From an uncultured Geobacter sp. (lineage in GTDB: Bacteria; Desulfobacterota; Desulfuromonadia; Geobacterales; CAIOGM01), in assembly GCA_903857795.1 (NCBI GenBank), contig CAIOGM010000150.1:1-64000 (forward strand): DNA of 64,000 nucleotides. The letters are read 5' to 3'. A program made the translations under genes and the position numbers. The notes under the pieces were generated by a model, which was not told where the DNA came from, did not search any database, and saw nothing but the letters and a program-made list of their open reading frames with translations. Below are positions 1 through 64,000 of this stretch, one piece after another. Each line of letters begins with the position of its first letter. Positions within the stretch are counted from its first letter, which is position 1.

Positions 1-1
1 C

Positions 2-163
2 GGTCAGATCAACAAGGCTATTCAGCAGCTGGACCAGGTGATCCAGCAGAACGCCTCGGCGGCCGAAGAGATGGCGTCCACGGCAGAGGAGCTCTCCTCC
101 CAGGCGGAGCAGCTTCAGGCTGCGGTAGCCTTCTTCCGGATCGGCGACGAGGGGAGACATTGA
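2..163 (+). CDS. Methyl-accepting chemotaxis protein, C-terminal end (partial)
   Basis: The open frame enters from the left edge and ends at the TGA at 161-163. The 53 visible residues are the end of a chemoreceptor signalling helix: the run [20 protein letters not shown] followed by [17 protein letters not shown] is the usual heptad pattern of the C-terminal methylation helix, and the short FFRIGD tail is typical. Such receptors pass ligand signals to CheA/CheW at the inner membrane. The sensor domain lies outside the window, so the ligand is unknown. Confidence 0.85.
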
Positions 164-345
164 CTTCCGGCCCAAGGAGCAACCCGAATTATAGCCACAT
201 CGACCAGAAACCCGATTCCCACCTTAATCGATATTGCGGCCATTGGTTCTCCCGGGGAAAAGAAGATGGTGGGACATGACTTGCGGCTAGTGAGCAATGA
301 TCATCCTGACAGTAACTTTATGAAATTCTGAGGGGTACCCTATTC

Positions 346-1488
346 GTGAGTACATTCCTAACAGATGAAAGATCTTCTTCAGAACACCCGCTCCTGGTCC
401 TCTGCGTCGATGACGAAGAGAATATTCTCAATGCCTTGACCCGCCTTTTTCGCGGCGAACCGTTCCAGCTGCTGGCAGCAAGGTCGGGGCAGGCCGGTCT
501 GGAGCTCCTGCGGAGCACCGTTGGCATCTGCCTGATCATCAGCGACCAGCAGATGCCGGAGATGACCGGGACAGACTTTCTTGAGGCAGCCAGAGCATTG
601 GCGCCAGATATCCCCCGGATGATCCTGACGGGATATGCGGATGCGAGCGCAGCCATCGCTGCAATCAACGAAGGAGGCGCCTTTCGCTACCTGATTAAGC
701 CGTGGAACGAAAATGAACTGCTGCTGGCAGTGCGTGACGGAGTGCAGCGCTATCTGCTGCACCAGGAGAACCTTCAACTCAATGAAATGGTGCAACTTCA
801 GAAAAAAGAGCTTGATGAATGGAACATGAATCTCAGAAATAAGGTCCTGCAACAGACCGGCATTATCCGAAATAAGTTGAAAGAGGCACACCAGCAGCAC
901 GTCTGCAGTCGGATCGACAGTGACACCGTTGTCCAGATGTTTGCGAAAATGCAGGGGCTACGCAACCCTCGTCTCTGTCAACATTCCCGCACCGTGGCGC
1001 TCTTGGCAGCGTCCATGGCCAAAACCCTGGGCCTCCCGCACGAACAGACAGAGGAGATCAGGAATGCAGCGCTACTCCATGATATCGGTTTACTTTGCAT
1101 GCCGGATCACGTACTTGCCCTGAAACCGCAACAAATCAGAGCGGAACACACGGCTGAGTACCGTAGCCACGCGGTCAAGGGGCAGGCAGTAATGGAGCCC
1201 TTCGAAGTGCTGCAAGGAGTCGGGCGTCTCATTCGTCACCATCACGAAGAGTATACCGGGGGGGGCTTCCCGGACGGCCTGGCCGGATGGCAAATCCCTC
1301 TTGGATCGCAACTCATCCATATAGCCAACTTTATCGACGATGCCTACTCACCGGAACAGGGGATAAAAGCCAAGTATCAGCTGACCCAAAAACTGGCGGC
1401 CGTTATGGGACGCTATTTCGATCCGGCCCTGGCGACCACAGCATATCTGGCGGTCAATGAACCCCTGATGATCACACCATTCAGGTAG
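346..1488 (+). CDS. Response regulator with HD-GYP-type output domain
   Basis: A 380-residue protein starting at GTG 346, with an AGGGG ribosome site about ten bases upstream. Residues 15-135 form a receiver domain (LCVDDEEN acid pair; acceptor Asp in LIISDQQMPEMTG; conserved K in YLIKPWNE). After a coiled linker (about 140-190) comes an HD domain with LLHDIGLL and HHHEEYTGGGFPDGL. In cyclic-di-GMP phosphodiesterases the last motif is usually GYP; here it reads GFP, so activity is likely but unproven. It stands alone between a chemoreceptor gene and hemB, and its kinase partner is not evident. Confidence 0.85.
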   Translation: MSTFLTDERSSSEHPLLVLCVDDEENILNALTRLFRGEPFQLLAARSGQAGLELLRSTVGICLIISDQQMPEMTGTDFLEAARALAPDIPRMILTGYADASAAIAAINEGGAFRYLIKPWNENELLLAVRDGVQRYLLHQENLQLNEMVQLQKKELDEWNMNLRNKVLQQTGIIRNKLKEAHQQHVCSRIDSDTVVQMFAKMQGLRNPRLCQHSRTVALLAASMAKTLGLPHEQTEEIRNAALLHDIGLLCMPDHVLALKPQQIRAEHTAEYRSHAVKGQAVMEPFEVLQGVGRLIRHHHEEYTGGGFPDGLAGWQIPLGSQLIHIANFIDDAYSPEQGIKAKYQLTQKLAAVMGRYFDPALATTAYLAVNEPLMITPFR

Positions 1489-1665
1489 GGGACGACAACG
1501 CTTCGTGTATCGCGGTGATCGTATTGTATGACAGCCAACGATGTGCTACAGTTGCGCCCATCGTGACTCCGCATCGAGGCAGGGGAACGGGCCTTGAAGA
1601 AGAAGCGAAGAGTTCCGGGATGCACGTTGAGTAGCACCATTTCATAACCACACCAAGGAGTATCC

Positions 1666-2643
1666 ATGTACTTCCCCACGTTCAGGTCCCGCAGAATCAG
1701 AGGCAAGGAGGTCTTTCGCCGGATGGTCCGGGAGAACTCCCTCTCCGTCAACGACCTCATCTACCCCATGTTCTCCGCCTTCGGCACGGGAATCCGCAAG
1801 GAGATCTCCTCCATGCCGGGGATCTTTCAACTCTCCATCGAGAATCTTGTGGAAGAGGCGCAGGCGGTCCATGAACTCGGCGTGCCGGCGGTAATCCTCT
1901 TCGGCATCCCCGAAAGCAAGGACGCCGTGGGGAGCGACGCCTACGCCGACTGCGGCATCATCCAGGAGAGCATCCGGGCGCTGAAGAGATCCGTGCCGGG
2001 ATTGGCGGTCATCACCGACGTCTGCATGTGCGAATACACCGACCACGGCCACTGCGGCATCATCAAGGACGGCGACGTGGATAACGACGCCACCCTGGAG
2101 CTCCTGGCCAAGGAGGCGCTCTCCCATGCCCAGGCCGGGGCCGATATGGTCGCCCCCTCGGACATGATGGACGGCCGGGTGGCGGCCATCCGTGACGAAC
2201 TGGACGAAAACGGCTTCGACCACATCCCGCTCATGAGCTACGCAGCCAAGTACGCCTCCGGCTATTACGGTCCGTTCCGGGAGGCGGCCGAGTCGACCCC
2301 CCAGTTCGGTGACCGCCGCTCCTATCAGATGGACCCGGCCAACCGGCGGGAAGCGGTGCGCGAGGCGAGGATGGACGTGGAAGAGGGGGCCGACATCATC
2401 ATGGTCAAGCCGGGGCTCCCCTACCTGGATATCGTCCGGGACCTGCGGAACGAGTTCGACCTCCCCCTGGCGGTTTACAACGTCTCCGGCGAATACAGCA
2501 TGGTCAAGGCAGCTGCCAGAAACGGCTGGATCGACGAGGAGCGGGTCATCATGGAGACGATGATGTCATTCAAGCGGGCCGGCGCCGACCTGATCCTCAC
2601 CTATCACGCGCCGGAAGTGGCGCGGATCCTGAAGCGGGGCTGA
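1666..2643 (+). CDS. hemB: Delta-aminolevulinic acid dehydratase (porphobilinogen synthase)
   Basis: Condenses two 5-aminolevulinate molecules to porphobilinogen in cytosolic tetrapyrrole synthesis (haem, sirohaem, corrinoids). The 325-residue length is normal. The two active-site lysines are visible, K195 in [15 protein letters not shown] and the Schiff-base K248 in [11 protein letters not shown]120, C122 and C130 in [14 protein letters not shown] form the zinc-binding triad of Zn-dependent enzymes. ATG 1666 is preceded by AAGGAG. The gene is monocistronic; the next gene starts after a 49-base gap with its own ribosome site. Confidence 0.97.
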
Positions 2644-2692
2644 GGAATAATCTGGTTATGGCCGATATTAAATAATCGGGAGGTAATTGATC

Positions 2693-4357
2693 ATGTTGAG
2701 AACCGTTTCCGCTCCGTTTGTCCGACTTTTTTTCAGTATCCTGCCCCTCGTGTTGTGCCTTGCGGGGTGCGTCGTTGTGCCTGAGCAGCAATACAACACG
2801 TATGATCCGCCTGCTCAAGCGGTGTCGCCTCCGCCTGATAACTATGACTACCTGCCACCCGAGGAGTATGCCCCCGGCGTATCCATCGAGGCTCCGCCAC
2901 CCCTGCAAATTGATGCGCCTCCCGCTGTCGTGGCGGTTCCGAGCGGTGATGTTTCCATCTACATGGTGCCCGACATGACAGGCGTCTATTTCTACAACAA
3001 CTACTGGTACAGGTACTACAGCGGTGGCTGGTACAGGTCAACTGTCTATAACGGCAATTGGGGCTATGTCGAGCAGGCCTCTGTCCCGCGAGTCGTCATC
3101 AATGTACCGCCGGAATATCCTCGCTACCTGCCGCGGGACTACCAGAGGGTCCGCTATAATGACTTCCAGAGGAATTGGAAAAGCTGGGATCACGATCGAC
3201 ACTGGCAGAAGCAGGATTGGTACAAACGTGAAGCAAAGCCAGATGTAAGGCGGGACCGGTTAAGCCATATAAAGGTAGAACGTGACAAACAGCGGGTAGA
3301 AGAGCACCGGGCGCCGGTTGGCGGTCAGCGGCCTCCCATTAACAAGGGAGATCATGCAAAACCCGACAACAAACAGACTGATACCAGACATCCCGCGAAT
3401 CTGCATCCCGATTCCAAACCACAGGGCACAGGACAACAGGGAGCCAAGCCACCGACCACAGCTCAGCCGGGCGCCGGACAGCAGGGGGTCAGACAGCCGG
3501 GTGCCGGGCAACAGGGCGTCAGACAACCGGGCACAAGTCAGCCGGGCGCCGGGCAGCAGGGCGTCAGGCAACCTGGAGCTGGCCAACCGGGTACCGGTCA
3601 GCCGGGTGTCAAGCAGCCGGGAACAGTTCAGCCAGGCGCTGGACAGCAGGGCGTCAAACAACCAGGGACCGGACAACCGGGGGCCGGACAGCAGGGCGGC
3701 AGACAACCGGGCACAAGTCAGCCAGGCTCCGGACAACCGGGAGTCAAGCAGCCGGGAGCTGGTCAACCGGGGGCCGGACAGCAGGGCGTCAGACAGCCGG
3801 GCACAAGTCAGCCGGGCGCCGGGCAGCAGGGCGTCAGGCAACCGGGAGCCGGTCAACCGGGAGCTGGTCAGCCGGGTGTCAAACAGCCGGGATCAGTTCA
3901 GCCGGGCACTGGACAGCAGGGCGTCAAACAACCAGGCGCCGGACAACCGGGGGCCGGACAGCAGGGCGTCAGACAACCGGGCACAAGTCAGCCAGGCTCC
4001 GGACAACCGGGAGTCAAGCAGCCGGGAGCCGGTCAACCGGGGGCCGGTCAGCCGGGTGTCAAGCAGCCGGGATCAGTTCAGCCAGGCACTGGACAGCAGG
4101 GCGGCAGACAACCGGGCACAAGTCAGCCAGGCTCCGGACAACCGGGAGTCAAGCAGCCGGGATCCGGTCAACCGGGGGCCGGTCAGCCGAGTGTCAAGCA
4201 GCCGGGAACAGTTCAGCCAGGCGCTGGACAGCAGGGGGTCAAACAACCGGGCGCCGGACAGCACGAAGCAAAGCCACCGGCGCCTAAACAACCCGAACCC
4301 AAGAAAAGTGAACATCACCCGGCTGACAAAACCCAGGAGGATAAAGAGAAACACTGA
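2693..4357 (+). CDS. Lipoprotein with long QPG-type five-residue repeat
   Basis: A 554-residue protein of no named family. ATG 2693 is chosen because GGGAGGT lies eight bases upstream; a TTG at 2687 is in frame. A signal peptide ends in the lipobox LAGC, predicting a lipoprotein. Residues about 85-200 are rich in Tyr, Trp and Arg (YRYYSGGWYRSTVYNGNWGY). From about base 3455 to 4265 the protein is a strict five-residue repeat (QPGAG, QQGVR, QPGTS, QPGVK), with a 15-bp DNA period, then a charged Lys/Glu/Pro tail. The repeat should be extended and flexible. A long overlapping +3 frame over the repeat is a by-product of the periodic DNA. Confidence 0.75.
   Translation: MLRTVSAPFVRLFFSILPLVLCLAGCVVVPEQQYNTYDPPAQAVSPPPDNYDYLPPEEYAPGVSIEAPPPLQIDAPPAVVAVPSGDVSIYMVPDMTGVYFYNNYWYRYYSGGWYRSTVYNGNWGYVEQASVPRVVINVPPEYPRYLPRDYQRVRYNDFQRNWKSWDHDRHWQKQDWYKREAKPDVRRDRLSHIKVERDKQRVEEHRAPVGGQRPPINKGDHAKPDNKQTDTRHPANLHPDSKPQGTGQQGAKPPTTAQPGAGQQGVRQPGAGQQGVRQPGTSQPGAGQQGVRQPGAGQPGTGQPGVKQPGTVQPGAGQQGVKQPGTGQPGAGQQGGRQPGTSQPGSGQPGVKQPGAGQPGAGQQGVRQPGTSQPGAGQQGVRQPGAGQPGAGQPGVKQPGSVQPGTGQQGVKQPGAGQPGAGQQGVRQPGTSQPGSGQPGVKQPGAGQPGAGQPGVKQPGSVQPGTGQQGGRQPGTSQPGSGQPGVKQPGSGQPGAGQPSVKQPGTVQPGAGQQGVKQPGAGQHEAKPPAPKQPEPKKSEHHPADKTQEDKEKH
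3455..4265. repeat. 15-bp-period tandem repeat inside the lipoprotein gene
   Basis: About 54 consecutive 15-base units encode QxGxx pentads. Higher-order blocks recur too: the order QPGTS-QPGSG-QPGVK-QPG is found three times (near 3710, 3985 and 4115). Such arrays change length by slippage or recombination, so the protein length probably varies between strains. Confidence 0.9.
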
Positions 4358-4464
4358 GCATGCGCTCTGTTTCTAGTCTCTATCGAAGGCATCTTACGGG
4401 TTAATCACCTTACTTCAAAGAAATGACGGGTTCTTGGCAACCACATTATCAAAGGAGAGTCCCC

Positions 4465-4818
4465 ATGAAAACAAACCGTTTAATCGTGATGCTCATTGCT
4501 TTTGTTTTTGGTTTTGCAACATTATCGTATGCCGAAGGCATAGACCACAGAGTAAGAGAAGCACATGTGCAAATAGAAAGAGGAATTCGTTCCGGAGCTC
4601 TGACACGGGATGAAGCCCACAGGCTGAAGAGAGAACTGAATGATGTGCGTGACGATGAAGCACGGATGAAAGCAGACGGTAGACTTAGTCATCAAGAGAG
4701 AGAGCGTCTCAACAAGGAATTGGACCGATTGGAAAGACATATTTCCCGTACCGTGAATAATGATAGTGGCAGAAGACATGATGATGACAGAAGGCATGAT
4801 GATGACAGAAGGCACTAG
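4465..4818 (+). CDS. Small exported charged helical protein
   Basis: A 117-residue protein starting at ATG 4465, with AAAGGAGAG just upstream. A signal peptide (KTNRLIVMLIAFVFGFATLSYA) is followed by a highly charged, helix-forming stretch (RSGALTRDEAHRLKRELNDV, then LSHQERERLNKELDRLERHI), and the protein ends in two and a half copies of HDDDRRH. The repeated Leu/Arg/Glu spacing suggests paired helices in the periplasm; the His/Asp tail could bind metal. Function unknown. It follows the QPG lipoprotein on the same strand by about 100 bases. Confidence 0.65.
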   Translation: MKTNRLIVMLIAFVFGFATLSYAEGIDHRVREAHVQIERGIRSGALTRDEAHRLKRELNDVRDDEARMKADGRLSHQERERLNKELDRLERHISRTVNNDSGRRHDDDRRHDDDRRH

Positions 4819-4830
4819 GCAATTCGCCGC

Positions 4831-4975
4831 AATAAAGATACCATGCTAACGCATATGGCGGTCATCCTGAGCGATAGCGAAAGATCAGATTCTGATTGAA
4901 CAGCAGATCCTTCACTTCGTTCAGGATGACAAACTGATAGGTATACTCTTTGTCGCAAATCACCTGAAGAGTCAG
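4831..4975. repeat. Dispersed intergenic repeat, copy 1
   Basis: A block of about 140 bases that recurs at 18540-18672. Its core is an imperfect hairpin with outer arms GTCATCCTGA (4861-4870) and TCAGGATGAC (4921-4930). Flanks on both sides (ATAAAGATACCATGCT on the left; AACTGATAGGTATACTCTTT on the right) are also shared, so the repeated unit is longer than the palindrome. It encodes nothing convincing and resembles REP/MITE-type elements. Confidence 0.8.
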
Positions 4976-4983
4976 TGCCACAG

Positions 4984-5029
4984 ACGCAACAACGGCCGCT
5001 CCCCACAGAGGAAGCGGCCGTTGTTGCGT
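4984..5029. terminator. Perfect 17-bp hairpin downstream of phosphatase pseudogene
   Basis: Arms ACGCAACAACGGCCGCT (4984-5000) and AGCGGCCGTTGTTGCGT (5013-5029) pair perfectly around a 12-base loop. Its core (AACGGCCGCT, loop, AGCGGCCGTT) recurs at 7148-7179, also at the 3' end of a minus-strand unit. It lacks a long T run, so a factor-independent terminator is likely but not certain. Confidence 0.6.
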
Positions 5030-5063
5030 GTTAGTCTCATGAAACCACACACTCAGTTTTTCC

Positions 5064-5507
5064 CTACCCCGCCGTCTGCCGATAGAGTCGCGGCGCCACC
5101 GACCCGGCCATGGCCGCTTCATCCAGCCCTCCCCCCAAGAACTCATTGATACGGGCCGCAACGGTCGCCGACTCCCTGATGCACTCCCGGTGCCGAACGT
5201 AGAGCGTCGGAATTTTCCTGGTGGTCAGCAGCTTTTTCACCCGCGCCACCTGGGTAAGGTAGATATGTTTCAGGGGAGCGACGGCCCGCTGGTAGCCGTG
5301 ATTGAAAGGACGCTTGCCTGTGGCGATGGAGGTCCAGAGGGTGGGAGAGAGGGAGGGGTAGAGGGTGGACAGGTTCCCCATCACGCCCTCGTTGATCAGC
5401 CGCTCCAGGTTTGGCATCTTGCCGGCGTCCAGGAGCGGGGTGATCACCTTCCAGTCGGCGGCGTCCCAACCGATGAGAAGAACCTTGCGGGAGGGGGGGT
5501 CGGTCAT
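5064..5507 (-). pseudogene. Alkaline-phosphatase-superfamily protein, internally deleted
   Basis: A 147-residue frame that starts like a large type I phosphodiesterase/alkaline phosphatase-like protein: [20 protein letters not shown] carries the first metal-binding Asp, and [12 protein letters not shown] the nucleophile Thr. Homologues are several hundred residues long. Here the sequence passes from the nucleophile region ([14 protein letters not shown]) straight into what looks like the family's C-terminal helical end ([20 protein letters not shown]). The other metal ligands are therefore missing. I read it as an in-frame deletion relic. A ribosome site (GAGGAA) remains before the ATG at 5507. 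Confidence 0.65.
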
Positions 5508-5600
5508 GAATGGATTCCTCGCACAAAGGGGCGGCCGGTTGGCCGCCCCTGAGAATGGGGTGATATGATCGAACGGAGAGAACCGGGAGAACCGCCGGGT

Positions 5601-6293
5601 TTACGCCGCTTGGTTTTTCAGTTTATCCTGCCGCCGCTTGCGGTAGAGCGCCACTCCGCCGGCCCCCATGGCGAGGAGGGCAAATGAGGAGGGCTCAGGC
5701 ACCGGCGCGGCGCCGGTATCACCGGCCAGAATGAACTCTTTAGTATCTTCATAGGCCCAGTCCACGACTTTATAATAGGGATCGGGCGCCTTGGTATTAG
5801 CATAAGCAGGTGCAAGGAGAGTTTGAATCTGAATCCAGCCATAGTGCGTACCGCCAATATTGCTGAATTTGAAGCCCAGGTAGCCGTTAGACTTGCCGAA
5901 TTGACCAAATGAATCTCGTCCGAACAGATCGCCGCTATAGCCATCGAAATGAAGAGCCGCGTTAATTTGGCTGTTCAGCTTGAGATTGTACATCCCACCT
6001 GACATCCCATGTAAAAAAATACCAGGCAAGGGTGTGGCGCTTCCTTTACCAAACTTGGGATTAGAACTGAATGTTCCAAGCGTAGTAAAAGTTTTGGCAC
6101 GGAACTGCACTGTTAACCCTGCAATAGATAAGTCCAAAGGCGAACTCTTAGACACCGTCTGGTTAGCCGGGTCGATCGCGGTATAGACAACACTGGCCTC
6201 CGCCGGACCGGCCGCAGCCAGGGCAGCTCCCGCCGCCGCCGCATAGGCGAGCAGCCGCATGTCGTTACCGCCTGTCGTTATTCTCTTTCCCAT
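5601..6293 (-). CDS. PEP-CTERM exported protein
   Basis: 230 residues from the ATG at 6293, which follows AAGGGGGAAGA; an upstream in-frame ATG at 6350 lacks a ribosome site. The N-terminus has a signal peptide with an Ala-rich core ending in PAEA. The C-terminus carries the sorting signal: VPEPSSFALL, a short hydrophobic helix, then the basic tail YRKRRQDKLK. Such proteins are exported, processed by exosortase (EpsH/XrtA) and released or attached to exopolysaccharide. The middle is a beta-rich domain of unknown role. No exosortase gene lies in this window. Confidence 0.85.
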   Translation of the reverse strand: MGKRITTGGNDMRLLAYAAAAGAALAAAGPAEASVVYTAIDPANQTVSKSSPLDLSIAGLTVQFRAKTFTTLGTFSSNPKFGKGSATPLPGIFLHGMSGGMYNLKLNSQINAALHFDGYSGDLFGRDSFGQFGKSNGYLGFKFSNIGGTHYGWIQIQTLLAPAYANTKAPDPYYKVVDWAYEDTKEFILAGDTGAAPVPEPSSFALLAMGAGGVALYRKRRQDKLKNQAA

Positions 6294-6418
6294 GATTCTT
6301 CCCCCTTTTGAGGTTTTCCGTTGAATACTGGTACGCCACTCGCTCAGCAAGTGCCCGGGCCTCCTCAGAGAGGCTTTCTACCCCGATGGTTATCTGATTC
6401 ATCCTGTCCCGGTGTCCC

Positions 6419-7006
6419 CTATCGTTTGCTCATCTTCCTGCGGGCAAAGCCTGTGGCGCCAAGTCCCATGGAGAGAAGCATGTAGGTTGACGGTTCAGGA
6501 ACGGCGGCAGGAGCATTGACATTCATGGTGATCGAGTCGGCGTTTACCCCGCTGCCCCATGTCCAGGTATAATGGGTGCCTGGCGTTAGAGAGAGTGTGG
6601 CTAACGAGTTGTTCTGCCACGACGAGGTGGCGCTGAGGAGAGAGCCAGAAGCATATCCATCCAACACGTAGAGTGCGCCGGCCGTACCATTCACGCCAAA
6701 CAGGGTTCCGGAACCGGTGCTCGCATTGATCACACCGGCAGCTCCAAAGTTAGTCGGACCGGTCATACCATAATAGAACAAAACTGGAGTGCCAGACGCA
6801 GGCCCGAAAAAAGCAGCACCCGCATTCGGAACGAGTTGAGCATGCCGTGTTTGCTGATATTGAGCGGACAGACCGGCAAGATTAAGGGTACCACTGGCGT
6901 TGGCGACCACATCTGATCCGACTTGACCGATGTCAATGATGACAGAGGCGCCACTCGTTGATACCACCACGACTAACAGGGATAACGTCAGGAACCATAC
7001 CCTCAT
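6419..7006 (-). CDS. PEP-CTERM exported protein, short
   Basis: 195 residues with a signal peptide (VWFLTLSLLVVVVSTSGAS) and a C-terminal sorting signal, VPEPSTYMLLSMGLGATGF followed by ARRKMSKR. The body is Gly/Ala/Ser/Thr-rich and probably beta-structured, with no named domain. It lies upstream of another PEP-CTERM gene on the same strand, separated by about 125 bases, so the two may be expressed together, but their bodies are unlike. Confidence 0.83.
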   Translation of the reverse strand: MRVWFLTLSLLVVVVSTSGASVIIDIGQVGSDVVANASGTLNLAGLSAQYQQTRHAQLVPNAGAAFFGPASGTPVLFYYGMTGPTNFGAAGVINASTGSGTLFGVNGTAGALYVLDGYASGSLLSATSSWQNNSLATLSLTPGTHYTWTWGSGVNADSITMNVNAPAAVPEPSTYMLLSMGLGATGFARRKMSKR

Positions 7007-7147
7007 TTCATCACCTCACCTATGAATTGGTCAACATTGAGCAGTAGACCATATAAAGCCTCCTATTGTACAGGCATTTAATGAATGGTGAAAAAATAAA
7101 AAATAATGGATACCGCGCACGGCGAAGAGTAGAGCCACAGGCATGAC

Positions 7148-7179
7148 AACGGCCGCTCCCCACAAAGGAAGCGGCCGTT
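7148..7179. terminator. GC-rich hairpin at end of the nadB operon
   Basis: Arms AACGGCCGCT (7148-7157) and AGCGGCCGTT (7170-7179) around a 12-base loop, nearly identical to the hairpin at 4984-5029. It lies 95 bases past the stop of the minus-strand nadB-chorismate mutase operon and so probably ends that transcript. The T tract is weak. Confidence 0.55.
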
Positions 7180-7193
7180 TAAGCATACCCAAT

Positions 7194-7270
7194 AACCCAG
7201 AACCTAGAACCCAGAACCCGGAACATAGAACCTAGAACCCTGAACCCAGAACCCAGAACCCAGAACCCCG
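7194..7270. repeat. Heptanucleotide tandem repeat (AACCCAG type), 11 units
   Basis: Eleven consecutive seven-base units, AACCCAG, AACCTAG, AACCCGG, AACATAG, AACCCTG and variants, fill the space between the hairpin at 7148 and the stop codon at 7274. A shorter array of the same kind (TGAACCT units) sits inside valS at 25801-25838. The degeneracy of single bases within a fixed period suggests an old array or a templated spread. Confidence 0.9.
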
Positions 7271-7273
7271 CCT

Positions 7274-7483
7274 CTATTCTTCCTTGGTGATCCGCACCAC
7301 CTGGAGCACCCCCGGCATGGCGTCGATGACGCCGGTATCCAGGGTCTCCGTATCGCCGATGACCCCGATGATGATCCGGTTGGCCCCGGTGGATTGATGG
7401 ATATCGAACTCCCGGGTAATGAGGAACTCTTTGACGTCATCGAGAGCCGTCTCGTCGGCGCTCCGTTTCATGATGATCAGCAT
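7274..7483 (-). CDS. Free-standing DAHP-synthase-type ferredoxin-like regulatory domain
   Basis: A 69-residue protein (MLIIMKRSADETALDDVKEF, then HQSTGANRIIIGVIGDTETL, IDAMPGVLQVVRI) that matches the N-terminal ferredoxin-like domain of type I-beta DAHP synthases, the part that binds feedback effectors. The catalytic barrel is absent and the frame ends cleanly at KEE-stop. It overlaps the chorismate mutase gene by seven bases, so it is translationally coupled to the shikimate/aromatic pathway. It may act as a separate allosteric subunit, or may be a leftover of a fused enzyme. Confidence 0.7.
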   Translation of the reverse strand: MLIIMKRSADETALDDVKEFLITREFDIHQSTGANRIIIGVIGDTETLDTGVIDAMPGVLQVVRITKEE

Positions 7484-7779
7484 GTACTCCCCTCCCCTTT
7501 CTCTTTCCCTTCACCGCTGGTCATGATCCGCTCCAGCCGTCTCGATTCATCGATCACCCGCTCGAAGAGCCGCTGAATGGCTTGATCATCCAGCGGTCCC
7601 GTATTCAACTCCTTCATCCGGGCAAAGATCCGTTTCTCTCGCGCCGGGTCGAACACCGGCAACGTCAGAGTCTTCTTCACCTCGCCGATCCGGAGCGCCA
7701 GAGAGGCGCGAACGTTGAAGATCTGGAGGAGGGCGCTGTCCAATCGGTCGATATCCTGCCGCAGGTCGTCTATGGTCAT
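7477..7779 (-). CDS. Chorismate mutase, AroQ class
   Basis: 100 residues. Converts chorismate to prephenate for phenylalanine and tyrosine. The all-helical AroQ fold is seen in DDLRQDIDRLDSALLQIFNV (helix 1, with the R and D of the active site), RIGEVKKTLTLPVFDPAREK (the K and the VFDPAREK motif) and the C-terminal ERVIDESRRLE helix. It is monofunctional, without a prephenate dehydratase or DAHP synthase fusion. It lies eight bases after nadB and overlaps the regulatory-domain gene that follows, so these three form one operon. Confidence 0.9.
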   Translation of the reverse strand: MTIDDLRQDIDRLDSALLQIFNVRASLALRIGEVKKTLTLPVFDPAREKRIFARMKELNTGPLDDQAIQRLFERVIDESRRLERIMTSGEGKEKGEGSTC

Positions 7780-7786
7780 GGTCGCC

Positions 7787-9382
7787 TCAGAACTGTTTCC
7801 GGATAAAGGTGTCTTTCTGCCAGTGGATATCGTCCCGCTCCGGGTAGTCGATGTTATAATGGAGACCCCGCGACTCCTTGCGGGTCTGGGCGCAAAGGAC
7901 GATGAGTTCGGCCACGGTGACGATGTTTCTCAACTCGATGAGATCCGAGTCAATGATGAAGTCCCAGTAATAATCCTCGATCTCCTCCTGGATGAGCCTG
8001 ATCCGCCGCAGGGCCCGCTCCAGCCGCTTGTCGGAGCGGACGATCCCCACGTAGTTCCACATGAACCGTCGGATCTCGTCCCAATTCTGGGAGACCACCA
8101 CCATCTCGTCGCTGTTGGTGGCGGTTCCAGCATCCCATTCGGGAATCTCCGGGGAGATGAATTCCACGCTCTTCACCTGCTCCACCGCATGCTTGTAGGC
8201 GCGACCGGCATAGACCGCCGCCTCCAGGAGCGAGTTGCTGGCCAGCCGGTTGGCGCCATGAAGCCCGGTAAAGGAGGTCTCGCCGATGGCGTAGAGATGC
8301 CGGATATCGGACTCTCCGTTGCCGTCCACGGCCACACCGCCGCAGAGGTAGTGAGCCGCCGGCACCACCGGGAGCGGCTCCCGGGTCATGTCCAGGCCGA
8401 ACCCGAGGCAGGTCTGGTAGATATTGGGGAACCGGCTCCTGACGTACTCGGGATCCTGGTGAGTGATGTCCAGGTAGACGCAGTCGTCGCCGGAGGTCTT
8501 CATCTCGTTATCGATGGCCCGGGCCACGATATCCCGCGGGGCCAGATCCTTCAGCTTGTGATACTTCTCCATGAAGGCGGTGCCGTCCCGCCGCCGGAGG
8601 ATCGCCCCCTCCCCACGGACCGCCTCGGAGATGAGGAACGACTTGGCCAGCGGGTGGTAGAGGGTGGTGGGGTGGAACTGCATGAACTCCATGTTGGCGA
8701 TGGTGGCGCCGGCCCGATAGGCCATGGCAACCCCGTCGCCGGAGGCCACGTCCGGGTTGCAGGTATAGAGATAGACCTTCCCCGCCCCGCCGGTTGCCAG
8801 TAACGTCACCTTGGAGGAGAAACTCTTCACCTCCCCGGTGGCCACATCCAGGACGTGGGCGCCCAGGCAACGGTTCTGCTTGATCCTCTTCCGGAGCACC
8901 TTGGCCTCGGTGATCAGGTCGATGGCCGCATGCTGCTCATACACCTGGATGTTGGGGTTCTCGTGAACGGCAGCCACCAGAGCCCGCTGGATCTCCCGGC
9001 CGGTGACATCGTCGGCATGGAGGATGCGGCGCTGGCTGTGCCCCCCCTCCCGGGTGAGGTCGTAGGAGTCGCCGCTGACGGTGAACTTGACCCCCACATC
9101 GATGAGGCTCCGGATGGTCTCCGGCCCCTCCTCCACCACCATCCGGACCACATCCTCATGGCAGATACCGGCGCCGGCCACCATGGTGTCCTCGGCATGA
9201 GCGGAGAAGGTGTCTTCCTGCGAAAAGACCGAGGCGATCCCCCCCTGTGCGTAGTTGGTTGCCGTTTCGGAGATCTCGCGTTTGGTAACGATGGCCACGC
9301 TGCCATGCTGGGCTGCCTTGAGGGCAAACGAGAGTCCGGCGATGCCGCTGCCGATGACGAGAAAGTCACTCTTGATCTTCAT
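7787..9382 (-). CDS. nadB: L-aspartate oxidase
   Basis: 531 residues, full length. Oxidises L-aspartate to iminoaspartate, the first step of NAD synthesis, with FAD; in anaerobes fumarate serves as the electron acceptor. The N-terminal dinucleotide motif is GSGIAGLSFALKAA, the family signature TNYAQGGIASVF follows, and active-site Arg/His regions appear in HTPE-equivalent and REGGHSQRRILHADD. The C-terminal helical domain of the fumarate reductase/aspartate oxidase family is present. It heads an operon with chorismate mutase; nadA and nadC are not in the window. Confidence 0.96.
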   Translation of the reverse strand: MKIKSDFLVIGSGIAGLSFALKAAQHGSVAIVTKREISETATNYAQGGIASVFSQEDTFSAHAEDTMVAGAGICHEDVVRMVVEEGPETIRSLIDVGVKFTVSGDSYDLTREGGHSQRRILHADDVTGREIQRALVAAVHENPNIQVYEQHAAIDLITEAKVLRKRIKQNRCLGAHVLDVATGEVKSFSSKVTLLATGGAGKVYLYTCNPDVASGDGVAMAYRAGATIANMEFMQFHPTTLYHPLAKSFLISEAVRGEGAILRRRDGTAFMEKYHKLKDLAPRDIVARAIDNEMKTSGDDCVYLDITHQDPEYVRSRFPNIYQTCLGFGLDMTREPLPVVPAAHYLCGGVAVDGNGESDIRHLYAIGETSFTGLHGANRLASNSLLEAAVYAGRAYKHAVEQVKSVEFISPEIPEWDAGTATNSDEMVVVSQNWDEIRRFMWNYVGIVRSDKRLERALRRIRLIQEEIEDYYWDFIIDSDLIELRNIVTVAELIVLCAQTRKESRGLHYNIDYPERDDIHWQKDTFIRKQF

Positions 9383-9599
9383 GGCTACTCCGTGGGTTTT
9401 TCGGTGATGCCTTAAGGCCGGGACGACCCGTCCCGCCTCGAAGCCGTATGCCGTTTACACGAAAAGGAGGTGAATTATTCTCCAGTATTCCGGTATTTGT
9501 CAAGGTATTTGCGCTCCCCGGCGCTTCATCCTTGTCATGAGAGTGAAGTTGGTCTATATTTTGTATCCCTTTCGTCAGGAGCAGGTTACCGGAGGGGCG

Positions 9600-10217
9600 A
9601 TGGGGCGGATTATGGGGTGGAAATCGATGATGGTGACCGGCGCGATGGCGCTGCTGGCGGCGGCGTTGCCGGCGGTGGCGGGCGACATCTACCGGTTCGA
9701 AGATGAGGAGGGGGTGGTCCATTTCACCGACACCCCCAACGACCACCGCTTCAAGATCTTCATGCGAGATCTCAAGAGAGACAAGAGTCTCCGTACCGGG
9801 TTCAACCTGGCCAGGTACAGTCGCAACAGCGGAGAGTTCGAGCCGATCATCACCAAGTGCTCCATCGACTACGGGGTGGACCGCTCCCTGGTAAAGGCGG
9901 TTATCCATGCGGAATCGTCCTACAACCCCCAGGCGCTCTCCCCCAAGGGAGCCAAGGGGCTGATGCAGCTCATGCCGGGGACTGCGCAGGACCTCAAGGT
10001 CGTCGACTCCTTCGATCCCCAGGATAACATCCGTGGCGGGGTCAGGTATCTCCGGTTTCTCCTGGACACCTTCAAGGGGGATGTCCCCCTGGCTCTGGCC
10101 GCCTACAATGCGGGGCTCTCCAAGGTGGCCAAGTACGGCGGAATCCCCCCCTACGAGGAGACCCGCAACTACGTCTCCCGGGTCCTGGCCCTGCAGAAGA
10201 ACTATCAGACCAACTGA
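9600..10217 (+). CDS. Exported lytic transglycosylase (SLT domain, DUF4124 N-terminus)
   Basis: 205 residues from ATG 9600, which follows GGAGGGG; an upstream ATG at 9537 has no ribosome site. A signal peptide (MALLAAALPAVAG) is followed by a DUF4124-like strand region (DIYRFEDEEGVVHFTDTPND) and an SLT goose-lysozyme-type domain with the catalytic Glu in VIHAESSYNPQALS, then GAKGLMQLMPGTA and ALAAYNAG. It cleaves the glycan strand of peptidoglycan to 1,6-anhydromuramyl products in the periplasm. It lies 30 bases before pgsA on the same strand. Confidence 0.92.
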   Translation: MGRIMGWKSMMVTGAMALLAAALPAVAGDIYRFEDEEGVVHFTDTPNDHRFKIFMRDLKRDKSLRTGFNLARYSRNSGEFEPIITKCSIDYGVDRSLVKAVIHAESSYNPQALSPKGAKGLMQLMPGTAQDLKVVDSFDPQDNIRGGVRYLRFLLDTFKGDVPLALAAYNAGLSKVAKYGGIPPYEETRNYVSRVLALQKNYQTN

Positions 10218-10247
10218 CCGGGAACGGCAGGATTTAAGGCATACACG

Positions 10248-10865
10248 ATGACCGATGACCGTAAGCAACCCATCTGGAACATCCCCAACATCCTGACCAT
10301 GATGAGGATCGCCGCGATTCCGCTGCTGGTGGTACTGCTCCTCCCCTGCTGGAGCAAGGATCCCCATGTCCAGTCAGAGGCGGGGGGGTTCTGGGCTGCG
10401 GCGCTCTTCTCCGTGGCCTCCATCACCGACTGGCTGGACGGCTACCTGGCCCGCAAGATGGGGATTCAGACCGTCCTGGGCGCCTTCCTGGACCCCATCG
10501 CCGACAAGCTCATCGTCATGGCCTGCCTGATCATGCTCCTCCCCTACGGCAACATTCCCGCCTGGATGGTGCTCGTCATCCTGAGCCGGGAGATCATCAT
10601 CACGGGACTGCGCAGCATCGCCTCCAACGAGGGGATCGTCATCCCGGCCAGCAATTTGGGGAAATTCAAGACCATCTTCCAGATCATCGCCATCATCGGC
10701 CTGCTCCTCCACTACGACTACCACTGGTTCTTCTCCATCGACCACCCCCTCCTCACTGTGAATATGTACCGCATCGGCATGTTCTACCTCTGGATCGCCA
10801 CCATCATCACCATCTGGTCCGCAGTGGATTATCTCCGCAGCTTCGTGAAGCTCTTCGTTAAATAG
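10248..10865 (+). CDS. pgsA: CDP-diacylglycerol-glycerol-3-phosphate 3-phosphatidyltransferase
   Basis: 205 residues. Makes phosphatidylglycerophosphate, the precursor of phosphatidylglycerol and cardiolipin, at the inner membrane. The CDP-alcohol phosphotransferase signature DG-x2-AR-x8-G-x3-D-x3-D is intact in DWLDGYLARKMGIQTVLGAF then LDPIADKL. Several hydrophobic segments follow. It trails the transglycosylase gene closely, and ends head to head with the minus-strand transporter gene seven bases away. Confidence 0.94.
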   Translation: MTDDRKQPIWNIPNILTMMRIAAIPLLVVLLLPCWSKDPHVQSEAGGFWAAALFSVASITDWLDGYLARKMGIQTVLGAFLDPIADKLIVMACLIMLLPYGNIPAWMVLVILSREIIITGLRSIASNEGIVIPASNLGKFKTIFQIIAIIGLLLHYDYHWFFSIDHPLLTVNMYRIGMFYLWIATIITIWSAVDYLRSFVKLFVK

Positions 10866-10871
10866 CACTGC

Positions 10872-12281
10872 TTAGGGCGACGTGATTTCGATCCCCACCG
10901 TCGCGATCTGATCCTCCAGGGTATCAAGGCTGCTGTCCTTGGTCTCCGTGGAGAGCCAGAGGGCGATGAAGGTCAGGACCGAAAGCGACGACAGGTAGAT
11001 GCCCACGGAACCGACTCCGTGATTTTTTGCCAGCCAGACCGCAGCAAAGGGGGTCAGGGCGGCGCCGAGAATCGAGGAGACGTTATAGGCGATGCCGGAA
11101 CCGGTGTAACGCACATTGGTCGGGAAGAGCTCGGGGAGGATGGCGCTCATGGGACCAAAGGTCAACCCCATGAGCGCCATGCCGACACAAAGGAAGAGGA
11201 GCATGAGACCCAGGTTCGCAGCCGCTCCCGTCCCCATGGTCCGGGGGTTAAGGAAGATGTCGAAGGAGAGACCGAAGAGCATGATGGCCCCGGTGACTAC
11301 CAGCAGGACGCTGCGGCGGCCGTACCGGTCGGCAAGCCGGCCGGACACCGGGATCATCCCGGCAAAGAAGAGCACCGAAACCAGCTGGAGCAGCAGGAAA
11401 TTACGGTAGCCGATCCCCAGAAAACCGAGTTCCGTCCTGCCGATGGCGTAAGAGAGAATCCAGGTGGTCATCAGGTAGAAGAGGACGTAGGTGGCCAGCA
11501 TGATAAAGGTCCCCAGAACGAGCTCCTTGGGGTTTTTCCTGAACAGCACCGTCAGCGGCGTCTTGAGCTTCTCACCACGGGCCATGGCGCGGGCAAACAC
11601 CGGGGTCTCGTCAAGCTTGAGCCGCACATAGAGCCCCACCGCCACCATGAGAATGGAAGCGAGAAACGGTATCCGCCACCCCCAGGCCAGGAAGTCGCTC
11701 TGCAGCTGAGCCTGGCCGGAGTTGTAGTGAAACAGGATCGTCAGCAGCAGGAAGAAGCCGTTGGCCAGCATGAATCCAAAGGGGGCGCCCAACTGGGGCC
11801 ACATGGCGGCCCAGGCGCGTTTCCCCTCCTGGGCGGTTTCGGTGACCAGCAGGGCCGCACCAGACCACTCCCCGCCAAGCCCCAGCCCCTGGCAGAAGCG
11901 GAGGATAGTCAACAGGACCGGTGCCAGGAGACCGATCTGCATGACCGTGGGGAGGAGTCCGATCAAAAACGTGGCAATCCCCATGGTGAGGAGCGAGCCG
12001 ACCAGGGTTACCTTCCGCCCGGTCCGGTCACCGAAGTGCCCGAAGAGTACAGAGCCGACCGGACGCGCCACGAAGGCGACACCAAAGGTCGCCATGGACG
12101 CCAGCAGGGCCGCGCCGGAGTCGCTCTTCGGGAAGAAGAGGAGCGGGAAGACCGAAACCGCTGCCGTGGCGTAGATATAGAAGTCATAGAACTCGATGGT
12201 GGTACCGATCATGCTGGCCAGGACGATCTGGCCGTGCGGCACGCCGATCTCATCTCCTGACCCGGTCGCAGGTTGTGACAT
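10872..12281 (-). CDS. MFS transporter, metabolite:proton symporter family
   Basis: 469 residues with twelve predicted membrane helices. GTTIEFYDFYIYATAA at helix 1, the loop 2-3 motif GHFGDRTGRK and LGGEWSGAALLVTE are typical of the MHS subgroup (ShiA, ProP, citrate or dicarboxylate carriers). The chosen ATG at 12281 has AGGAG seven bases upstream; an in-frame ATG at 12302 overlaps the kinase stop but has poor spacing. Immediate proximity to the upstream PAS kinase suggests co-transcription, perhaps coupling sensing with uptake. The substrate cannot be told from sequence alone. Confidence 0.88.
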   Translation of the reverse strand: MSQPATGSGDEIGVPHGQIVLASMIGTTIEFYDFYIYATAAVSVFPLLFFPKSDSGAALLASMATFGVAFVARPVGSVLFGHFGDRTGRKVTLVGSLLTMGIATFLIGLLPTVMQIGLLAPVLLTILRFCQGLGLGGEWSGAALLVTETAQEGKRAWAAMWPQLGAPFGFMLANGFFLLLTILFHYNSGQAQLQSDFLAWGWRIPFLASILMVAVGLYVRLKLDETPVFARAMARGEKLKTPLTVLFRKNPKELVLGTFIMLATYVLFYLMTTWILSYAIGRTELGFLGIGYRNFLLLQLVSVLFFAGMIPVSGRLADRYGRRSVLLVVTGAIMLFGLSFDIFLNPRTMGTGAAANLGLMLLFLCVGMALMGLTFGPMSAILPELFPTNVRYTGSGIAYNVSSILGAALTPFAAVWLAKNHGVGSVGIYLSSLSVLTFIALWLSTETKDSSLDTLEDQIATVGIEITSP

Positions 12282-12298
12282 AACTTTTCTCCTTTGAT

Positions 12299-13741
12299 TC
12301 ATATCTCCACGGCCTTGGGGAGGGTCACGGTGAAGGTTGTCCCGACGCCAACAGTGCTGGAGACCCGGAGCGTCCCCTGATGCCGCTCGATGATCTCGGA
12401 GGAGATGCTGAGCCCCAACCCGGTCCCCTTCTCCGGATCCTTGGTGGTAAAAAACGGCTCGAAGATCCGGGCCATCAGCTCCTCCGACATCCCGTTTCCC
12501 GTGTCGCGGATAGAGGCAGAAACCGTCCCCGCATCCTCCCAGCAGCGGAGAAAGATCTCTCCCTGCGCGGTGATGGCCTGAGCCGCGTTGACCAGCAGGT
12601 TCAGGAACACCTGATTCAATTGACCGGGATGGCAGAGCACTGCCGGTATCTTCTCATACTCCTTCCGAATTGTGGCCACATATTTCAGCTCATTGCGACA
12701 GATGTTGAGGGCACGCTCCAGACAGGAATCAAGCGTCACCGACTCCCGCGCCGTGCTCTCCCCTGTGTCTATCCGGGAAAATCTCTTCAGATTCCGGACG
12801 ATCTCCGTTACCCGTTGCACCCCCTCCAGTGACTCATTGATCAGGTCGACGCCGTCTTCAATGACGGTATCGATCTTCAAGGCCGCTCTTCCCTCCAAAA
12901 TCATCTCTCTCCGGTTCGGCAGAGAGTCATCATCAACAGACTCCTGTATGAGCCGGTCAAAACTGGCGATTTCCTGGAAATATTCGGCCAAGATCTGCAG
13001 GTTGCTGGAGACATACCCGATGGGATTATTGATCTCATGGGCGACACCGGCGGCCAGCTGCCCGACGGAGGCCATCTTTTCGATCTGGATGAGTGCGACC
13101 TGATCCCTCTTCCGGTTCTGCTTCACCTCATGGGCCACCCGGAGCTCCAACTCCAGGTTCAACAGCTCGAGCTCCCGCTGATGCATCATCAGCAGCTCCT
13201 CCGCAGAGCGGCGGACCGAAACCTCTCCTTCCAGGGCCTGCCTGGCACTCTCGGCAGCCATCCGGGCACTTTCCAGGAGCAACTCATGGCGTTTCCGCTC
13301 CGTGATGTCGCGGGTGATTCCTCGCTTCTCCAGGAAGACGCCCTCTTCGTCGAAAATGTAGTTCACATTGACCTCGGCCCAGACAATGGAGCCGTCCTTA
13401 CAGAGGTGTTCCAGCTCCGCCCGGAAGCTCTTCGGCGGATGTCCCGCCTTGATCTCGGCAAAGAATCTTCGATTCGCCTCGATGGCGATGGCAAGAGAAG
13501 CCGGGGTCAAGACATCGGTCAGGGTCAGCCCCATGATCTCTTCCCGTTTGTAACCCCACAGATACTCAACAGCCGGGCTCATGTAGGTAAAGTTTCCCTG
13601 CAGATCCATGGTCCAGAAGAGTTCCGAGGTGTGGCGTTGGAAGAGGCGTAACTGGGCAAGCTCTTCCCGGGCACAGCGGGATGCGGCTACTTCCGCCTGC
13701 AGATACTCCACCTGCTCACGCAACATTACTGCTTGCGACAT
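12299..13741 (-). CDS. PAS-domain sensor histidine kinase (copy A)
   Basis: 480 residues, no membrane helix. A coiled N-terminus is followed by a PAS domain with PAC motif ([20 protein letters not shown] to [12 protein letters not shown]), a long coiled coil, then HisKA with the phospho-His in [20 protein letters not shown] and an ATPase domain ([20 protein letters not shown], then KGTGLGLSI). It is a close tandem paralogue of the next kinase. No response regulator is adjacent; the MFS gene begins within a few bases of its stop. It probably senses a cytosolic ligand or redox state. Confidence 0.92.
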   Translation of the reverse strand: MSQAVMLREQVEYLQAEVAASRCAREELAQLRLFQRHTSELFWTMDLQGNFTYMSPAVEYLWGYKREEIMGLTLTDVLTPASLAIAIEANRRFFAEIKAGHPPKSFRAELEHLCKDGSIVWAEVNVNYIFDEEGVFLEKRGITRDITERKRHELLLESARMAAESARQALEGEVSVRRSAEELLMMHQRELELLNLELELRVAHEVKQNRKRDQVALIQIEKMASVGQLAAGVAHEINNPIGYVSSNLQILAEYFQEIASFDRLIQESVDDDSLPNRREMILEGRAALKIDTVIEDGVDLINESLEGVQRVTEIVRNLKRFSRIDTGESTARESVTLDSCLERALNICRNELKYVATIRKEYEKIPAVLCHPGQLNQVFLNLLVNAAQAITAQGEIFLRCWEDAGTVSASIRDTGNGMSEELMARIFEPFFTTKDPEKGTGLGLSISSEIIERHQGTLRVSSTVGVGTTFTVTLPKAVEI

Positions 13742-13754
13742 GCTATCCTCCGAC

Positions 13755-15338
13755 TCATCGTCTTATTCCGACGGCTTTGGGGAGGACCACGGTAAACGTC
13801 GTCCCGACCCCCACAGTACTTGAAACCAGAAGCTCGCCATGATGCCGTTGAATGATCTCATAGGAAACACTGAGCCCCAGCCCGGTCCCCTTGCCAACCG
13901 CCTTGGTCGTAAAAAACGGCTCGAAGATCCGCGCCCTTACCTCCTGCGGCATACCGCATCCCGTATCACTGATCGAGGCGTATACCGACAATTCATCATG
14001 CCAGCAGCTGATGGCAATCACCCCCGGTTGAGTGATCGCCTCTGCGGCGTTGAGCAGCAGGTTCATAAACAGCTGATTCAGCTGACCGTAATGGCAGAGC
14101 AGAGCCGGAACCGTCTCATATCCCTTCCGGATAAAGGCTACGGAGTTCAGTTCATTGGAACAGAGGTTGAGAGCGCTTTCCACGCAGGAGTCGAGCGTCA
14201 CCCACTCCTCTTCCCGGCAGTCAACCCGGGAATAGTGCTTCAGGTCTCGGACTATCTTTGTGATGCGCTCTGCTCCCCCTAATGACTCCTCGATCAGATC
14301 GATGCCGTCCGCTAGGATATGCTCGATTCCCATGGCCGCTCTTTCCCTGGCAATAAGCTCCCTGCAGTTCGAAAAAACATCATCCTCACCCACCATGTGC
14401 ACGAACCGGTCAAACCGACCGACCTTCTGGAGATAATCGCCGAGAATCCGCAGATTGCCGGAGACGAAACACATGGGATTATTGATCTCGTGGGCGACTC
14501 CGGCCGCCAGTTGCCCCACCAAAGCCATCTTTTCGCTCTGCATGAGTGCCTGGTCCTTCCTCCTGTTCAGCAGGACCTCACTTGCCACTCGGAGTTCCAG
14601 CTCCCGGTTCAACAGCTCGAGTTCACGCTGATGCATCATCAGCAACTCCTCCGCAGAGCGGCGCATCGCGACCTCTTCTTCCAGGGCCTGCTTGACACTC
14701 TCGGCAGCCATGCAGGCGTCTTCCAGCAGCAGTTCATGGCGTTTACGCTCCGTGATATCGCGGGTGATCCCGCGCTTTTCCATAAAAGCGCCGGCTTCGT
14801 CAAAAATATAGTTCACGTTGATTTCTGCCCAGACAATGGAGCCGTCTTTACAGAGATGTTCCAGCTCCGCCCGGAACCTCTTCGGCGGATGGCCCGCCAC
14901 GATTTCGGCAAAGGCTCTTCGGTTAGCATCGATTGCAATGGCGAGAGAGGCGGGGGTCAGGACATCGGCCATGGAAAGCCCCATGATCTCTTCTACCGTG
15001 TAACCCCACAGATACTCCACTGCCGGGCTCATGTAGGTAAAGTTCCCCCGCAAATCCATGATCCAGAAGAGTTCGGAGGTTTGGCGCTCGAACAGCCCTA
15101 ATTGAGACAGCCGCCGCTGCAACTCACTCTGACTGCTCCTGCTTGTGGCTACTTCCGCCTGCAGAGATCTCAGCTGTTCGCTCAAGGCGTTTTCGGCGAC
15201 TCTCCGCTCTGAACTCCTCCGTCCCACCCTCTTTTCATGAAAACAGCCGGCCGACAGCCATAATGCTTCGGCCGGAACATTGATCCGCTGCTCCACTGGA
15301 ACTATTACCTCTGTTTTCTCTGCGGCCTTGTGTGACAT
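13755..15338 (-). CDS. PAS-domain sensor histidine kinase (copy B)
   Basis: 527 residues from the ATG at 15338 (GAGGAC upstream; an ATG at 15356 lacks a site). It shares domain order and most sequence with copy A: PAS/PAC ([20 protein letters not shown]), coiled coil, HisKA with [20 protein letters not shown], and ATPase ([20 protein letters not shown]). It has an extra N-terminal stretch of about 55 residues. Thirteen bases separate the two genes, so they probably arose by tandem duplication and are co-transcribed with the transporter. Confidence 0.92.
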
Positions 15339-15419
15339 GACGTCCTCTTGATACATGAGTTGTCCCGTATACAGCCCGATATATGTGATCAGCTTAATCT
15401 GCTTCAGCCTTGACTCCGC

Positions 15420-15743
15420 TCAGAGTCTACGTGCCAGAGAATCTGATACTCCAAGATGACCGGTAATTTTCCCGCAGCGGCTGCAGCGATATTTATCCTT
15501 CACCACGGAGAGATACCAGAGACCAGGGACAAGACCGGCACACAGGAGGAGCACTGTGAGTAAACACGGCTTATTCCCCTGCAGGTACGGCTCCATTCTT
15601 CCTATATGTCCACAGTTGAAACAGCGGCGAACCTTCCGTTCACTCACCCTGATCCCCACTGCCGAGGCGAGTGCATAGAAAAAGAGCGGGATGCAGAGAA
15701 AAAAATACATCAGTGCCATCTTGTATACGAAAAGAGCCCCCAT
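15420..15743 (-). CDS. Small membrane protein with split zinc-ribbon
   Basis: 107 residues; ATG 15743 follows GGAGGT by nine bases. Two hydrophobic segments (KMALMYFFLCIPLFFYALAS and PCLLTVLLLCAGLVPGLWYL) flank or separate two CxxCG knuckles, RRCFNCGHIG and YRCSRCGKIT. Four cysteines in this pattern would bind one zinc next to the membrane face. No family recognised. It follows the NHLP-clan small protein by 19 bases on the same strand, so they are probably one unit. Confidence 0.65.
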   Translation of the reverse strand: MGALFVYKMALMYFFLCIPLFFYALASAVGIRVSERKVRRCFNCGHIGRMEPYLQGNKPCLLTVLLLCAGLVPGLWYLSVVKDKYRCSRCGKITGHLGVSDSLARRL

Positions 15744-15761
15744 CTGAAACAAACCTCCGGC

Positions 15762-15992
15762 TTATCGGATCAGGTCAGAACCGGCCGCCGCCCGGCACAA
15801 TCCCGGATCAATCCGACCGGCCAGCTCGGCGAACCCCTCCGGTTGCAGTGCGGAGAGTAGCCGCAGCTCCACCGGGTTGAGCTGAAACCCCGCCTCTCGA
15901 CTGGCCGACTCCAACGACGTTCCGACCAGAGTACGAAACCGCTGATCCGTGAGCATCCTACCCAGCATCCGCTCCACCGCTTCCTGTGACAT
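15762..15992 (-). CDS. NHLP-clan / Franean1_4349-like small protein (RiPP-precursor type)
   Basis: 76 residues from the ATG at 15992. The sequence MSQEAVERMLGRMLTDQRFR, then LNPVELRLLSAL and FAELAGRIDPGLCRA, has the layout of the Os1348/Franean1_4349 group of small proteins related to nitrile-hydratase-like leader peptides, some of which are RiPP precursors. After the leader-like helical part only about 15 residues remain, with a single Cys. No maturation enzyme is adjacent, so it may be a stand-alone member rather than a real precursor. Confidence 0.5.
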   Translation of the reverse strand: MSQEAVERMLGRMLTDQRFRTLVGTSLESASREAGFQLNPVELRLLSALQPEGFAELAGRIDPGLCRAAAGSDLIR

Positions 15993-16295
15993 ACCGCCCC
16001 CTTTCGCCCCGTAGATGTCCATTTGCGGACATTATGGCTTCATTTTAGTAATATCGGAGGGTATGCAGCACGATCCATGCCAAGAAGCAGTTCCGTTATT
16101 TTACGGTCTGTTACAAAATAATAGGAGTAAATAGTTGTCCCTTACGAGACAAGCTGTCCCATGAAGGACAAACAGCCTCCAGATGCTCACCAAGCAGGAT
16201 TCAGGGGGAGAGCATACGTGGCGTAGATGAAGGAAAAAGAAGAGGGTAAGAACAGAAATTTCCGGTAATGAGAGCCCATCTTCCGGCTCCTTTCG

Positions 16296-17231
16296 GTGGC
16301 AATTCCCTCCCTACTAGAGTATCCTCCCCGGATGCCTTCCCGCTCCGTTATACCAAACAATAATCCGCTGTCCACTGACCTAACGCTACTCCTGGATAGC
16401 CTCTACGAGCAGCGTTCCCGACACCATCTGGAAAACGACCCTCTCTCCCGCTGCCATCGCTTCAGCTCCCCCGGGGACAAGGAGGTGGCGGCGCTCATCG
16501 CATCCGCCTTTGCCTATGGCAACGTGAAGATCATCCTGAAAAGCCTGGACGGAATCTTTGCCGAGATGGGCCCCTCCCCCCGGAGTTTCGTGGAGCGGTT
16601 CGACCCCCGCCAAGGGATGCGCCGCTTCGCCGGCTTCAAGCACCGCTTCAACGACGGTCGAGACCTCTGCGCCCTCCTCCTGGCGATCAAGAGCATGCTC
16701 GCCACAGCAGGGAGCCTGGAGGCGTTCTTCCTCCAAGGTGACAACCCGGCCGACCTTGATGTCACCGGCGCCCTGACCGCCTTCAGCGCCTCCGCGCTCG
16801 GCCTCGACTACGGCCCGCTCTTCGGGAAACAAGGGATTCCCTCTGGCTCCTACTTCCCGTTTCTCTTCCCCTCTCCCGCCTCGGGGAGCGCCTGCAAACG
16901 GCTCTGCATGATGCTCCGGTGGCTCGTCCGGCCGGACGACGGCATCGACCTGGGGCTCTGGGGCGGTGTCTCCCCTTCCCGGCTGGTGATCCCGGTAGAC
17001 CTCCATATCCGAAGGATCGCCCGTTTTCTGGGGCTCACCACCAGGAACCAGGCGGACTGGAAGATGGCCCGGGAGATCACCGCCCGGCTGCGGGAGTTGG
17101 ACCCCGGCGATCCGGTAAAATATGATTTTTCCCTCTGCCATTTGGGGATCTCCGAGGGGTGCGACGGCAAGAGCCGCCAGCCGTGCCTCACCTGTCCGGT
17201 GACCTCACACTGCAGCGGCTCTAAACGGTAA
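16296..17231 (+). CDS. TIGR02757 family protein
   Basis: 311 residues from GTG 16296; ATG 16332 is a possible shorter start and neither has a strong ribosome site. The pattern NDPLSRCHRFSSPGDKEVAA, IASAFAYGNV and PVDLHIRRIARFLGL fits the TIGR02757 (DUF2400) family, which is helical and distantly like HhH DNA glycosylases. The C-terminus has a four-Cys cluster (GCDGKSRQPCLTCPVTSHC) comparable to the [4Fe-4S] loop of endonuclease III. The exact role of the family is unknown. Confidence 0.85.
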   Translation: MAIPSLLEYPPRMPSRSVIPNNNPLSTDLTLLLDSLYEQRSRHHLENDPLSRCHRFSSPGDKEVAALIASAFAYGNVKIILKSLDGIFAEMGPSPRSFVERFDPRQGMRRFAGFKHRFNDGRDLCALLLAIKSMLATAGSLEAFFLQGDNPADLDVTGALTAFSASALGLDYGPLFGKQGIPSGSYFPFLFPSPASGSACKRLCMMLRWLVRPDDGIDLGLWGGVSPSRLVIPVDLHIRRIARFLGLTTRNQADWKMAREITARLRELDPGDPVKYDFSLCHLGISEGCDGKSRQPCLTCPVTSHCSGSKR

Positions 17232-17303
17232 ACAGCTTCGACTCCCCTGCGACTCCGCTCAGGGCCGCGCTCATGATACAGACAATTCAACAGGAGAATG
17301 ACT

Positions 17304-18164
17304 ATGCAACAGTACGGTTTTATCGGACTCGGCATCATGGGCAGCGCCATGGCGCGCAACCTGATCACGGCAGGATATCAGGTCACGCTCTGGAACCGGA
17401 ACCCGGAGAAGTGCCGGGAGCTGGAGGCGCTGGGCGCCATGGTGGCAAACTCACCGGCCCGGGTGGCGGCCCACTGTCACATCACCTTCGCCATGCTGGC
17501 CGATCCTGCCGCGGCGCGGGCGGTCTGCTTCGGTGAAGAAGGGGTGCTCGCCGGGATGACGACCGGCAAGGGGTACGTGGATTTCTCCACCGTGGACGCC
17601 GCAACGAGCCAGGAGATCGGAGCTGCCATCACAGCCAAGGGGGGCCGTTTCCTGGAGGCGCCGGTCTCCGGCAGCAGAAAACCGGCGGAGGATGGGACCC
17701 TCATCATCCTCACCGCCGGAGAGCGGACCCTCTACGACGAGGCGCTCCCCTGTCTGGAAAAACTGGGGAAGAAGATACTCTACCTGGGCGAGGGGGGCAA
17801 CGGAGCGAAGATGAAGCTCGTGGTGAATATGATCATGGGGGGGATGATGGCAAATCTCTGCGAGGGGTTGGCGCTGGGGGCAAAGGCGGGGCTGGTACCG
17901 GCTGAGCTTCTCGACATCCTGGAGAGCGGCGCCGTGGCCAATCCCCTGTTCCGGCTCAAGGGGGGGAACATCCTTGCCGGAAATTTTGCTCCCGCGTTCC
18001 CGCTCAAGCATATGCAGAAGGATCTCCGGCTGGCCGTAGAGCTTGGGGACCGGCTGGGTCAACCGCTTCCCTGTGCCGCGGCGGTGAACGAACGGTTCAA
18101 GGAGGCGAAGAAAGAGGGGTTCGGGGAGGAGGACTTTTCGGCGCTCTACAAGACGGTCAGCTAG
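17304..18164 (+). CDS. Beta-hydroxyacid dehydrogenase, GhbD/GLYR type
   Basis: 286 residues; ATG 17304 has CAGGAG seven bases upstream. The NAD(P) motif GFIGLGIMGSAMARNL and the substrate motif FLEAPVSGSRKPAEDGTL define the 3-hydroxyisobutyrate dehydrogenase superfamily; the catalytic Lys lies in GNGAKMKLVVNMIMG. The closest characterised relatives known to me are Geobacter succinic semialdehyde/glyoxylate reductases (gamma-hydroxybutyrate dehydrogenase). Cytosolic, NADPH-dependent reduction of short aldehydes is likely. The 3' end of this gene recurs as relics at 19505-19709 and 21400-21444. Confidence 0.9.
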   Translation: MQQYGFIGLGIMGSAMARNLITAGYQVTLWNRNPEKCRELEALGAMVANSPARVAAHCHITFAMLADPAAARAVCFGEEGVLAGMTTGKGYVDFSTVDAATSQEIGAAITAKGGRFLEAPVSGSRKPAEDGTLIILTAGERTLYDEALPCLEKLGKKILYLGEGGNGAKMKLVVNMIMGGMMANLCEGLALGAKAGLVPAELLDILESGAVANPLFRLKGGNILAGNFAPAFPLKHMQKDLRLAVELGDRLGQPLPCAAAVNERFKEAKKEGFGEEDFSALYKTVS

Positions 18165-18165
18165 G

Positions 18166-18321
18166 TCTGTCCATGTCTATCATTTCGATTATTTCCAGCG
18201 GCAGGGTCTGCTGCTGGTAGGGAAGCCGCCGCAGGAGTAGCTTGGCGAAGAGATAGAATTTTTCCAGAGCCGTGTCCGTGAAGGTCATTATCTGACTGAT
18301 GAAACTGTACGTTTTGTAGGG
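18166..18321 (-). pseudogene. Fragment of type I restriction subunit HsdR (copy 1)
   Basis: About 52 residues on the minus strand, PYKTYSFISQIMTFTDTALE followed by KFYLFAKLLLRRLP and LPLEIIEMIDMD, match the helical region after the helicase domains of HsdR-type nucleases (typically LYSFLSQI, then LEKLYVF, LLRKLP and a final IDMDSYR). Nothing on either side continues the protein. A second, diverged copy lies at 19822-19940, colinear over 119 bases. This is a remnant of a lost restriction-modification system. Confidence 0.55.
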
Positions 18322-18376
18322 GTGAAGCAAAAACCTCATCTGCTTCGCCCTTTTCGCCACGAAGATCAAAGACGGG

Positions 18377-18526
18377 CCGCAAAATATATTTCATATCGTT
18401 TAGGTGTCAAAGTCGCCATCTTCCAGCCCATCAAGTAGTGTTTGGTCATACTCGTTCCACTCTTCACCGTCACAGGCCATGGCTTTGTACGTGTCAGCCA
18501 ATGAAAGATTGTCGTCCTGCTTCTTA
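18377..18526 (-). pseudogene. Remnant of a MazEF-like module (antitoxin 3' part and toxin 5' end)
   Basis: These 150 bases align without gaps to 20263-20412, the junction of the intact antitoxin and toxin genes: the antitoxin end (DTYKAMACDGEEWNEYDQ-like) and the toxin start MATLTPKRYEIYFA are both legible. The toxin body is missing; the frame runs on into ARL-stop. The copy is cut on its right by the dispersed repeat at 18540. Confidence 0.75.
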
Positions 18527-18539
18527 GGTTGTTAGCATC

Positions 18540-18672
18540 AATAAAGATACCATGCTCACTTCCACGGCTGTCATCCTGAGCGACAGCGAAGATCCGCTTC
18601 TGCTTGAACAGCAGATCCTTCACTTCGTTCAGGATGACAAACTGATAGGTATACTCTTTGTCGCGAATCACC
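18540..18672. repeat. Dispersed intergenic repeat, copy 2
   Basis: Second copy of the element at 4831-4975, with hairpin arms GTCATCCTGA (18570-18579) and TCAGGATGAC (18629-18638) and the same flanks. It lies exactly between the MazEF relic and a truncated exported gene, whose frame it enters, so its arrival probably caused or marks the truncation. Confidence 0.8.
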
Positions 18673-18905
18673 TTAACAAGTGATGGTCGAGCAATAAGTT
18701 TTCCCCGAAGAATATTGTCTAGAAGTGATCCTCCATTCTCCTTGGAGATTTGTGCACTGTATGGATAGAGCTGTTCGCGGTTATTGAAATCACCTGAAAA
18801 AGCAACTCCAGAATATATAAGCGGAGAATTATCTGGCGATGCCAAAACCTTACCCGCTTGAAGTACCAAGATCAGAATCACTGATACACATAAAAAATGC
18901 TTCAC
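18660..18905 (-). pseudogene. Exported protein truncated by dispersed repeat
   Basis: A GTG start at 18905 with AAGGGG upstream opens a frame with a good signal peptide (KHFLCVSVILILVLQAGKVLA) and about 55 mature residues (SPDNSPLIYSGVAFSGDF to LIARPSLV). It then enters the repeat at 18672 and continues as repeat-derived sequence (DKEYTYQFVILNEVKDLLF) and antisense of the MazEF relic. The native C-terminus is gone. No family recognised. Confidence 0.55.
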
Positions 18906-19214
18906 GATGCTACCCCTTATTTTTTTCAATATTAAACATTGAACTTCTGACGACCATTTAGAAGCGTCCCCTTTCTTTCCCCCTTGGAATGCGCTACACA
19001 CGAGAGACGATAGCTTTGCGTCACCCCGTGGCCCATATTTGTCCTTTTCCATGACGAAGAGAGCAACTCCTGCAGCAGTCCAGCCTCCGGATGACCTGCG
19101 ACTAGACCCTCTTCACGATTCGTACCGGAATCGCCACATTATCTAACTACCTGTTTTCATGTGTTTGTCTATGCAGAAAAGGTCCACGAACGTGGCGCAA
19201 GGGGGGAAGCATTT

Positions 19215-19229
19215 GTTAATTTTATTAAC
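19215..19229. promoter_or_regulatory. Palindromic operator-like site 1
   Basis: GTTAATTTTATTAAC, a perfect inverted repeat GTTAAT-3-ATTAAC. The same arms with a different spacer occur at 19344-19358, and a half-site (ATTAAC) at 19288-19293. Two exact 15-mers within 130 bases in an AT-rich spot suggest a repressor operator. No intact gene follows on either side, so it may have outlived its gene. Confidence 0.45.
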
Positions 19230-19343
19230 ATCATTTTTTTTAAGCTGCAAAATCAGCACGTTACAAGACAACTTCATTTGCGATAAAATTAACATATAAA
19301 TTTTTAGCGTGCTTTTTCAGCCAGTTGGCGCGCACACCCATAT

Positions 19344-19358
19344 GTTAATATTATTAAC
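19344..19358. promoter_or_regulatory. Palindromic operator-like site 2
   Basis: GTTAATATTATTAAC, the same perfect dyad as site 1 with spacer ATT. The centres of the two sites are 129 bases apart, close to a whole number of helical turns, which would allow looping by a dimeric regulator. Confidence 0.45.
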
Positions 19359-19504
19359 ACTCATGCCCCGGCCATTCGTACTTCAGCCACGAACAGCAAA
19401 AACTCTCCCATTGGAACCCCAAATCAAGGACACCTGCCTGCTCCTTTCATCGCCAATTACCGGCCGATTGAATATCCACCTCTCATGCACAGCACATCCG
19501 GCAG

Positions 19505-19709
19505 TATCTGAGCGAGGAGGGCGACGGAGCAACGATGAATCTCGTAGTGAAATGTAATCATGGGGGGGATGATGGCGAATCTCTGCGAGGGGATGGAGCT
19601 GGGACAACCGCTCCCCTGCGCCGCCGCGGTGAATGAACGGTTCAAGGAAGCGAAGAAAGAGGGGTTCGGCGAAGAGGACTTTTCGGCGCTCTGCAAGACG
19701 GTCAGCTAG
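19505..19709 (+). pseudogene. Deleted, frameshifted copy of the GhbD-type gene 3' half
   Basis: The sequence matches 17780-18164 in two blocks: the region around the catalytic Lys (GATGAATCTCGTAGTGAAAT with frame damage) and the last 40 codons (PLPCAAAVNERFKEAKKEGF to ALCKTVS-stop). About 170 bases between them are missing. It has no start and cannot be functional. It marks a duplication of the region around 17.8-20.4 kb. Confidence 0.8.
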
Positions 19710-19821
19710 GTGATTGAGTTGCTTTCGACAGCGAGAATCGGGAGCGGCTTTCCGCAAGGAGGGGGGGACACGCTGTGATTTCAACCTCTGCGAGGAGTTA
19801 TTCCTTCACCGCATCCGTTGC

Positions 19822-19940
19822 CCATGTCGATCATTTCGATTATTTCCAGCGACAGGGTCTGTTTCTGGTAGGGGAGTTGCCACAGGAGCAGCTTGGCAAA
19901 GAGATTGAATTTTTCCAGCGCCGTGTCCGTGAAGGTCATT
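19822..19940 (-). pseudogene. Fragment of type I restriction subunit HsdR (copy 2)
   Basis: Colinear with 18171-18289 over 119 bases without gaps. Reads MTFTDTALEKFNLFAKLLLW then QLPYQKQTLSLEIIEMIDM on the minus strand. The two copies differ at scattered positions, so the duplication is not recent. It lies just downstream of the intact MazF-like toxin gene. Confidence 0.5.
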
Positions 19941-19969
19941 GGCGGTCAACCTTTGGGGGATATCTGTAC

Positions 19970-20305
19970 CTATTCTCCATACATTTCAGTAATAATAAGA
20001 CGCAGTTGAGAGGATTCGTCACTTGGCAATTGAGCAATTTTCTTCTTCAGCCTTATTTTGCTGATGGTTCTTATCTGATCGACGGCGATTTCAGCTTGTT
20101 TGCCGGCACAATCAATCTGAAGGCGTGTTCTCCATGTCGGGTGAATTTTTGAAGTCAGCGGGCAAACCACAACGGTTTCCAAATATTTATTCATAGCATC
20201 ATCACTGATAATAACGACAGGCCGAATTTTACAGATTTCTCCGCCAAGGGTAGGATTCAGGTCCGCAAAATATATTTCGTACCGTTTAGGTGTCAAAGTC
20301 GCCAT
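19970..20305 (-). CDS. MazF/PemK-family toxin
   Basis: 111 residues from the ATG at 20305 (an ATG at 20308 is also in frame). The SH3-like toxin fold is seen in KRYEIYFADLNPTLGGEICK, IRPVVIISDDAMN and VVVCPLTSKI. Family members are sequence-specific endoribonucleases that stop translation until neutralised. It overlaps the upstream antitoxin gene by about 20 bases, the normal antitoxin-toxin order. The N-terminus is duplicated in the relic at 18377-18526. Confidence 0.88.
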   Translation of the reverse strand: MATLTPKRYEIYFADLNPTLGGEICKIRPVVIISDDAMNKYLETVVVCPLTSKIHPTWRTRLQIDCAGKQAEIAVDQIRTISKIRLKKKIAQLPSDESSQLRLIITEMYGE

Positions 20306-20558
20306 CATCTATCCCATCAAGCAGAGTTTGGTCGTACTCGTTCCACTCTTCACCGTCACAGGCCATGGCTTTGTATGTGTCCGCCAATGAAAGCTTGTCG
20401 TCCTGCTTCTTACGGAGAAGAATCCCTTGAGCGGTTTCCTCCAAAACAAGGGAGTCAGTGAATCCATATTTTTGTAAGAGGTTTTTGGGTAAACGAACAC
20501 CCAAGGAGTTGCCTATATGCACGATCTTAATATCTCTGGTGCGTAATGCTTTTTCCAT
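20286..20558 (-). CDS. AbrB/MazE-type antitoxin
   Basis: 90 residues from the ATG at 20558. IKIVHIGNSLGVRLPKNLLQ is a swapped-hairpin AbrB/SpoVT DNA-binding domain as in MazE/PemI; the acidic C-terminus (CDGEEWNEYDQTLLDGIDDG) would wrap the toxin. It should bind the toxin and repress its own promoter. A longer in-frame extension upstream has no ribosome site and crosses repeats, so it was not used. Confidence 0.85.
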   Translation of the reverse strand: MEKALRTRDIKIVHIGNSLGVRLPKNLLQKYGFTDSLVLEETAQGILLRKKQDDKLSLADTYKAMACDGEEWNEYDQTLLDGIDDGDFDT

Positions 20559-20756
20559 GGCGGCGCCTGTGGCCTCATAGCGGCAGTTTTTAGTAATTAC
20601 AGTAATTACAAGTTGCCATAACAAACAAAATTGATCAAGACAAAAAGCCTGATACGCGGAGACACGAAGTGATGCCCCACGGGGGCGCCCGTTGATCCAA
20701 GCTTGCGGTGCTCGCAAATTCTCACACTGTACGATTAGATTTTGGTCCAGCGCCAC

Positions 20757-20850
20757 CGAAACCCCATCCCCCTCCCAACCTCCCCCTTGAAGGGGGAGGA
20801 GCCTATAAATCCCCTCCCTTTCAAGGGAGGGTTAGGGTGGGGATGGGTTA
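20757..20850. repeat. Imperfect palindrome CCCCATCCCC/GGGGATGGGT
   Basis: Two nested inverted repeats: CTCCCCCTTGAAGGGGGAG and CCCTCCCTTTCAAGGGAGGG, bounded by ACCCCATCCCC and GGGGATGGGT. This is the common intergenic palindrome of many proteobacterial genomes; similar blocks occur at 21096-21330 and 29370-29430. It can fold in RNA on either strand. Confidence 0.75.
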
Positions 20851-20933
20851 AAAGCGTAATCAGCGGATAAATGGTTGTTTGTACTGCTGCCAATGGCTGC
20901 TTAGGCTAATCGTACAGTGCGCAAATTCTGTCA

Positions 20934-21045
20934 TTGCGAGTGACTTGTACTGAGCGTAGTCGAAGCAAGCGAAGCAATCTTGAAACCGGCAACATGCTGA
21001 AATAAAGGGAGATTACTTCGTCACTTCGTTCATCGTAAAGGCTCT
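20934..21045. repeat. REP-like element (TCATTGCGAG type)
   Basis: Starts TCATTGCGAGTGACTTGTAC and contains GAAGCAAGCGAAGCAATCTT; the right part (GGGAGATTACTTCGTCACTT then CGTTCATCGTAA) is the degenerate reverse complement. This is a worn intergenic palindrome with no coding content. Confidence 0.6.
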
Positions 21046-21095
21046 GAATAGACTTTTTGCGACCTGATTGCGCCAATCTGCGGCTCTCTACGTTC

Positions 21096-21330
21096 CTTCC
21101 CTTTCAAGGGGGAGGTCAGGAGAGGGATGGGGTTGTAGGGCGACGTTCTTACCCCATCCCCACTCCGACCCTCTCCCACTGAGGGGAGAGGGAGGATTAG
21201 TTAGGGTCAAGAAAAATTGCCCGACTAAAATTGCTGCAATTTCAAAGCTGCTGTCGCACTCAACGTCCCCTCTCCCCTCGTGGGAGAGGCCCATCCTGCG
21301 CGGAGTCGAAGGGGACATGGTGAGGAGCAA
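21096..21330. repeat. Cluster of CCCTCTCCC-type palindromes
   Basis: Contains CCCTTTCAAGGGGGAGG, ACCCCATCCCCACTCCGACC, CTCTCCCACTGAGGGGAGAG and CCCTCTCCCCTCGTGGGAGA with partial inverted partners. It belongs to the same class as 20757-20850. No gene is visible between the MazEF module and ribE apart from these repeats and the relic at 21400. Confidence 0.7.
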
Positions 21331-21399
21331 GACAGCGCTATGAATGACATAGCCGACCTTGTCCTTCTCCCGATCTATCCAGGCATCGGACACATGGGG

Positions 21400-21444
21400 C
21401 ACGGGGACGAGGATTTTTCTGCTCTTTACAGGGTAGTACGGTAG
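21400..21444 (+). pseudogene. Third, short relic of a GhbD-type 3' end
   Basis: Encodes HGDEDFSALYRVVR-stop, aligned with GEEDFSALYKTVS-stop at the end of the dehydrogenase gene (18164) and of its relic (19709). It is more diverged than the other relic. It lies 11 bases before the ribE stop, tail to tail. Confidence 0.55.
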
Positions 21445-21454
21445 CTATCGGCTC

Positions 21455-22105
21455 TCAGACGAACCCGTTGCGAGCGAGGAGATCGAGGGTGACGCCGCCG
21501 GGATCCGCATCCCCCCTCCCGGTCAGCAACCGCTCCACGTACTTCCCGATGATGTCGCACTCGATGTTCACCCGCTCCCCCGGCTTGCGCTTCAGAAGTG
21601 TCGTCATGGTGGCTGTGTGGGGAATGATGGTGACGGAAAAATCCGGGCCGGAGACAGAGTTCACGGTGAGGCTGACGCCGTCGATGGTGACCGAGCCTTT
21701 CGTCACCAGGTAGCGCGCCATGGCCGGTTCCAGGAGGCGGAAGGTGAAGACGATGGATCCCGAGAGCTCCCGCCGCTCCTCCACCCGGGCGATACAGTCC
21801 ACATGGCCGGTGACCAGATGCCCCCCCAGCCGGTCGGAGAGTCGCAGTGCCCGCTCCAGATTGACCAGGTCGCCGCTCTTCAGCGCGCCGAGGGTGCTCC
21901 GCTCCAGGCTCTCCGGGGAGACATCGAAGGTCACCCCCCCGGACTCCTGCCGCGTCACCGTCAGACAGACCCCGTTCACCGCCACCGAATCCCCCAGACG
22001 GATCTCGGCCAGAGGCAGCGCCGTCGTTACGGTCAACCGACCCGCCTCGCCGGAGCGGATCAATCCGGTCACCTTTCCCACATCTTCAACGAGTCCTGTG
22101 AACAT
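21455..22105 (-). CDS. ribE: Riboflavin synthase, alpha chain
   Basis: 216 residues. Converts two molecules of 6,7-dimethyl-8-ribityllumazine to riboflavin. The two tandem lumazine-binding barrels are clear: MFTGLVEDVGKV with AVNGVCLTV in the first, GHVDCIARV and TIDGVSLTVNSV in the second. It is the last gene of the minus-strand comEB-nrdR-ribD-ribE unit, nine bases after ribD. ribBA and ribH, which often follow in related genomes, are replaced here by the decayed island. Confidence 0.96.
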   Translation of the reverse strand: MFTGLVEDVGKVTGLIRSGEAGRLTVTTALPLAEIRLGDSVAVNGVCLTVTRQESGGVTFDVSPESLERSTLGALKSGDLVNLERALRLSDRLGGHLVTGHVDCIARVEERRELSGSIVFTFRLLEPAMARYLVTKGSVTIDGVSLTVNSVSGPDFSVTIIPHTATMTTLLKRKPGERVNIECDIIGKYVERLLTGRGDADPGGVTLDLLARNGFV

Positions 22106-22114
22106 AAGTTCCCC

Positions 22115-23224
22115 TTACCACCGGCTGAGGTAGCCGGAAACCATGAGGTCGTCGCCGAACCGCCGCACCTCGATCTCCTCCAGCCTGGTGGCCTGGGACA
22201 TCTTCTCGACACCAACCCCGGCAAAGGGGGCACGCCCCTCTCCCCCCACCAGCTTGGCCCCGTAGAAGAGGATGAGCCGGTCGATGAGCCCCTGCCGCAG
22301 GAGCGCCCCGGCCAGCTCGCCACCGCTCTCCACCAGGAGTGATTGAACCCCCCGCTGCCCCAACTGGCACAGCAGGTCAGGCAGATCAACCCGCCCGCCC
22401 TCTTCCCGGCAGATGATCAGCTCCGCCCCTAGCGCTCTAAAAGGGGCCAGCCGCCCCTCGGCCTGCTCCACCGTGGCGATGAGTGTCGGCGCTGTCGACG
22501 CTACGCCGAAGAGCCGGGCGTCAGGGGGGGTCCGAAGGCGGCTGTCAACCACCACCCGGAGTGGGTCTCTCCCCCCGCGGGGGAGCCGGCAGGTCAGCTG
22601 CGGATCGTCAGCACGTACCGTCTCCACCCCCACCATGAGGGCGTCGTGTTCCGCCCGGAGCCGATGGACATACAGCCGGGCCTGCTCGCCGGTGATCCAC
22701 TGGGAATCGCCGGAGGCGGTGGCTGTTTTGCCATCCAGGGTCAGGGCGCTCTTCACCGTGACAAAGGGGAGAGCGGTGGTGATCTGCTTGATGAATGGAC
22801 CGTTGAGACGGCGACAGTGGGTCTCCAGCAGCCCCGGATAGGTCGGAATCCCGGCGGCGCGGAGCCTTGCTATCCCCTCCCCGGAGACCCTGGGATTGGG
22901 ATCAACCATCCCCGCATAGACCCGCCCGACGTGCGCGGCGATGAGCGCGTCACAACAGGGGGGAGTCTTGCCGAAATGGCTGCACGGCTCCAGGGTCACG
23001 AAGAGGTCGGCCCCCCGGGCCAGCTCTCCCGCCTCCCGGAGTGCATGGACCTCGGCATGGGGGGTCCCGGCCTTACGATGCCAGCCGCGCCCCACGATCT
23101 CGCCCTCCCGGACGATGACGCACCCCACCGGAGGATTCGGGCTGGTTCTGCCGACCCCCTTCCGGGCCAGGGCGATGGCCCGGCCCATCATCTTCTCAAG
23201 GTAGGCGATATGAGGGGTGGTCAT
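22115..23224 (-). CDS. ribD: Bifunctional diaminohydroxyphosphoribosylaminopyrimidine deaminase / reductase
   Basis: 369 residues, both activities. The N-terminal zinc deaminase domain has [11 protein letters not shown] and [16 protein letters not shown]; the C-terminal reductase domain begins near residue 150 ([20 protein letters not shown]) and contains [14 protein letters not shown] and [14 protein letters not shown]. It performs the second and third steps of riboflavin synthesis. The start ATG overlaps the nrdR stop (ATGA), so the two are translationally coupled. Confidence 0.96.
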
Positions 23225-23700
23225 TTTTGCGAAGGGATGCGCAAGCCGCCGCTGGTGAGGAGTTCCTGCAACTCGGACATGAACTCGTTGATATCCTTGA
23301 AGGAGCGGTAGACCGAGGCGAAGCGGACATAGGCCACCTCATCCACATCGTGGAGTTCAGCCATGACCCACTCCCCGATGGTGGGGGTCGGGACCTCCCG
23401 GTCGCTCCCCTCCTGAAGGCGGGCCTCTACCCGGTCCGCCAGCCGCTGTATGGTCTCGGAGGAGACCGGCCGCTTCTCGCACGCCTTCTGCACCCCGGAG
23501 ATGAGCTTCAGCCGGTCGAAGGGCTCCCGCCGGCCATCCTTCTTGATGACCAGGGGCTGCAGCTCCTCCACCCGCTCATAGGTGGTAAACCGCTTGCCGC
23601 ACGCTTCGCATCCGCGACGGCGGCGGATGGCGGTGTTGTCCTTGTCCGGACGGGAGTCGATGACCTTGGTATCGAGGGAGGTGCAGAAGGGGCATTTCAT
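23221..23700 (-). CDS. nrdR: Transcriptional repressor NrdR
   Basis: 159 residues. A zinc ribbon ([17 protein letters not shown], then [17 protein letters not shown]) precedes an ATP-cone domain ([20 protein letters not shown]). NrdR senses ATP/dATP and represses ribonucleotide reductase genes by binding paired NrdR boxes. It is coupled by ATGA overlaps to the deaminase gene before it and ribD after it, the usual order in this group. Confidence 0.96.
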
Positions 23701-24164
23701 GGTGCGCCCCCTGCGGCAGTGAGGGAAAACTTCTCTATCACGAGACCGGACTCGGCCACCATCTCCTGAGAGAGCTGGTCCGCATACCCCTCCTCGTAGA
23801 CCACTCGCCGAATACCGGCGTTGATGATCATCTTGGCGCAGATGATACAGGGCATGGTGGTGGAGTAGAGGGTGGCCCCGTCGATGTTCGTTCCATGCTT
23901 GGCCGCCTGGATGATGGCGTTCTGCTCGGCGTGGAGCCCCCGGCAGAGCTCATGCCGTTCTCCGGAGGGAACATTCAGTTTCGCCCGGAGACAGCCGGTC
24001 TCGTCACAGTGGGTGATCCCGGTGGGAACACCGTTGTAGCCGGTGGCGAGGATGTTCTTCTCCTTCACCAGCACCGCCCCCACCTGCCGCCGGAGGCAGG
24101 ATGAGCGCCGCGCCACCAGCCGCGTAATCTCCATAAAATATTCATCCCAGCCGGGTCGGGTCAT
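23697..24164 (-). CDS. dCMP deaminase / ComE operon protein 2 family
   Basis: 155 residues from the ATG at 24164, preceded by GCGAGGT; the in-frame ATG at 24191 has no site. Zinc-dependent cytidine-type deaminase: [11 protein letters not shown] carries the His ligand and catalytic Glu, [16 protein letters not shown] the two Cys. An extra Cys/His set ([24 protein letters not shown]) is typical of dCMP deaminases. It supplies dUMP for thymidylate. First gene of the riboflavin operon. Confidence 0.93.
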
Positions 24165-24196
24165 AGTTGCTCTTACCTCGCAAGAATGCATGATCG

Positions 24197-24427
24197 TTAC
24201 GCCGCAATCCGATAATGCCGCACATCTACTTCCGCCCCGCCTCCGGCGACCTCTTCAACAGTCTTGAAGAGCTGCTCTGCCACAGTTTCGTCAAGATATT
24301 CTTCGCCGCAATTCCCACAGACTCGGGCCGGCACCTTTTTGACAACCAACGTCAAACCACTCCGCTCCAACGTCATGGTGGCTGTCCCGTTTTCAGTTTC
24401 ACCCGATTTACAGATGACGCACTTCAT
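24197..24427 (-). CDS. YgiT/MqsA-type zinc-finger antitoxin
   Basis: 76 residues; ATG 24427 follows CAAGGAGG. Two Cys pairs ([10 protein letters not shown] and [13 protein letters not shown]) form the YgiT-type zinc finger of MqsA-like antitoxins, and the C-terminus [11 protein letters not shown] is helical. It usually pairs with a DUF4258 or MqsR toxin encoded just upstream; here only the N-terminal part of such a toxin remains, making this an orphan antitoxin. It begins five bases after the deaminase gene's alternative start, on the same strand. Confidence 0.75.
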
Positions 24428-24607
24428 GACTGCCTCCTTGTGCTGGATCCACCCAAGGACCAGAGCGCATGGGTAAGGATAATCATCGGGATAACTTTGA
24501 ATTTTCGTCGCTTCTGCAAGGACGGTTCGAATCTCTTGCGGACTGAACCCCCGCTCCGACATCCTCTTGAGTGCATGAACTCGAAAGATCAGCGTATGCT
24601 CTAAAGG
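24428..24607 (-). pseudogene. Truncated DUF4258-type toxin
   Basis: The frame upstream of and continuous with the YgiT gene reads FRVHALKRMSERGFSPQEIR and SYPDDYPYPCALVLGW, the N-terminal half of DUF4258 toxins (HALKRM.ERGI, then YPDD.PYPS.L.LG). The usual second half, with the conserved His and the closing strands, is missing: LGW is followed directly by IQHKEAV and the antitoxin Met. No good start codon is visible at its 5' end. It is an in-frame internal deletion. Confidence 0.6.
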
Positions 24608-24649
24608 TCACTCCCGTCCCCCGAATTCATGACGCTCCCAATATCCGAC

Positions 24650-24700
24650 GACTGCTCTTCTCGCTCCCAAGCTCCAGCGTGGGAACAAGAGAGCAGCCCC
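24650..24700. repeat. GCTCCAGCGTGGGAAC palindrome
   Basis: CGCTCCCAAGCTCCAGCGTGGGAACAAGAG resembles the widespread intergenic palindrome CGTTCCCACGCTCCAGCGTGGGAACG. A related, worn copy is found around 28940-28972 (CTGGAGCGTGGGAACGAGAA). Otherwise 24608-24732 holds nothing recognisable. Confidence 0.5.
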
Positions 24701-24732
24701 GAAACGTTAAGCTGGACGGGGTACCGATATGT

Positions 24733-27949
<3,217 letters not shown>

Positions 27950-27980
27950 GGTGTCACATATTCCTTTTCTTCGTTATATA

Positions 27981-28304
27981 TCAGACAATTCGCTGCCCGG
28001 TTTCAAGAATTTCCTTCACGAAAGGATCGGGGTTTTCAAGGTCTCTACGGGAAAACACATGGGGTTCGATTCGCAGGTCTATGGATCTGGTTAAACGAAG
28101 CAGTCTCAACCCGTCGTCAAAGGTGTCGATTTCATCGGTATCCCAGAATACTGCCAGATCAATATCACTGTCTTTTCTTTGGGTTCCTTTTGCATAAGAT
28201 CCGAACAGATATAGTCGTGAGACCGGAATGTGGTCGTTCACCAGCAGATTCAAGTAGCTGTCGATGGATTGTCGAATCAACGGATTATCATCGAGCTGAG
28301 CCAT
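27981..28304 (-). CDS. MNT-type nucleotidyltransferase antitoxin
   Basis: 107 residues. The minimal nucleotidyltransferase signature GS-x10-DxD is present in LFGSYAKGTQRKDSDIDLAV, with a third acid expected in the strand IDLRIEPHV. Such MNT proteins neutralise HEPN toxins, in known cases by adding AMP to a tyrosine near the HEPN active site. It overlaps the HEPN gene by 28 bases. It lies upstream of valS on the same strand but is probably a separate unit. Confidence 0.88.
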   Translation of the reverse strand: MAQLDDNPLIRQSIDSYLNLLVNDHIPVSRLYLFGSYAKGTQRKDSDIDLAVFWDTDEIDTFDDGLRLLRLTRSIDLRIEPHVFSRRDLENPDPFVKEILETGQRIV

Positions 28305-28669
28305 TGCCTGATTTCCTTTATCCTTGAAATTCGCTCCAGAGTGTATTCCGGTGTCGCTTTGTTCTGCATTGCGTGTTTGAAGTCTGGATAGCGTCCCCTG
28401 ATATTGTAGGTGGTGACCTCAAGAAGAAAATCTTCTTGCTCATTATCCGCAGCCAATCCCGCTTCTCTGGCCAACTTGAGTAAGTGATGAGTAAATGGAG
28501 GGGTAGCGTCCTTGTTTTGAACATAGAGTGCCTTCAGCATCTTTTCAAGCACCAAGTGGCCGACAAAAAGCGCCCAGGCAAAATGGCCTTTATCAAAAAG
28601 GCTTTCCATAACCGGAAGGTCCTGCTCGGAGGATTCAAGCCAGAATCGAACATGCTCTTCTTTGGTCAT
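28277..28669 (-). CDS. HEPN-domain toxin
   Basis: 130 residues, all helical. FWLESSEQDLPVMESLFDKG, HFAWALFVGHLVLEKMLKAL and the motif RYPDFKH (R-x5-H, within the R-x4-6-H pattern of HEPN ribonucleases) identify it. With the following MNT gene it forms a two-gene toxin-antitoxin pair, toxin first. Its 5' end overlaps the broken UPF0175 gene upstream, suggesting it was inserted into or fused onto an older module. Confidence 0.87.
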   Translation of the reverse strand: MTKEEHVRFWLESSEQDLPVMESLFDKGHFAWALFVGHLVLEKMLKALYVQNKDATPPFTHHLLKLAREAGLAADNEQEDFLLEVTTYNIRGRYPDFKHAMQNKATPEYTLERISRIKEIRQWLSSMIIR

Positions 28670-28844
28670 TGGAACCTCTTCTGAATTTATCCAACTTTGC
28701 TAATCGTCGCGCTGCTCCCAGGGAAGCTAGACCACGGGCATAGAGCGCAAAGGCCATTTCCCGATAAAGAGTCTGCCTCACCTGACTGCGAGGCGCCTTA
28801 ACGGTTTCAACAATCTCACCAGGTATCGTAATGGATAGAGACAT
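28635..28844 (-). pseudogene. UPF0175-type antitoxin, C-terminally truncated
   Basis: 69 residues from the ATG at 28844. TIPGEIVETVKAPRSQVRQT then LYREMAFALYARGLASLGAA matches UPF0175 proteins, which continue after LAKLDKFRR with a helix-turn-helix end. Here the sequence turns into GSNDQRRACSILA and runs into the start of the HEPN gene. The partner PIN-type toxin is missing. Probably inactive. Confidence 0.6.
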
Positions 28845-28929
28845 GTGATTACCTTTCAGTTTCGGCAGAAAGTATTCTCGTTCCCGCATTCATATTTAGA
28901 AACGCTGATGGCTGCAAAACAGGAACTTT

Positions 28930-29055
28930 GTATATATCGGCGTTCTCAATCTGGAGCGTGGGAACGAGAAAACCGCAAGCCCGGCTTTTCTGACGGGCAG
29001 TGCCCAACGGTGAAGTTGGGAGTCCCTTTTCCACTTTCAAGGACTGGTCTCTTGT
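28930..29055. other. Worn intergenic stretch
   Basis: Holds a worn copy of the GCGTGGGAACGAG palindrome and no gene that can be supported on either strand. Confidence 0.4.
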
Positions 29056-29241
29056 TTATTTTGCACGATGACGGCCGCGACAATGTCCAAAATTCTCCCA
29101 ACTGCGACGGTACCATTGCGCACGACTAGAATTATCCCTTGAGTCCGGAAACTCCGCCAAAACTCTCTGTTGGATTTCTTCATTGCTGCCGCCATTTTTC
29201 AAAATTTCTTCGGCGACTTCATACCTATATTGATATGGCAT
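29056..29241 (-). CDS. Small protein with RAQWYRR C-terminal motif
   Basis: 61 residues from the ATG at 29241, preceded by GGGGGATACT. MPYQYRYEVAEEILKNGGSN then FPDSRDNSSRAQWYRRSW has the shape of short helix-rich proteins that end in a xAWYRxxLR motif. The last ten residues (NFGHCRGRHRAK) look like run-on. No function known; it may be the surviving end of a larger lost locus among the toxin-antitoxin genes. Confidence 0.4.
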   Translation of the reverse strand: MPYQYRYEVAEEILKNGGSNEEIQQRVLAEFPDSRDNSSRAQWYRRSWENFGHCRGRHRAK

Positions 29242-29369
29242 AGTATCCCCCGTCCTGATTATTGTTCGGAGTACAGGTGGAGTTGTACCCGAATGCCCTT
29301 GAGGATGACTCCCTGAAATTTGAATATAAACGTTACGGTTTTCATTTAAGTCATTTTCCGACCACTCTT

Positions 29370-29430
29370 GTTACCCCACCCTCACCTTGCCCTCTCCCTC
29401 AGGAAGAGGTGATTTTTGGAAGGGGTGAGG
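29370..29430. repeat. CCCTCTCCC-type intergenic repeat
   Basis: ACCCCACCCTCACCTTGCCCT then CTCCCTCAGGAAGAGGTGAT and GGAAGGGGTGAGG form a worn palindrome of the class at 20757 and 21096. The rest of 29242-29478 shows nothing recognisable. Confidence 0.55.
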
Positions 29431-29478
29431 AGACTATCTAGAGCGGAAAGAGTGGGAAGATTCTTTATCTGCCTCGCC

Positions 29479-32022
29479 TTACCTTTTCCCCATCATCTGC
29501 ACGAACAGCTGACCCAACCCGGAGAAGAGCCCCTGAATGACCTCCGGCTCGGGCAACGGAATCTTGAGACAACTCTTGCCGGTGGCCTCGTCCCGGACAA
29601 CCACCGTCCCCAACGCCTTCACCATCCGCTGGCCCATCTCTTCCGGTGAGGACGGTTTTCCCTCTTCCGGCTGGGCCAGCGCCTCGCTGAGGGACATGAG
29701 AAACTTGGCCCCCCCGGCGATGAGGCTGCTCAGGGAATCCGGTTGCGGTGAACCGGCAGTACGAGAGGGAGCAGGTTCCGGCGCCGTACCTTGCGCCTCG
29801 GTTTCAGCCGCACTCTCTCGCTCTCCCGCCACATCCGCCGCCTCGTCCTGCGCCTCTTCTTCCTGCTCCCTAATCGTGGCCGAGTAGTCGGGTGGAGTCA
29901 GGGGATCGGTCATCTCCTCCACCGAATTCATGAAGCTCTCCAGCTGGGACTCACCCACCATGACCGTATCGGCGCCGTCGTCGTCCAGCACCCCGGCGAA
30001 GAGCGATTTCTTGAACCGGAGCAGATCGAGGATCCGCTCTTCGATAGAGCCGATGCTGACCATGTTGATGACCCGCACCCCTTTCATCTGCCCCATCCGG
30101 TGGACCCGGGCAATCCGCTGCTCCAGGATGGCCGGATTCCAGGGGATATCCAGGTTAACGACCACCGAACCGCTCTGCAGATTCAAACCCACCCCGCCGG
30201 CATCCGTGGAGAGGAAGACCTTACAGTCGGGATCTTCCCGAAAGCGGGTCATCAACCCTTTGCGATTCTTAGACGGTATCCCGCCGTTGAGGTGCACGAA
30301 CCCGATACCGAGACGATTAAGTACCCCCTCCACCAGTTCGTTCATCCGGAGCCACTGGCTGAAGACCACCACCTTCTCCCCCCCCTGGAGCACCTGCTCA
30401 TCCAGGATCGTCGCCAATTCATCCAGCTTGGGACCGAACACCGTCTCGTGATCCACCAGGTAGGTATTGTCCGCGGCCATCCGCATCCGGGCCAGGGCGG
30501 CCTGCAGCCGCTTCTGGTCCGCCTCGCAGAGGAAGCGGTTATGCCGCCACTTGGAGACGAGCTTCGCCACGACCTCCCGGTTCTCCTCGTGAATCGCCGC
30601 CTGCTCCGGGGTCAGGGGAACGTAGAGATTCTTGTCCAGCCGCGCCGGCAGCTGCTTCAGGACCTCACTCTTTTTCCGCCGGAGCATGACCCCTTTGAGA
30701 GATTTCCGCACCGACTCCAGGTTGCGATAACCGATGACCTTGCCGCCGCCGTCCACGACCCGGTGATTATGAACAAACCGGTAGAGCGGCCCCAAATGGT
30801 TGCAGTCGACGAACTCCATGAGCGAGTGCAGCTCCTCGATCCGGTTCTCCAGCGGGGTCCCGGTCAGGACGATGGCGAAGGTCGACCGGAGCTGTTTCAC
30901 GGTCATGGCGGTGCGGGTCTGCCAGTTCTTGATTCGCTGGGCCTCGTCCAGGATGATGAGGTCCGGTGCCCACTCCTTGATCTGCTCCAGATCCCGATGC
31001 ACCAGTTCATAATTGAGCAGCTTGAAGAAGGTATCCGTCTTGTAGAGTGGCGCCCGCTGGAAGTTCAGCCCCTCGATGACCTCGGCCGTCCGGTCGGTGA
31101 ATTTTTCAATCTCCGACTTCCACTGATGTTTCAGCGACGTGGGGGAGATGATGAGGACCTTGCCGATACCATACAGACGCGCCATCAACTCCGCCGCGGC
31201 CAGCGCCTGAATGGTCTTGCCCAGCCCCATATCATCGCCAAGGAGGCACCGCCCCGCCGTGAGCGCAAACAACGCCCCTTCCCGTTGATAGGGAAAGAGG
31301 TCGGTCTTGAGCAGCGAGGCAAAGAGCGGACTCTCGATCCCTTCGGGAAGCCGGCTCGCCGCCAGTTCGCGGCGATGGGCCGCATCCTGATGCTCGGCGA
31401 TGAAGGCCATGACGTCGTCGTACTGGCGGAGCTCATGACCGTTGAGCCGGACCCCGTCCAGGAAAGAGGGGAATTCCAGGAGACGGCTCTCCTTCAGCAC
31501 GCCGTCGGTGGTGAAAAAGCGACGGACCCGACTGATGAGAGCGGCGGGGGGAGTAGCGCCTCGGCGGAAACGGACCTCCCGCCGGGGGCCGTAGGAGAGA
31601 TAAATCTCGGAGAAAGGAGGCTCGTACCCCTGCGTGAACAGCTTCTCCGCCCCCTCGTGCTTCTTCAGCTTCTCCAGGGTGAACTCGACATGCTTGCAGG
31701 TACCCAGATTGTTGATGCGGTAATCGGGACAGGAGCAGAAATTGGCGCCGGGAGAGTCACCCCGGATGGCGATCCGGTAGCTCTTGCCGGTTTGGGGATT
31801 GGTCAGGGAGAAGTCGGAAAATACCGGATGATCACCGGTATTGGTCAGAATGAAGTTTTGCTGGATACCGAACTCCCGACGAAGGAGCCGCTGCCACTCC
31901 TCAAGCTCCATCCCCTCGGGCTTGTGGTTCCTGGTGATCTTCGGGAGGGGGGGAGTGGCGGGATCCTTCGCCGCTGATCTGGTGCGCCGCTTCGTGGCGG
32001 CAGGCAGACTCTTCTCTGGCAT
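29479..32022 (-). CDS. SNF2-family helicase with SWIM zinc finger
   Basis: 847 residues; ATG 32022 follows AAGGAGC. After a basic N-terminus comes a SWIM finger (NFCSCPDYRINNLGTCKHVE), then the two ATPase lobes: Walker A in GDDMGLGKTIQALAAAELM, box DEAQ in IILDEAQRIKNW, motif III LTGTPLENRIEEL, and motifs V/VI in STDAGGVGLNLQ and ARVHRMGQMKG. A C-terminal Ala/Glu/Pro-rich stretch (about 715-800) leads to a short conserved end (QGLFSGLGQLFVQMMGK). Acts on DNA or nucleoprotein; the cellular role of this bacterial type is not settled. Confidence 0.9.
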   Translation of the reverse strand: MPEKSLPAATKRRTRSAAKDPATPPLPKITRNHKPEGMELEEWQRLLRREFGIQQNFILTNTGDHPVFSDFSLTNPQTGKSYRIAIRGDSPGANFCSCPDYRINNLGTCKHVEFTLEKLKKHEGAEKLFTQGYEPPFSEIYLSYGPRREVRFRRGATPPAALISRVRRFFTTDGVLKESRLLEFPSFLDGVRLNGHELRQYDDVMAFIAEHQDAAHRRELAASRLPEGIESPLFASLLKTDLFPYQREGALFALTAGRCLLGDDMGLGKTIQALAAAELMARLYGIGKVLIISPTSLKHQWKSEIEKFTDRTAEVIEGLNFQRAPLYKTDTFFKLLNYELVHRDLEQIKEWAPDLIILDEAQRIKNWQTRTAMTVKQLRSTFAIVLTGTPLENRIEELHSLMEFVDCNHLGPLYRFVHNHRVVDGGGKVIGYRNLESVRKSLKGVMLRRKKSEVLKQLPARLDKNLYVPLTPEQAAIHEENREVVAKLVSKWRHNRFLCEADQKRLQAALARMRMAADNTYLVDHETVFGPKLDELATILDEQVLQGGEKVVVFSQWLRMNELVEGVLNRLGIGFVHLNGGIPSKNRKGLMTRFREDPDCKVFLSTDAGGVGLNLQSGSVVVNLDIPWNPAILEQRIARVHRMGQMKGVRVINMVSIGSIEERILDLLRFKKSLFAGVLDDDGADTVMVGESQLESFMNSVEEMTDPLTPPDYSATIREQEEEAQDEAADVAGERESAAETEAQGTAPEPAPSRTAGSPQPDSLSSLIAGGAKFLMSLSEALAQPEEGKPSSPEEMGQRMVKALGTVVVRDEATGKSCLKIPLPEPEVIQGLFSGLGQLFVQMMGKR

Positions 32023-32098
32023 GGCTGCTCCTTCCCATATAAAAATGGGGATTTGCATCCCCATTTCGGTACTGTCATCGGTTGAAGTGAGGGACGGG

Positions 32099-33409
32099 TC
32101 AGACCCCTTCCCGGATTTTCCTGATCTCTTCCTTGATGAGCGCCTCGGCCAGATCGGGGACGACCTCCCAGACGATCCGTTGGATGACCTCGCGGGAGAC
32201 CGTTGCCAGGGCCTCCCTCAGCTGCTCCTCGGTGAAGAGAGGCTTCGTTTCAGCGGCAACCGGCGGCGTAACCAGCGCGGGCTCCCCACCCTCAAGAACG
32301 ATGACCTCTTCGGGGATGCCTGACGCCATCGGGAAAAACTCCTCTTCTCCGGGGAGCGGAGCGACAAGCGGCTCGTCCGCCGCCTGGAGAGCAGCTCCGA
32401 ACGGCAACGGCATCTCCTCCGGCTCCTCGCTCAGCGGCAGCGGCTCCTCCGGGAGAAACACTGCCGGCGTCTCTGCAGCAGGTTCGGGAAACACGAGAGG
32501 CTCATACTGCTGCGGTTCTGGGAAGGTGAACTCACCAAACGACAGCGATTCCTCTTCCGGCCCCTCGGCCGACTCATCAGTCGGCAACGGCGTCTCCTCC
32601 GGGAGAAGCTCTGCCGGCGTCTCGGCGGCAGGCTCGGGGAACGGGAGGGGCTCGTAGCTCTGCTCCTCATCGAAGGTGAATTCATCGGCCGGCGCAGTTT
32701 CCGTGACCGGTTCAATCACCTCCTCGAAGGTAAACTCATCTCCCCCCCAGGCCATCGGGGTGATATCGGGGAGAGGCTCCGGCCGGGCCGGCTCCTGTTC
32801 ATCACCGGCAAAGGGGATAAGCTCCTCAAATCCTGCAAACGCCCCCTCTTCCGGGGGGATGACGACCGTGGCAAAGGGGATCTCTTCCGGCAGCTCCTCC
32901 CCGGCAAGCTCCATCCCCCAGAGGTCATCCAGGGAGGTGATCTCTTCGATCTCCAGAATTCCCTCCTCATCTTCAGGAATCTCGGCCGCAGGGGTGATCT
33001 CCGGGAGAGGCGGGGGGGGAGAAGCGGCGCGGCGTGCGGCGCCCACTGCGATCAGCTCCTTGACCTTGTCAATGAGGACCTGGGACTCGAACGGCTTGGA
33101 AATGAAGTCATCGGCCCCGGACTCCCGCGCCTTCTGCTCGTCAAACGGCTCGAACACCCCGGTCAGCAGGAGGATGGGGATCCCGGAGAGGAGCGGATCT
33201 TTCCTCACTTCACGGCAGACCTCATAGCCGTTTTTCTCCGGCATCAGCGTGTCGATGAGCATGATGTCGGGGAGAACCTCCCGCGCCCGCAGCAGAGCAT
33301 CGCTGCCGTTGCCCACAACCGTCAGGGCATACGCTTCGCCGAAAAAAATGATTCCCACGACCTTCTGTATGGTGATGCTGTCATCTGCCAGGAGCAGTTT
33401 GTGGCCCAT
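32099..33409 (-). CDS. Response regulator with long acidic linker
   Basis: 436 residues. Residues 1-125 are a receiver domain (LLLADDSITIQKVV; acceptor Asp in IMLIDTLMPEKNGY; K in FISKPFES). Residues about 140-385 are extremely Glu/Pro-rich with imperfect repeats (EEPLPFPEPAAETPAELLPE-like blocks). The last 45 residues (FTEEQLREALATVSREVIQR, then IVWEVVPDLAEALI) form the conserved helical tail seen on such regulators in delta-proteobacteria, probably a protein-binding output. It has no DNA-binding domain. A kinase partner is not adjacent. Confidence 0.85.
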   Translation of the reverse strand: MGHKLLLADDSITIQKVVGIIFFGEAYALTVVGNGSDALLRAREVLPDIMLIDTLMPEKNGYEVCREVRKDPLLSGIPILLLTGVFEPFDEQKARESGADDFISKPFESQVLIDKVKELIAVGAARRAASPPPPLPEITPAAEIPEDEEGILEIEEITSLDDLWGMELAGEELPEEIPFATVVIPPEEGAFAGFEELIPFAGDEQEPARPEPLPDITPMAWGGDEFTFEEVIEPVTETAPADEFTFDEEQSYEPLPFPEPAAETPAELLPEETPLPTDESAEGPEEESLSFGEFTFPEPQQYEPLVFPEPAAETPAVFLPEEPLPLSEEPEEMPLPFGAALQAADEPLVAPLPGEEEFFPMASGIPEEVIVLEGGEPALVTPPVAAETKPLFTEEQLREALATVSREVIQRIVWEVVPDLAEALIKEEIRKIREGV

Positions 33410-33515
33410 TTTTTCTTCCTCCAGGCGGGGAACAGGATTTTGTGACCGTCGCCCGATTACCTTGATAAATTGACGACTTTAGCCGTGCCAACCTAGCACA
33501 CCCCCCACGGAGGTG

Positions 33516-34742
33516 TCAAGATTTTTGCCCGAAACCGGCGGGGCTGAGAGCAGCCGGCGATCCCGGGAGTGCAGGGGAATAAGAGGGGTGCGGCGCCACC
33601 CCCACGGGAGTCACCCCCCTGCCGGTAATCGCGATGGTGGAAATCTCCCGGCGCAACCGGTTGAACTCTCCCACTCGACGGAAGTCGAGGCGGGCGGTAA
33701 GCAGCACGACGAACAGATCCCGCTCCGGATCGATCCAGAGGGATGTGCCGGAGTAGCCGGTGTGGCCATAGGAAAACTCCGAAAATCCGTGGGCGCGGGG
33801 GGCGGAATAGGGGGAAGAGATGTCCCACCCCAGGGCGCGGGTCACCTTCCCCCCCTGAACGTACCGGGGAGCCGTCATCTGCGCCACGGTCCGCTCCGCC
33901 AGGACCCGCCGACCGTCCAGCTCCCCGCCGTACATGAGCATCCGGCAGAAACGGGCCAGGTCAGCCGCGGTGCTGAAGAGCCCGGCATGCCCGGCCACCC
34001 CTCCCAACTCCCGTGCGTGGTAATCCTGGGGTTCGCCGGTGAGCAGTTTCCCGTCGGGGAGGAGAGTCGGGCTGAGACGTGACCTCACCCGCGCCGGGGG
34101 GACGAAGAAGGTGTCCACCATCCCCAGGGGTTGATAGAGTTGCCCGGCGCAGTACCGCTCCAGGCCGACCCCCGAGGCCCGCCGGACCAGCTCTCCCAGC
34201 AGGATGAAGTTCAGGTCCGCATAGCAGAAACTGCTGCCGATCTCCCCCTTCAAGGGGCGGGCAGCCCCCCCTTCCACCGCCTGCCGGAGCGGGTCGGGAA
34301 GCGTCAGAGGGAAGTCCTCCATTCCTGAGGTATGGGTCAGGAGGTGCAGGAGCAGAACTCCCCGCTTCTCTTCTGTGCCGAATTCGGGAAACCAGACGGC
34401 CAGCGGCTCCGTCACCTGAATCTTCCCCGCTTCCATCAGCTTCATGAGCGCCGGCGTGGTCGCCACCACCTTGGTGAGCGATGCCACGTCGAAGATGGCG
34501 TCCGTCCGCATGGGGGGCGCCGAAGGATCCGCCGACATCCGGCCGTAGGCCCGGAGGAAGGTGGCGCCGCGGCGGCTGCCGATCAGCACCACCCCGCCGG
34601 CAATGAGCCCGTGGGAAGCGGCATTTTCCATGAGAGAATCGATATCAAACAGGGGTGGTGGAGGGTGAGTGGGTTCGCTCCCCTGCGATGGGGCCGGGAG
34701 GAGCAGGGAGAGCGTGATGAAGATAAAGATCAGACAGTGCAT
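33516..34742 (-). CDS. Exported serine hydrolase, class C beta-lactamase family
   Basis: 408 residues. A signal peptide (LIFIFITLSLLLPAPSQG) precedes the fold. The nucleophile motif SxxK is in FDVASLTKVVATTP, the YxN-equivalent in FCYADLNFILLGE, and HTG replaces KTG in YGHTGYSGTSLWID. Members include esterases, D-aminopeptidases and penicillin-binding proteins, so antibiotic hydrolysis cannot be assumed. A periplasmic role in cell-wall or ester turnover is more likely. It is downstream of argJ on the same strand. Confidence 0.87.
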   Translation of the reverse strand: MHCLIFIFITLSLLLPAPSQGSEPTHPPPPLFDIDSLMENAASHGLIAGGVVLIGSRRGATFLRAYGRMSADPSAPPMRTDAIFDVASLTKVVATTPALMKLMEAGKIQVTEPLAVWFPEFGTEEKRGVLLLHLLTHTSGMEDFPLTLPDPLRQAVEGGAARPLKGEIGSSFCYADLNFILLGELVRRASGVGLERYCAGQLYQPLGMVDTFFVPPARVRSRLSPTLLPDGKLLTGEPQDYHARELGGVAGHAGLFSTAADLARFCRMLMYGGELDGRRVLAERTVAQMTAPRYVQGGKVTRALGWDISSPYSAPRAHGFSEFSYGHTGYSGTSLWIDPERDLFVVLLTARLDFRRVGEFNRLRREISTIAITGRGVTPVGVAPHPSYSPALPGSPAALSPAGFGQKS

Positions 34743-34792
34743 GGCGGTTTTCGGAAGGGCTGTTCAAAAGAAGGTCGACTCACCCCACCACT

Positions 34793-35977
34793 TCAGCTCC
34801 GGTAATCGGCATTGATGCTGACGTAGTCATGGGTGAGGTCTGAGGTGTAGACCGTGGCGCGCCCCATGCCGAGCTTCAGGTCCACCGTTACGCTGAACTC
34901 CTTCTGCTTGAGCACCTGGCTCCCCCGGGCCTCGGCGTCGCCGCCGGCAAATAGCCCGTTTCTGGCCATCATGACCCCGTCGAAGGAGAGGTCGATCCGC
35001 TCCTGGTCCACGGTGATCCCCGAGTAGCCCACTGCGGCGAGGATTCTCCCCCAGTTGGCGTCCTGGCCGAAGAAGGCGGTCTTGACCAGGCTGGAGTTGG
35101 CGATTGCCATGGCCCCCTTCTTGGCCTGACCGTCGTTGAGCGCCCCGGTCACGGTGATCGTCACGAACTTGGTCGCCCCCTCCCCATCCCTGACGATCTG
35201 CTGCGCCAGAGAGAGAAGCAGTTCGTTGAGGAGGACGATGAACTCCGGTGCCCCCTCGGAAGAGGCTCCCAGCGGTTCGTTGCCGGCGACTCCATTGGCC
35301 AGGATCAGCGCCATATCGTTGGTCGAGGTGTCGCCATCAACGGTGATGGCGTTGAACGAGACATCACAGGAAGCGCTGAAGAGCTGCTCCAGCCACTCCA
35401 GCTCCACGGCGGCGTCGGTGACGACGAAGGCCAGCATGGTCGCCATGTTGGGCATGATCATCCCGGCCCCCTTGGCTACCCCGGCGATGGTGTACGGTTT
35501 CCCGTCCGACGTCCCCTGCTTCGTCTCCATCTTGGGAAAGGTGTCGGTGGTCATGATCGCCCGGGCCACCACGTCGAGACCATCCCCATCCCGGAGCTTC
35601 TCCACCAGGGGGTGAAGCGCCACGGTGAGTCGATCCATGGGGAGGGGAACGCCGATGACCCCGGTCGACGCCACCAGCACCTCTTCTTCATCGATCTCCA
35701 GGTAGCGGGCAATGAGCCGGGTGGTCTCCCGGGCGTCGGCCATCCCCTGTCTGCCGGTACAGGCGTTGGCGTTGCCGCTGTTGACCACCAGCGCCCGGAT
35801 CGGCCCCACGGCCACCCGCTCCATACAGAGGAGGACCGGCGCCGCCTTGACGCTGTTGGTGGTGAAGACCGCGGCGGTGGTCGCCGGCTGCACCGATTCG
35901 ATGAGGGTCAGGTCAAGCCGCCCCGGTTTCTTGATGGCGGCCTCGACTGCGGAAAACCGGAATCCCTTAAGCTCCAT
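34793..35977 (-). CDS. argJ: Glutamate N-acetyltransferase / amino-acid acetyltransferase
   Basis: 394 residues from ATG 35977 (GAGAGG upstream; a GTG at 35983 is less likely). ArgJ moves the acetyl group from N-acetylornithine to glutamate in the cyclic arginine pathway. The self-cleavage site that frees the N-terminal nucleophile Thr is visible in MIMPNMATMLAFVVTDA (cut between A and T). STNDMALILANG and the C-terminal YTSDLTHDYVSINADYRS are also conserved. Whether it also accepts acetyl-CoA cannot be read from sequence. Confidence 0.96.
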   Translation of the reverse strand: MELKGFRFSAVEAAIKKPGRLDLTLIESVQPATTAAVFTTNSVKAAPVLLCMERVAVGPIRALVVNSGNANACTGRQGMADARETTRLIARYLEIDEEEVLVASTGVIGVPLPMDRLTVALHPLVEKLRDGDGLDVVARAIMTTDTFPKMETKQGTSDGKPYTIAGVAKGAGMIMPNMATMLAFVVTDAAVELEWLEQLFSASCDVSFNAITVDGDTSTNDMALILANGVAGNEPLGASSEGAPEFIVLLNELLLSLAQQIVRDGEGATKFVTITVTGALNDGQAKKGAMAIANSSLVKTAFFGQDANWGRILAAVGYSGITVDQERIDLSFDGVMMARNGLFAGGDAEARGSQVLKQKEFSVTVDLKLGMGRATVYTSDLTHDYVSINADYRS

Positions 35978-36030
35978 GAGCACCTCTCAGCTGCGGATAA
36001 TTGACGACGAAAACGGATGTATCACATTTT

Positions 36031-36768
36031 TCAGGTGATTGCCACGGATTTACCCGGTAGCAGCGACTCCCGGGCCAGGCGGATGGAGATCTTTCGGCCG
36101 GAGGCCAGAGCCTGTCGCACCAACATCCCGAAGGCGTCGATGAGGGAGTAGACGTCCCGGCGGGTATGGAGCAGAAGGTAGTCGATCACGTCATCGGGAA
36201 GCACGATCTGCCGATCCTCCGCCAGCTTCTTCAGGATGAGACGGCGGGAGTCGTCATCGGAGACATCCACCCGGGCCACCAGCCCCCAGAGGAGCCGGGA
36301 GATGAGATGCTCGTCAACGGAAACCAGCTCCCGGGGAGGAACCGCGCCGGTGACCACGATCCGCCTTCCGGACTGGTAACACTCGTTGAAAAGATGCCAG
36401 ACCCCTTCCCGGAGGAGGCGGCTATGGGGGAGAAGATCGATGTCGTCGACGAGCAGCAGCGGAGCACCCTGCAACCGCTCCAGTAACGGGGAGAGCCCCT
36501 CCACGGAACCCGACGCGGCGGAGGCGGGGATGGCGCCGCACGACAGTGACGACAGCTCCTCCTCGCCGGGAGAGAGCTCCCGCCCCACCGCATTGAGGAG
36601 ATGGCTCTTCCCTGATCCCGGAGGGCCATAGACATAGAGGACGCTCTCACCGGCGAGGGGAGACGTCAGCCGGCGGGCAAACTCGAAGGCTGTCCGGTTG
36701 CCGCTGCAGACGACGAAATTGTCGAAGGAGTAGCGGGGGGTGACGGGAAAGTCGAAGACAAGCTGCAT
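36031..36768 (-). CDS. DnaA-related ATPase (Hda-like), lacking the DNA-binding domain
   Basis: 245 residues from ATG 36768. Begins MQLVFDFPVTPRYSFDNFVV, as Hda and HdaA proteins do; this start carries a clamp-binding-like QLVFDF. Walker A is GPPGSGKSHLL, Walker B LLLVDDIDLLP, and the sensor II Arg is near RRDVYSLIDAF. DnaA domain IV is absent. Known relatives stimulate ATP hydrolysis by DnaA on the clamp to prevent re-initiation. The ruvB stop lies two bases upstream, so the two genes are coupled. Confidence 0.82.
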   Translation of the reverse strand: MQLVFDFPVTPRYSFDNFVVCSGNRTAFEFARRLTSPLAGESVLYVYGPPGSGKSHLLNAVGRELSPGEEELSSLSCGAIPASAASGSVEGLSPLLERLQGAPLLLVDDIDLLPHSRLLREGVWHLFNECYQSGRRIVVTGAVPPRELVSVDEHLISRLLWGLVARVDVSDDDSRRLILKKLAEDRQIVLPDDVIDYLLLHTRRDVYSLIDAFGMLVRQALASGRKISIRLARESLLPGKSVAIT

Positions 36769-36770
36769 GG

Positions 36771-37793
36771 TCAAAAGAGGGTCCCCTGGGGAGCACCGGG
36801 CGGTATCCGCTCGAAGTACCGGTAGGCGGTTACCGTGGCGGTTCGCCCCCGTGGGGTCCTGTTGAGAAAGCCGTGCTGGATCAGAAACGGCTCGTAGACA
36901 TCCTCGATGGTGTCGCTCTCCTCGCAGACCGCCGCCGCCAGGGTATCGAGCCCCACCGGTCCGCCGCCGAACTTGTCGATAATGGTCAGCATGATGGTCC
37001 GGTCCATCCGGTCGAACCCCATCTCGTCCACCTCCAGGAGCGCCAGCGAATTCTTGACGATGGCCAGGGAGAGGGTCCCGTCCCCCCGTATTTGGGCGAA
37101 ATCGCGCACCCGGCGGAGGAGCCGGTTGGCGATCCGGGGGGTCCCCCGACTGCGGCGCGCCAACTCCAGCGCCCCCTCCGGCGACGGCGGGATGCCGAGG
37201 ATCCGGCTGGAACGGGTGATGATCGTGGCCAACTCCTCAACGGTATAGAATTCCAGCCGGGAGACGACACCGAACCGGTCGCGCAGGGGAGAAGAGAGGA
37301 GTCCGGCCCTGGTGGTGGCCCCCACCAGGGTGAAGCGGGGGAGGTCCAGCTTGATGGTCCGGGCGCTGGGCCCCTGACCGATGATGATGTCCAGCTGGTA
37401 ATCCTCCATGGCCGGATAGAGGATCTCCTCCACCACGGGGGAGAGGCGGTGGATCTCATCGATGAAGAGGACATCCTTTGGCTCCAGATTGGTGAGGATG
37501 GCGGCCAGGTCCCCGGGGCGCTCGATCACCGGCCCGGAGGTGGATTTGATGCTGACCCCCATCTCGCAGGCGATGATGTTGGCAAGGGTGGTCTTCCCCA
37601 GACCGGGGGGACCACAGAGGAGGACATGGTCCAGCGCCTCGCTCCTCCCCTTGGCCGCGTCGATGAAGAGGCGCAGATTCTCCCGCGCCTTCTCCTGACC
37701 GATGTAGTCGGTGAGATTGCGGGGGCGAAGCGAGCTCTCGATGGAGAGATCGTCTTCGGTGCTCTGGGGGGTGATGAGGCGGTCAGTGGACAT
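36771..37793 (-). CDS. ruvB: Holliday junction branch migration ATPase RuvB
   Basis: 340 residues. Motor of the RuvAB complex that moves Holliday junctions during recombinational repair. Walker [16 protein letters not shown], Walker [11 protein letters not shown], sensor motifs in [20 protein letters not shown] and the C-terminal winged helix ([19 protein letters not shown]) are intact. ruvA and ruvC are not in the window. It is followed directly by the Hda-like gene. Confidence 0.97.
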
Positions 37794-37943
37794 GGGAAAA
37801 ATCGGGTGATGGGTAATGGGTGAGAGGTGAGGGGTGATCGTAACGGTGGACGGTATACCAGTTGTCGGGAAAGGTCAAGGAACGCCGTGTTCACCGGCAG
37901 CTTCTCACGGCTGCGGGAGCTCTCCGCTCGCGGTTGAAACAAA

Positions 37944-38048
37944 AATGCCCCCTGTCGTTGCTGCTGACAGGGGGCCTGTTTCTGGAGCCCAATCCTTTCT
38001 GGATTGGGCTAAGGTTGGCAACCCTCTTTACAGTGGGTAACCGGGCGA
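37944..38048 (-). ncRNA. Candidate structured RNA ending in a strong terminator
   Basis: On the minus strand a -10-like TATATGAT (around 38050-38058) is followed by a region with three hairpins: GGTT-GGC-AACC (38013-38023), AGCCCAATCC/GGATTGGGCT (37986-38010) and GCCCCCTGTC/GACAGGGGGC (37947-37975). The last is followed by ATTTTTG, a factor-independent terminator. It lies between DUF362 and ruvB, both minus strand. It fits a small RNA of about 100 nt or an attenuator. I could not match it to a known riboswitch. Confidence 0.4.
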
Positions 38049-38115
38049 ATCATATAAATTTTTGTCCACATACTCTAGAATTTCTCCTTTCGCAGTGAAG
38101 TGATTTTCTCTCCCC

Positions 38116-38129
38116 CGCTTTTGCGGGTT
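38116..38129 (-). terminator. Small hairpin after the DUF362 gene
   Basis: CCCGCAAAAGCGGG on the minus strand, 33 bases past the DUF362 stop, followed by GGAGAGAAAATC. The stem is short and the T run poor, so this is a weak call. Confidence 0.3.
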
Positions 38130-38161
38130 GAGTTGAAGAATAATGGAGCTCCGAATAAAAG

Positions 38162-39337
38162 TCAACGAGGTTTATCGTTAATTTTTGATAATCTGTTAAC
38201 CAGCCTGAGGATCACCCCCTCCTCTACCCGGAGAGCCCCATGGGGACAGAGTTCACGGCAGCAGAAACAGCGGATACAGAGCCGGTAATCGAACCGGAGC
38301 CGCCCCCTCTCCATGGTGATAGCCACCGGCGGACAGGCGTCACGGCAGATGCCGCAGAGCACGCATTTCTCCGGGATGACCTGGGGACGGGTGGTGAGAT
38401 GACGCCGCAGCCGGTTCTTGAGAAACCGGGGGAGTCCGAACTGGACATCGGAGAGCGGAGGGAGGCGAAACGGAGCCAAGCAGGCCGCCCGCTCCAGGGG
38501 GAGCCCCACCGTCCGGATGCCGGTGCGGTCCGAGCCGGGAAGATTCAGTTTCCGGGCCGCCTGCTCTACGAAGAGGAGCCGCCGGGGGATTCCCGCCAGC
38601 TGGGCAACGATAAGATCCACCGCCACGGCATTGTCTCCGGCCAAGAGCAACCCCGTCTGCCGAGGATCCCCGCTGCCGGGGCCGTCCCCCTCCATGGCGA
38701 CAATGGCGTCGACGATGGTCAGCTCCGGCTGACGGATCAGATAGATCTCCAGGAGCATCCGGGCGAACAGCTCCCGGTCGGCCCCCGCCTTCAGATGCCA
38801 GCCGGCCTTGGCCGTCCCGACCACCGAGCCGAAGAGATTCTTGACGGCGCAGGTCATGGTCATCATCTCGTGGGTCTTCAGCTTGGGGAGATTGATGATT
38901 CGGTCCGCCTCAAGGTAGGGGCGGGCCAGCTCGATCTGCCGGAAGATGCCGCTCCCCTTAACGGTGAGCGCCTCCCGAAACTCCACCAGCTCCGCTCCGG
39001 TCTCGGCGCAGACAGCGGCGATACCACACTTCTCCGCGATCTTCTTGTAGGAACCGACTCCCGGCGAATCACCCACCAGCGGGATGGCGCCGGCCCGTTG
39101 CACCTCCAGGATGACCGCCCGCACCACCTCGGGATGGGTGGTCACCGCCGCCTCCGGCGGCTTTGCCATGAGCAGATTCGGCTTGAGGAGCACCCGCTCC
39201 CCCGGCCGGACGAACGCCGCCATCCCCCCCAACGGTTCAAGAAGCCGCCGGAGCCCGGAGGCCACCTGCTCCCGTTCATAAGTGGGGACCGATTCGATAC
39301 TTACCGTCGGCATGCCAGAAACCAGCGGATTACTCAT
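38162..39337 (-). CDS. DUF362 protein with C-terminal 2x[4Fe-4S] ferredoxin domain
   Basis: 391 residues. The DUF362 domain (VLLKPNLLMAKPPEAAVTTH; PKLKTHEMMTMTCAVKNLFG) fills residues 1-300. A bacterial ferredoxin-type domain follows with two complete CxxCxxCxxxCP motifs, CVLCGICRDACP and CIRCFCCRELCP. Such proteins are common in anaerobes and presumed to be electron-transfer or maturation factors; no activity is established. It is single in its unit, with a leader-type RNA candidate downstream. Confidence 0.9.
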   Translation of the reverse strand: MSNPLVSGMPTVSIESVPTYEREQVASGLRRLLEPLGGMAAFVRPGERVLLKPNLLMAKPPEAAVTTHPEVVRAVILEVQRAGAIPLVGDSPGVGSYKKIAEKCGIAAVCAETGAELVEFREALTVKGSGIFRQIELARPYLEADRIINLPKLKTHEMMTMTCAVKNLFGSVVGTAKAGWHLKAGADRELFARMLLEIYLIRQPELTIVDAIVAMEGDGPGSGDPRQTGLLLAGDNAVAVDLIVAQLAGIPRRLLFVEQAARKLNLPGSDRTGIRTVGLPLERAACLAPFRLPPLSDVQFGLPRFLKNRLRRHLTTRPQVIPEKCVLCGICRDACPPVAITMERGRLRFDYRLCIRCFCCRELCPHGALRVEEGVILRLVNRLSKINDKPR

Positions 39338-39343
39338 TCTCTC

Positions 39344-39619
39344 TCAGTACACCGCGTCATGATCGCCCACATTTACCGGAATGATTTCTCTGTCGTTAAT
39401 CATAACTTCAAGAGTGATACGATAGGACAAATTTATTGAAACGGAATGCAAGTCGGACAAACGGCCGGAGAGCTGATGCAGACGTAACGAAGGATGAAAG
39501 GGGTTGGCCTCCAGCAGTTGCAGACACTTCACATACTGTTTTTCCAACTCGGGATGACGCTTCAAGAAGCGGTGCGCCCGCTTTTCATACTGGTCGGTAA
39601 AGAGCAGGGTCCATGTCAT
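39344..39619 (-). CDS. RelE/YafQ-like toxin
   Basis: 91 residues. LLFTDQYEKRAHRFLKRHPE, the spacing NPFHPSLRLHQLSGRLSD and a closing SYRITLEVMI strand then VNVGDHDAVY identify the RelE/ParE superfamily; the GxHD.VY end is typical of ribosome-dependent mRNA interferases. The start ATG overlaps the antitoxin stop (ATGA). Confidence 0.88.
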   Translation of the reverse strand: MTWTLLFTDQYEKRAHRFLKRHPELEKQYVKCLQLLEANPFHPSLRLHQLSGRLSDLHSVSINLSYRITLEVMINDREIIPVNVGDHDAVY

Positions 39620-39873
39620 TGTGCAGCTTTCAGGCGGGCGACATGCTCTTCCGGACTCTCCCTGACAAATCGCCCTTCAGCCAGATCGGCGCGACTCTCT
39701 GCGAGCGCGGCTTCCAGCTCACATTCCCTAAGATAATAATAATGTTCCATATCCATCACCACGAAGCGCTCCTTGCCTCTGACGGAAATAATAGCCTCTG
39801 GTTGATTGGCAAGCATCGCCTCTATGGCGACAACTCCTTTTATCTTGAGGTCATTTGCTGAGATGTACGGCAT
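39616..39873 (-). CDS. Phd/YefM-type antitoxin
   Basis: 85 residues from the ATG at 39873 (AAGGAGGC upstream). MPYISANDLKIKGVVAIEAM, then AIISVRGKERFVVMDMEHYY, is the Phd/YefM fold; the Arg/Glu-rich tail would bind the toxin. Antitoxin first, coupled to the RelE-like gene. It is divergent from xerC with a 150-base gap. Confidence 0.85.
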   Translation of the reverse strand: MPYISANDLKIKGVVAIEAMLANQPEAIISVRGKERFVVMDMEHYYYLRECELEAALAESRADLAEGRFVRESPEEHVARLKAAQ

Positions 39874-40022
39874 GGATGCCTCCTTGGCACGAATTCCAGC
39901 CCATCTAATCACACTTTAGATCGTATTGCAAAGTGCATTCAGTCGGTTCCGGGTTGTCGTATGGGCTTTGTCGTGGCTCCCAAATGTTTCATCTGCTATA
40001 CTGCCGGCCTCGGAGGAGCCCC

Positions 40023-40922
40023 ATGAATGACCATCTCGCCCGCTTCCTGACCTGCCTCAACGTGGAGCGGAACGCCTCCCCCCACACCGTCGTCGCCTAC
40101 CGCAACGACCTGGAGCAGTTCCTCCGGTTTCTCGCCTCAGGCGCCTCCCCCCCCTCCCATCCCGCCGAGATCGGACATCTGGATATCCGCCGGTTCCTCG
40201 CCCAACTCCACGGGGAACAGAAAAAGAGCAGCATCGGCCGTAAACTGGCGGCGGTCCGCTCCTTTTTCCGCTACCTCCTGCGTGAGGGGGTCGTGGCACA
40301 GAACCCGGCGGAGCTGGTAGCGGCCCCAAAAAAGGAACAGCGGGGCGCCTTTCACCTCACCATCGACGAGATCACCGCCCTGGTGGAGGGGCCCGGCGAG
40401 GCGACCCTCCTCAGCCTGCGAGACCGGGCCATCCTTGAGGTGCTCTACTCCTGCGGCATCCGGCTGTCAGAGCTGACCGGACTCAACGTGCAGGATATCG
40501 ACCAGGAGGAGCGCCTGGTCCGGGTGCTGGGGAAGGGGAACAAGGAGCGGATCGTCCCGCTGGGAAGAGTGGCGGTCAAGGCGGTGGCCGCCTACCTGAA
40601 AGCGCGCCATGATCCGCCGGGTGAGGCCCCCTTTCTCCTCAATGCCCGGGGCGGCAGACTCACAGGAAGGAGTGTGGCCAGGGTTGTGGACCGGTATATC
40701 CTGAAAATCGCCACCATGAAAAAGGTCTCCCCCCACACCCTCCGGCATACCTTCGCCACCCACCTCCTGGAGGGGGGGGCCGATCTCCGCGCCATCCAGG
40801 AGCTCCTCGGCCACGCCTCCCTCTCCACCACCCAGAAATACACCCATGTGAGCATCGACCGTCTCATGGAGGTCTACGACCGGAGCCATCCCCGAGCGAC
40901 CAAACCGGTGGATCCGCCTTAA
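40023..40922 (+). CDS. xerC: Tyrosine recombinase XerC
   Basis: 299 residues from ATG 40023, preceded by GGAGGAG; an upstream in-frame ATG at 39933 lacks a site. A SAM-like core-binding domain (LARFLTCLNVERNASPHTVV) is followed by the catalytic domain with Arg in YSCGIRLSEL, Lys in GKGNKERIVPLG, HxxR in SPHTLRHTFATHLL, His in LLGHASLSTTQKY and the Tyr in KYTHVS. Resolves chromosome dimers at dif with XerD. Length and motifs fit a housekeeping XerC rather than a phage integrase. Confidence 0.92.
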   Translation: MNDHLARFLTCLNVERNASPHTVVAYRNDLEQFLRFLASGASPPSHPAEIGHLDIRRFLAQLHGEQKKSSIGRKLAAVRSFFRYLLREGVVAQNPAELVAAPKKEQRGAFHLTIDEITALVEGPGEATLLSLRDRAILEVLYSCGIRLSELTGLNVQDIDQEERLVRVLGKGNKERIVPLGRVAVKAVAAYLKARHDPPGEAPFLLNARGGRLTGRSVARVVDRYILKIATMKKVSPHTLRHTFATHLLEGGADLRAIQELLGHASLSTTQKYTHVSIDRLMEVYDRSHPRATKPVDPP

Positions 40923-41020
40923 CTGAATAGTACAGATTTTGTTCGCTCATGCCGATAAGGTAAGTAACACCGCGATGAATCCTCACAAAAGCGTTTCCGT
41001 TTAAATTCTGAGGTCTTGCC

Positions 41021-41242
41021 ATGAAAACCTCTACCGCTGTCGCCACCGAACCACTCCTCTCCCCGCTCATCCGTTTCATTGCCGGAATCGCTACGGCCGC
41101 GTGCCTCGTCTGGTGCGCCGTAGCGGTGAACTCACTCCAGGAGATGACCTTCTGGCTGCTGACGGCGCTCATCGCGCTCTGTGTAAATCTTTTCGGAGGA
41201 GGTCTCATCAGCAGGATGATCACCTCCGCCGTCGGCGTGTAG
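41021..41242 (+). CDS. Small two-helix membrane protein
   Basis: 73 residues. Two hydrophobic helices (LIRFIAGIATAACLVWCAVA and FWLLTALIALCVNLFGGGLI) with short tails. No family recognised. The ATG at 41021 is weakly supported (TCTTGCC upstream, no clear site). It may go with the small soluble gene 62 bases downstream. Confidence 0.45.
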   Translation: MKTSTAVATEPLLSPLIRFIAGIATAACLVWCAVAVNSLQEMTFWLLTALIALCVNLFGGGLISRMITSAVGV

Positions 41243-41304
41243 GGTTGAAAACAACCGCGGGAATCAGGGATGATTCACCAAAACGGTTCACGGAGGATCC
41301 GGCC

Positions 41305-41535
41305 ATGTCAAAAGACGAACTGAAACGGGATGTCGATCGAATTTTCACCCTCGCCTCAACTCTCGCCATCAAGGACGGGCTGCCGCTGTCGGCGCTGCGC
41401 GACCCTGTGATGTCCCGCTGCTACCTGGGACGGGCCGTCGAAGGATACGCCCATCTCATGGCCACGGTACATGAAACGCAACTCTACAGATTAAACACGC
41501 CGCAGCTGCAGCTGCAGATTCCTTACGGCCACTGA
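41305..41535 (+). CDS. Small soluble protein of unknown function
   Basis: 76 residues from ATG 41305, with CGGAGG upstream. MSKDELKRDVDRIFTLASTL then AIKDGLPLSALRDPVMSRCY is helical and amphipathic; the end LNTPQLQLQIPYGH has a repeated LQLQ. No family recognised. The good ribosome site and codon use support a real gene. Confidence 0.5.
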   Translation: MSKDELKRDVDRIFTLASTLAIKDGLPLSALRDPVMSRCYLGRAVEGYAHLMATVHETQLYRLNTPQLQLQIPYGH

Positions 41536-41555
41536 CGGCGCACCGAAACATCCCC

Positions 41556-41626
41556 CCTTGCCGGCTTAGCCCGGCGTGCCTCTCTCCGGACCGGGCCCAC
41601 CCCACGCGCCGGAGAGAGACGGTTCC
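41556..41626. repeat. Hairpin repeat, copy 1 (CTCTCTCCGG/CCGGAGAGAG)
   Basis: CCGGCTTAGCCCGGCGTGCC then a hairpin with arms CTCTCTCCGG (41580-41589) and CCGGAGAGAG (41609-41618), then CGGTTCCCAC. The same 65-base block recurs at 47265-47331 with a few substitutions. Each copy lies just after a short plus-strand frame. It could be a terminator or a mobile palindrome. Confidence 0.75.
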
Positions 41627-41741
41627 CACTGTCCTTTTATTTTTTCTCTGCTCTTAAAGTCTGAACGAGTTTACCCCGCGGCCAGTGGGTTTCCAAAATT
41701 GGACAACCCTCGCGGGCGCTGCCGGGTTTTTCATTTCACCT

Positions 41742-42455
41742 TCACCCTTCACTTTTCACCGTTTTCTTTCTGAAAAATCCCACCGCCCCCAGACCGATGC
41801 AGAACAGGGCATAGGTGGAAGGTTCGGGGACGGCGGGCGCCGACTCAAGCTCTCCGGAACGAACTGCCATGGCATAATTGTTGCTGTATTCCAAGATCGG
41901 GTTCTGGCCTCCGCCGAATCTGCCTCCGTAGAAGTCGAAGGTCCAGGCTGTGCCAGGTTGAGCCGTATACTCCGTGCCCGAAAAGTACGGAGACATTTTT
42001 AAAAGTTCAAAAGGCGATGCTCTCCAAGCGCCCACATCTTCTGCGTAGTAAAGGTGCGCCATCTCGGAGCTGGTGGGGAGAGGAGGATAATCACCAGGAC
42101 TATCACCACCAATGGTAGACGGCAGTCGCCAACTCCCATTCCAGTTCATACGGTACCCGGTGTTCAAAACATAGTTGGTAATCGTACCGCCCCCGTTCAG
42201 TCCACTTGCCCAGTCCTTTGAATTTTGCCACCCGTCGTAATAAGTGTAGTCCAGCCAGGCGACGCCATGGGTGCCCCCATTAACGGTATCGGGGGCATCG
42301 GGGTCGTAGATCAGGTTGTACGTGCCCACCTTATCGGCGCCGTTGTAGTAGTCTGCCTTCCCGATGGTCTGCAACAGGGATGCCCCCGCCGGGGTCCAGC
42401 CGATCGCCAAAAACAATGCCAATGAACATACCGCTGTCGCTGTTTGTCGCAACAT
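41742..42455 (-). CDS. PEP-CTERM exported protein, DUF1566-like
   Basis: 237 residues from the ATG at 42455 (GAGGAGAC upstream). A signal peptide (AVCSLALFLAIGWTPAGA) is followed by a domain with WLDYTYYDGWQNSKDWASGL, WRLPSTIGGD and SSEMAHLYY, the pattern of DUF1566-type (Lcl) sugar- or matrix-binding domains, and ends in VPEPSTYALFCIGLGAVGF then RKKTVK. It is related in layout to the PEP-CTERM protein at 48824 (WRLPT, SEMGHLFY). Confidence 0.85.
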   Translation of the reverse strand: MLRQTATAVCSLALFLAIGWTPAGASLLQTIGKADYYNGADKVGTYNLIYDPDAPDTVNGGTHGVAWLDYTYYDGWQNSKDWASGLNGGGTITNYVLNTGYRMNWNGSWRLPSTIGGDSPGDYPPLPTSSEMAHLYYAEDVGAWRASPFELLKMSPYFSGTEYTAQPGTAWTFDFYGGRFGGGQNPILEYSNNYAMAVRSGELESAPAVPEPSTYALFCIGLGAVGFFRKKTVKSEG

Positions 42456-42459
42456 ACCG

Positions 42460-42830
42460 TCTCCTCTTCTGAATGAAATAATCCGCCCAGGGCGGGGTGA
42501 AAATAAAGAAACGGCGCAGTGGAGCATGAAGAGTACGAGCAAGACGGCTCACCCTGCATTATCAAGCCTACCTTATCACAGAGCATGCCAAAACTGGAGA
42601 CCGACCGGTCTGGCGTCGGACCGAGGGGGGGTACAAAGAGCAGTACTCTCCGTTCTTGAGAGAATAAGGGTTGAGAGATTACGGGGAAATAATTCGTGAC
42701 AAATATGCCGATAGCTTGGATGGTCGGCGGTGTTGCTGCATGTTGCCGCATGTTGCGCGATGTTGCGTATACGGTTGGGAATTCAGAGGGGCATGAAGTG
42801 CGTGGTCGTGATATGGCCTACCCGTTGCTG
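42460..42830. other. Intergenic region with four 10-base repeats
   Basis: No gene can be supported here. At 42729-42768 there are four near-identical ten-base units, GTTGCTGCAT, GTTGCCGCAT, GTTGCGCGAT and GTTGCGTATA. Ten-base spacing places the same face of the helix towards a bound protein, so it could be a binding array upstream of the minus-strand gene at 42455 or an accidental low-complexity run. Confidence 0.5.
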
Positions 42831-43538
42831 TCAAATCACCAGGAGGGACGCGACGAACTGGAATCCGACGCCGGGGATGGTGACCAGCGGCAGGTCTGAG
42901 CCGGTCTCTTCCCGGTACCGGCTCCGGAACCGGAAGATCACATAGTCAAGCGCCCGTGACCCGGCGTAGTGGTCTTGATCATAGAGGGTCTTCAGCAGGG
43001 TGGCCCGCGTCACCGGCGCTCCCGGCGTGGCCGCCATCTCCGCCAGGAGCTGATACTCCTTCGGGTTCAGTCGGAAGGCAATCCCATTGGGCCGGAGCAA
43101 CCGCCAGCTCCGGCTCTCCAGTCGCCAGGAATCCGTCGCCGTGACCGTAACCTCGGTCCGGCGTCGGGAAAGACTGTGGATGGCCGCCGCCAGCTCTTCG
43201 ATGTGCACCGGCTTGACCAGGTAGAGGTCGGCCCCGGCGTAGTACCCCTTGACCCGGTCCGCAACCTCGGGCCGGGCGGAAACTATGATGATCTTGAGAG
43301 TGGTATTCTGCCGAAGATAGGCCACAAGATCGGAGCCGTCCAGGTCGGGGAGTCCCAGGTCGATGATCGCGACCGCATACCGTTCGCGGGTCAGTGTCTG
43401 ATAGAAATCGAGACCTGAACTGACCGCGGTAACCGGAAATCCGTAGATGGCCAGGGCCTCGGCGATGGTGTCCCGCAGGCTGGCCTCGTCTTCGACCAGG
43501 AGGATATTGCACAGGGGGGAGGTGGTGGCGTTTTCCAT
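42831..43538 (-). CDS. OmpR-family response regulator
   Basis: 235 residues from ATG 43538 (AGAGG upstream). Receiver domain: ILLVEDEASLRDTI, acceptor Asp in AIIDLGLPDLDGSD, Lys in LYLVKPVH. The winged-helix output has AFRLNPKEYQLLAEMAATPG and the recognition-helix region RALDYVIFRFRSRYRE. Its start is 42 bases downstream of the hybrid kinase stop on the same strand, so it is probably the kinase's partner, receiving phosphate from its Hpt domain. Confidence 0.9.
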   Translation of the reverse strand: MENATTSPLCNILLVEDEASLRDTIAEALAIYGFPVTAVSSGLDFYQTLTRERYAVAIIDLGLPDLDGSDLVAYLRQNTTLKIIIVSARPEVADRVKGYYAGADLYLVKPVHIEELAAAIHSLSRRRTEVTVTATDSWRLESRSWRLLRPNGIAFRLNPKEYQLLAEMAATPGAPVTRATLLKTLYDQDHYAGSRALDYVIFRFRSRYREETGSDLPLVTIPGVGFQFVASLLVI

Positions 43539-43579
43539 GAGTGCCTCTGTGGAGAATGTCAATCAGCTTCTTTCAACGA

Positions 43580-46500
43580 TCATACCACATCACTCCCTTC
43601 CGTCAGACGGTCGACAGAGTACCGGACTTCAGCCATTGCCGTCTCCAGCTCGGCGAGAAGGGGCTCCAGATCCGTGGCGCCTTCCACAAGGGCCGCGTCC
43701 AGCGCCGTTGTCAGCTCCAGAAGCCGGGGAGCGGCGAGCATCCCCGCCACCCCTTTCAGAGCATGGGCCCGTTTCCGGGCGGCCTCCCGATCTCCGCCAG
43801 CCAGGGCCTCCCTGATGGTTTCGTTCCGGAGGGCCTGCTCCCGGCTGACCCGGACCGCCATCTTACGATACAGCGGCGTGTATCCCCCGAGTTGCGCCAG
43901 CCCCTGCGCCACATCCAGGCCCGGCAAGTCGGCGGGCAGTTCCCATTCATGAACCAAGCCGGTTTCGGGCCACGGAGCTGCCGTCACCGGCAGACGCAAG
44001 TGCCGCACCAGGCCGGCCGTGAGGCGTACCGTGGTGAGGGGCTTTGCCCAGTGGTCGTTCATGCCGGCGGCCAGACATCTTTCCCGTTCGGCTGGATCGG
44101 CATGGGCCGTTATGGCGATAATGGGGAGCAGGTCAGGTGACCACTGTTCCCGAATCAGGCGGGTCGCCTCGTAGCCGTCCATCTCCGGCATCTGGAGATC
44201 CATGAAGATGAGATCGAAGCCGTGCGGGTCTGCTTCCACTGCCGCTACTGCCTCCAGGCCGGTGCCGACGGCGGTCACCTCTGCTCCCAGGAGTTCCAGA
44301 ACCTCCAGGATAACCTGCCGGTTAACCGGTAGGTCGTCGGCCACCAGGAACCTCTTGCCCAGGAGCAGTGCCACCGGTCCTTCCTCGGTGTAACACTCTG
44401 CCGGTAGCTCTGCCACGGGGAAGGTCACCGTGACCACGAAGCTGCTCCCCTGTCCCGGCACACTGGTCGCAGACAGCTCTCCCCCCATGAGCCCCACCAG
44501 GTGTCGGCAGATGCTGAGCCCCAAACCGGTTCCGCCAAACCGGCGAGTGATGGAGCCGTCCGCCTGGGTGAACGGCTCAAAAATGACCGCGAGTTGCTCC
44601 GGCGTCAGGCCGATGCCCGTATCCCGCACCATCAACTCTAGGCAAGCTTCCGTCTCGTCGACTTTCAGGATCCGTACCGACAGTTCCACCTCACCGGAAC
44701 GGGTGAACTTGACGGCATTTCCCACCAGGTTGAGCAGCACTTGCTCCAGGCGGAGCGGGTCGCCTTTGAGCCCGCAGGGGATCCCGGGAGCGAGGGTGTG
44801 GCTGAGCCTCAGTCCTTTAGCCTCTGCGCCACCCATCTGCATGGCCATGACCCGCTCCAGAGCCTGGTCAAGCCGGAAGGGGACCCGTTCCAAGGTCATC
44901 TGGCCCGCCTCGATCTTGGAGAAATCGAGAAGGTCAGTGACGATGTTCAGCAGGTTCTGGGATGAAATCCGGATATTGGACAGATAGTCGAGTTGTTGGG
45001 GCGACAGGCCGGTCTTGAGGGCAAGATGGGTCAGACCGATGATCGCGTGGAGTGGGCTGCGGATTTCGTGGCTCATGTTGGCCAGGAATTCCCCCTTGAC
45101 GTGGTTGGCGGTCTCTGCCGCTTCCCTGGCGATTGCCATCGCCTCCTCGGCTCGGATGCGGTCGGTGATGTCGAAAATAATGGAGAAGAGGAGTGGTTGC
45201 CCGGAAATGTCGATAGGGGTCGAATGAACCTCGACAGTCCGAACCTCGCCCGTGGCCAACCGCTGCAGGAAGATGCAGTAATTGCGGTTCTCGGCTGCGG
45301 CCTGCTTCATTTCCCATATCACCTGTTCGGGCGGCAGGCAGTTGATCTCCTGGAGAGTCATCCGGCGCAGTTCTGCGAGCGAGTGGCCGTAAAACCGGAC
45401 CGCAGCCTCGTTGGCGTCGATAATGGCGCCGGAATCCGGTTCGATGAGGAGCATGAGCGCGTGGTGCCGCTCAAACATGCGTCGGAAGCGCTGCTCGGCC
45501 TCCCGCAGAGCGTTTTCCGCCAGTTTGCTCGTGGTAATGTCCTGAGTGACCCCGTTAATCCCGACAACCTTCCCCTGACGGTCGGTAACGGCCCAGCCGA
45601 TGCCGCGATGCCAGGTAGGCCGCTCGCTGGGGAGATTCATGGCGACCTCGTGTTCCCAGCTAACGCCGGTGGCGAGAGCCCTCTGGAAATGTTCCTGAAC
45701 TAAGTGGGCGTCTTCCGGATAGAAATACTTCAGGGCTTCGGACATGGTCAACGGACCATTGGCCGGGTCGCGTTCAAACAATGCCGACAGCTCGGCGGAA
45801 AATGTGAACATCCGGGTGGCCGGATCAAATTCCCAGTCCCCGCTCCGGCCCATGGCCTGGGCCTCCCGCAGCCGCCGTTCACTGCGGTGCACGGCCTCTT
45901 CCGCCTGCCGGCGTTCGGCCAATTCGACCTGCAACTCGTGCGTGCGTGTGGCGACCCGCTGTTCCAGTTCCCGGTTGAGGAGGCTCAAATCCTCTTGGGC
46001 CTCCCGTTGGCGGCGCCATTGGCGAGTCAACAGGGTAGTTACCAGGCTGAAGACGAGCGCCAGAGAGGCCATTACCGCGGTTTCCCGGTACACTCCGCCA
46101 CGATTGGCGTCGCCACTCTGGGCGACTACGATGTAAAAGGGGAGATCCGGAATTTTCCGATAAGAGTAGACCCTGTCGATCGAGTCCAGACTGGACGGAC
46201 CGCCAAAGGTGCCGATGGTGTGACCGGAATGAAGCAGATCATGGAACTCCCTCATGGTCGACTTTTTGCCGATGGCGCTCCCCACTCCCTGTGGTTCCGG
46301 GTAGCGGGCGACCACCGCCAGTTCCAGATCCCGCAGGGAAATTGCACCGTCACGCCCGACGTCTATGGTCGAGAAGAGGTTGGTCAGATACTCGATGGAG
46401 AAGGCGCCGAAAGCCGCCCCGGCAAACGAGCCGTCAGGGTAAGTGATCCGGCGGGCGAGCGTGAAAACCCATTTCCGTGAAATGCGGCCGACATACGGCT

Positions 46501-46975
46501 TGGAGATAAAGGATTGTTCCTGAGGATTGTCGCGAACGTATCGGAAGTGCTCGCGGTCGGCAATGTTTATCGGGGAACCTGGCGTCGTGCCGCTACCGTA
46601 GAGGAGATTGCCCGCTGCGTCCGCCACCCGGATACCGTCGAGTCCCGGCACTTGGGCCGACAGCCGGTCAATGCGCCGATCAAACTCCAGTTTGTCGATC
46701 TTCCCGGTAGCAAGATAGTGCTCCGCTTCAGCAGCCACTCCAAGGAGAGCCACATCGGCCTTGCCGATGATTCCGGCAAGCGTGACTTCCAGAATCCGGG
46801 CCAGATTCTGGGCTGACGCTACCACACGCGCCTCATGCTGCCGCCAACTCCGGTACAGCGAAACCCCGGCGAGGAGGTAGACAAGCAGATTAAGCAGGAT
46901 GACGCAGGTCACCAGCCTCCTGATAAAGGTTGATGACCCTCCCGGTCCGGCGTTTGGGGTATCGTTCGGGGGCAT
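43580..46975 (-). CDS. Hybrid sensor histidine kinase with PDC sensor, PAS, REC and Hpt domains
   Basis: 1131 residues from the ATG at 46975; an in-frame ATG at 47038 lies inside a perfect hairpin and is rejected. Two membrane helices (CVILLNLLVYLLAGVSLY and MASLALVFSLVTTLLTRQW) flank a 280-residue periplasmic PDC/dCache-like domain. Then come two PAS domains, HisKA (FLANMSHEIRSPLHAIIGL), ATPase (DTGIGLTPEQL; GTGLGLSICRHLVG), a receiver (LIFMDLQMPEMDGYEA) and an Hpt domain (RAHALKGVAGMLAA). This is a four-step phosphorelay of the BarA/ArcB type. The periplasmic ligand is unknown. Confidence 0.92.
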   Translation of the reverse strand: MPPNDTPNAGPGGSSTFIRRLVTCVILLNLLVYLLAGVSLYRSWRQHEARVVASAQNLARILEVTLAGIIGKADVALLGVAAEAEHYLATGKIDKLEFDRRIDRLSAQVPGLDGIRVADAAGNLLYGSGTTPGSPINIADREHFRYVRDNPQEQSFISKPYVGRISRKWVFTLARRITYPDGSFAGAAFGAFSIEYLTNLFSTIDVGRDGAISLRDLELAVVARYPEPQGVGSAIGKKSTMREFHDLLHSGHTIGTFGGPSSLDSIDRVYSYRKIPDLPFYIVVAQSGDANRGGVYRETAVMASLALVFSLVTTLLTRQWRRQREAQEDLSLLNRELEQRVATRTHELQVELAERRQAEEAVHRSERRLREAQAMGRSGDWEFDPATRMFTFSAELSALFERDPANGPLTMSEALKYFYPEDAHLVQEHFQRALATGVSWEHEVAMNLPSERPTWHRGIGWAVTDRQGKVVGINGVTQDITTSKLAENALREAEQRFRRMFERHHALMLLIEPDSGAIIDANEAAVRFYGHSLAELRRMTLQEINCLPPEQVIWEMKQAAAENRNYCIFLQRLATGEVRTVEVHSTPIDISGQPLLFSIIFDITDRIRAEEAMAIAREAAETANHVKGEFLANMSHEIRSPLHAIIGLTHLALKTGLSPQQLDYLSNIRISSQNLLNIVTDLLDFSKIEAGQMTLERVPFRLDQALERVMAMQMGGAEAKGLRLSHTLAPGIPCGLKGDPLRLEQVLLNLVGNAVKFTRSGEVELSVRILKVDETEACLELMVRDTGIGLTPEQLAVIFEPFTQADGSITRRFGGTGLGLSICRHLVGLMGGELSATSVPGQGSSFVVTVTFPVAELPAECYTEEGPVALLLGKRFLVADDLPVNRQVILEVLELLGAEVTAVGTGLEAVAAVEADPHGFDLIFMDLQMPEMDGYEATRLIREQWSPDLLPIIAITAHADPAERERCLAAGMNDHWAKPLTTVRLTAGLVRHLRLPVTAAPWPETGLVHEWELPADLPGLDVAQGLAQLGGYTPLYRKMAVRVSREQALRNETIREALAGGDREAARKRAHALKGVAGMLAAPRLLELTTALDAALVEGATDLEPLLAELETAMAEVRYSVDRLTEGSDVV

Positions 46976-47002
46976 GGGCGGATTCTCCCGAGAACTGGAG
47001 AT

Positions 47003-47036
47003 GAAGAGTTCCCGGACAGATGTCCGGGAACTCTTC
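47003..47036. promoter_or_regulatory. Perfect 16-bp dyad upstream of hybrid kinase
   Basis: GAAGAGTTCCCGGACA, two bases, then TGTCCGGGAACTCTTC. It lies 28 bases upstream of the kinase start on the minus strand, so in RNA it would form a very stable hairpin in the 5' leader. No T run follows, which argues for an operator or a translational or stability element rather than a terminator. Confidence 0.55.
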
Positions 47037-47264
47037 AAGTACTACGAAACCGGGGAATGGTCAACCTTTCAACAGTTCTCATGTCGGTGAACCTTCGAGG
47101 TGACAGGCAGAGGCACAATCTTCGGCTGATAAGCTCTACGGTGATTGCGATCCTCGCCATACTTTCTTCGGGCAAGGCGACTCCGGCAGGGGCGCCGACC
47201 CGCGAGGGAATGCGCGCCATCACGGATTTCGTCTTCGACATGACCGACAGTTACCGGACCAAAC

Positions 47265-47331
47265 CGGCTTAGCCCGGCACGCCTCTCTCCGGACCGGGGC
47301 CGCCCCATGCGCCGGAGAGAGTCGGTTCCCA
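47265..47331. repeat. Hairpin repeat, copy 2
   Basis: Same block as 41556-41626: ACCGGCTTAGCCCGGC, arms CTCTCTCCGG (47283-47292) and CCGGAGAGAG (47312-47321), then CGGTTCCCAC. The shared CCGGCTTAG at its left edge supplies the stop codon of a dubious short frame at 47081-47272. Confidence 0.75.
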
Positions 47332-47498
47332 CGAAGATATTCAGGCAACCTCTTGCTTTCCTTCGTGAAACTTCGTGTCCTTCGTGGATAACGTGTACAT
47401 TCGTGGAGCAAATGCCGTTTCGGATTGCATTTGTCGGGAACCGTGGTGTAAAAGTGTCCTGCGCTCTTCACCCCCATCACCCGACGGAGGATATAAAC

Positions 47499-48602
47499 AT
47501 GAGAAAATGGCTCGTTATCGGACTCTGCCTGCTGGCCGCGGCCTGCACAAAACAGGGAGCGGAGCAGTCCGACGTGATCAGGATCGGAGCCGCCGGCCCG
47601 CTCACCGGCGACATGGCGGTCTTTGGCCAGGATCAACTGAACGGCATGAGGCTGGCGGTGGAGGAGTGGAACGCCACAGGCGGCGTCCTGGGGAAGAAGA
47701 TCGTCATCGTCGAAGGGGACGACCAGCGCGACCCCAAGCAGGCGGTGTCGGCGGCCAACAAGCTGGTAAACGACGGGGTCGTCGGCGTGGTGGGACACTT
47801 CAACAGCAACTGCTCCATCCCCGCCTCGGCAATCTACAGCAAGGCCGGCATCCCCCAGATCTCCCACGGCAGCACCAATCCCCAGTATACCGAACAGGGA
47901 TTCGACACCGCCTTCCGGGTCTGCGGTCGTGACGACCAACAGGGAAAGGTGGCCGCCACCTTTGCCGCAACCAAGCTGAAGGCCGGCAGGATCGCCATCC
48001 TCCATGACAAGACCACCTACGGCCAGGGGCTGGCCGAGGAGTTTCGGAAAGGGCTCGGTACCGTGCCGCAGGTGATTCTCTTCGAAGGGGTGACCGTGGG
48101 GGAGAAGGACTACTCACCGGTGGTGACCAAGATCACGTCGCTGAAGCCCGATCTGCTCTTCTTCGGCGGCATCTATGTGGAAGGGGGGCTCCTCATCAAG
48201 CAGTTCAAGGGGGTGGGGGGAGTTGCCCCCTTCATCGGTGGCGATGGCATCATGAGCGAAGAGCTGGTGAAGATCGGCGGCCCCGCCACCGATGGGACCT
48301 ATGCCACCTTCGGCCCTGACACCAAGGAGTCCCCGGCCGCCAAGGGGTTCAACGAGAACTACCGGAAGAAGTATGGCGAACCGGGGGTCTATTCGGTCTA
48401 CGCCTACGACGCTACCCATATCCTCCTCCAAGCGATCAAGAAGTCAGGGTCAACGGAGAAGAAGAAGCTCCTGGAGAACATCAAGGCCACCGACTATCAG
48501 GGGGCGCTGGGCCGGATCCAGTTCGACGCCAAGGGGGACATGAAGCAGTCCCCCTACGTGGTCTGGAAGGTGGAGGGGGGGAAGTTCCGGCAGATCAAAT
48601 GA
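47499..48602 (+). CDS. Branched-chain amino acid-type ABC substrate-binding lipoprotein (LivK family)
   Basis: 367 residues from ATG 47499, with CGGAGG upstream. A lipobox (LCLLAAACTKQG) anchors it to the membrane. The periplasmic binding fold type I is shown by IRIGAAGPLTGDMAVFGQDQ, then GMRLAVEEWNATGG, GVVGHFNSNCSIPASAIYSK and YGQGLAEEFRKGLG. No permease or ATPase genes are nearby, so it may feed a transporter encoded elsewhere. The ligand may be a branched-chain or other small amino or organic acid. Confidence 0.92.
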   Translation: MRKWLVIGLCLLAAACTKQGAEQSDVIRIGAAGPLTGDMAVFGQDQLNGMRLAVEEWNATGGVLGKKIVIVEGDDQRDPKQAVSAANKLVNDGVVGVVGHFNSNCSIPASAIYSKAGIPQISHGSTNPQYTEQGFDTAFRVCGRDDQQGKVAATFAATKLKAGRIAILHDKTTYGQGLAEEFRKGLGTVPQVILFEGVTVGEKDYSPVVTKITSLKPDLLFFGGIYVEGGLLIKQFKGVGGVAPFIGGDGIMSEELVKIGGPATDGTYATFGPDTKESPAAKGFNENYRKKYGEPGVYSVYAYDATHILLQAIKKSGSTEKKKLLENIKATDYQGALGRIQFDAKGDMKQSPYVVWKVEGGKFRQIK

Positions 48603-48823
48603 ATTGGGCAGGTAACTGCTCAGGTACGGTATAAAATTTCCGAGTACCTCTTTATTACCTCTTCCCGTAACCCCTCCTGTCCTCTTAACCCAAGTGGAGG
48701 GACATACTAAGGGAATGTGTCAGAGAATAGTCCCCTTTCTTGAGACAAGAGGGGGACAGGGGGCGTTATGAACACGGTGATCCACATGAAGCATATAAAC
48801 CATCAACCAAAGGAGGAACTATC

Positions 48824-49432
48824 ATGAAAGTACCACTGTACGCCAGAACCCTTTTTGCCATCTTGCTGACCGGTTTGCTGTTTGCGGGTGGCGCCCAGGC
48901 GACCTTGAATAGCCACGGCAAAGGCATGATCTATGACTCTGAGCAGAACATCACCTGGCTCGCTAACGCCGGTCAAGCCGGCGGAACTCTCTCCTGGAGC
49001 GAAGCCAACGACTGGGCTACAGGATTGAACTACGCAGGAGTCAGCGGCTGGCGTCTCCCCACCGCAGTCCCGACTGACGACTACTACAGTACTGCCAGCG
49101 AGATGGGGCACCTTTTTTACGGCGACGGCGACAGTGGACTCGGCGGCACGGCAGACACTCCCATCACCGACGTCCACAACGCTAACTTCGATCTCTTCAG
49201 TAACCTGGTGGCCGGCGGTTACTGGACCGGCACCCCTTACGCAGCCGTTGAGCTCTATGCCTGGAACTTCGATTTTTACGATGGCACCCAGCTTCCCTAT
49301 GACCAGAGTGTCCAGATGGGCGCTTGGGCGGTGCATGCCGGCGATGTCAGCGCGGTGCCGGAACCATCCAGCATCGTGCTGATTGGTCTGGGCGGCGCCG
49401 CTCTGCTGGTCCTGCGGCGGCGAACCACGTGA
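48824..49432 (+). CDS. PEP-CTERM exported protein, DUF1566-like
   Basis: 202 residues; ATG 48824 follows AAAGGAGGA. Signal peptide LFAILLTGLLFAGGAQA, then YDSEQNITWLANA, WSEANDWATGLNYAGVSGWR and TASEMGHLFYGDGD of DUF1566-like domains, ending VPEPSSIVLIGLGGAALLVL then RRRTT. It shares layout with the protein at 41742-42455. It should be processed by exosortase at the cell surface. The next gene begins about 85 bases downstream. Confidence 0.86.
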   Translation: MKVPLYARTLFAILLTGLLFAGGAQATLNSHGKGMIYDSEQNITWLANAGQAGGTLSWSEANDWATGLNYAGVSGWRLPTAVPTDDYYSTASEMGHLFYGDGDSGLGGTADTPITDVHNANFDLFSNLVAGGYWTGTPYAAVELYAWNFDFYDGTQLPYDQSVQMGAWAVHAGDVSAVPEPSSIVLIGLGGAALLVLRRRTT

Positions 49433-49518
49433 ACCGGAGAGGGAAACAGCGGCAATTTCACTCCGGGGATGACACCAAATGCGGCTGACCCCAGTCCCCA
49501 ACCACAAGAGGAAATATC

Positions 49519-50586
49519 ATGAAATTACACCATAATTGTTTGATGCTGCTCCTGCTGACCGGAGCGCTCTCATCCCCGGCGGCTGCGGCGACCACGCTGA
49601 GCACCGTGGTCGCCGATCCGTTCATCGCTACCTTCCCCACTGTCTGCGCCGGGCCGCCGGTCGCCACCGGCATCTGCCTGCTGGGAAGTAGCGTGCCCAG
49701 AACCACCGACATCTTCGTCGCCCAGAGCGGGGTGAAGGGGAACCATAGCGAACCGGAATATACGGTGTATCTCAACACCCAGACCTATCTGCCGCCGGGT
49801 AACTACCGGCTCTATCGCAAGGACGGCCTGGACAAGGATCACGAAACATCCTTCAGCGTGCACGAGAACAAGATTTACACCTTGAAAACCGCCACCATCA
49901 AGTTCCAGGACAGCGCCGGCAATTATAACAAGCTGCATCATTACCAGGCCCGGGACGGGCTCAACGGCGCCGGGTGCCAGGCTCTGGTCGGCGTCAAGGG
50001 GACCCAGGCGTTCCTGCCGGGGAACTATTTCGTCAGCACTATCCCCACCATCGACACCACCCTGAAATGCGAACATCAAGGGACCGCTTTCAACATCATG
50101 GCCGGCGCCGGGGCGACCCTGCACTCGGTCACCGTAACCGAGCAGAGTCCGGCCCCGCTCAACACCTATCACCACAGCAGCTCCGGCGTCTCCCTGACCA
50201 CCATCGACCCGCTGCGTCATGACGTACGAGAAGTCGCCTTCGTCTCCAAGCTTCAGCGGCACAAAGGAATCCAGAATCCCACCTCGGCGGCCACCGACGC
50301 CCTGGTGCTGACGGCGGCGCCGCATTTTCATTTCGCGATCCCGATGACCATGAACGCGACGGCCTCCTGCGGGATTTCCGCGCCTGGCGGCGGGCTACCG
50401 CCCCACAATCTGCTGACCGACTGTGTCTTTGACAAAGCAGGCTATCTTACCCGGTTCCGGGTCAACTCCGGCAGTTACTACGGCTTCAACGACCTGCACG
50501 GCAAGCCTGGTGTTTCAAGTCACACCATCAACAGCCCGTTCATCGTCAGTGGGGTCAAATTCAATCTGAAGGGGAACCAGCCATGA
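49519..50586 (+). CDS. Exported protein of unknown family, operon partner 1
   Basis: 355 residues from ATG 49519 (AGAGGAAA upstream). A signal peptide (CLMLLLLTGALSSPAAAA) leads into a Thr/Gly/His-rich, probably beta-structured body (DIFVAQSGVKGNHSEPEYTV; LPPGNYRLYRKDGLDKDHET). Five or more cysteines are scattered in the mature part, suggesting disulfides. No domain recognised. Its stop overlaps the start of the next, much larger gene (ATGA), so the two are made together and probably work together outside the cell. Confidence 0.7.
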   Translation: MKLHHNCLMLLLLTGALSSPAAAATTLSTVVADPFIATFPTVCAGPPVATGICLLGSSVPRTTDIFVAQSGVKGNHSEPEYTVYLNTQTYLPPGNYRLYRKDGLDKDHETSFSVHENKIYTLKTATIKFQDSAGNYNKLHHYQARDGLNGAGCQALVGVKGTQAFLPGNYFVSTIPTIDTTLKCEHQGTAFNIMAGAGATLHSVTVTEQSPAPLNTYHHSSSGVSLTTIDPLRHDVREVAFVSKLQRHKGIQNPTSAATDALVLTAAPHFHFAIPMTMNATASCGISAPGGGLPPHNLLTDCVFDKAGYLTRFRVNSGSYYGFNDLHGKPGVSSHTINSPFIVSGVKFNLKGNQP

Positions 50587-53576
50587 AAAAAACACTCTTT
50601 CTGACCGCGTTGTGTCTGGTCTTCTCCGCCGCCGCCTGCTTTGGCTTTGGCTACGCGTTCAACGCCAAGACCGGGGCCCTCTCTTACACCTTTTTCAACC
50701 TGAGCCCGAACAGCTGTTATTTCACAAACAATCCGCAGGGGAGCACCGCCAACCCCAATGCGTATGCCCAGCCGGCTAAGTCCTTCGGCTGGGAGAACAA
50801 AAGCAATAACGTCAGTAGCAGCTGCCCCATAAAAAACTCAGAGATCTCCGTCAGCTTCTTCAACTACGCCTTGGGCTCCTCAAATTCGTGCCTCGGCACC
50901 TCCACCACATATCTCTTTTTTAACAACATCGATCCGATTCAGGGCCCCACTCCGGCTCCTCCCAGCGCCGGCGTCGGTCAGGCGGGAACCTTCAACACCG
51001 TGCTCTACAACTCGGCACTCGCCACCAGCAGCAATAATGAACTGATCAACCCACCGGCCATGGCTGACAGTTGGACCATCCAGTGCGGCAACGGCGCCAG
51101 CGGCGCCTGCGCCACTACCAGCGGCACTACCATCGGCAGTTGCAGCGGTCCCATGGTCATGGCCAACATGGCCTCGTCGGCCAACATGTTCATCTCCGGA
51201 CAGGGATCCCCGCTGGACTATCCCTATAACTCCTCCATAAAAGCAAACTTCCCCAACTCGGGCATCAATCCCCCGTCTGTCGGCTCGTACTCCTCGGTCA
51301 CCAACCCTCTGGGCGCCGGGTTCGTGTCGCAAACCATGAATCTGAACCCGACGGGCAGCACCACCGGCGGCCTCTGGCTGGGGGTGTACAATCCCAACAG
51401 CAGCAATCAGGCGCAATACGTTATCAACCAGGCCATGTACCCCCTCAACCTGGCGGCGTACGTAAACAGTAACATCGTGAGCAGTTCTCTGGGCATGGAC
51501 TACACCGCTATCTTCGGCGGGCACTTTACCTTGGCCATCGGCGACCCGTTCATCGTCAGCAGCTATGCGGCCAAGACCCTCTGGTATCTGGTTTCGTCAC
51601 CCACCGTCACGCTCTCAAACACGACACTGAGCGCCACCGGTATGTCGAACCTGATCAACGCCGTGGTCAACGGCGGTTCGGTCAACGGCACCACGGTCAG
51701 CCCCGTGTTTGCCTCCAACTCCACCAGCGCCTACTACCTGCAATGGCTGATGGGCACGGGGAGTGGCGCCGGCTTTGGCGCCTGGGGCTCGGCGGGGACG
51801 GCGGCCAATGTCGTCTCGACACTGAACACCGCAGCCAGCACGCCGATCACCCATGAGTCGTTCTGGGGCCCGGTCATCAACGCGGTCATCAATACCGCTG
51901 TCGATGCGGGCATTGCCGGCATCGGGATGTTGGCCGGCCCCGAAGCGTCGATAGCCGCTGATGTGTTCGTGGCGGTCATCGACGGCGCGGCCACGGCTGC
52001 CGACGGCTCCCTAATGCCGTCGCTCAACGCCGACATCACTGCGGACTTCACCTCCACGCTAAGCCTGCCGGCTCCGACCATGGCCACTGCCCCGCCATAC
52101 ATCAACAGTACCTATTCGGCGTCCAATCTGTTGGGGATGCTGCTGGCCAATGGTTTCGCACAGTCGGCCATCGACTCCACCGTGACCTTTTCCTCCTCCA
52201 CCGGGACGGCGCCCGCGCCCGGAACGATGCTCTACGCCAACTACTCCATCAATGCCGACAGCCTTTGCACCGGCATCAATGTCACCGATAATCTGCTGAG
52301 CGCCACGTGTGGTTCGACGAACAACAACGGCAGCCAGGCCGTCTCCACCCAGTCCTACACCAACGTGCTCGCCACCGCTTCCAACACCTATACCAACACC
52401 CAATTGAGCATCTGGGACGCCATCCTGGCCGGGGCGGACATCACCGCAGTATCGAAATCCAAGGCCGCCAATAACGGCTACATGATCCTGCAAAATCCCT
52501 CCATCGCCGCGTTTGCGCCGCCGACCCAGGTGGTCAACGCCACCAACCTCTGGCCGCTGGGCATATCAGCGGTCAATACTACCTTTAACAACTCGTCGGG
52601 ACTGGTTAGCCTGGCGAGTTATACCGTTAGTGGGCGAGTCTCGGGAACGCCCGTGCCGACTGCGATGCCGCAGCTTAACCTGTTCGTGACCACGCCGCCT
52701 CTGGCCGGCAACGGAACCAGTTTTAGTCTCTCCTCTCCAGGTTATCCCGACGACAGCTGGGACTATAGCTACAACTCCAGCAGTGGCGATTTTGTAGTGG
52801 GTGGCTATTACGGCTTACAGTATGATATGGAGACGCCGTACAATTGCGCAAATGGGCCCCAGACCCTTAATATGTCCACCTGTGTGCCCAATGCTTCTGT
52901 GACCCTGAATTTAACCCCCAACCCCACCAGCACCTACGCCTCCGGCGCTTCGTGCTCCTTGAGCTGCAGTTATCAGTTCGGGTTGGACGCAAGCGGCAGC
53001 AGTACGGCGGCCGCGACCGCGCCCACTGTGCTCGTCGTTGCCCCACTGGGCTCAGTGAACATGGGCAGCGCGACCATCAATCCGATCTCCAGCTACAACA
53101 GAAACGGTATGTTGAGCGTAACCGGCTACTCCTCCAGTTACAACAATGCCAGTGGGGCCCAAACCAGCACCGGCAGCTTGCAGAACGGTACGCAGACGCT
53201 GGACACCACCACCTGTCCCACCGGTACGGGTGTCTCCTTCTCGTTCTACCCTACCGGCTCCCAGAACATTTCCAATCCCGCCGGAATCGGGTTCCTCTCG
53301 TGCCAGGCCCTGTCGCTCCCCTATTCACTCTGCACCAGCGACCCGCAGGCAACCGGCGGGGTGCTCGCGATAATCACCGGTGCGCCGACGAATACGACAA
53401 CCGGCGCCGGCGCGACCATCGAACTGGCCTGCGCCTGCATCCCGCCGTACTTGGGGGGGCCGCCGCGAAATACCAGTCAAGTCAACTTCCTGCAGACCGG
53501 CGAAACCCCCGACGACAAACCCGACGGCCTCATGCTCGGCGCAACCAGCCGCAGCCCGCTTCAGCAGTGCAATTGA
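50583..53576 (+). CDS. Very large exported Ser/Thr/Asn-rich protein, operon partner 2
   Basis: 997 residues with a signal peptide (TLFLTALCLVFSAAACFG). The mature part is rich in Asn, Ser, Thr, Gly and Ala, with many cysteines, often in local pairs (NSCYF, CSLSCSYQF, CACIP), and has an unusually uniform composition. One stretch is hydrophobic and Ala-rich (ITHESFWGPVINAVINTAVD to ADVFVAVIDGAATAAD), which may be a helix pair. No motif of a known enzyme or adhesin is seen. Coupled by ATGA to the gene before it. Likely a surface or matrix protein. Confidence 0.7.
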   Translation: MKKTLFLTALCLVFSAAACFGFGYAFNAKTGALSYTFFNLSPNSCYFTNNPQGSTANPNAYAQPAKSFGWENKSNNVSSSCPIKNSEISVSFFNYALGSSNSCLGTSTTYLFFNNIDPIQGPTPAPPSAGVGQAGTFNTVLYNSALATSSNNELINPPAMADSWTIQCGNGASGACATTSGTTIGSCSGPMVMANMASSANMFISGQGSPLDYPYNSSIKANFPNSGINPPSVGSYSSVTNPLGAGFVSQTMNLNPTGSTTGGLWLGVYNPNSSNQAQYVINQAMYPLNLAAYVNSNIVSSSLGMDYTAIFGGHFTLAIGDPFIVSSYAAKTLWYLVSSPTVTLSNTTLSATGMSNLINAVVNGGSVNGTTVSPVFASNSTSAYYLQWLMGTGSGAGFGAWGSAGTAANVVSTLNTAASTPITHESFWGPVINAVINTAVDAGIAGIGMLAGPEASIAADVFVAVIDGAATAADGSLMPSLNADITADFTSTLSLPAPTMATAPPYINSTYSASNLLGMLLANGFAQSAIDSTVTFSSSTGTAPAPGTMLYANYSINADSLCTGINVTDNLLSATCGSTNNNGSQAVSTQSYTNVLATASNTYTNTQLSIWDAILAGADITAVSKSKAANNGYMILQNPSIAAFAPPTQVVNATNLWPLGISAVNTTFNNSSGLVSLASYTVSGRVSGTPVPTAMPQLNLFVTTPPLAGNGTSFSLSSPGYPDDSWDYSYNSSSGDFVVGGYYGLQYDMETPYNCANGPQTLNMSTCVPNASVTLNLTPNPTSTYASGASCSLSCSYQFGLDASGSSTAAATAPTVLVVAPLGSVNMGSATINPISSYNRNGMLSVTGYSSSYNNASGAQTSTGSLQNGTQTLDTTTCPTGTGVSFSFYPTGSQNISNPAGIGFLSCQALSLPYSLCTSDPQATGGVLAIITGAPTNTTTGAGATIELACACIPPYLGGPPRNTSQVNFLQTGETPDDKPDGLMLGATSRSPLQQCN

Positions 53577-53636
53577 ATTTGGTTCTGTAGACCTCTCGCG
53601 GGAATCCGTCGATTGCCCTCCTCACCCGATAAAAAA

Positions 53637-53669
53637 AGACCTCCGAGGTTTTCAAAACCTCGGAGGTCT
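53637..53669 (-). terminator. Strong palindromic terminator (minus orientation)
   Basis: AGACCTCCGAGGTTTT (53637-53652) pairs exactly with AAAACCTCGGAGGTCT (53654-53669). The A7 run just left of it (53632-53638) becomes a T run on the minus strand, so it stops minus-strand transcription. In the plus direction it may also end the two-gene exported operon. Confidence 0.75.
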
Positions 53670-53692
53670 GGGAAGTACCCATAAATGATGGT

Positions 53693-53895
53693 TCAGGATA
53701 ACCGATCAAATTCCTCCGGTTCGATAGCAGGCCTTTGGCAAGCGCCACGCGAAACTTGTCGGCAGAACCTCTGGCCGCGCGCGCGGCAAATAGGCAATAC
53801 CAAAATAAATCACAACTGATACCTGCACAGCCCCCCCCTCCCCCGCCAACCTTTCCCTGCCGGTAACTCAACAGTCGGAGCATTCCGAAGATGGT
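53693..53895 (-). pseudogene. Twice-deleted copy of the PIN/RHH antitoxin region
   Basis: Consists of three blocks found in the same order at 56160-57125: the antitoxin C-terminus (53693-53789 = 56160-56257), the sequence after the PIN gene (53790-53860 = about 56823-56893) and the start of the Cys-rich gene (about 53861-53895 = 57088-57123). The antitoxin N-terminus and the whole toxin are deleted. Together with the intact copy it flanks the kinase gene at 54147-56168. Confidence 0.8.
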
Positions 53896-54059
53896 CCAGC
53901 CTGAAAATGAATTGTGCCCCCGATGATCTCCTACGCCAAATGACGTGGTCATTACCTGTTTAAACAGCATATCGTTTTTGCCACATAAATTGGCACAAGC
54001 CAACCTTGTTTTAGCTACAGATTACAAGATGTTAGATGTTTTTCCCTTTGCACGATGTT
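53896..54059. other. Kinase upstream region
   Basis: No gene seen. The DNA is AT-rich compared with its surroundings (TTGCCACATAAATTGGCACA, AGATTACAAGATGTTAGATG), as expected of promoter DNA. Confidence 0.4.
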
Positions 54060-54075
54060 TGGCACAACTATTGAT
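54060..54075 (+). promoter_or_regulatory. Possible sigma-54 promoter of kinase gene
   Basis: TGGCAC-AACTA-TTGAT has the -24 element in full and correct spacing, with one mismatch in the -12 element (TTGAT for TTGCT). It lies 72 bases upstream of the GTG at 54147. Weak evidence from one site alone. Confidence 0.25.
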
Positions 54076-54146
54076 GCTAGTAATCGCTATCAGTGTAGTG
54101 AACCGCCGAAATTGTCCATCGGAAGAATCCATCTGGAGGAAAGACA

Positions 54147-56168
54147 GTGCCCATCGCCAACAACCGCCGAACAGAACTCCTGGCTAAAATAGAAACCCAT
54201 CGGTTGCTGCAGGCAGAGGCTGAAGAGACCCTGCGCGCCATCGATGGAACCATGGCCAGGGAAGACAACCTTCCGGCGCCGCGCGTCAACACGCAGAAAC
54301 AGGTCGCAGATGAATCAAGACAGAGCGAGAACTTCAGAATGCAGAGCGGATGGGATAAGACCTTCGACTCTATGCCCGATCTGATCATGCTTCTTGACAG
54401 GGAATTTCGGATCACGCGTGTCAACCGCGCACAGGCCGATCGATTGAGAGTCACACCGGCGGAACTTATCGGTGAACGCTGTTGTTATGTCATTCACGGA
54501 GGAGAATACCCTCCTGACTTCTGCCTGAACCACATGGTCAATCGGGACGGGCAGGAGCATTTTACCGAGACATTCCTGCCCGCCCTAAACGGTCATTTTC
54601 TCGCCAGCGTGACCCCATTCTATGATGACGATGGAAAATTCACCGGTTCAGTCCATGTCCTCCGCGACATCACCGAACGCAAACAGGCTGAAGTCGCGCT
54701 CAAAAACAGTGAAGAGCGTTATCGTCAACTGTTTGAAATGGAATGTGACGCCCTACTCATGTTTGATTGGGAGAGCGGCCGTATTATTGATGCAAACTCC
54801 GCAGCGACAAGAATGTATGGTCATTTGAAAAATGAGATCAAGCTTCTGAAGGCGGTCGATCTATCCGTCGATCCAGCGGTGACTGAGAAGTCCATGCGGG
54901 GCTGTGAAGCTGTGGCCCCCTTGTGCTGGCATCTCAAAAAAGACGGCACAGAATTCCCTGTGGAAATAACCTACAGCTATTTTGACTATCTGGGGATCAG
55001 GGTTTGTGCCGCAGCCATTCGTGATATCTCGGAGCGCATACAGGCTGAATCGGCTCTGCGTGAGAGCGAAGAGTTGAATCGCATGACATTGAATGCATTG
55101 CCGGCCCAGATTGCCGTGATTGATAGTCAAGGTGTCATCATAGCCGTTAACAGCGCCTGGCTGGAGTCGGCGATTAACAACGAGGCCCGAGTGCAACTGG
55201 TGGCGGTGGGCGTCAACTATCTGGAGGTCTGCCGACGGGGTGTCGCGTATAATGATGATCAGAATGCACGGCAGGCGCTGACCGGAATTGAAGCGGTGCT
55301 GAGCAAGGCCCAGGAACGGTTTGCCATGGAGTACTGTTGTAACAGTCCCCTGCAAGAGAACTGGTTTTCCATGACCGTCGTACCGTTTGGCGTAAATGGC
55401 ACGACGTGCGCGGTTGTCAGCCATTTCGATATCACCGAGCGCAAACAGGCCGAACTGGAACTGATCAACTACTCACGGCGTCTTATCGAAGTGGAGGAAG
55501 ATTTCAGGAGAAAAATTGCCGAAGAGCTTCATGACGACATCTGCGGGAACCTGACAGCCCTCGGCATTAATATGTCTTTCATCGATGGGACTCTGAATGA
55601 GTGTGTGCCCCAGGAGTTACTGGCTAGAATGGCTGATACAAAGAAAATCATCGATGACGTCAGGGTATCCACCAGAAATATCATGGGCTCTCTGCGGCCA
55701 TCGGAGTTGGACGATCTGGATCTGATTGCAGCGCTCAACAACTATATTGCCGGTTATTCGACTCGATACGGAATCGCAGTTTCATTTGAGACTGACGAGG
55801 CATTCCCGCGGATAGCCTCGGACAAGGAGCTGATCCTGTTTCGCATCGTTCAAGAGGCGCTCACCAACATCGTCAAACACGCCGAGGCCCAGGTCGTGAA
55901 CATCTCCCTGAGCCAGAACTCCGGAAAGATACGGCTTGCCGTCTCAGACAACGGCAGTGGCTTCGTTTCGTGTCCGACAAGGGGGGGCCCTGCCGGACAT
56001 GGGATGGGGGTGAGAACCATGAAGAAGAGAGCCGAAATACTCGGGGGCAGTTTCTCTTTGGAATCGCTTTCAGGAAGCGGCACTACCGTGACGGTGCAGT
56101 TCGGTGAGGCCGGAAATGCCATCGAAACTCGTCACCATATCCTTGCACCCATGCACTCGTCAGGATAA
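54147..56168 (+). CDS. Soluble multi-PAS histidine kinase, NarX/HisKA_3 type
   Basis: 673 residues from GTG 54147 (TGGAGGAAA upstream). No membrane helix. Three PAS domains in series (around LIMLLDREFRITRVNRAQAD, LLMFDWESGRIIDANSAATR and IAVIDSQGVIIAVNSAWLES), each but the last closed by a DITERKQAE-type linker. The kinase core is HisKA_3, with the phospho-His in KIAEELHDDICGNLTALGIN, followed by an ATPase (VSDNGSGFV; GHGMGVRTMKKRAEILGGSF). Such kinases partner NarL/LuxR regulators; none is adjacent. Lower GC than the neighbouring genes, and flanked by duplicated DNA, so it may be acquired. Confidence 0.9.
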   Translation: MPIANNRRTELLAKIETHRLLQAEAEETLRAIDGTMAREDNLPAPRVNTQKQVADESRQSENFRMQSGWDKTFDSMPDLIMLLDREFRITRVNRAQADRLRVTPAELIGERCCYVIHGGEYPPDFCLNHMVNRDGQEHFTETFLPALNGHFLASVTPFYDDDGKFTGSVHVLRDITERKQAEVALKNSEERYRQLFEMECDALLMFDWESGRIIDANSAATRMYGHLKNEIKLLKAVDLSVDPAVTEKSMRGCEAVAPLCWHLKKDGTEFPVEITYSYFDYLGIRVCAAAIRDISERIQAESALRESEELNRMTLNALPAQIAVIDSQGVIIAVNSAWLESAINNEARVQLVAVGVNYLEVCRRGVAYNDDQNARQALTGIEAVLSKAQERFAMEYCCNSPLQENWFSMTVVPFGVNGTTCAVVSHFDITERKQAELELINYSRRLIEVEEDFRRKIAEELHDDICGNLTALGINMSFIDGTLNECVPQELLARMADTKKIIDDVRVSTRNIMGSLRPSELDDLDLIAALNNYIAGYSTRYGIAVSFETDEAFPRIASDKELILFRIVQEALTNIVKHAEAQVVNISLSQNSGKIRLAVSDNGSGFVSCPTRGGPAGHGMGVRTMKKRAEILGGSFSLESLSGSGTTVTVQFGEAGNAIETRHHILAPMHSSG

Positions 56169-56399
56169 CCGATCAAATTCCTCCGGTTCGATAGCAGGCA
56201 CTTTGGCAAGCGCGGCGCGAAACTTGTCGGCAGAACCTCTGGCCGCGCGCGCGGCAAGGTATGTTTCGGTGGTCAAGGCGGAGATCTTTTCTGCCACTGC
56301 CGAAGCAATGAACTGATTGAGAGAGACATGATCCTCTCTGGCGATTTCACGAGCCATAGTGTGAACAGAATCGGGAAGACGGATACTTATTGCGCTCAT
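56160..56399 (-). CDS. Ribbon-helix-helix antitoxin
   Basis: 79 residues. MSAISIRLPDSVHTMAREIA then REDHVSLNQFIASAVAEKIS is a ribbon-helix-helix DNA-binding domain of the toxin-associated Arc/CopG type; the C-terminal tail (ADKFRAALAKVPAIEPEEFD) should contact the toxin. Its start overlaps the PIN gene stop (ATGA). The 3' end overlaps the converging kinase stop by nine bases, and is the part duplicated at 53693. Confidence 0.82.
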   Translation of the reverse strand: MSAISIRLPDSVHTMAREIAREDHVSLNQFIASAVAEKISALTTETYLAARAARGSADKFRAALAKVPAIEPEEFDRLS

Positions 56400-56812
56400 G
56401 GCAGCACCTCCAGAAATCTCAGAAAGTCACGCGGTGTCATTACTTTTATGTCGAACCATACGGCCTGTTTAAAATCATTTACGTTCCAGGTAATAATGAT
56501 TGCATTGGCCTTTACTGCAAGCTCCATGACGAAATCATCACCTGGGTCTTTCAACACCGGTCGCCACAGGTAGAAAATTTTATTCAATACTGATCTCGAA
56601 CAGATAAAATCCACCACATCGTCAATCTCTTCCGCCGACAGCAACGTCATGCCACGTTTGAGGACAGCCTCATATTCGGTGACGAGTGTAGTCGACAGAT
56701 GCACCGTGAAAAGATCCTGCTCCACCAGAGAAAGCAGGCGAAAGGAAGCCCCGCTTGATGATTTGAGCGCTGAAACAAGGACGTTGGTATCAAGAACAAT
56801 GTGGGGTTTCAT
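56396..56812 (-). CDS. PIN-domain toxin (TIGR00305-type)
   Basis: 138 residues from the ATG at 56812. The first catalytic Asp is in HIVLDTNVLVSALKSSSGAS, the Glu in LVTEYEAVLKRG, and the later acids in DPGDDFVMELAVKANAIIIT then NVNDFKQA. The family are Mg-dependent ribonucleases, here placed before its antitoxin. In-frame extension upstream to 57196 has no start signal and crosses the cysteine-gene region. Confidence 0.85.
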   Translation of the reverse strand: MKPHIVLDTNVLVSALKSSSGASFRLLSLVEQDLFTVHLSTTLVTEYEAVLKRGMTLLSAEEIDDVVDFICSRSVLNKIFYLWRPVLKDPGDDFVMELAVKANAIIITWNVNDFKQAVWFDIKVMTPRDFLRFLEVLP

Positions 56813-56895
56813 AAGTGGTAGTATAGGCAATACCAAAAAAAATCTCAACTGATACCTGCACAGCCCCCCTCCCCCGCCTATCCATTCCCTGCCAC

Positions 56896-57000
56896 TATCA
56901 AATTTTGATACCCGTTTCTGCAACAGGTGGTAAATCCTGCCACCCCCAACTCCCCTTCGATTCCTCCAACTATCCGATTTATATGGATTCGATAAATCGG
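56896..57000. promoter_or_regulatory. Two dyads upstream of the right-hand cluster
   Basis: TATCAAATTTTGATA (56896-56910) is a perfect 7-1-7 palindrome, and CCGATTTAT/ATAAATCGG (56974-57000) a second dyad with a nine-base spacer. Both lie in the gap between the diverging PIN gene (minus) and the Cys-rich gene (plus, 57026), so they may control either the toxin operon or the cluster that follows. Confidence 0.45.
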
Positions 57001-57025
57001 CACGCTCTGTGCTGTTGGATAATCC

Positions 57026-57250
57026 ATGGAAATCAAACCCGGAGACGACGATTGCCCTTATCTGGCGCACCCCCTGCCCGACTGCTACAACCGGGAACTC
57101 AACAGTCGGAGCATTCCCAAGATGCTGCAGTACTGTCTGAACCGCCACCGGAGTTGCCCGGTGCGGAATGCGGAGAGCGCGGCACGCCCGACGCAACCCT
57201 GCAAAGAAGATTCCCAGGAAAAGAACGAAGCTGTTCCCGGGGGGAGCTGA
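57026..57250 (+). CDS. Small cysteine-rich protein (CPYLxHP-DCY type)
   Basis: 74 residues from ATG 57026. DDDCPYLAHPLPDCYNRELN, then SIPKMLQYCLNRHRSCPVRN, has four cysteines in a spacing (C-x9-C-x16-C-x6-C) that recurs, to my knowledge, in short proteins of anaerobic bacteria; this would suit an Fe-S or Zn site. The last 25 residues look unstructured. It is the first plus-strand gene before the activase cluster. Its 5' region was partly copied into the relic at 53861-53895. Possibly a small partner of the cluster. Confidence 0.55.
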   Translation: MEIKPGDDDCPYLAHPLPDCYNRELNSRSIPKMLQYCLNRHRSCPVRNAESAARPTQPCKEDSQEKNEAVPGGS

Positions 57251-57337
57251 TTACGAGGTGTGGCTTGCCGGCGCCGCGGCACACGAAGTGGTTCTGCAAC
57301 AGCACTAACACAACGAGCACAACGAAAGGAGAACACC

Positions 57338-58633
57338 ATGAAGAACAGATGCACCATCACGAGGATCGTCCTGCCACTGCTACTCTGCACTGCCGCCTGG
57401 CTGACGAACACCTGGGCCGGCGGCAAAATCATGCAGGATGCTGCCGTATCAGAGGTGGCCCAGCGGCTTGCCACCCTCCAGAACCGGTACGACGTTGTCA
57501 AGTACCAATGGTACGACATCTATGCCGATGGACTTGTGCCCGGCGCCGACGAAGGGGGCAAACTGATCATTGATGCCAAAGCCGCACTTTCCGGAGGCAA
57601 TGCCCCGCAGGCGGCGAAGCTGCTCGACTCGGCGGAGAAGCTCCTTTCCACCTACGAGAAGGGGGCCCTGCCCGTCTATACCCCCCCGGAGCCGATGAAG
57701 AATCAGGGAGATCCCGGGAAAATTCACCTGGGTACACTGAGCGACCTGAAGATGATGGAGTTCGCCGGAATTCCCCGGTGGAACTACTGGTACAACTTCG
57801 TCGGCAAAGGGGATGACGGCGAGCAGTACATGATCTATGTCTGCATCAACCACCATGGTACAGGGAAGATTGTTCTGCCGGTCCTCTTTGCCATCTCTTC
57901 GACGAAGAATCCCGCCGCTATCCAAAAACTGAATTTCACCACCCTGCCAGTCTATACCGAAGGAAAAGAGAGCATCACCTATTCCGTCAAGGAAGGAAAC
58001 CGGTCGCTTACCTACACCCTGGCGCAAGGGAAGGTGAAGATCTCCTACAAGGACGCCGACATGACGGTGGAAACCAGCGCCAAATTCGACTATTCGTTCT
58101 GGTACAACAAGGGGCTTGGCGGGGCGGAGATGATGCCGAATGCCGTCATGGCCGGATTTGAGGAGATGGGGGCCGCCACCGCGACATTCACCGTCAAGAA
58201 GAAAAAAATAGCAGTCAAGGGCTTTGCCGAGCAGGAAAACCTCTTCTGCGGCGGCCCCAAGAGCGCCGACTACCGGACGGCCCTCCTGAAGTTCGGCAAC
58301 GAGTGGTGGGTCCCCTTCCACACCGACCAGGTGAGCGGCCTATTCTGTATGACCGGTAGATACCGGGACGCAGGGCTCTACTACGAGGGTAACTATTACA
58401 CCCCCTCCGAATTCAAGGTGACGCCGCTCAAAGGGAACACCTCCTTCATCATCGATGCGAAGTTCGGCGGCAACGACCTCCACCTGATCGTTGATCTCTG
58501 GGGATGGGACCCCAAACTTTACGAGCACTGGGGAAACGCGGCCGGCACGGTTAACGGGAAGAAGCTGACCAACGGTTTCAGTTGGCTGGAGCATATTCCT
58601 CAGGGGGGGGTCAACAACAGCCCGCCGCAGTAA
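57338..58633 (+). CDS. Exported lipocalin-like protein, weakly CrtC/AttH-like
   Basis: 431 residues from ATG 57338 (AAAGGAGAA upstream) with a signal peptide (IVLPLLLCTAAWLTNTWAG). After a helical N-terminus, two beta-barrel-like halves are suggested: NYWYNFVGKGDDGEQYMIYV to VKGFAEQENLFC, then WVPFHTDQVSGLFCMTGRYR to the closing HWGNAAGTVNGKKLTNGFSW with LEH. The alternation and the G-x-x-EH closing motif recall CrtC/AttH two-barrel proteins, a group that includes carotenoid 1,2-hydratase. The similarity is structural in feel and not strong. It is followed by the activase gene after 69 bases on the same strand. Confidence 0.45.
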   Translation: MKNRCTITRIVLPLLLCTAAWLTNTWAGGKIMQDAAVSEVAQRLATLQNRYDVVKYQWYDIYADGLVPGADEGGKLIIDAKAALSGGNAPQAAKLLDSAEKLLSTYEKGALPVYTPPEPMKNQGDPGKIHLGTLSDLKMMEFAGIPRWNYWYNFVGKGDDGEQYMIYVCINHHGTGKIVLPVLFAISSTKNPAAIQKLNFTTLPVYTEGKESITYSVKEGNRSLTYTLAQGKVKISYKDADMTVETSAKFDYSFWYNKGLGGAEMMPNAVMAGFEEMGAATATFTVKKKKIAVKGFAEQENLFCGGPKSADYRTALLKFGNEWWVPFHTDQVSGLFCMTGRYRDAGLYYEGNYYTPSEFKVTPLKGNTSFIIDAKFGGNDLHLIVDLWGWDPKLYEHWGNAAGTVNGKKLTNGFSWLEHIPQGGVNNSPPQ

Positions 58634-58702
58634 CGGGGATATCAGGGGAGATAAGCCACATCCGGAGAGTGACAACACTACCTGCACGGGGAGGGATGAA
58701 AC

Positions 58703-59497
58703 ATGATCGTAGCAGGAATAGATCTGGGCTCAACAACCGGGAAGGCTGTGGTGCTGATTGATGACAAGGTATTCCTCGGAGATATCATTACGGCGACCAC
58801 GAAGCCTGCCGTTACCGCACAGATGGCAATGGATTCGGCGCTCCGCAATGCCGGGATTACCTCAGTTCAGGAGTGCGCATACATCGTCAGTACGGGATAC
58901 GGCCGACTCAAGGTTGATTTCGCCAACGAGAATATCTCCGAGATTTCCTGTCATGCCAGGGGCGCGTTTCATCTTATGCCCACCGTCAGGACCGTCATCG
59001 ATATCGGCGGCCAGGACTGCAAGGCTATTTCCTTGAGTGACAAGGGCGCTGTGCTGGGCTTTGAGATGAATGAGCGGTGCGCCGCCGGCACCGGCAGATT
59101 TTTTCAGGTGATGGCCAAGGTATTGGCATGCGGCCTCGAAGGCATTGGCGCACCGGCCAACATAAGCCCGACACCGGCAATTATTTCGACACAGTGCACC
59201 GTCTTTGCCGAGTCTGAGATTATTTCTCTGGTGAATAATGATGTCCCTTTGCCGGATATTATTACGGGGATCAACCGGTCGGTGGCGAGCAGAGTCGGAT
59301 CTCTTGCCCGAAAGGTAGGCGTTGCCGACGATCTCGTCCTGACTGGGGGATGTCACAGGAATGAAGGTCTAATCGGCGCGTTGAATGACGTTCTGGGCGT
59401 AACGATCAGGAAGTTGCCTATCGATCCCCAGTTCATGGGGGCCGTGGGCGCCGCTGTGATCGCAAAGGGAAAAGCCGCTGCTCTCGCGATATCGTAA
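58703..59497 (+). CDS. ATP-dependent activase of 2-hydroxyacyl-CoA dehydratase/double-cubane type
   Basis: 264 residues; ATG 58703 has GGGAGGGAT upstream. It has the ASKHA fold: phosphate-1 loop GIDLGSTTGKAVVL, phosphate-2 loop VIDIGGQDCK, adenosine loop LTGGCHRNEGLIGAL. C126 (NERCAAGTGRF) and C165 (STQCTVFAES) supply the two cysteines per subunit that hold one [4Fe-4S] cluster between two monomers. Relatives (HgdC, BcrA/D, YjiL) hydrolyse ATP to push one electron at very low potential into a partner enzyme. The partners here are the two subunits at 61129 and 62289. Confidence 0.93.
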   Translation: MIVAGIDLGSTTGKAVVLIDDKVFLGDIITATTKPAVTAQMAMDSALRNAGITSVQECAYIVSTGYGRLKVDFANENISEISCHARGAFHLMPTVRTVIDIGGQDCKAISLSDKGAVLGFEMNERCAAGTGRFFQVMAKVLACGLEGIGAPANISPTPAIISTQCTVFAESEIISLVNNDVPLPDIITGINRSVASRVGSLARKVGVADDLVLTGGCHRNEGLIGALNDVLGVTIRKLPIDPQFMGAVGAAVIAKGKAAALAIS

Positions 59498-59519
59498 ACA
59501 TCATCTGCGTGGATAAAAC

Positions 59520-60272
59520 ATGGGCATGACGTTACTTGACGATTCAATCTGCACGGTGCGGGAATATGTTGAGGAACTGCGATCCCGGGGGAGAGCGGTG
59601 ACCGTCTGCGACGCTCCTCCCGTCTCCATGGAGCTCCCGGTGGCTGTCGGGAAGGGGGCCCACTCAGGTCTCGTGCTTCGTGGTGACACCTGGCTGGAAC
59701 TGGGAAACCCCGAGGCCGGGTCATGTTCATGCACGCTCTTCACCGCCACGCCGGGGCTGGTCAGGGATGGCCGGGTGACGGTAATCGGTCCGGATGTCAG
59801 TGATGCCTGCGGCAAAAGTCTCCCCTTCGGTCAAATTCTGCTGATCGGAGGAGATGAGCTTCAGGAGGGAGATTGCGAGCCGCTCATGCATATGGGTGTC
59901 ATCGGCGATAGCATCGAGGGGTACATGGTTCGGAGTTCGCGGCAGAGTGTCTGGAGCAGGATCAGCAGGGATGTCGCCCTGAAGGGATTCACTCTCGAGA
60001 CCCTCGGGAGGGCACTTGAAGTGCTGCACAAGGCCGGCAGTGGCAACATACAGGCGATGGAAACCATCTTTGTGACTTCCAGCCGGGACGATCTGGAGCG
60101 TCTTGCTGAAATAGCCCGGGAGGGTCTCCGGATCACCCATGAGATAGCCAGGGTGACGTGGAAAGCCCGGGGTATTGATCTTGACTGTTCCCTGGACTGT
60201 TCCGCCTGTGAAGACAAAACGGTCTGTGACGACCTCAAGGAACTGCTGGGAGAAAGGGGATCCGCACCATGA
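59520..60272 (+). CDS. Acetyl-CoA synthase (CdhC/AcsB)-like domain protein, lacking the Ni-site end
   Basis: 250 residues from ATG 59520; no strong ribosome site, 22 bases after the activase stop. Residues 86-215 follow the CdhC pattern: VTVIGPDVSDACGKSLPFGQ, then EGYMVRSSRQSVWSRISRDV, ALKGFTLETLGRALEVLHKA and DDLERLAEIARE. In CdhC this leads to the A-cluster cysteines. Here the matching place has C223, C227, C230 and C236 (DCSLDCSACEDKTVCDDL), then the protein stops, without the later CGC that binds the distal nickel. It could hold an Fe-S cluster. It is not a functional ACS by itself. Known family: carbonyl/acetyl transfer to CoA. Role here unknown. Confidence 0.72.
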   Translation: MGMTLLDDSICTVREYVEELRSRGRAVTVCDAPPVSMELPVAVGKGAHSGLVLRGDTWLELGNPEAGSCSCTLFTATPGLVRDGRVTVIGPDVSDACGKSLPFGQILLIGGDELQEGDCEPLMHMGVIGDSIEGYMVRSSRQSVWSRISRDVALKGFTLETLGRALEVLHKAGSGNIQAMETIFVTSSRDDLERLAEIAREGLRITHEIARVTWKARGIDLDCSLDCSACEDKTVCDDLKELLGERGSAP

Positions 60273-60297
60273 GCTTTATAAAGGAGGTGAGCCCGAG

Positions 60298-61065
60298 ATG
60301 GTAGACAAACAGGTGAGACCCGGTAACGGTATGCCGAAGCCGGTGCTGGCGGTATGCGGCAAGGGTGGTGTGGGGAAGACGGCTTTCTCGGCGCTGCTGG
60401 CCCGGATTCTGATTGCGGAGCGGCTGAAGCCGCTGCTGCTCGTTGACGCCGATCCGGTGGGGGGGCTGACCTCGGCTATCGGCGAGACGGCCGTATCCAC
60501 TCTTGCTGCGGTGCGCGATCGGCTGGTCGGGCAGGCCATGTCGGGAGACAAGAGCGCCTTGGCTGATGCTGCCAGCCAGCTTGACTTTTATGTCATGAAC
60601 GCGCTGGTGGAGCACCCGGATTTCAGCCTGCTGGCCATGGGGCACAATCGGGAAAAAGGGTGCTTCTGCCCGGCAAACCAACTGCTCAAGAATGCCGTCG
60701 ATACCCTGATCTCGTCGTTTGCCGGTGTCCTCATCGACGCCGAAGCCGGGATCGAGCAGATTAATCGTGATGTTACGGGTCGAGTCACCGGCATCATCGT
60801 AGTTGTGGACGGCTCGCAACGAAGCATGAACACCCTGGAGATGATTGTCCGGATGCGGAGCTCTTCCCACGTCAGGGTGGTTGCCAACCGGGTCCCGAAA
60901 AACTTCACACTCAGCCTCGCTCCATCGGTGGTCCACCTTGGCTCTATCCCGGAAAACGAGGAACTTCGGCAGTTCGACCGGGACGGTCGCTCCCTCTGGC
61001 AGTTGCCGGCAGATAATGAAGCTCTCACCGCAGTGCGGGAGATTGCGTGGCGTCTTACCTGGTGA
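60298..61065 (+). CDS. CooC-type metal-insertion ATPase
   Basis: 255 residues from ATG 60298, with AAGGAGGTGA eight bases upstream. Deviant Walker A CGKGGVGKTAFSALLA (residues 20-35), LLLVDADPVGGL, and the CooC hallmark VLIDAEAGIEQINRDVTGRV. C122 and C124 (EKGCFCPANQLLKN) form the CxC that binds nickel between monomers in CooC. CooC/AcsF proteins load Ni into CODH and ACS. No CODH or full ACS is in the window, so its client may be the ACS-like protein just upstream. Confidence 0.9.
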   Translation: MVDKQVRPGNGMPKPVLAVCGKGGVGKTAFSALLARILIAERLKPLLLVDADPVGGLTSAIGETAVSTLAAVRDRLVGQAMSGDKSALADAASQLDFYVMNALVEHPDFSLLAMGHNREKGCFCPANQLLKNAVDTLISSFAGVLIDAEAGIEQINRDVTGRVTGIIVVVDGSQRSMNTLEMIVRMRSSSHVRVVANRVPKNFTLSLAPSVVHLGSIPENEELRQFDRDGRSLWQLPADNEALTAVREIAWRLTW

Positions 61066-61128
61066 GACACGAGTTCCCCGTTCCGCCGCATGCGTAACAA
61101 ACCTCAACAAAAGAGAGGAGAGCGTTAT

Positions 61129-62292
61129 ATGAAATCAGGCATTACATCAGACAGTTTTGAAAAATTTGTCACGATTGCAGGCAGTATCATGAACCCGTCG
61201 GTTCAGAAATTTAAAGATGGTGGCGGCAAGATCCTGGGCTATACCTGCTCATTCGTGCCTGAAGAGCTGATCATAGCCGGGGGCATACTCCCTTTCCGTA
61301 TTCGGGCGACAGGCAGCGAGAGCGCCGGACGGGCGGACGACTACTTCGAGTCGGCCAACATCTGCAGCCTGATACGCCACACCTTCGGAAAGGTGCTGAA
61401 CGGCGAATATGATTTCATCGACGGCGCCGTAATCGGCGGCGGCTGCGACGGGAACCGGCACATCCTGGACAACTGGGGAAAAAGCCCGGCGAAAATTGAG
61501 TTCCTGGATCGCATATTCATCCCGCATGCCTCAAACGAGCTTGCGGCGGAATATTTCCTGGGTCAGCTCTCCGGATTGAAGAGCAGGATCGAAGATTATT
61601 TCGGCGTAACAGTCACTGATGAAAAATTATGGAGCGCCATCAGGCTTTGCAACGAGGTCAGGGAACTTCAAAGGGAACTCTATGGCCTCAGGTCGTCCGA
61701 CAATCCGCCCATCACCGGCTCGGAAACCGTGGCTGTAATTGTAGCGGGATCATCAATGCCGAAAGAGGAGTACCGGGACGATCTGAAAGTTCTGCTTGCA
61801 GAACTGCGTAGCGCAAAAGTTCCTGATAAAAAATATGCGGCCCGCGTAATGATTGTCGGCCCCGGCCATGACGACACATCCATGAGCGATATTGTAGAAG
61901 AGCTGGGCGGCCTGGTGGTCAATGACCTGACCTGTTTCGGCGGCAAGGTGATCTTCGGCAGTGTAACGGAAGACGGGCCGGACCCGCTCAAGGCTATCGC
62001 CGATTACCAGGTGCTGACAAGGCCGTTCTGCCCGAAAAACCTCGGGGCGCATCCTGTCATCAATAAAGAATTATTTTACAAAATCAAAGAGTTCAAAGTT
62101 GATGGCATCATCGGCCAGATCTTCCTCTGCTGTGATACCTGGGGCGGCGAAGTATACATCCTGAACAAAGAGCTCAGAGCAGCCGGCATCCCCCTGCTCA
62201 GGATAGAGAGGGAATACCCCGCTGATTCTTCGGGCCAATTGAGGACGCGTGTCCAGGCCTTCATCGAAACGATATCAGGAGGTGCAGTATGA
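61129..62292 (+). CDS. 2-Hydroxyacyl-CoA dehydratase/double-cubane-cluster protein family, subunit A
   Basis: 387 residues from ATG 61129 (AGAGGAGAG upstream). Resembles E. coli YjiM and the double-cubane protein: GYTCSFVPEELIIAGGILPF (C40), ESANICSLIRHTFGKVLNGE (C79), VIGGGCDGNRHI (C106), VNDLTCFGGK (C269), IFLCCDTWGGEV (C334/C335) and the closing IEREYPADSSGQLRTRVQAF. Cysteines at these places hold the active-site Fe-S cluster in the family. Members reduce or dehydrate acyl-CoAs, or in the double-cubane type small molecules, with electrons from the activase. Overlaps the next gene by ATGA. Confidence 0.9.
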   Translation: MKSGITSDSFEKFVTIAGSIMNPSVQKFKDGGGKILGYTCSFVPEELIIAGGILPFRIRATGSESAGRADDYFESANICSLIRHTFGKVLNGEYDFIDGAVIGGGCDGNRHILDNWGKSPAKIEFLDRIFIPHASNELAAEYFLGQLSGLKSRIEDYFGVTVTDEKLWSAIRLCNEVRELQRELYGLRSSDNPPITGSETVAVIVAGSSMPKEEYRDDLKVLLAELRSAKVPDKKYAARVMIVGPGHDDTSMSDIVEELGGLVVNDLTCFGGKVIFGSVTEDGPDPLKAIADYQVLTRPFCPKNLGAHPVINKELFYKIKEFKVDGIIGQIFLCCDTWGGEVYILNKELRAAGIPLLRIEREYPADSSGQLRTRVQAFIETISGGAV

Positions 62293-63500
62293 TTGATCTG
62301 TTTTCTCAATTGAAGCTGCAAGCAGGCAAGTCGCTCGGCACTCTTTGCCTTGACCCGCAAAACGCATCACCCGGGCCGTTTGTCCTGGGCAACGGTGACT
62401 TCTTCATCGAAATCCCGGTTGCTTACGGCTGCTCATATTCAGACCTGACGCTCACCGGCGCCAACGGGACAGCACTGCCTGATGCCTCTGAACTTATCGA
62501 TAAAGCCATAGAAACCGGAGTGGAAAGCCGGATGTGTACGGCGCTCAAAGTCGCCTGCTATTATCTGGAGGCTGGACTCGTGAGAAAGCCTGATCTGATA
62601 ATTACGTCGAGTTCCTGTTGCGACGCCATGGATACGCTGGGCAATCTGCTGAACGGCTATAAACCGTGGGCAAATGTCCCCAAATTCAGGATGGATGCAC
62701 CTCACAGCTTCGACGATGAAAGCTATCGCTACATGGGCAAACAGCTGCGCAATGCAGTGACTTTCATGGAAGATGTTGTTGGCAGGAAAATGGAGTGGGA
62801 CCGGCTACGGGAAGTCTGTGTGCTGTCGAACAAACAAGATCAGTTGCTGCTGGAGTTTCAGGAATTGAAGAAGGCCGTGCCCTGTCCGGCAAACCCTGAT
62901 TTCTCAAGGCTTGGTTTTGCCTATGACAGATGGACCGGGGAAAGAGTTTCGCCGCAATTAACCGATTGGCTCGAACAGCTTGTCAGCGCCACGGAAGAGC
63001 GAGTAAAGGCAGGTTTAGGGATTGAAGGCATACATGAGAAGGTCAGGTTCCTCTGGCAGGATCTGGCCGGCAGCTGGCCCCCGGGCCTGTTGTGGGGGCG
63101 TCTGCAGCAGGAGTTGGGTGCGATTGCGATCATGGATTATATGTCATACGGAACCCTGACACCTATCGATCTTTCCAGCGAAGAGGCACTGTTCACGTCA
63201 TTGGGCAAGCGCTTTTTGCTTGAAGATCCGATGAATCGGCAGGCTTTGCACACGACCGACTTTTTCTGCAATGACATTCTGCAGATAGTCAATGATTTCA
63301 AGTGTGACGCGGTGATCATGCCGGCCCACATCGGACACCGCGACACGAACTCGCGGCTGAAAGTCGTCAGGGAGATGTGCCGCGAAAAGGGGATCCCGTG
63401 TCTGGTCATCGGCATGGACATCTGGGACAAGCGCTACATGACTCCGGATACGGCCTTCGACCGGATAAAAACATTCTTCGAAACGACAGGACTTATCTGA
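62289..63500 (+). CDS. 2-Hydroxyacyl-CoA dehydratase family, subunit B
   Basis: 403 residues, coupled to subunit A (ATGA). Same fold but clearly different sequence: IEIPVAYGCSYSDLTLTGAN (C48), SRMCTALKVACYYLEAGLVR (C83, C90), IITSSSCCDAMDTLGNLLNG (C110/C111), and the late FFCNDILQIVNDFKCDAVIM then VIGMDIWDKRYMT. It corresponds to the BcrB/HgdB-like partner. Two unlike subunits suggest a heterodimer with one or two clusters, as in benzoyl-CoA reductase, rather than the homodimer of YjiM-type proteins. Confidence 0.87.
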   Translation: MIDLFSQLKLQAGKSLGTLCLDPQNASPGPFVLGNGDFFIEIPVAYGCSYSDLTLTGANGTALPDASELIDKAIETGVESRMCTALKVACYYLEAGLVRKPDLIITSSSCCDAMDTLGNLLNGYKPWANVPKFRMDAPHSFDDESYRYMGKQLRNAVTFMEDVVGRKMEWDRLREVCVLSNKQDQLLLEFQELKKAVPCPANPDFSRLGFAYDRWTGERVSPQLTDWLEQLVSATEERVKAGLGIEGIHEKVRFLWQDLAGSWPPGLLWGRLQQELGAIAIMDYMSYGTLTPIDLSSEEALFTSLGKRFLLEDPMNRQALHTTDFFCNDILQIVNDFKCDAVIMPAHIGHRDTNSRLKVVREMCREKGIPCLVIGMDIWDKRYMTPDTAFDRIKTFFETTGLI

Positions 63501-63514
63501 TCTAAGGAGGTTTT

Positions 63515-64000
63515 ATGAAACAGAGAATCATTATCGCGTTATGTCTGCTGATCATTACCCTGTTAACCGTCCAGGCGTTATATGCCGCCAGGAAACCGGT
63601 TGCGGTAAAACAGGCGGCAGCAGCCCAAATCGACCCGAATGCATACCCTGCCGTAACTGCGGAAGAGTGGGGACAGTTGCGCTGGATGCTGAAACTTGCC
63701 GATCAGGACATTCCCGATTTCACTAATTTCCAATCCGTGGATGAACAGGGAGTCAGCGCAAGCCGTTATTCCCTTGCCTTTGGCGCCTATTTCCTGGCTG
63801 CCGAGCAGTACCACAAATTCCCGGCATGGCAGGAGACAATCAGGAATGCGTTCGACCGCTTAAATCAGAAGATGCTTGATAAACAGGTATGGGGCTACTG
63901 GGCGCATGAAAGCCTCGGTATTACAAAGTTCGAGCCCAACATGGACCGGCCTTATGCGGAAAACAAGGACCCTGTTTCTTTGGGGAATATCATGTATTCG
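63515..64000 (+). CDS. Exported linalool dehydratase/isomerase-like protein (partial)
   Basis: Only the first 162 codons are in the window; ATG 63515 has TAAGGAGG upstream, 14 bases after subunit B. A signal peptide (IIIALCLLIITLLTVQALYA) is followed by AASRYSLAFGAYFLA-like and LNQKMLDKQVWGYWAHESLG, ending in GNIMYS. These fit the linalool dehydratase/isomerase of Castellaniella (KYSIAFYAYGLA, KMKCKRVWGDWEEDGFG, ENIMYKGH). That enzyme is periplasmic and dehydrates a tertiary allylic alcohol. The early Cys of that enzyme (SRGC) is not matched, so the chemistry may differ. The catalytic His would lie just past the edge. Confidence 0.6.
   Translation, partial: MKQRIIIALCLLIITLLTVQALYAARKPVAVKQAAAAQIDPNAYPAVTAEEWGQLRWMLKLADQDIPDFTNFQSVDEQGVSASRYSLAFGAYFLAAEQYHKFPAWQETIRNAFDRLNQKMLDKQVWGYWAHESLGITKFEPNMDRPYAENKDPVSLGNIMYS

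Follow-up and report, generated by a model that had tools for sequence, protein, structure and literature searches.

What can a part of acetyl-CoA synthase (ACS) be doing when it is encoded on its own, between an activase gene and a gene for a CooC-like ATPase, in a genome that has no CODH? This question is raised by the open reading frame at positions 59520-60272 (+ strand) of the window, the stretch of 64,000 nucleotides from an uncultured Geobacter sp. that was analysed here. ACS, widely regarded as among the most ancient enzymes of carbon fixation, is known solely as an acetyl-CoA synthase/decarbonylase. The frame encodes 250 aa without interruption, and an alternative start at 59526 is equally consistent with the N-termini of the homologues. 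We call its product ACSs, for stand-alone ACS middle-domain protein.

Comparisons of sequence and of structure both led to ACS. The Pfam profile PF03598 (CdhC) matched residues 40-186 with an E value of 2.4e-15 (57.2 bits, for a cut-off of 24), and ACS structures aligned with residues 34-211 in a PDB sequence search (best E value 4e-15). A profile of 71 homologues reached ACS chains at 1.5e-24, in an alignment that extended through C236. The AlphaFold model, computed with 71 homologues as input, had a mean pLDDT of 89.9 and a pTM of 0.84. When this model was compared with the PDB by Foldseek, the first 23 matches were all ACS; it could be placed on the truncated ACS 3git with 2.7 Å over 179 columns and on the archaeal ACDS beta subunit 9c0t with 2.4 Å over 173 columns. 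Given these profile and fold matches, ACSs is the middle domain of ACS standing alone. It shares with ACS/CdhC (AcsB, ACDS beta subunit) the sequence and fold of this domain and the beginning of the A-cluster loop, but has neither the N-terminal domain nor the catalytic C-terminal domain, and its scores were far below the equivalog cut-offs of TIGR00316 (61.9 bits for 356) and NF040764 (56.7 bits for 800). The initial annotation, made from the sequence alone, had recognized a CdhC pattern in residues 86-215 and proposed a derivation from ACS, to be checked by a PF03598 search and by overlaying a model on ACS; both returned ACS, over a wider region than it had indicated. A further difference from ACS is M136, which is invariant among the ACSs homologues and stands at what we take to be the position of ACS Trp418, a residue linked to CoA binding; CoA binding by ACSs may therefore be lost. 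The middle domain of ACS itself is reported to interact with CoA (PMC12289521).

ACSs contains ten cysteines (positions 11, 30, 69, 71, 97, 119, 223, 227, 230 and 236), the last four of which form a predicted metal-site loop near the C-terminus, C223-x3-C227-x2-C230-x5-C236 (60186-60227, + strand), in place of the A-cluster loop. In the profile of 71 homologues, C223 and C227 align with the first two A-cluster cysteines and C236 with the third, the C-x8-C spacing being identical. The additional C230 takes the position of a conserved Phe in the CO alcove, numbered F512 in Moorella and F195 in CdhC (PMC11321310). ACS carries the ligands C-x2-C-x8-C-x9-C plus the CGC nickel ligands; neither CGC nor the fourth A-cluster cysteine was found in ACSs, whose chain ends 14 residues past C236, and both belong to a part of ACS beyond the portion retained. 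C227, C230 and C236 were present in all 79 homologues with complete tails, indicating that the motif is not due to chance. C223 was absent from 23 homologues, which form a single clade (support 100/100), and the invariant motif is therefore C-x2-C-x5-C. The spacing reported in the initial annotation and its statement that the protein ends before CGC were thus correct, whereas of its four-Cys cluster three positions proved invariant and the fourth, C223, depends on the clade; the poor conservation that it had named as an argument against itself was not observed.

No CODH was found in the window's genome, the sole PF03063 match being, by sequence and length, a 546-aa hybrid cluster protein, nor was a full ACS, ACSs being the only PF03598 match. 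Together with the missing CGC and fourth A-cluster cysteine, this upholds the earlier view that ACSs is not an acetyl synthase. A stand-alone part of PF03598 (UniProt B8FZT4) was noted in 2015 by Triant and Pearson, who considered it structurally compact (PMC4443539). By its description it is a compact stand-alone portion of the family like ACSs; the accessible text of that paper differs from the present account in that function, gene context and a cysteine site do not appear in it.

A search of the phylum revealed short relatives of ACSs (frames of 219-350 aa) in about 30 genomes, clearly distinct from full-length ACS (about 740 aa). Scanning of genomes yielded 44 more loci, in Chloroflexota, Elusimicrobiota, Ignavibacteriota, Acidobacteriota, Myxococcota, Binatota, Actinomycetota, Bacillota and Asgard archaea; as homologues are known from Thermodesulfobacteriota too, the family extends over many bacterial phyla and the Asgard archaea. 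The scan patterns were taken from an alignment of five relatives near the window protein, so that its counts are not a census. Among the sampled genomes, with the seed genome counted, the family occurred in 2 of 349 Bacillota and in 1 of 201 Chloroflexota. The set comprised 81 loci, or about 77 distinct ones (window included) once duplicate contigs are considered (L083=L032, L091=L033, L103=L034 and L105=L035). In the tree, all short proteins were separated from 18 full ACS by one branch with 100/100 support, and six of the 13 carrier genomes checked had no full ACS. The closest relative of the window protein, about 90% identical, is encoded in a Geobacter MAG (L077), yet ACSs was found in none of 57 other genomes of the window's order, which suggests that the gene was acquired horizontally. 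Three congeners of the window genome have neither ACSs nor CooC. A very divergent clade (L060, L062 and L065; branch of 2.57) has an acyl-CoA dehydrogenase, periplasmic binding proteins and a CoA-transferase as neighbours.

In the window, ACSs is the second of five genes, which follow one another in the order activase (58703-59497), ACSs (59520-60272), CooC-like ATPase (60298-61065), Hgd1 (61129-62292) and Hgd2 (62289-63500), all on the + strand. Of the 81 loci (four of which are duplicates), 67 have the activase on the same strand and within 9 kb of ACSs; for Hgd2 this number is 69, for Hgd1 65 and for CooC 52. The gene immediately downstream of ACSs was CooC in 48/81 loci, and the one immediately upstream was the activase or Hgd2 in 59/81. 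ACSs is thus not a stray fragment, since its homologues, which the tree sets apart from full ACS as a single clade, belong to a conserved module. This module can also be split: in one genome (G068), ACSs has none of its partners on its own contig (L065), and Hgd2, activase, Hgd1 and CooC follow each other on another (L143). In the Geobacter relative, an additional Hgd1/Hgd2 pair and a 220-aa protein lie between activase and ACSs (L077:6935-9999); the window has neither at the corresponding place (59498-59519), a clean difference within the operon. No description of the module was found in the literature on links of ACS-like proteins with CooC and Hgd/BCR, in which most subscription journals were outside reach. 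Neither a dehydratase nor an activase is named in a paper on the neighbours of CODH (PMC13056359), and the mlp gene cluster concerns corrinoid activases, a separate matter (PMC10418091).

The CooC-like protein (60298-61065, + strand) is preceded by the ribosome site AAAGGAGG, and an earlier start at 60269 is possible. Its best PDB match, over the full length, was CooC1 of Carboxydothermus (3kje, 4.3e-13). It displays the P-loop GKGGVGKT and a predicted metal-binding motif, GCFCPAN, whose CxC is kept in nearly all of 53 relatives. CooC1 binds zinc or nickel through its CxC between two monomers, with one nickel per dimer (PMC6006190). The protein therefore has the deviant Walker A, the CxC metal site and the full-length similarity of CooC1 and AcsF; unlike them, it falls in a separate clade and is linked to ACSs and Hgd instead of CODH. 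When compared with 22 unlinked CooC-family proteins from the phylum, all ACSs-linked copies formed one clade (SH-aLRT 96), and the copies located in trans to ACSs fell inside it. Pairwise distances of ACSs and CooC were correlated with r = 0.78, a value reached in 0 of 2000 permutations; this coefficient owes part of its height to the common ancestry of the host genomes, although the sequences span several phyla. A role in serving a CODH of the window's genome was rejected, there being none. Like full ACS in CODH/ACS operons, ACSs often has a CooC neighbour, and the initial annotation was right about the adjacent CooC, both the linkage and the co-variation being real. Its interpretation is supported in part: derivation from ACS, lack of synthase function and the link to CooC agree with the present results, while the Fe-S, electron-transfer or docking role and the nickel that it suggested are putative.

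That annotation had mentioned activase genes, but its interpretation left out the BadF/HgdC nature of the activase, the two HGD-D neighbours and hence an enzyme of the BzdNO/HAD/DCCP type. The activase (58703-59497, + strand; 264 aa) is ATP-dependent and of the HgdC/BzdQ/BadF type (PF01869, 3.8e-57; TIGR00241, 1.5e-69, above cut-off), and its cysteines 126 and 165 were present in 92/92 sequences of the family alignment. Hgd1 (61129-62292, + strand, in a frame opening at 61090) is an HGD-D protein (PF06050, 6.4e-79) closest to BzdN (8s02_B, 1.6e-40). Its six cysteines C53, C92, C119, C282, C314 and C348, each present in 72-74 of 74 Hgd1 sequences, reproduce the spacing of the double-cubane ligands of BzdN (Cys36/73/100/263/293/327; PMC11971306), so that Hgd1 would be expected to hold a double-cubane [8Fe-9S] cluster. 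Hgd2 (62289-63500, + strand), the candidate catalytic subunit, matched PF06050 at 8e-38 and BzdO weakly in sequence; its AlphaFold model (pLDDT 90.9) had BzdO as best Foldseek match (8s02_A, 4.4e-17). In place of the three cysteines of a catalytic [4Fe-4S] cluster, the predicted ligands of the window's Hgd2 are C83, C111 and H350, the latter aligned with BzdO Cys380. Within the family, this position is Cys in 53 proteins and His in 39, which make up the clade of the window (motif HxGHKD); the cluster of this clade may thus be unusual. A simple linkage between this His and the presence of CooC was rejected, as modules with Cys carry CooC too.

Two HGD-D subunits and a BadF/HgdC-type activase are also the components that the module has in common with BzdNOPQ, with HadBC/HgdAB and with DCCP and their activases. 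The six double-cubane cysteines of Hgd1, the BzdO fold of Hgd2 and a gene context of CoA esters are further points of agreement. In contrast to all of these, it adds the ACS-derived protein and CooC, it replaces the third cluster cysteine by His in Hgd2 of the window type, and its scores were far below the family equivalog cut-offs (141 for 454 bits with the BzdN model, 120 for 700 with HadC and 185 for 350 with double_cubane). We rate the Hgd-activase-ACSs-CooC module as a system of the benzoyl-CoA-reductase/dehydratase type that has recruited a domain of ACS.

Physiological partners of the double-cubane family are little known. With moderate confidence, and judging from sequence and gene context, we lean towards ACSs being a dedicated metallocluster subunit, possibly one that docks CoA, of an ATP-driven enzyme of the benzoyl-CoA-reductase/dehydratase type, serviced by a CooC of its own. 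In BzdNOPQ, the known or proposed path leads from an ATP-driven activase to the double-cubane cluster and on to a catalytic [4Fe-4S] cluster with the CoA ester bound (PMC11971306). By analogy, we infer the following working of the module. The activase would hydrolyse ATP and drive low-potential electrons into the double-cubane cluster of Hgd1, from which, as the conserved folds and cysteines suggest, they would pass to Hgd2, harbouring the catalytic cluster and the CoA-thioester substrate. On its rebuilt A-cluster loop, ACSs would carry an Fe-S cluster in which one site is exchangeable, and through its middle domain it may dock on the Hgd pair, where the CoA ester is bound or close to that place. 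The CooC-like ATPase would load a metal, most likely nickel, either by way of ACSs or straight into an Hgd cluster.

Several observations count against ACSs being such a subunit, among them the invariant M136 described above. Loop residues 221-240 were modelled with lower confidence (pLDDT 62-78). CooC does not adjoin ACSs in about one third of the loci; in several such cases, a CooC of the same clade was found elsewhere in the genome (G058, G132, G140 and G068). Two clusters of Hgd, activase and a same-clade CooC (L146:976-6480 and L143:2458-7650) have no ACSs nearby, and in the divergent clade of L060, L062 and L065, no Hgd or activase adjoins ACSs.

A more specific proposal, which we put forward tentatively, is a nickel- and ATP-dependent acyl-CoA enzyme, in which CooC would load nickel on the loop of ACSs. 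The resulting Ni-Fe-S site, similar to the A-cluster in miniature, would act on CoA esters jointly with the double-cubane reductase. If true, the ACS scaffold would serve biology in a second way, in addition to the synthesis of acetyl-CoA. In bacteria as in Asgard archaea, the middle domain of ACS with a remodelled loop was recruited, together with a CooC relative, beside ATP-driven enzymes of low potential by which CoA esters are dearomatised or dehydrated. Involvement of nickel would make the module a new nickel-dependent enzyme class; if no nickel is involved, ACSs would be an accessory subunit new to the double-cubane family.

The main rival, which we regard as somewhat unlikely, assigns ACSs and CooC to maturation: acting as scaffold or carrier and as ATP-driven inserter, respectively, they would build or metallate an Hgd cluster and then leave, much as CooC does for CODH, with for instance a hetero-metal at Hgd2. 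CooC is a known maturase (PMC6006190), and a possibly unusual cluster with His as third ligand in the Hgd2 of the window clade would suit such a role. So would the clusters L143 and L146, where a same-clade CooC accompanies Hgd and activase with ACSs not nearby, and the modules L069, L070, L077 and L078, which contain two Hgd pairs yet a single ACSs and a single CooC. On the other hand, ACSs and CooC are encoded just as well in modules whose Hgd2 has Cys at this position, and a metal specific to His is therefore not the common reason for their presence. Besides, BzdNO, HAD and DCCP assemble, as far as we know, without partners resembling ACSs or CooC. For the production of BzdNO in E. coli, its two genes were sufficient (PMC11971306).

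We consider it unlikely that ACSs is a plain electron carrier, that is, a recruited protein resembling ferredoxin, with a [4Fe-4S] cluster for the reduction of the activase or Hgd1, with no nickel and with CooC aiding Fe-S assembly only. Its three or four conserved cysteines would fit one [4Fe-4S] cluster, and the nickel ligands of ACS are missing. However, ferredoxin or flavodoxin-ferredoxin proteins are already present in many modules, an open site such as that of the three-Cys clade would be unusual in a simple carrier, and it is difficult to see why a dedicated, CxC-bearing CooC should co-vary with ACSs if it had no metal to deliver. Finally, that ACSs is a decayed or mis-annotated ACS fragment without function has a negligible probability and was rejected: the N- and C-terminal domains of ACS are indeed missing, and the accessible text of a 2015 study cautions that partial Pfam domains are in many cases artefactual, but the same text counts PF03598 partials as structurally compact subdomains (PMC4443539), and the frame is intact, with its length, Cys motif and neighbourhood kept in many phyla and in both bacteria and archaea.

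The surrounding genes give a hint as to the metabolism in which the putative enzyme takes part. Downstream of Hgd2 lies the gene of an exported, 592-aa protein of the linalool dehydratase/isomerase family (PF18566, 7.5e-72; 63515-64000, + strand, continuing to contig position ~65293; L113:7516-9294), a family also encoded beside the modules L069, L077 and L078. Upstream of the activase, a predicted exported protein of 431 aa that matches no Pfam family (57338-58633, + strand) has homologues, among the loci, only in these same three modules, of Geobacter, Elusimicrobia and Acidobacteria. Other modules have as neighbours, judged by sequence, acyl-CoA dehydrogenases, besides ferredoxin and flavodoxin-ferredoxin proteins, and those of Chloroflexota have thiolase-like and ChsH2-type OB-fold proteins and acyl-CoA ligases nearby. 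Taken with the linalool dehydratase/isomerase-family and 431-aa exported proteins, these neighbours hint at a role in CoA-ester metabolism, possibly that of isoprenoid-like or cyclic compounds. Upstream of the modules L073, L074 and L082, pairs of thiolase-like and ChsH2-type OB-fold proteins occur together with acyl-CoA dehydrogenases, an arrangement that recalls the gene sets of steroid side-chain degradation. Past the end of the window (G000:C150 65303-69674; L113:9304-13675), a SfLAP-family membrane protein and genes resembling those of branched-chain amino-acid ABC transporters were recognized by eye.
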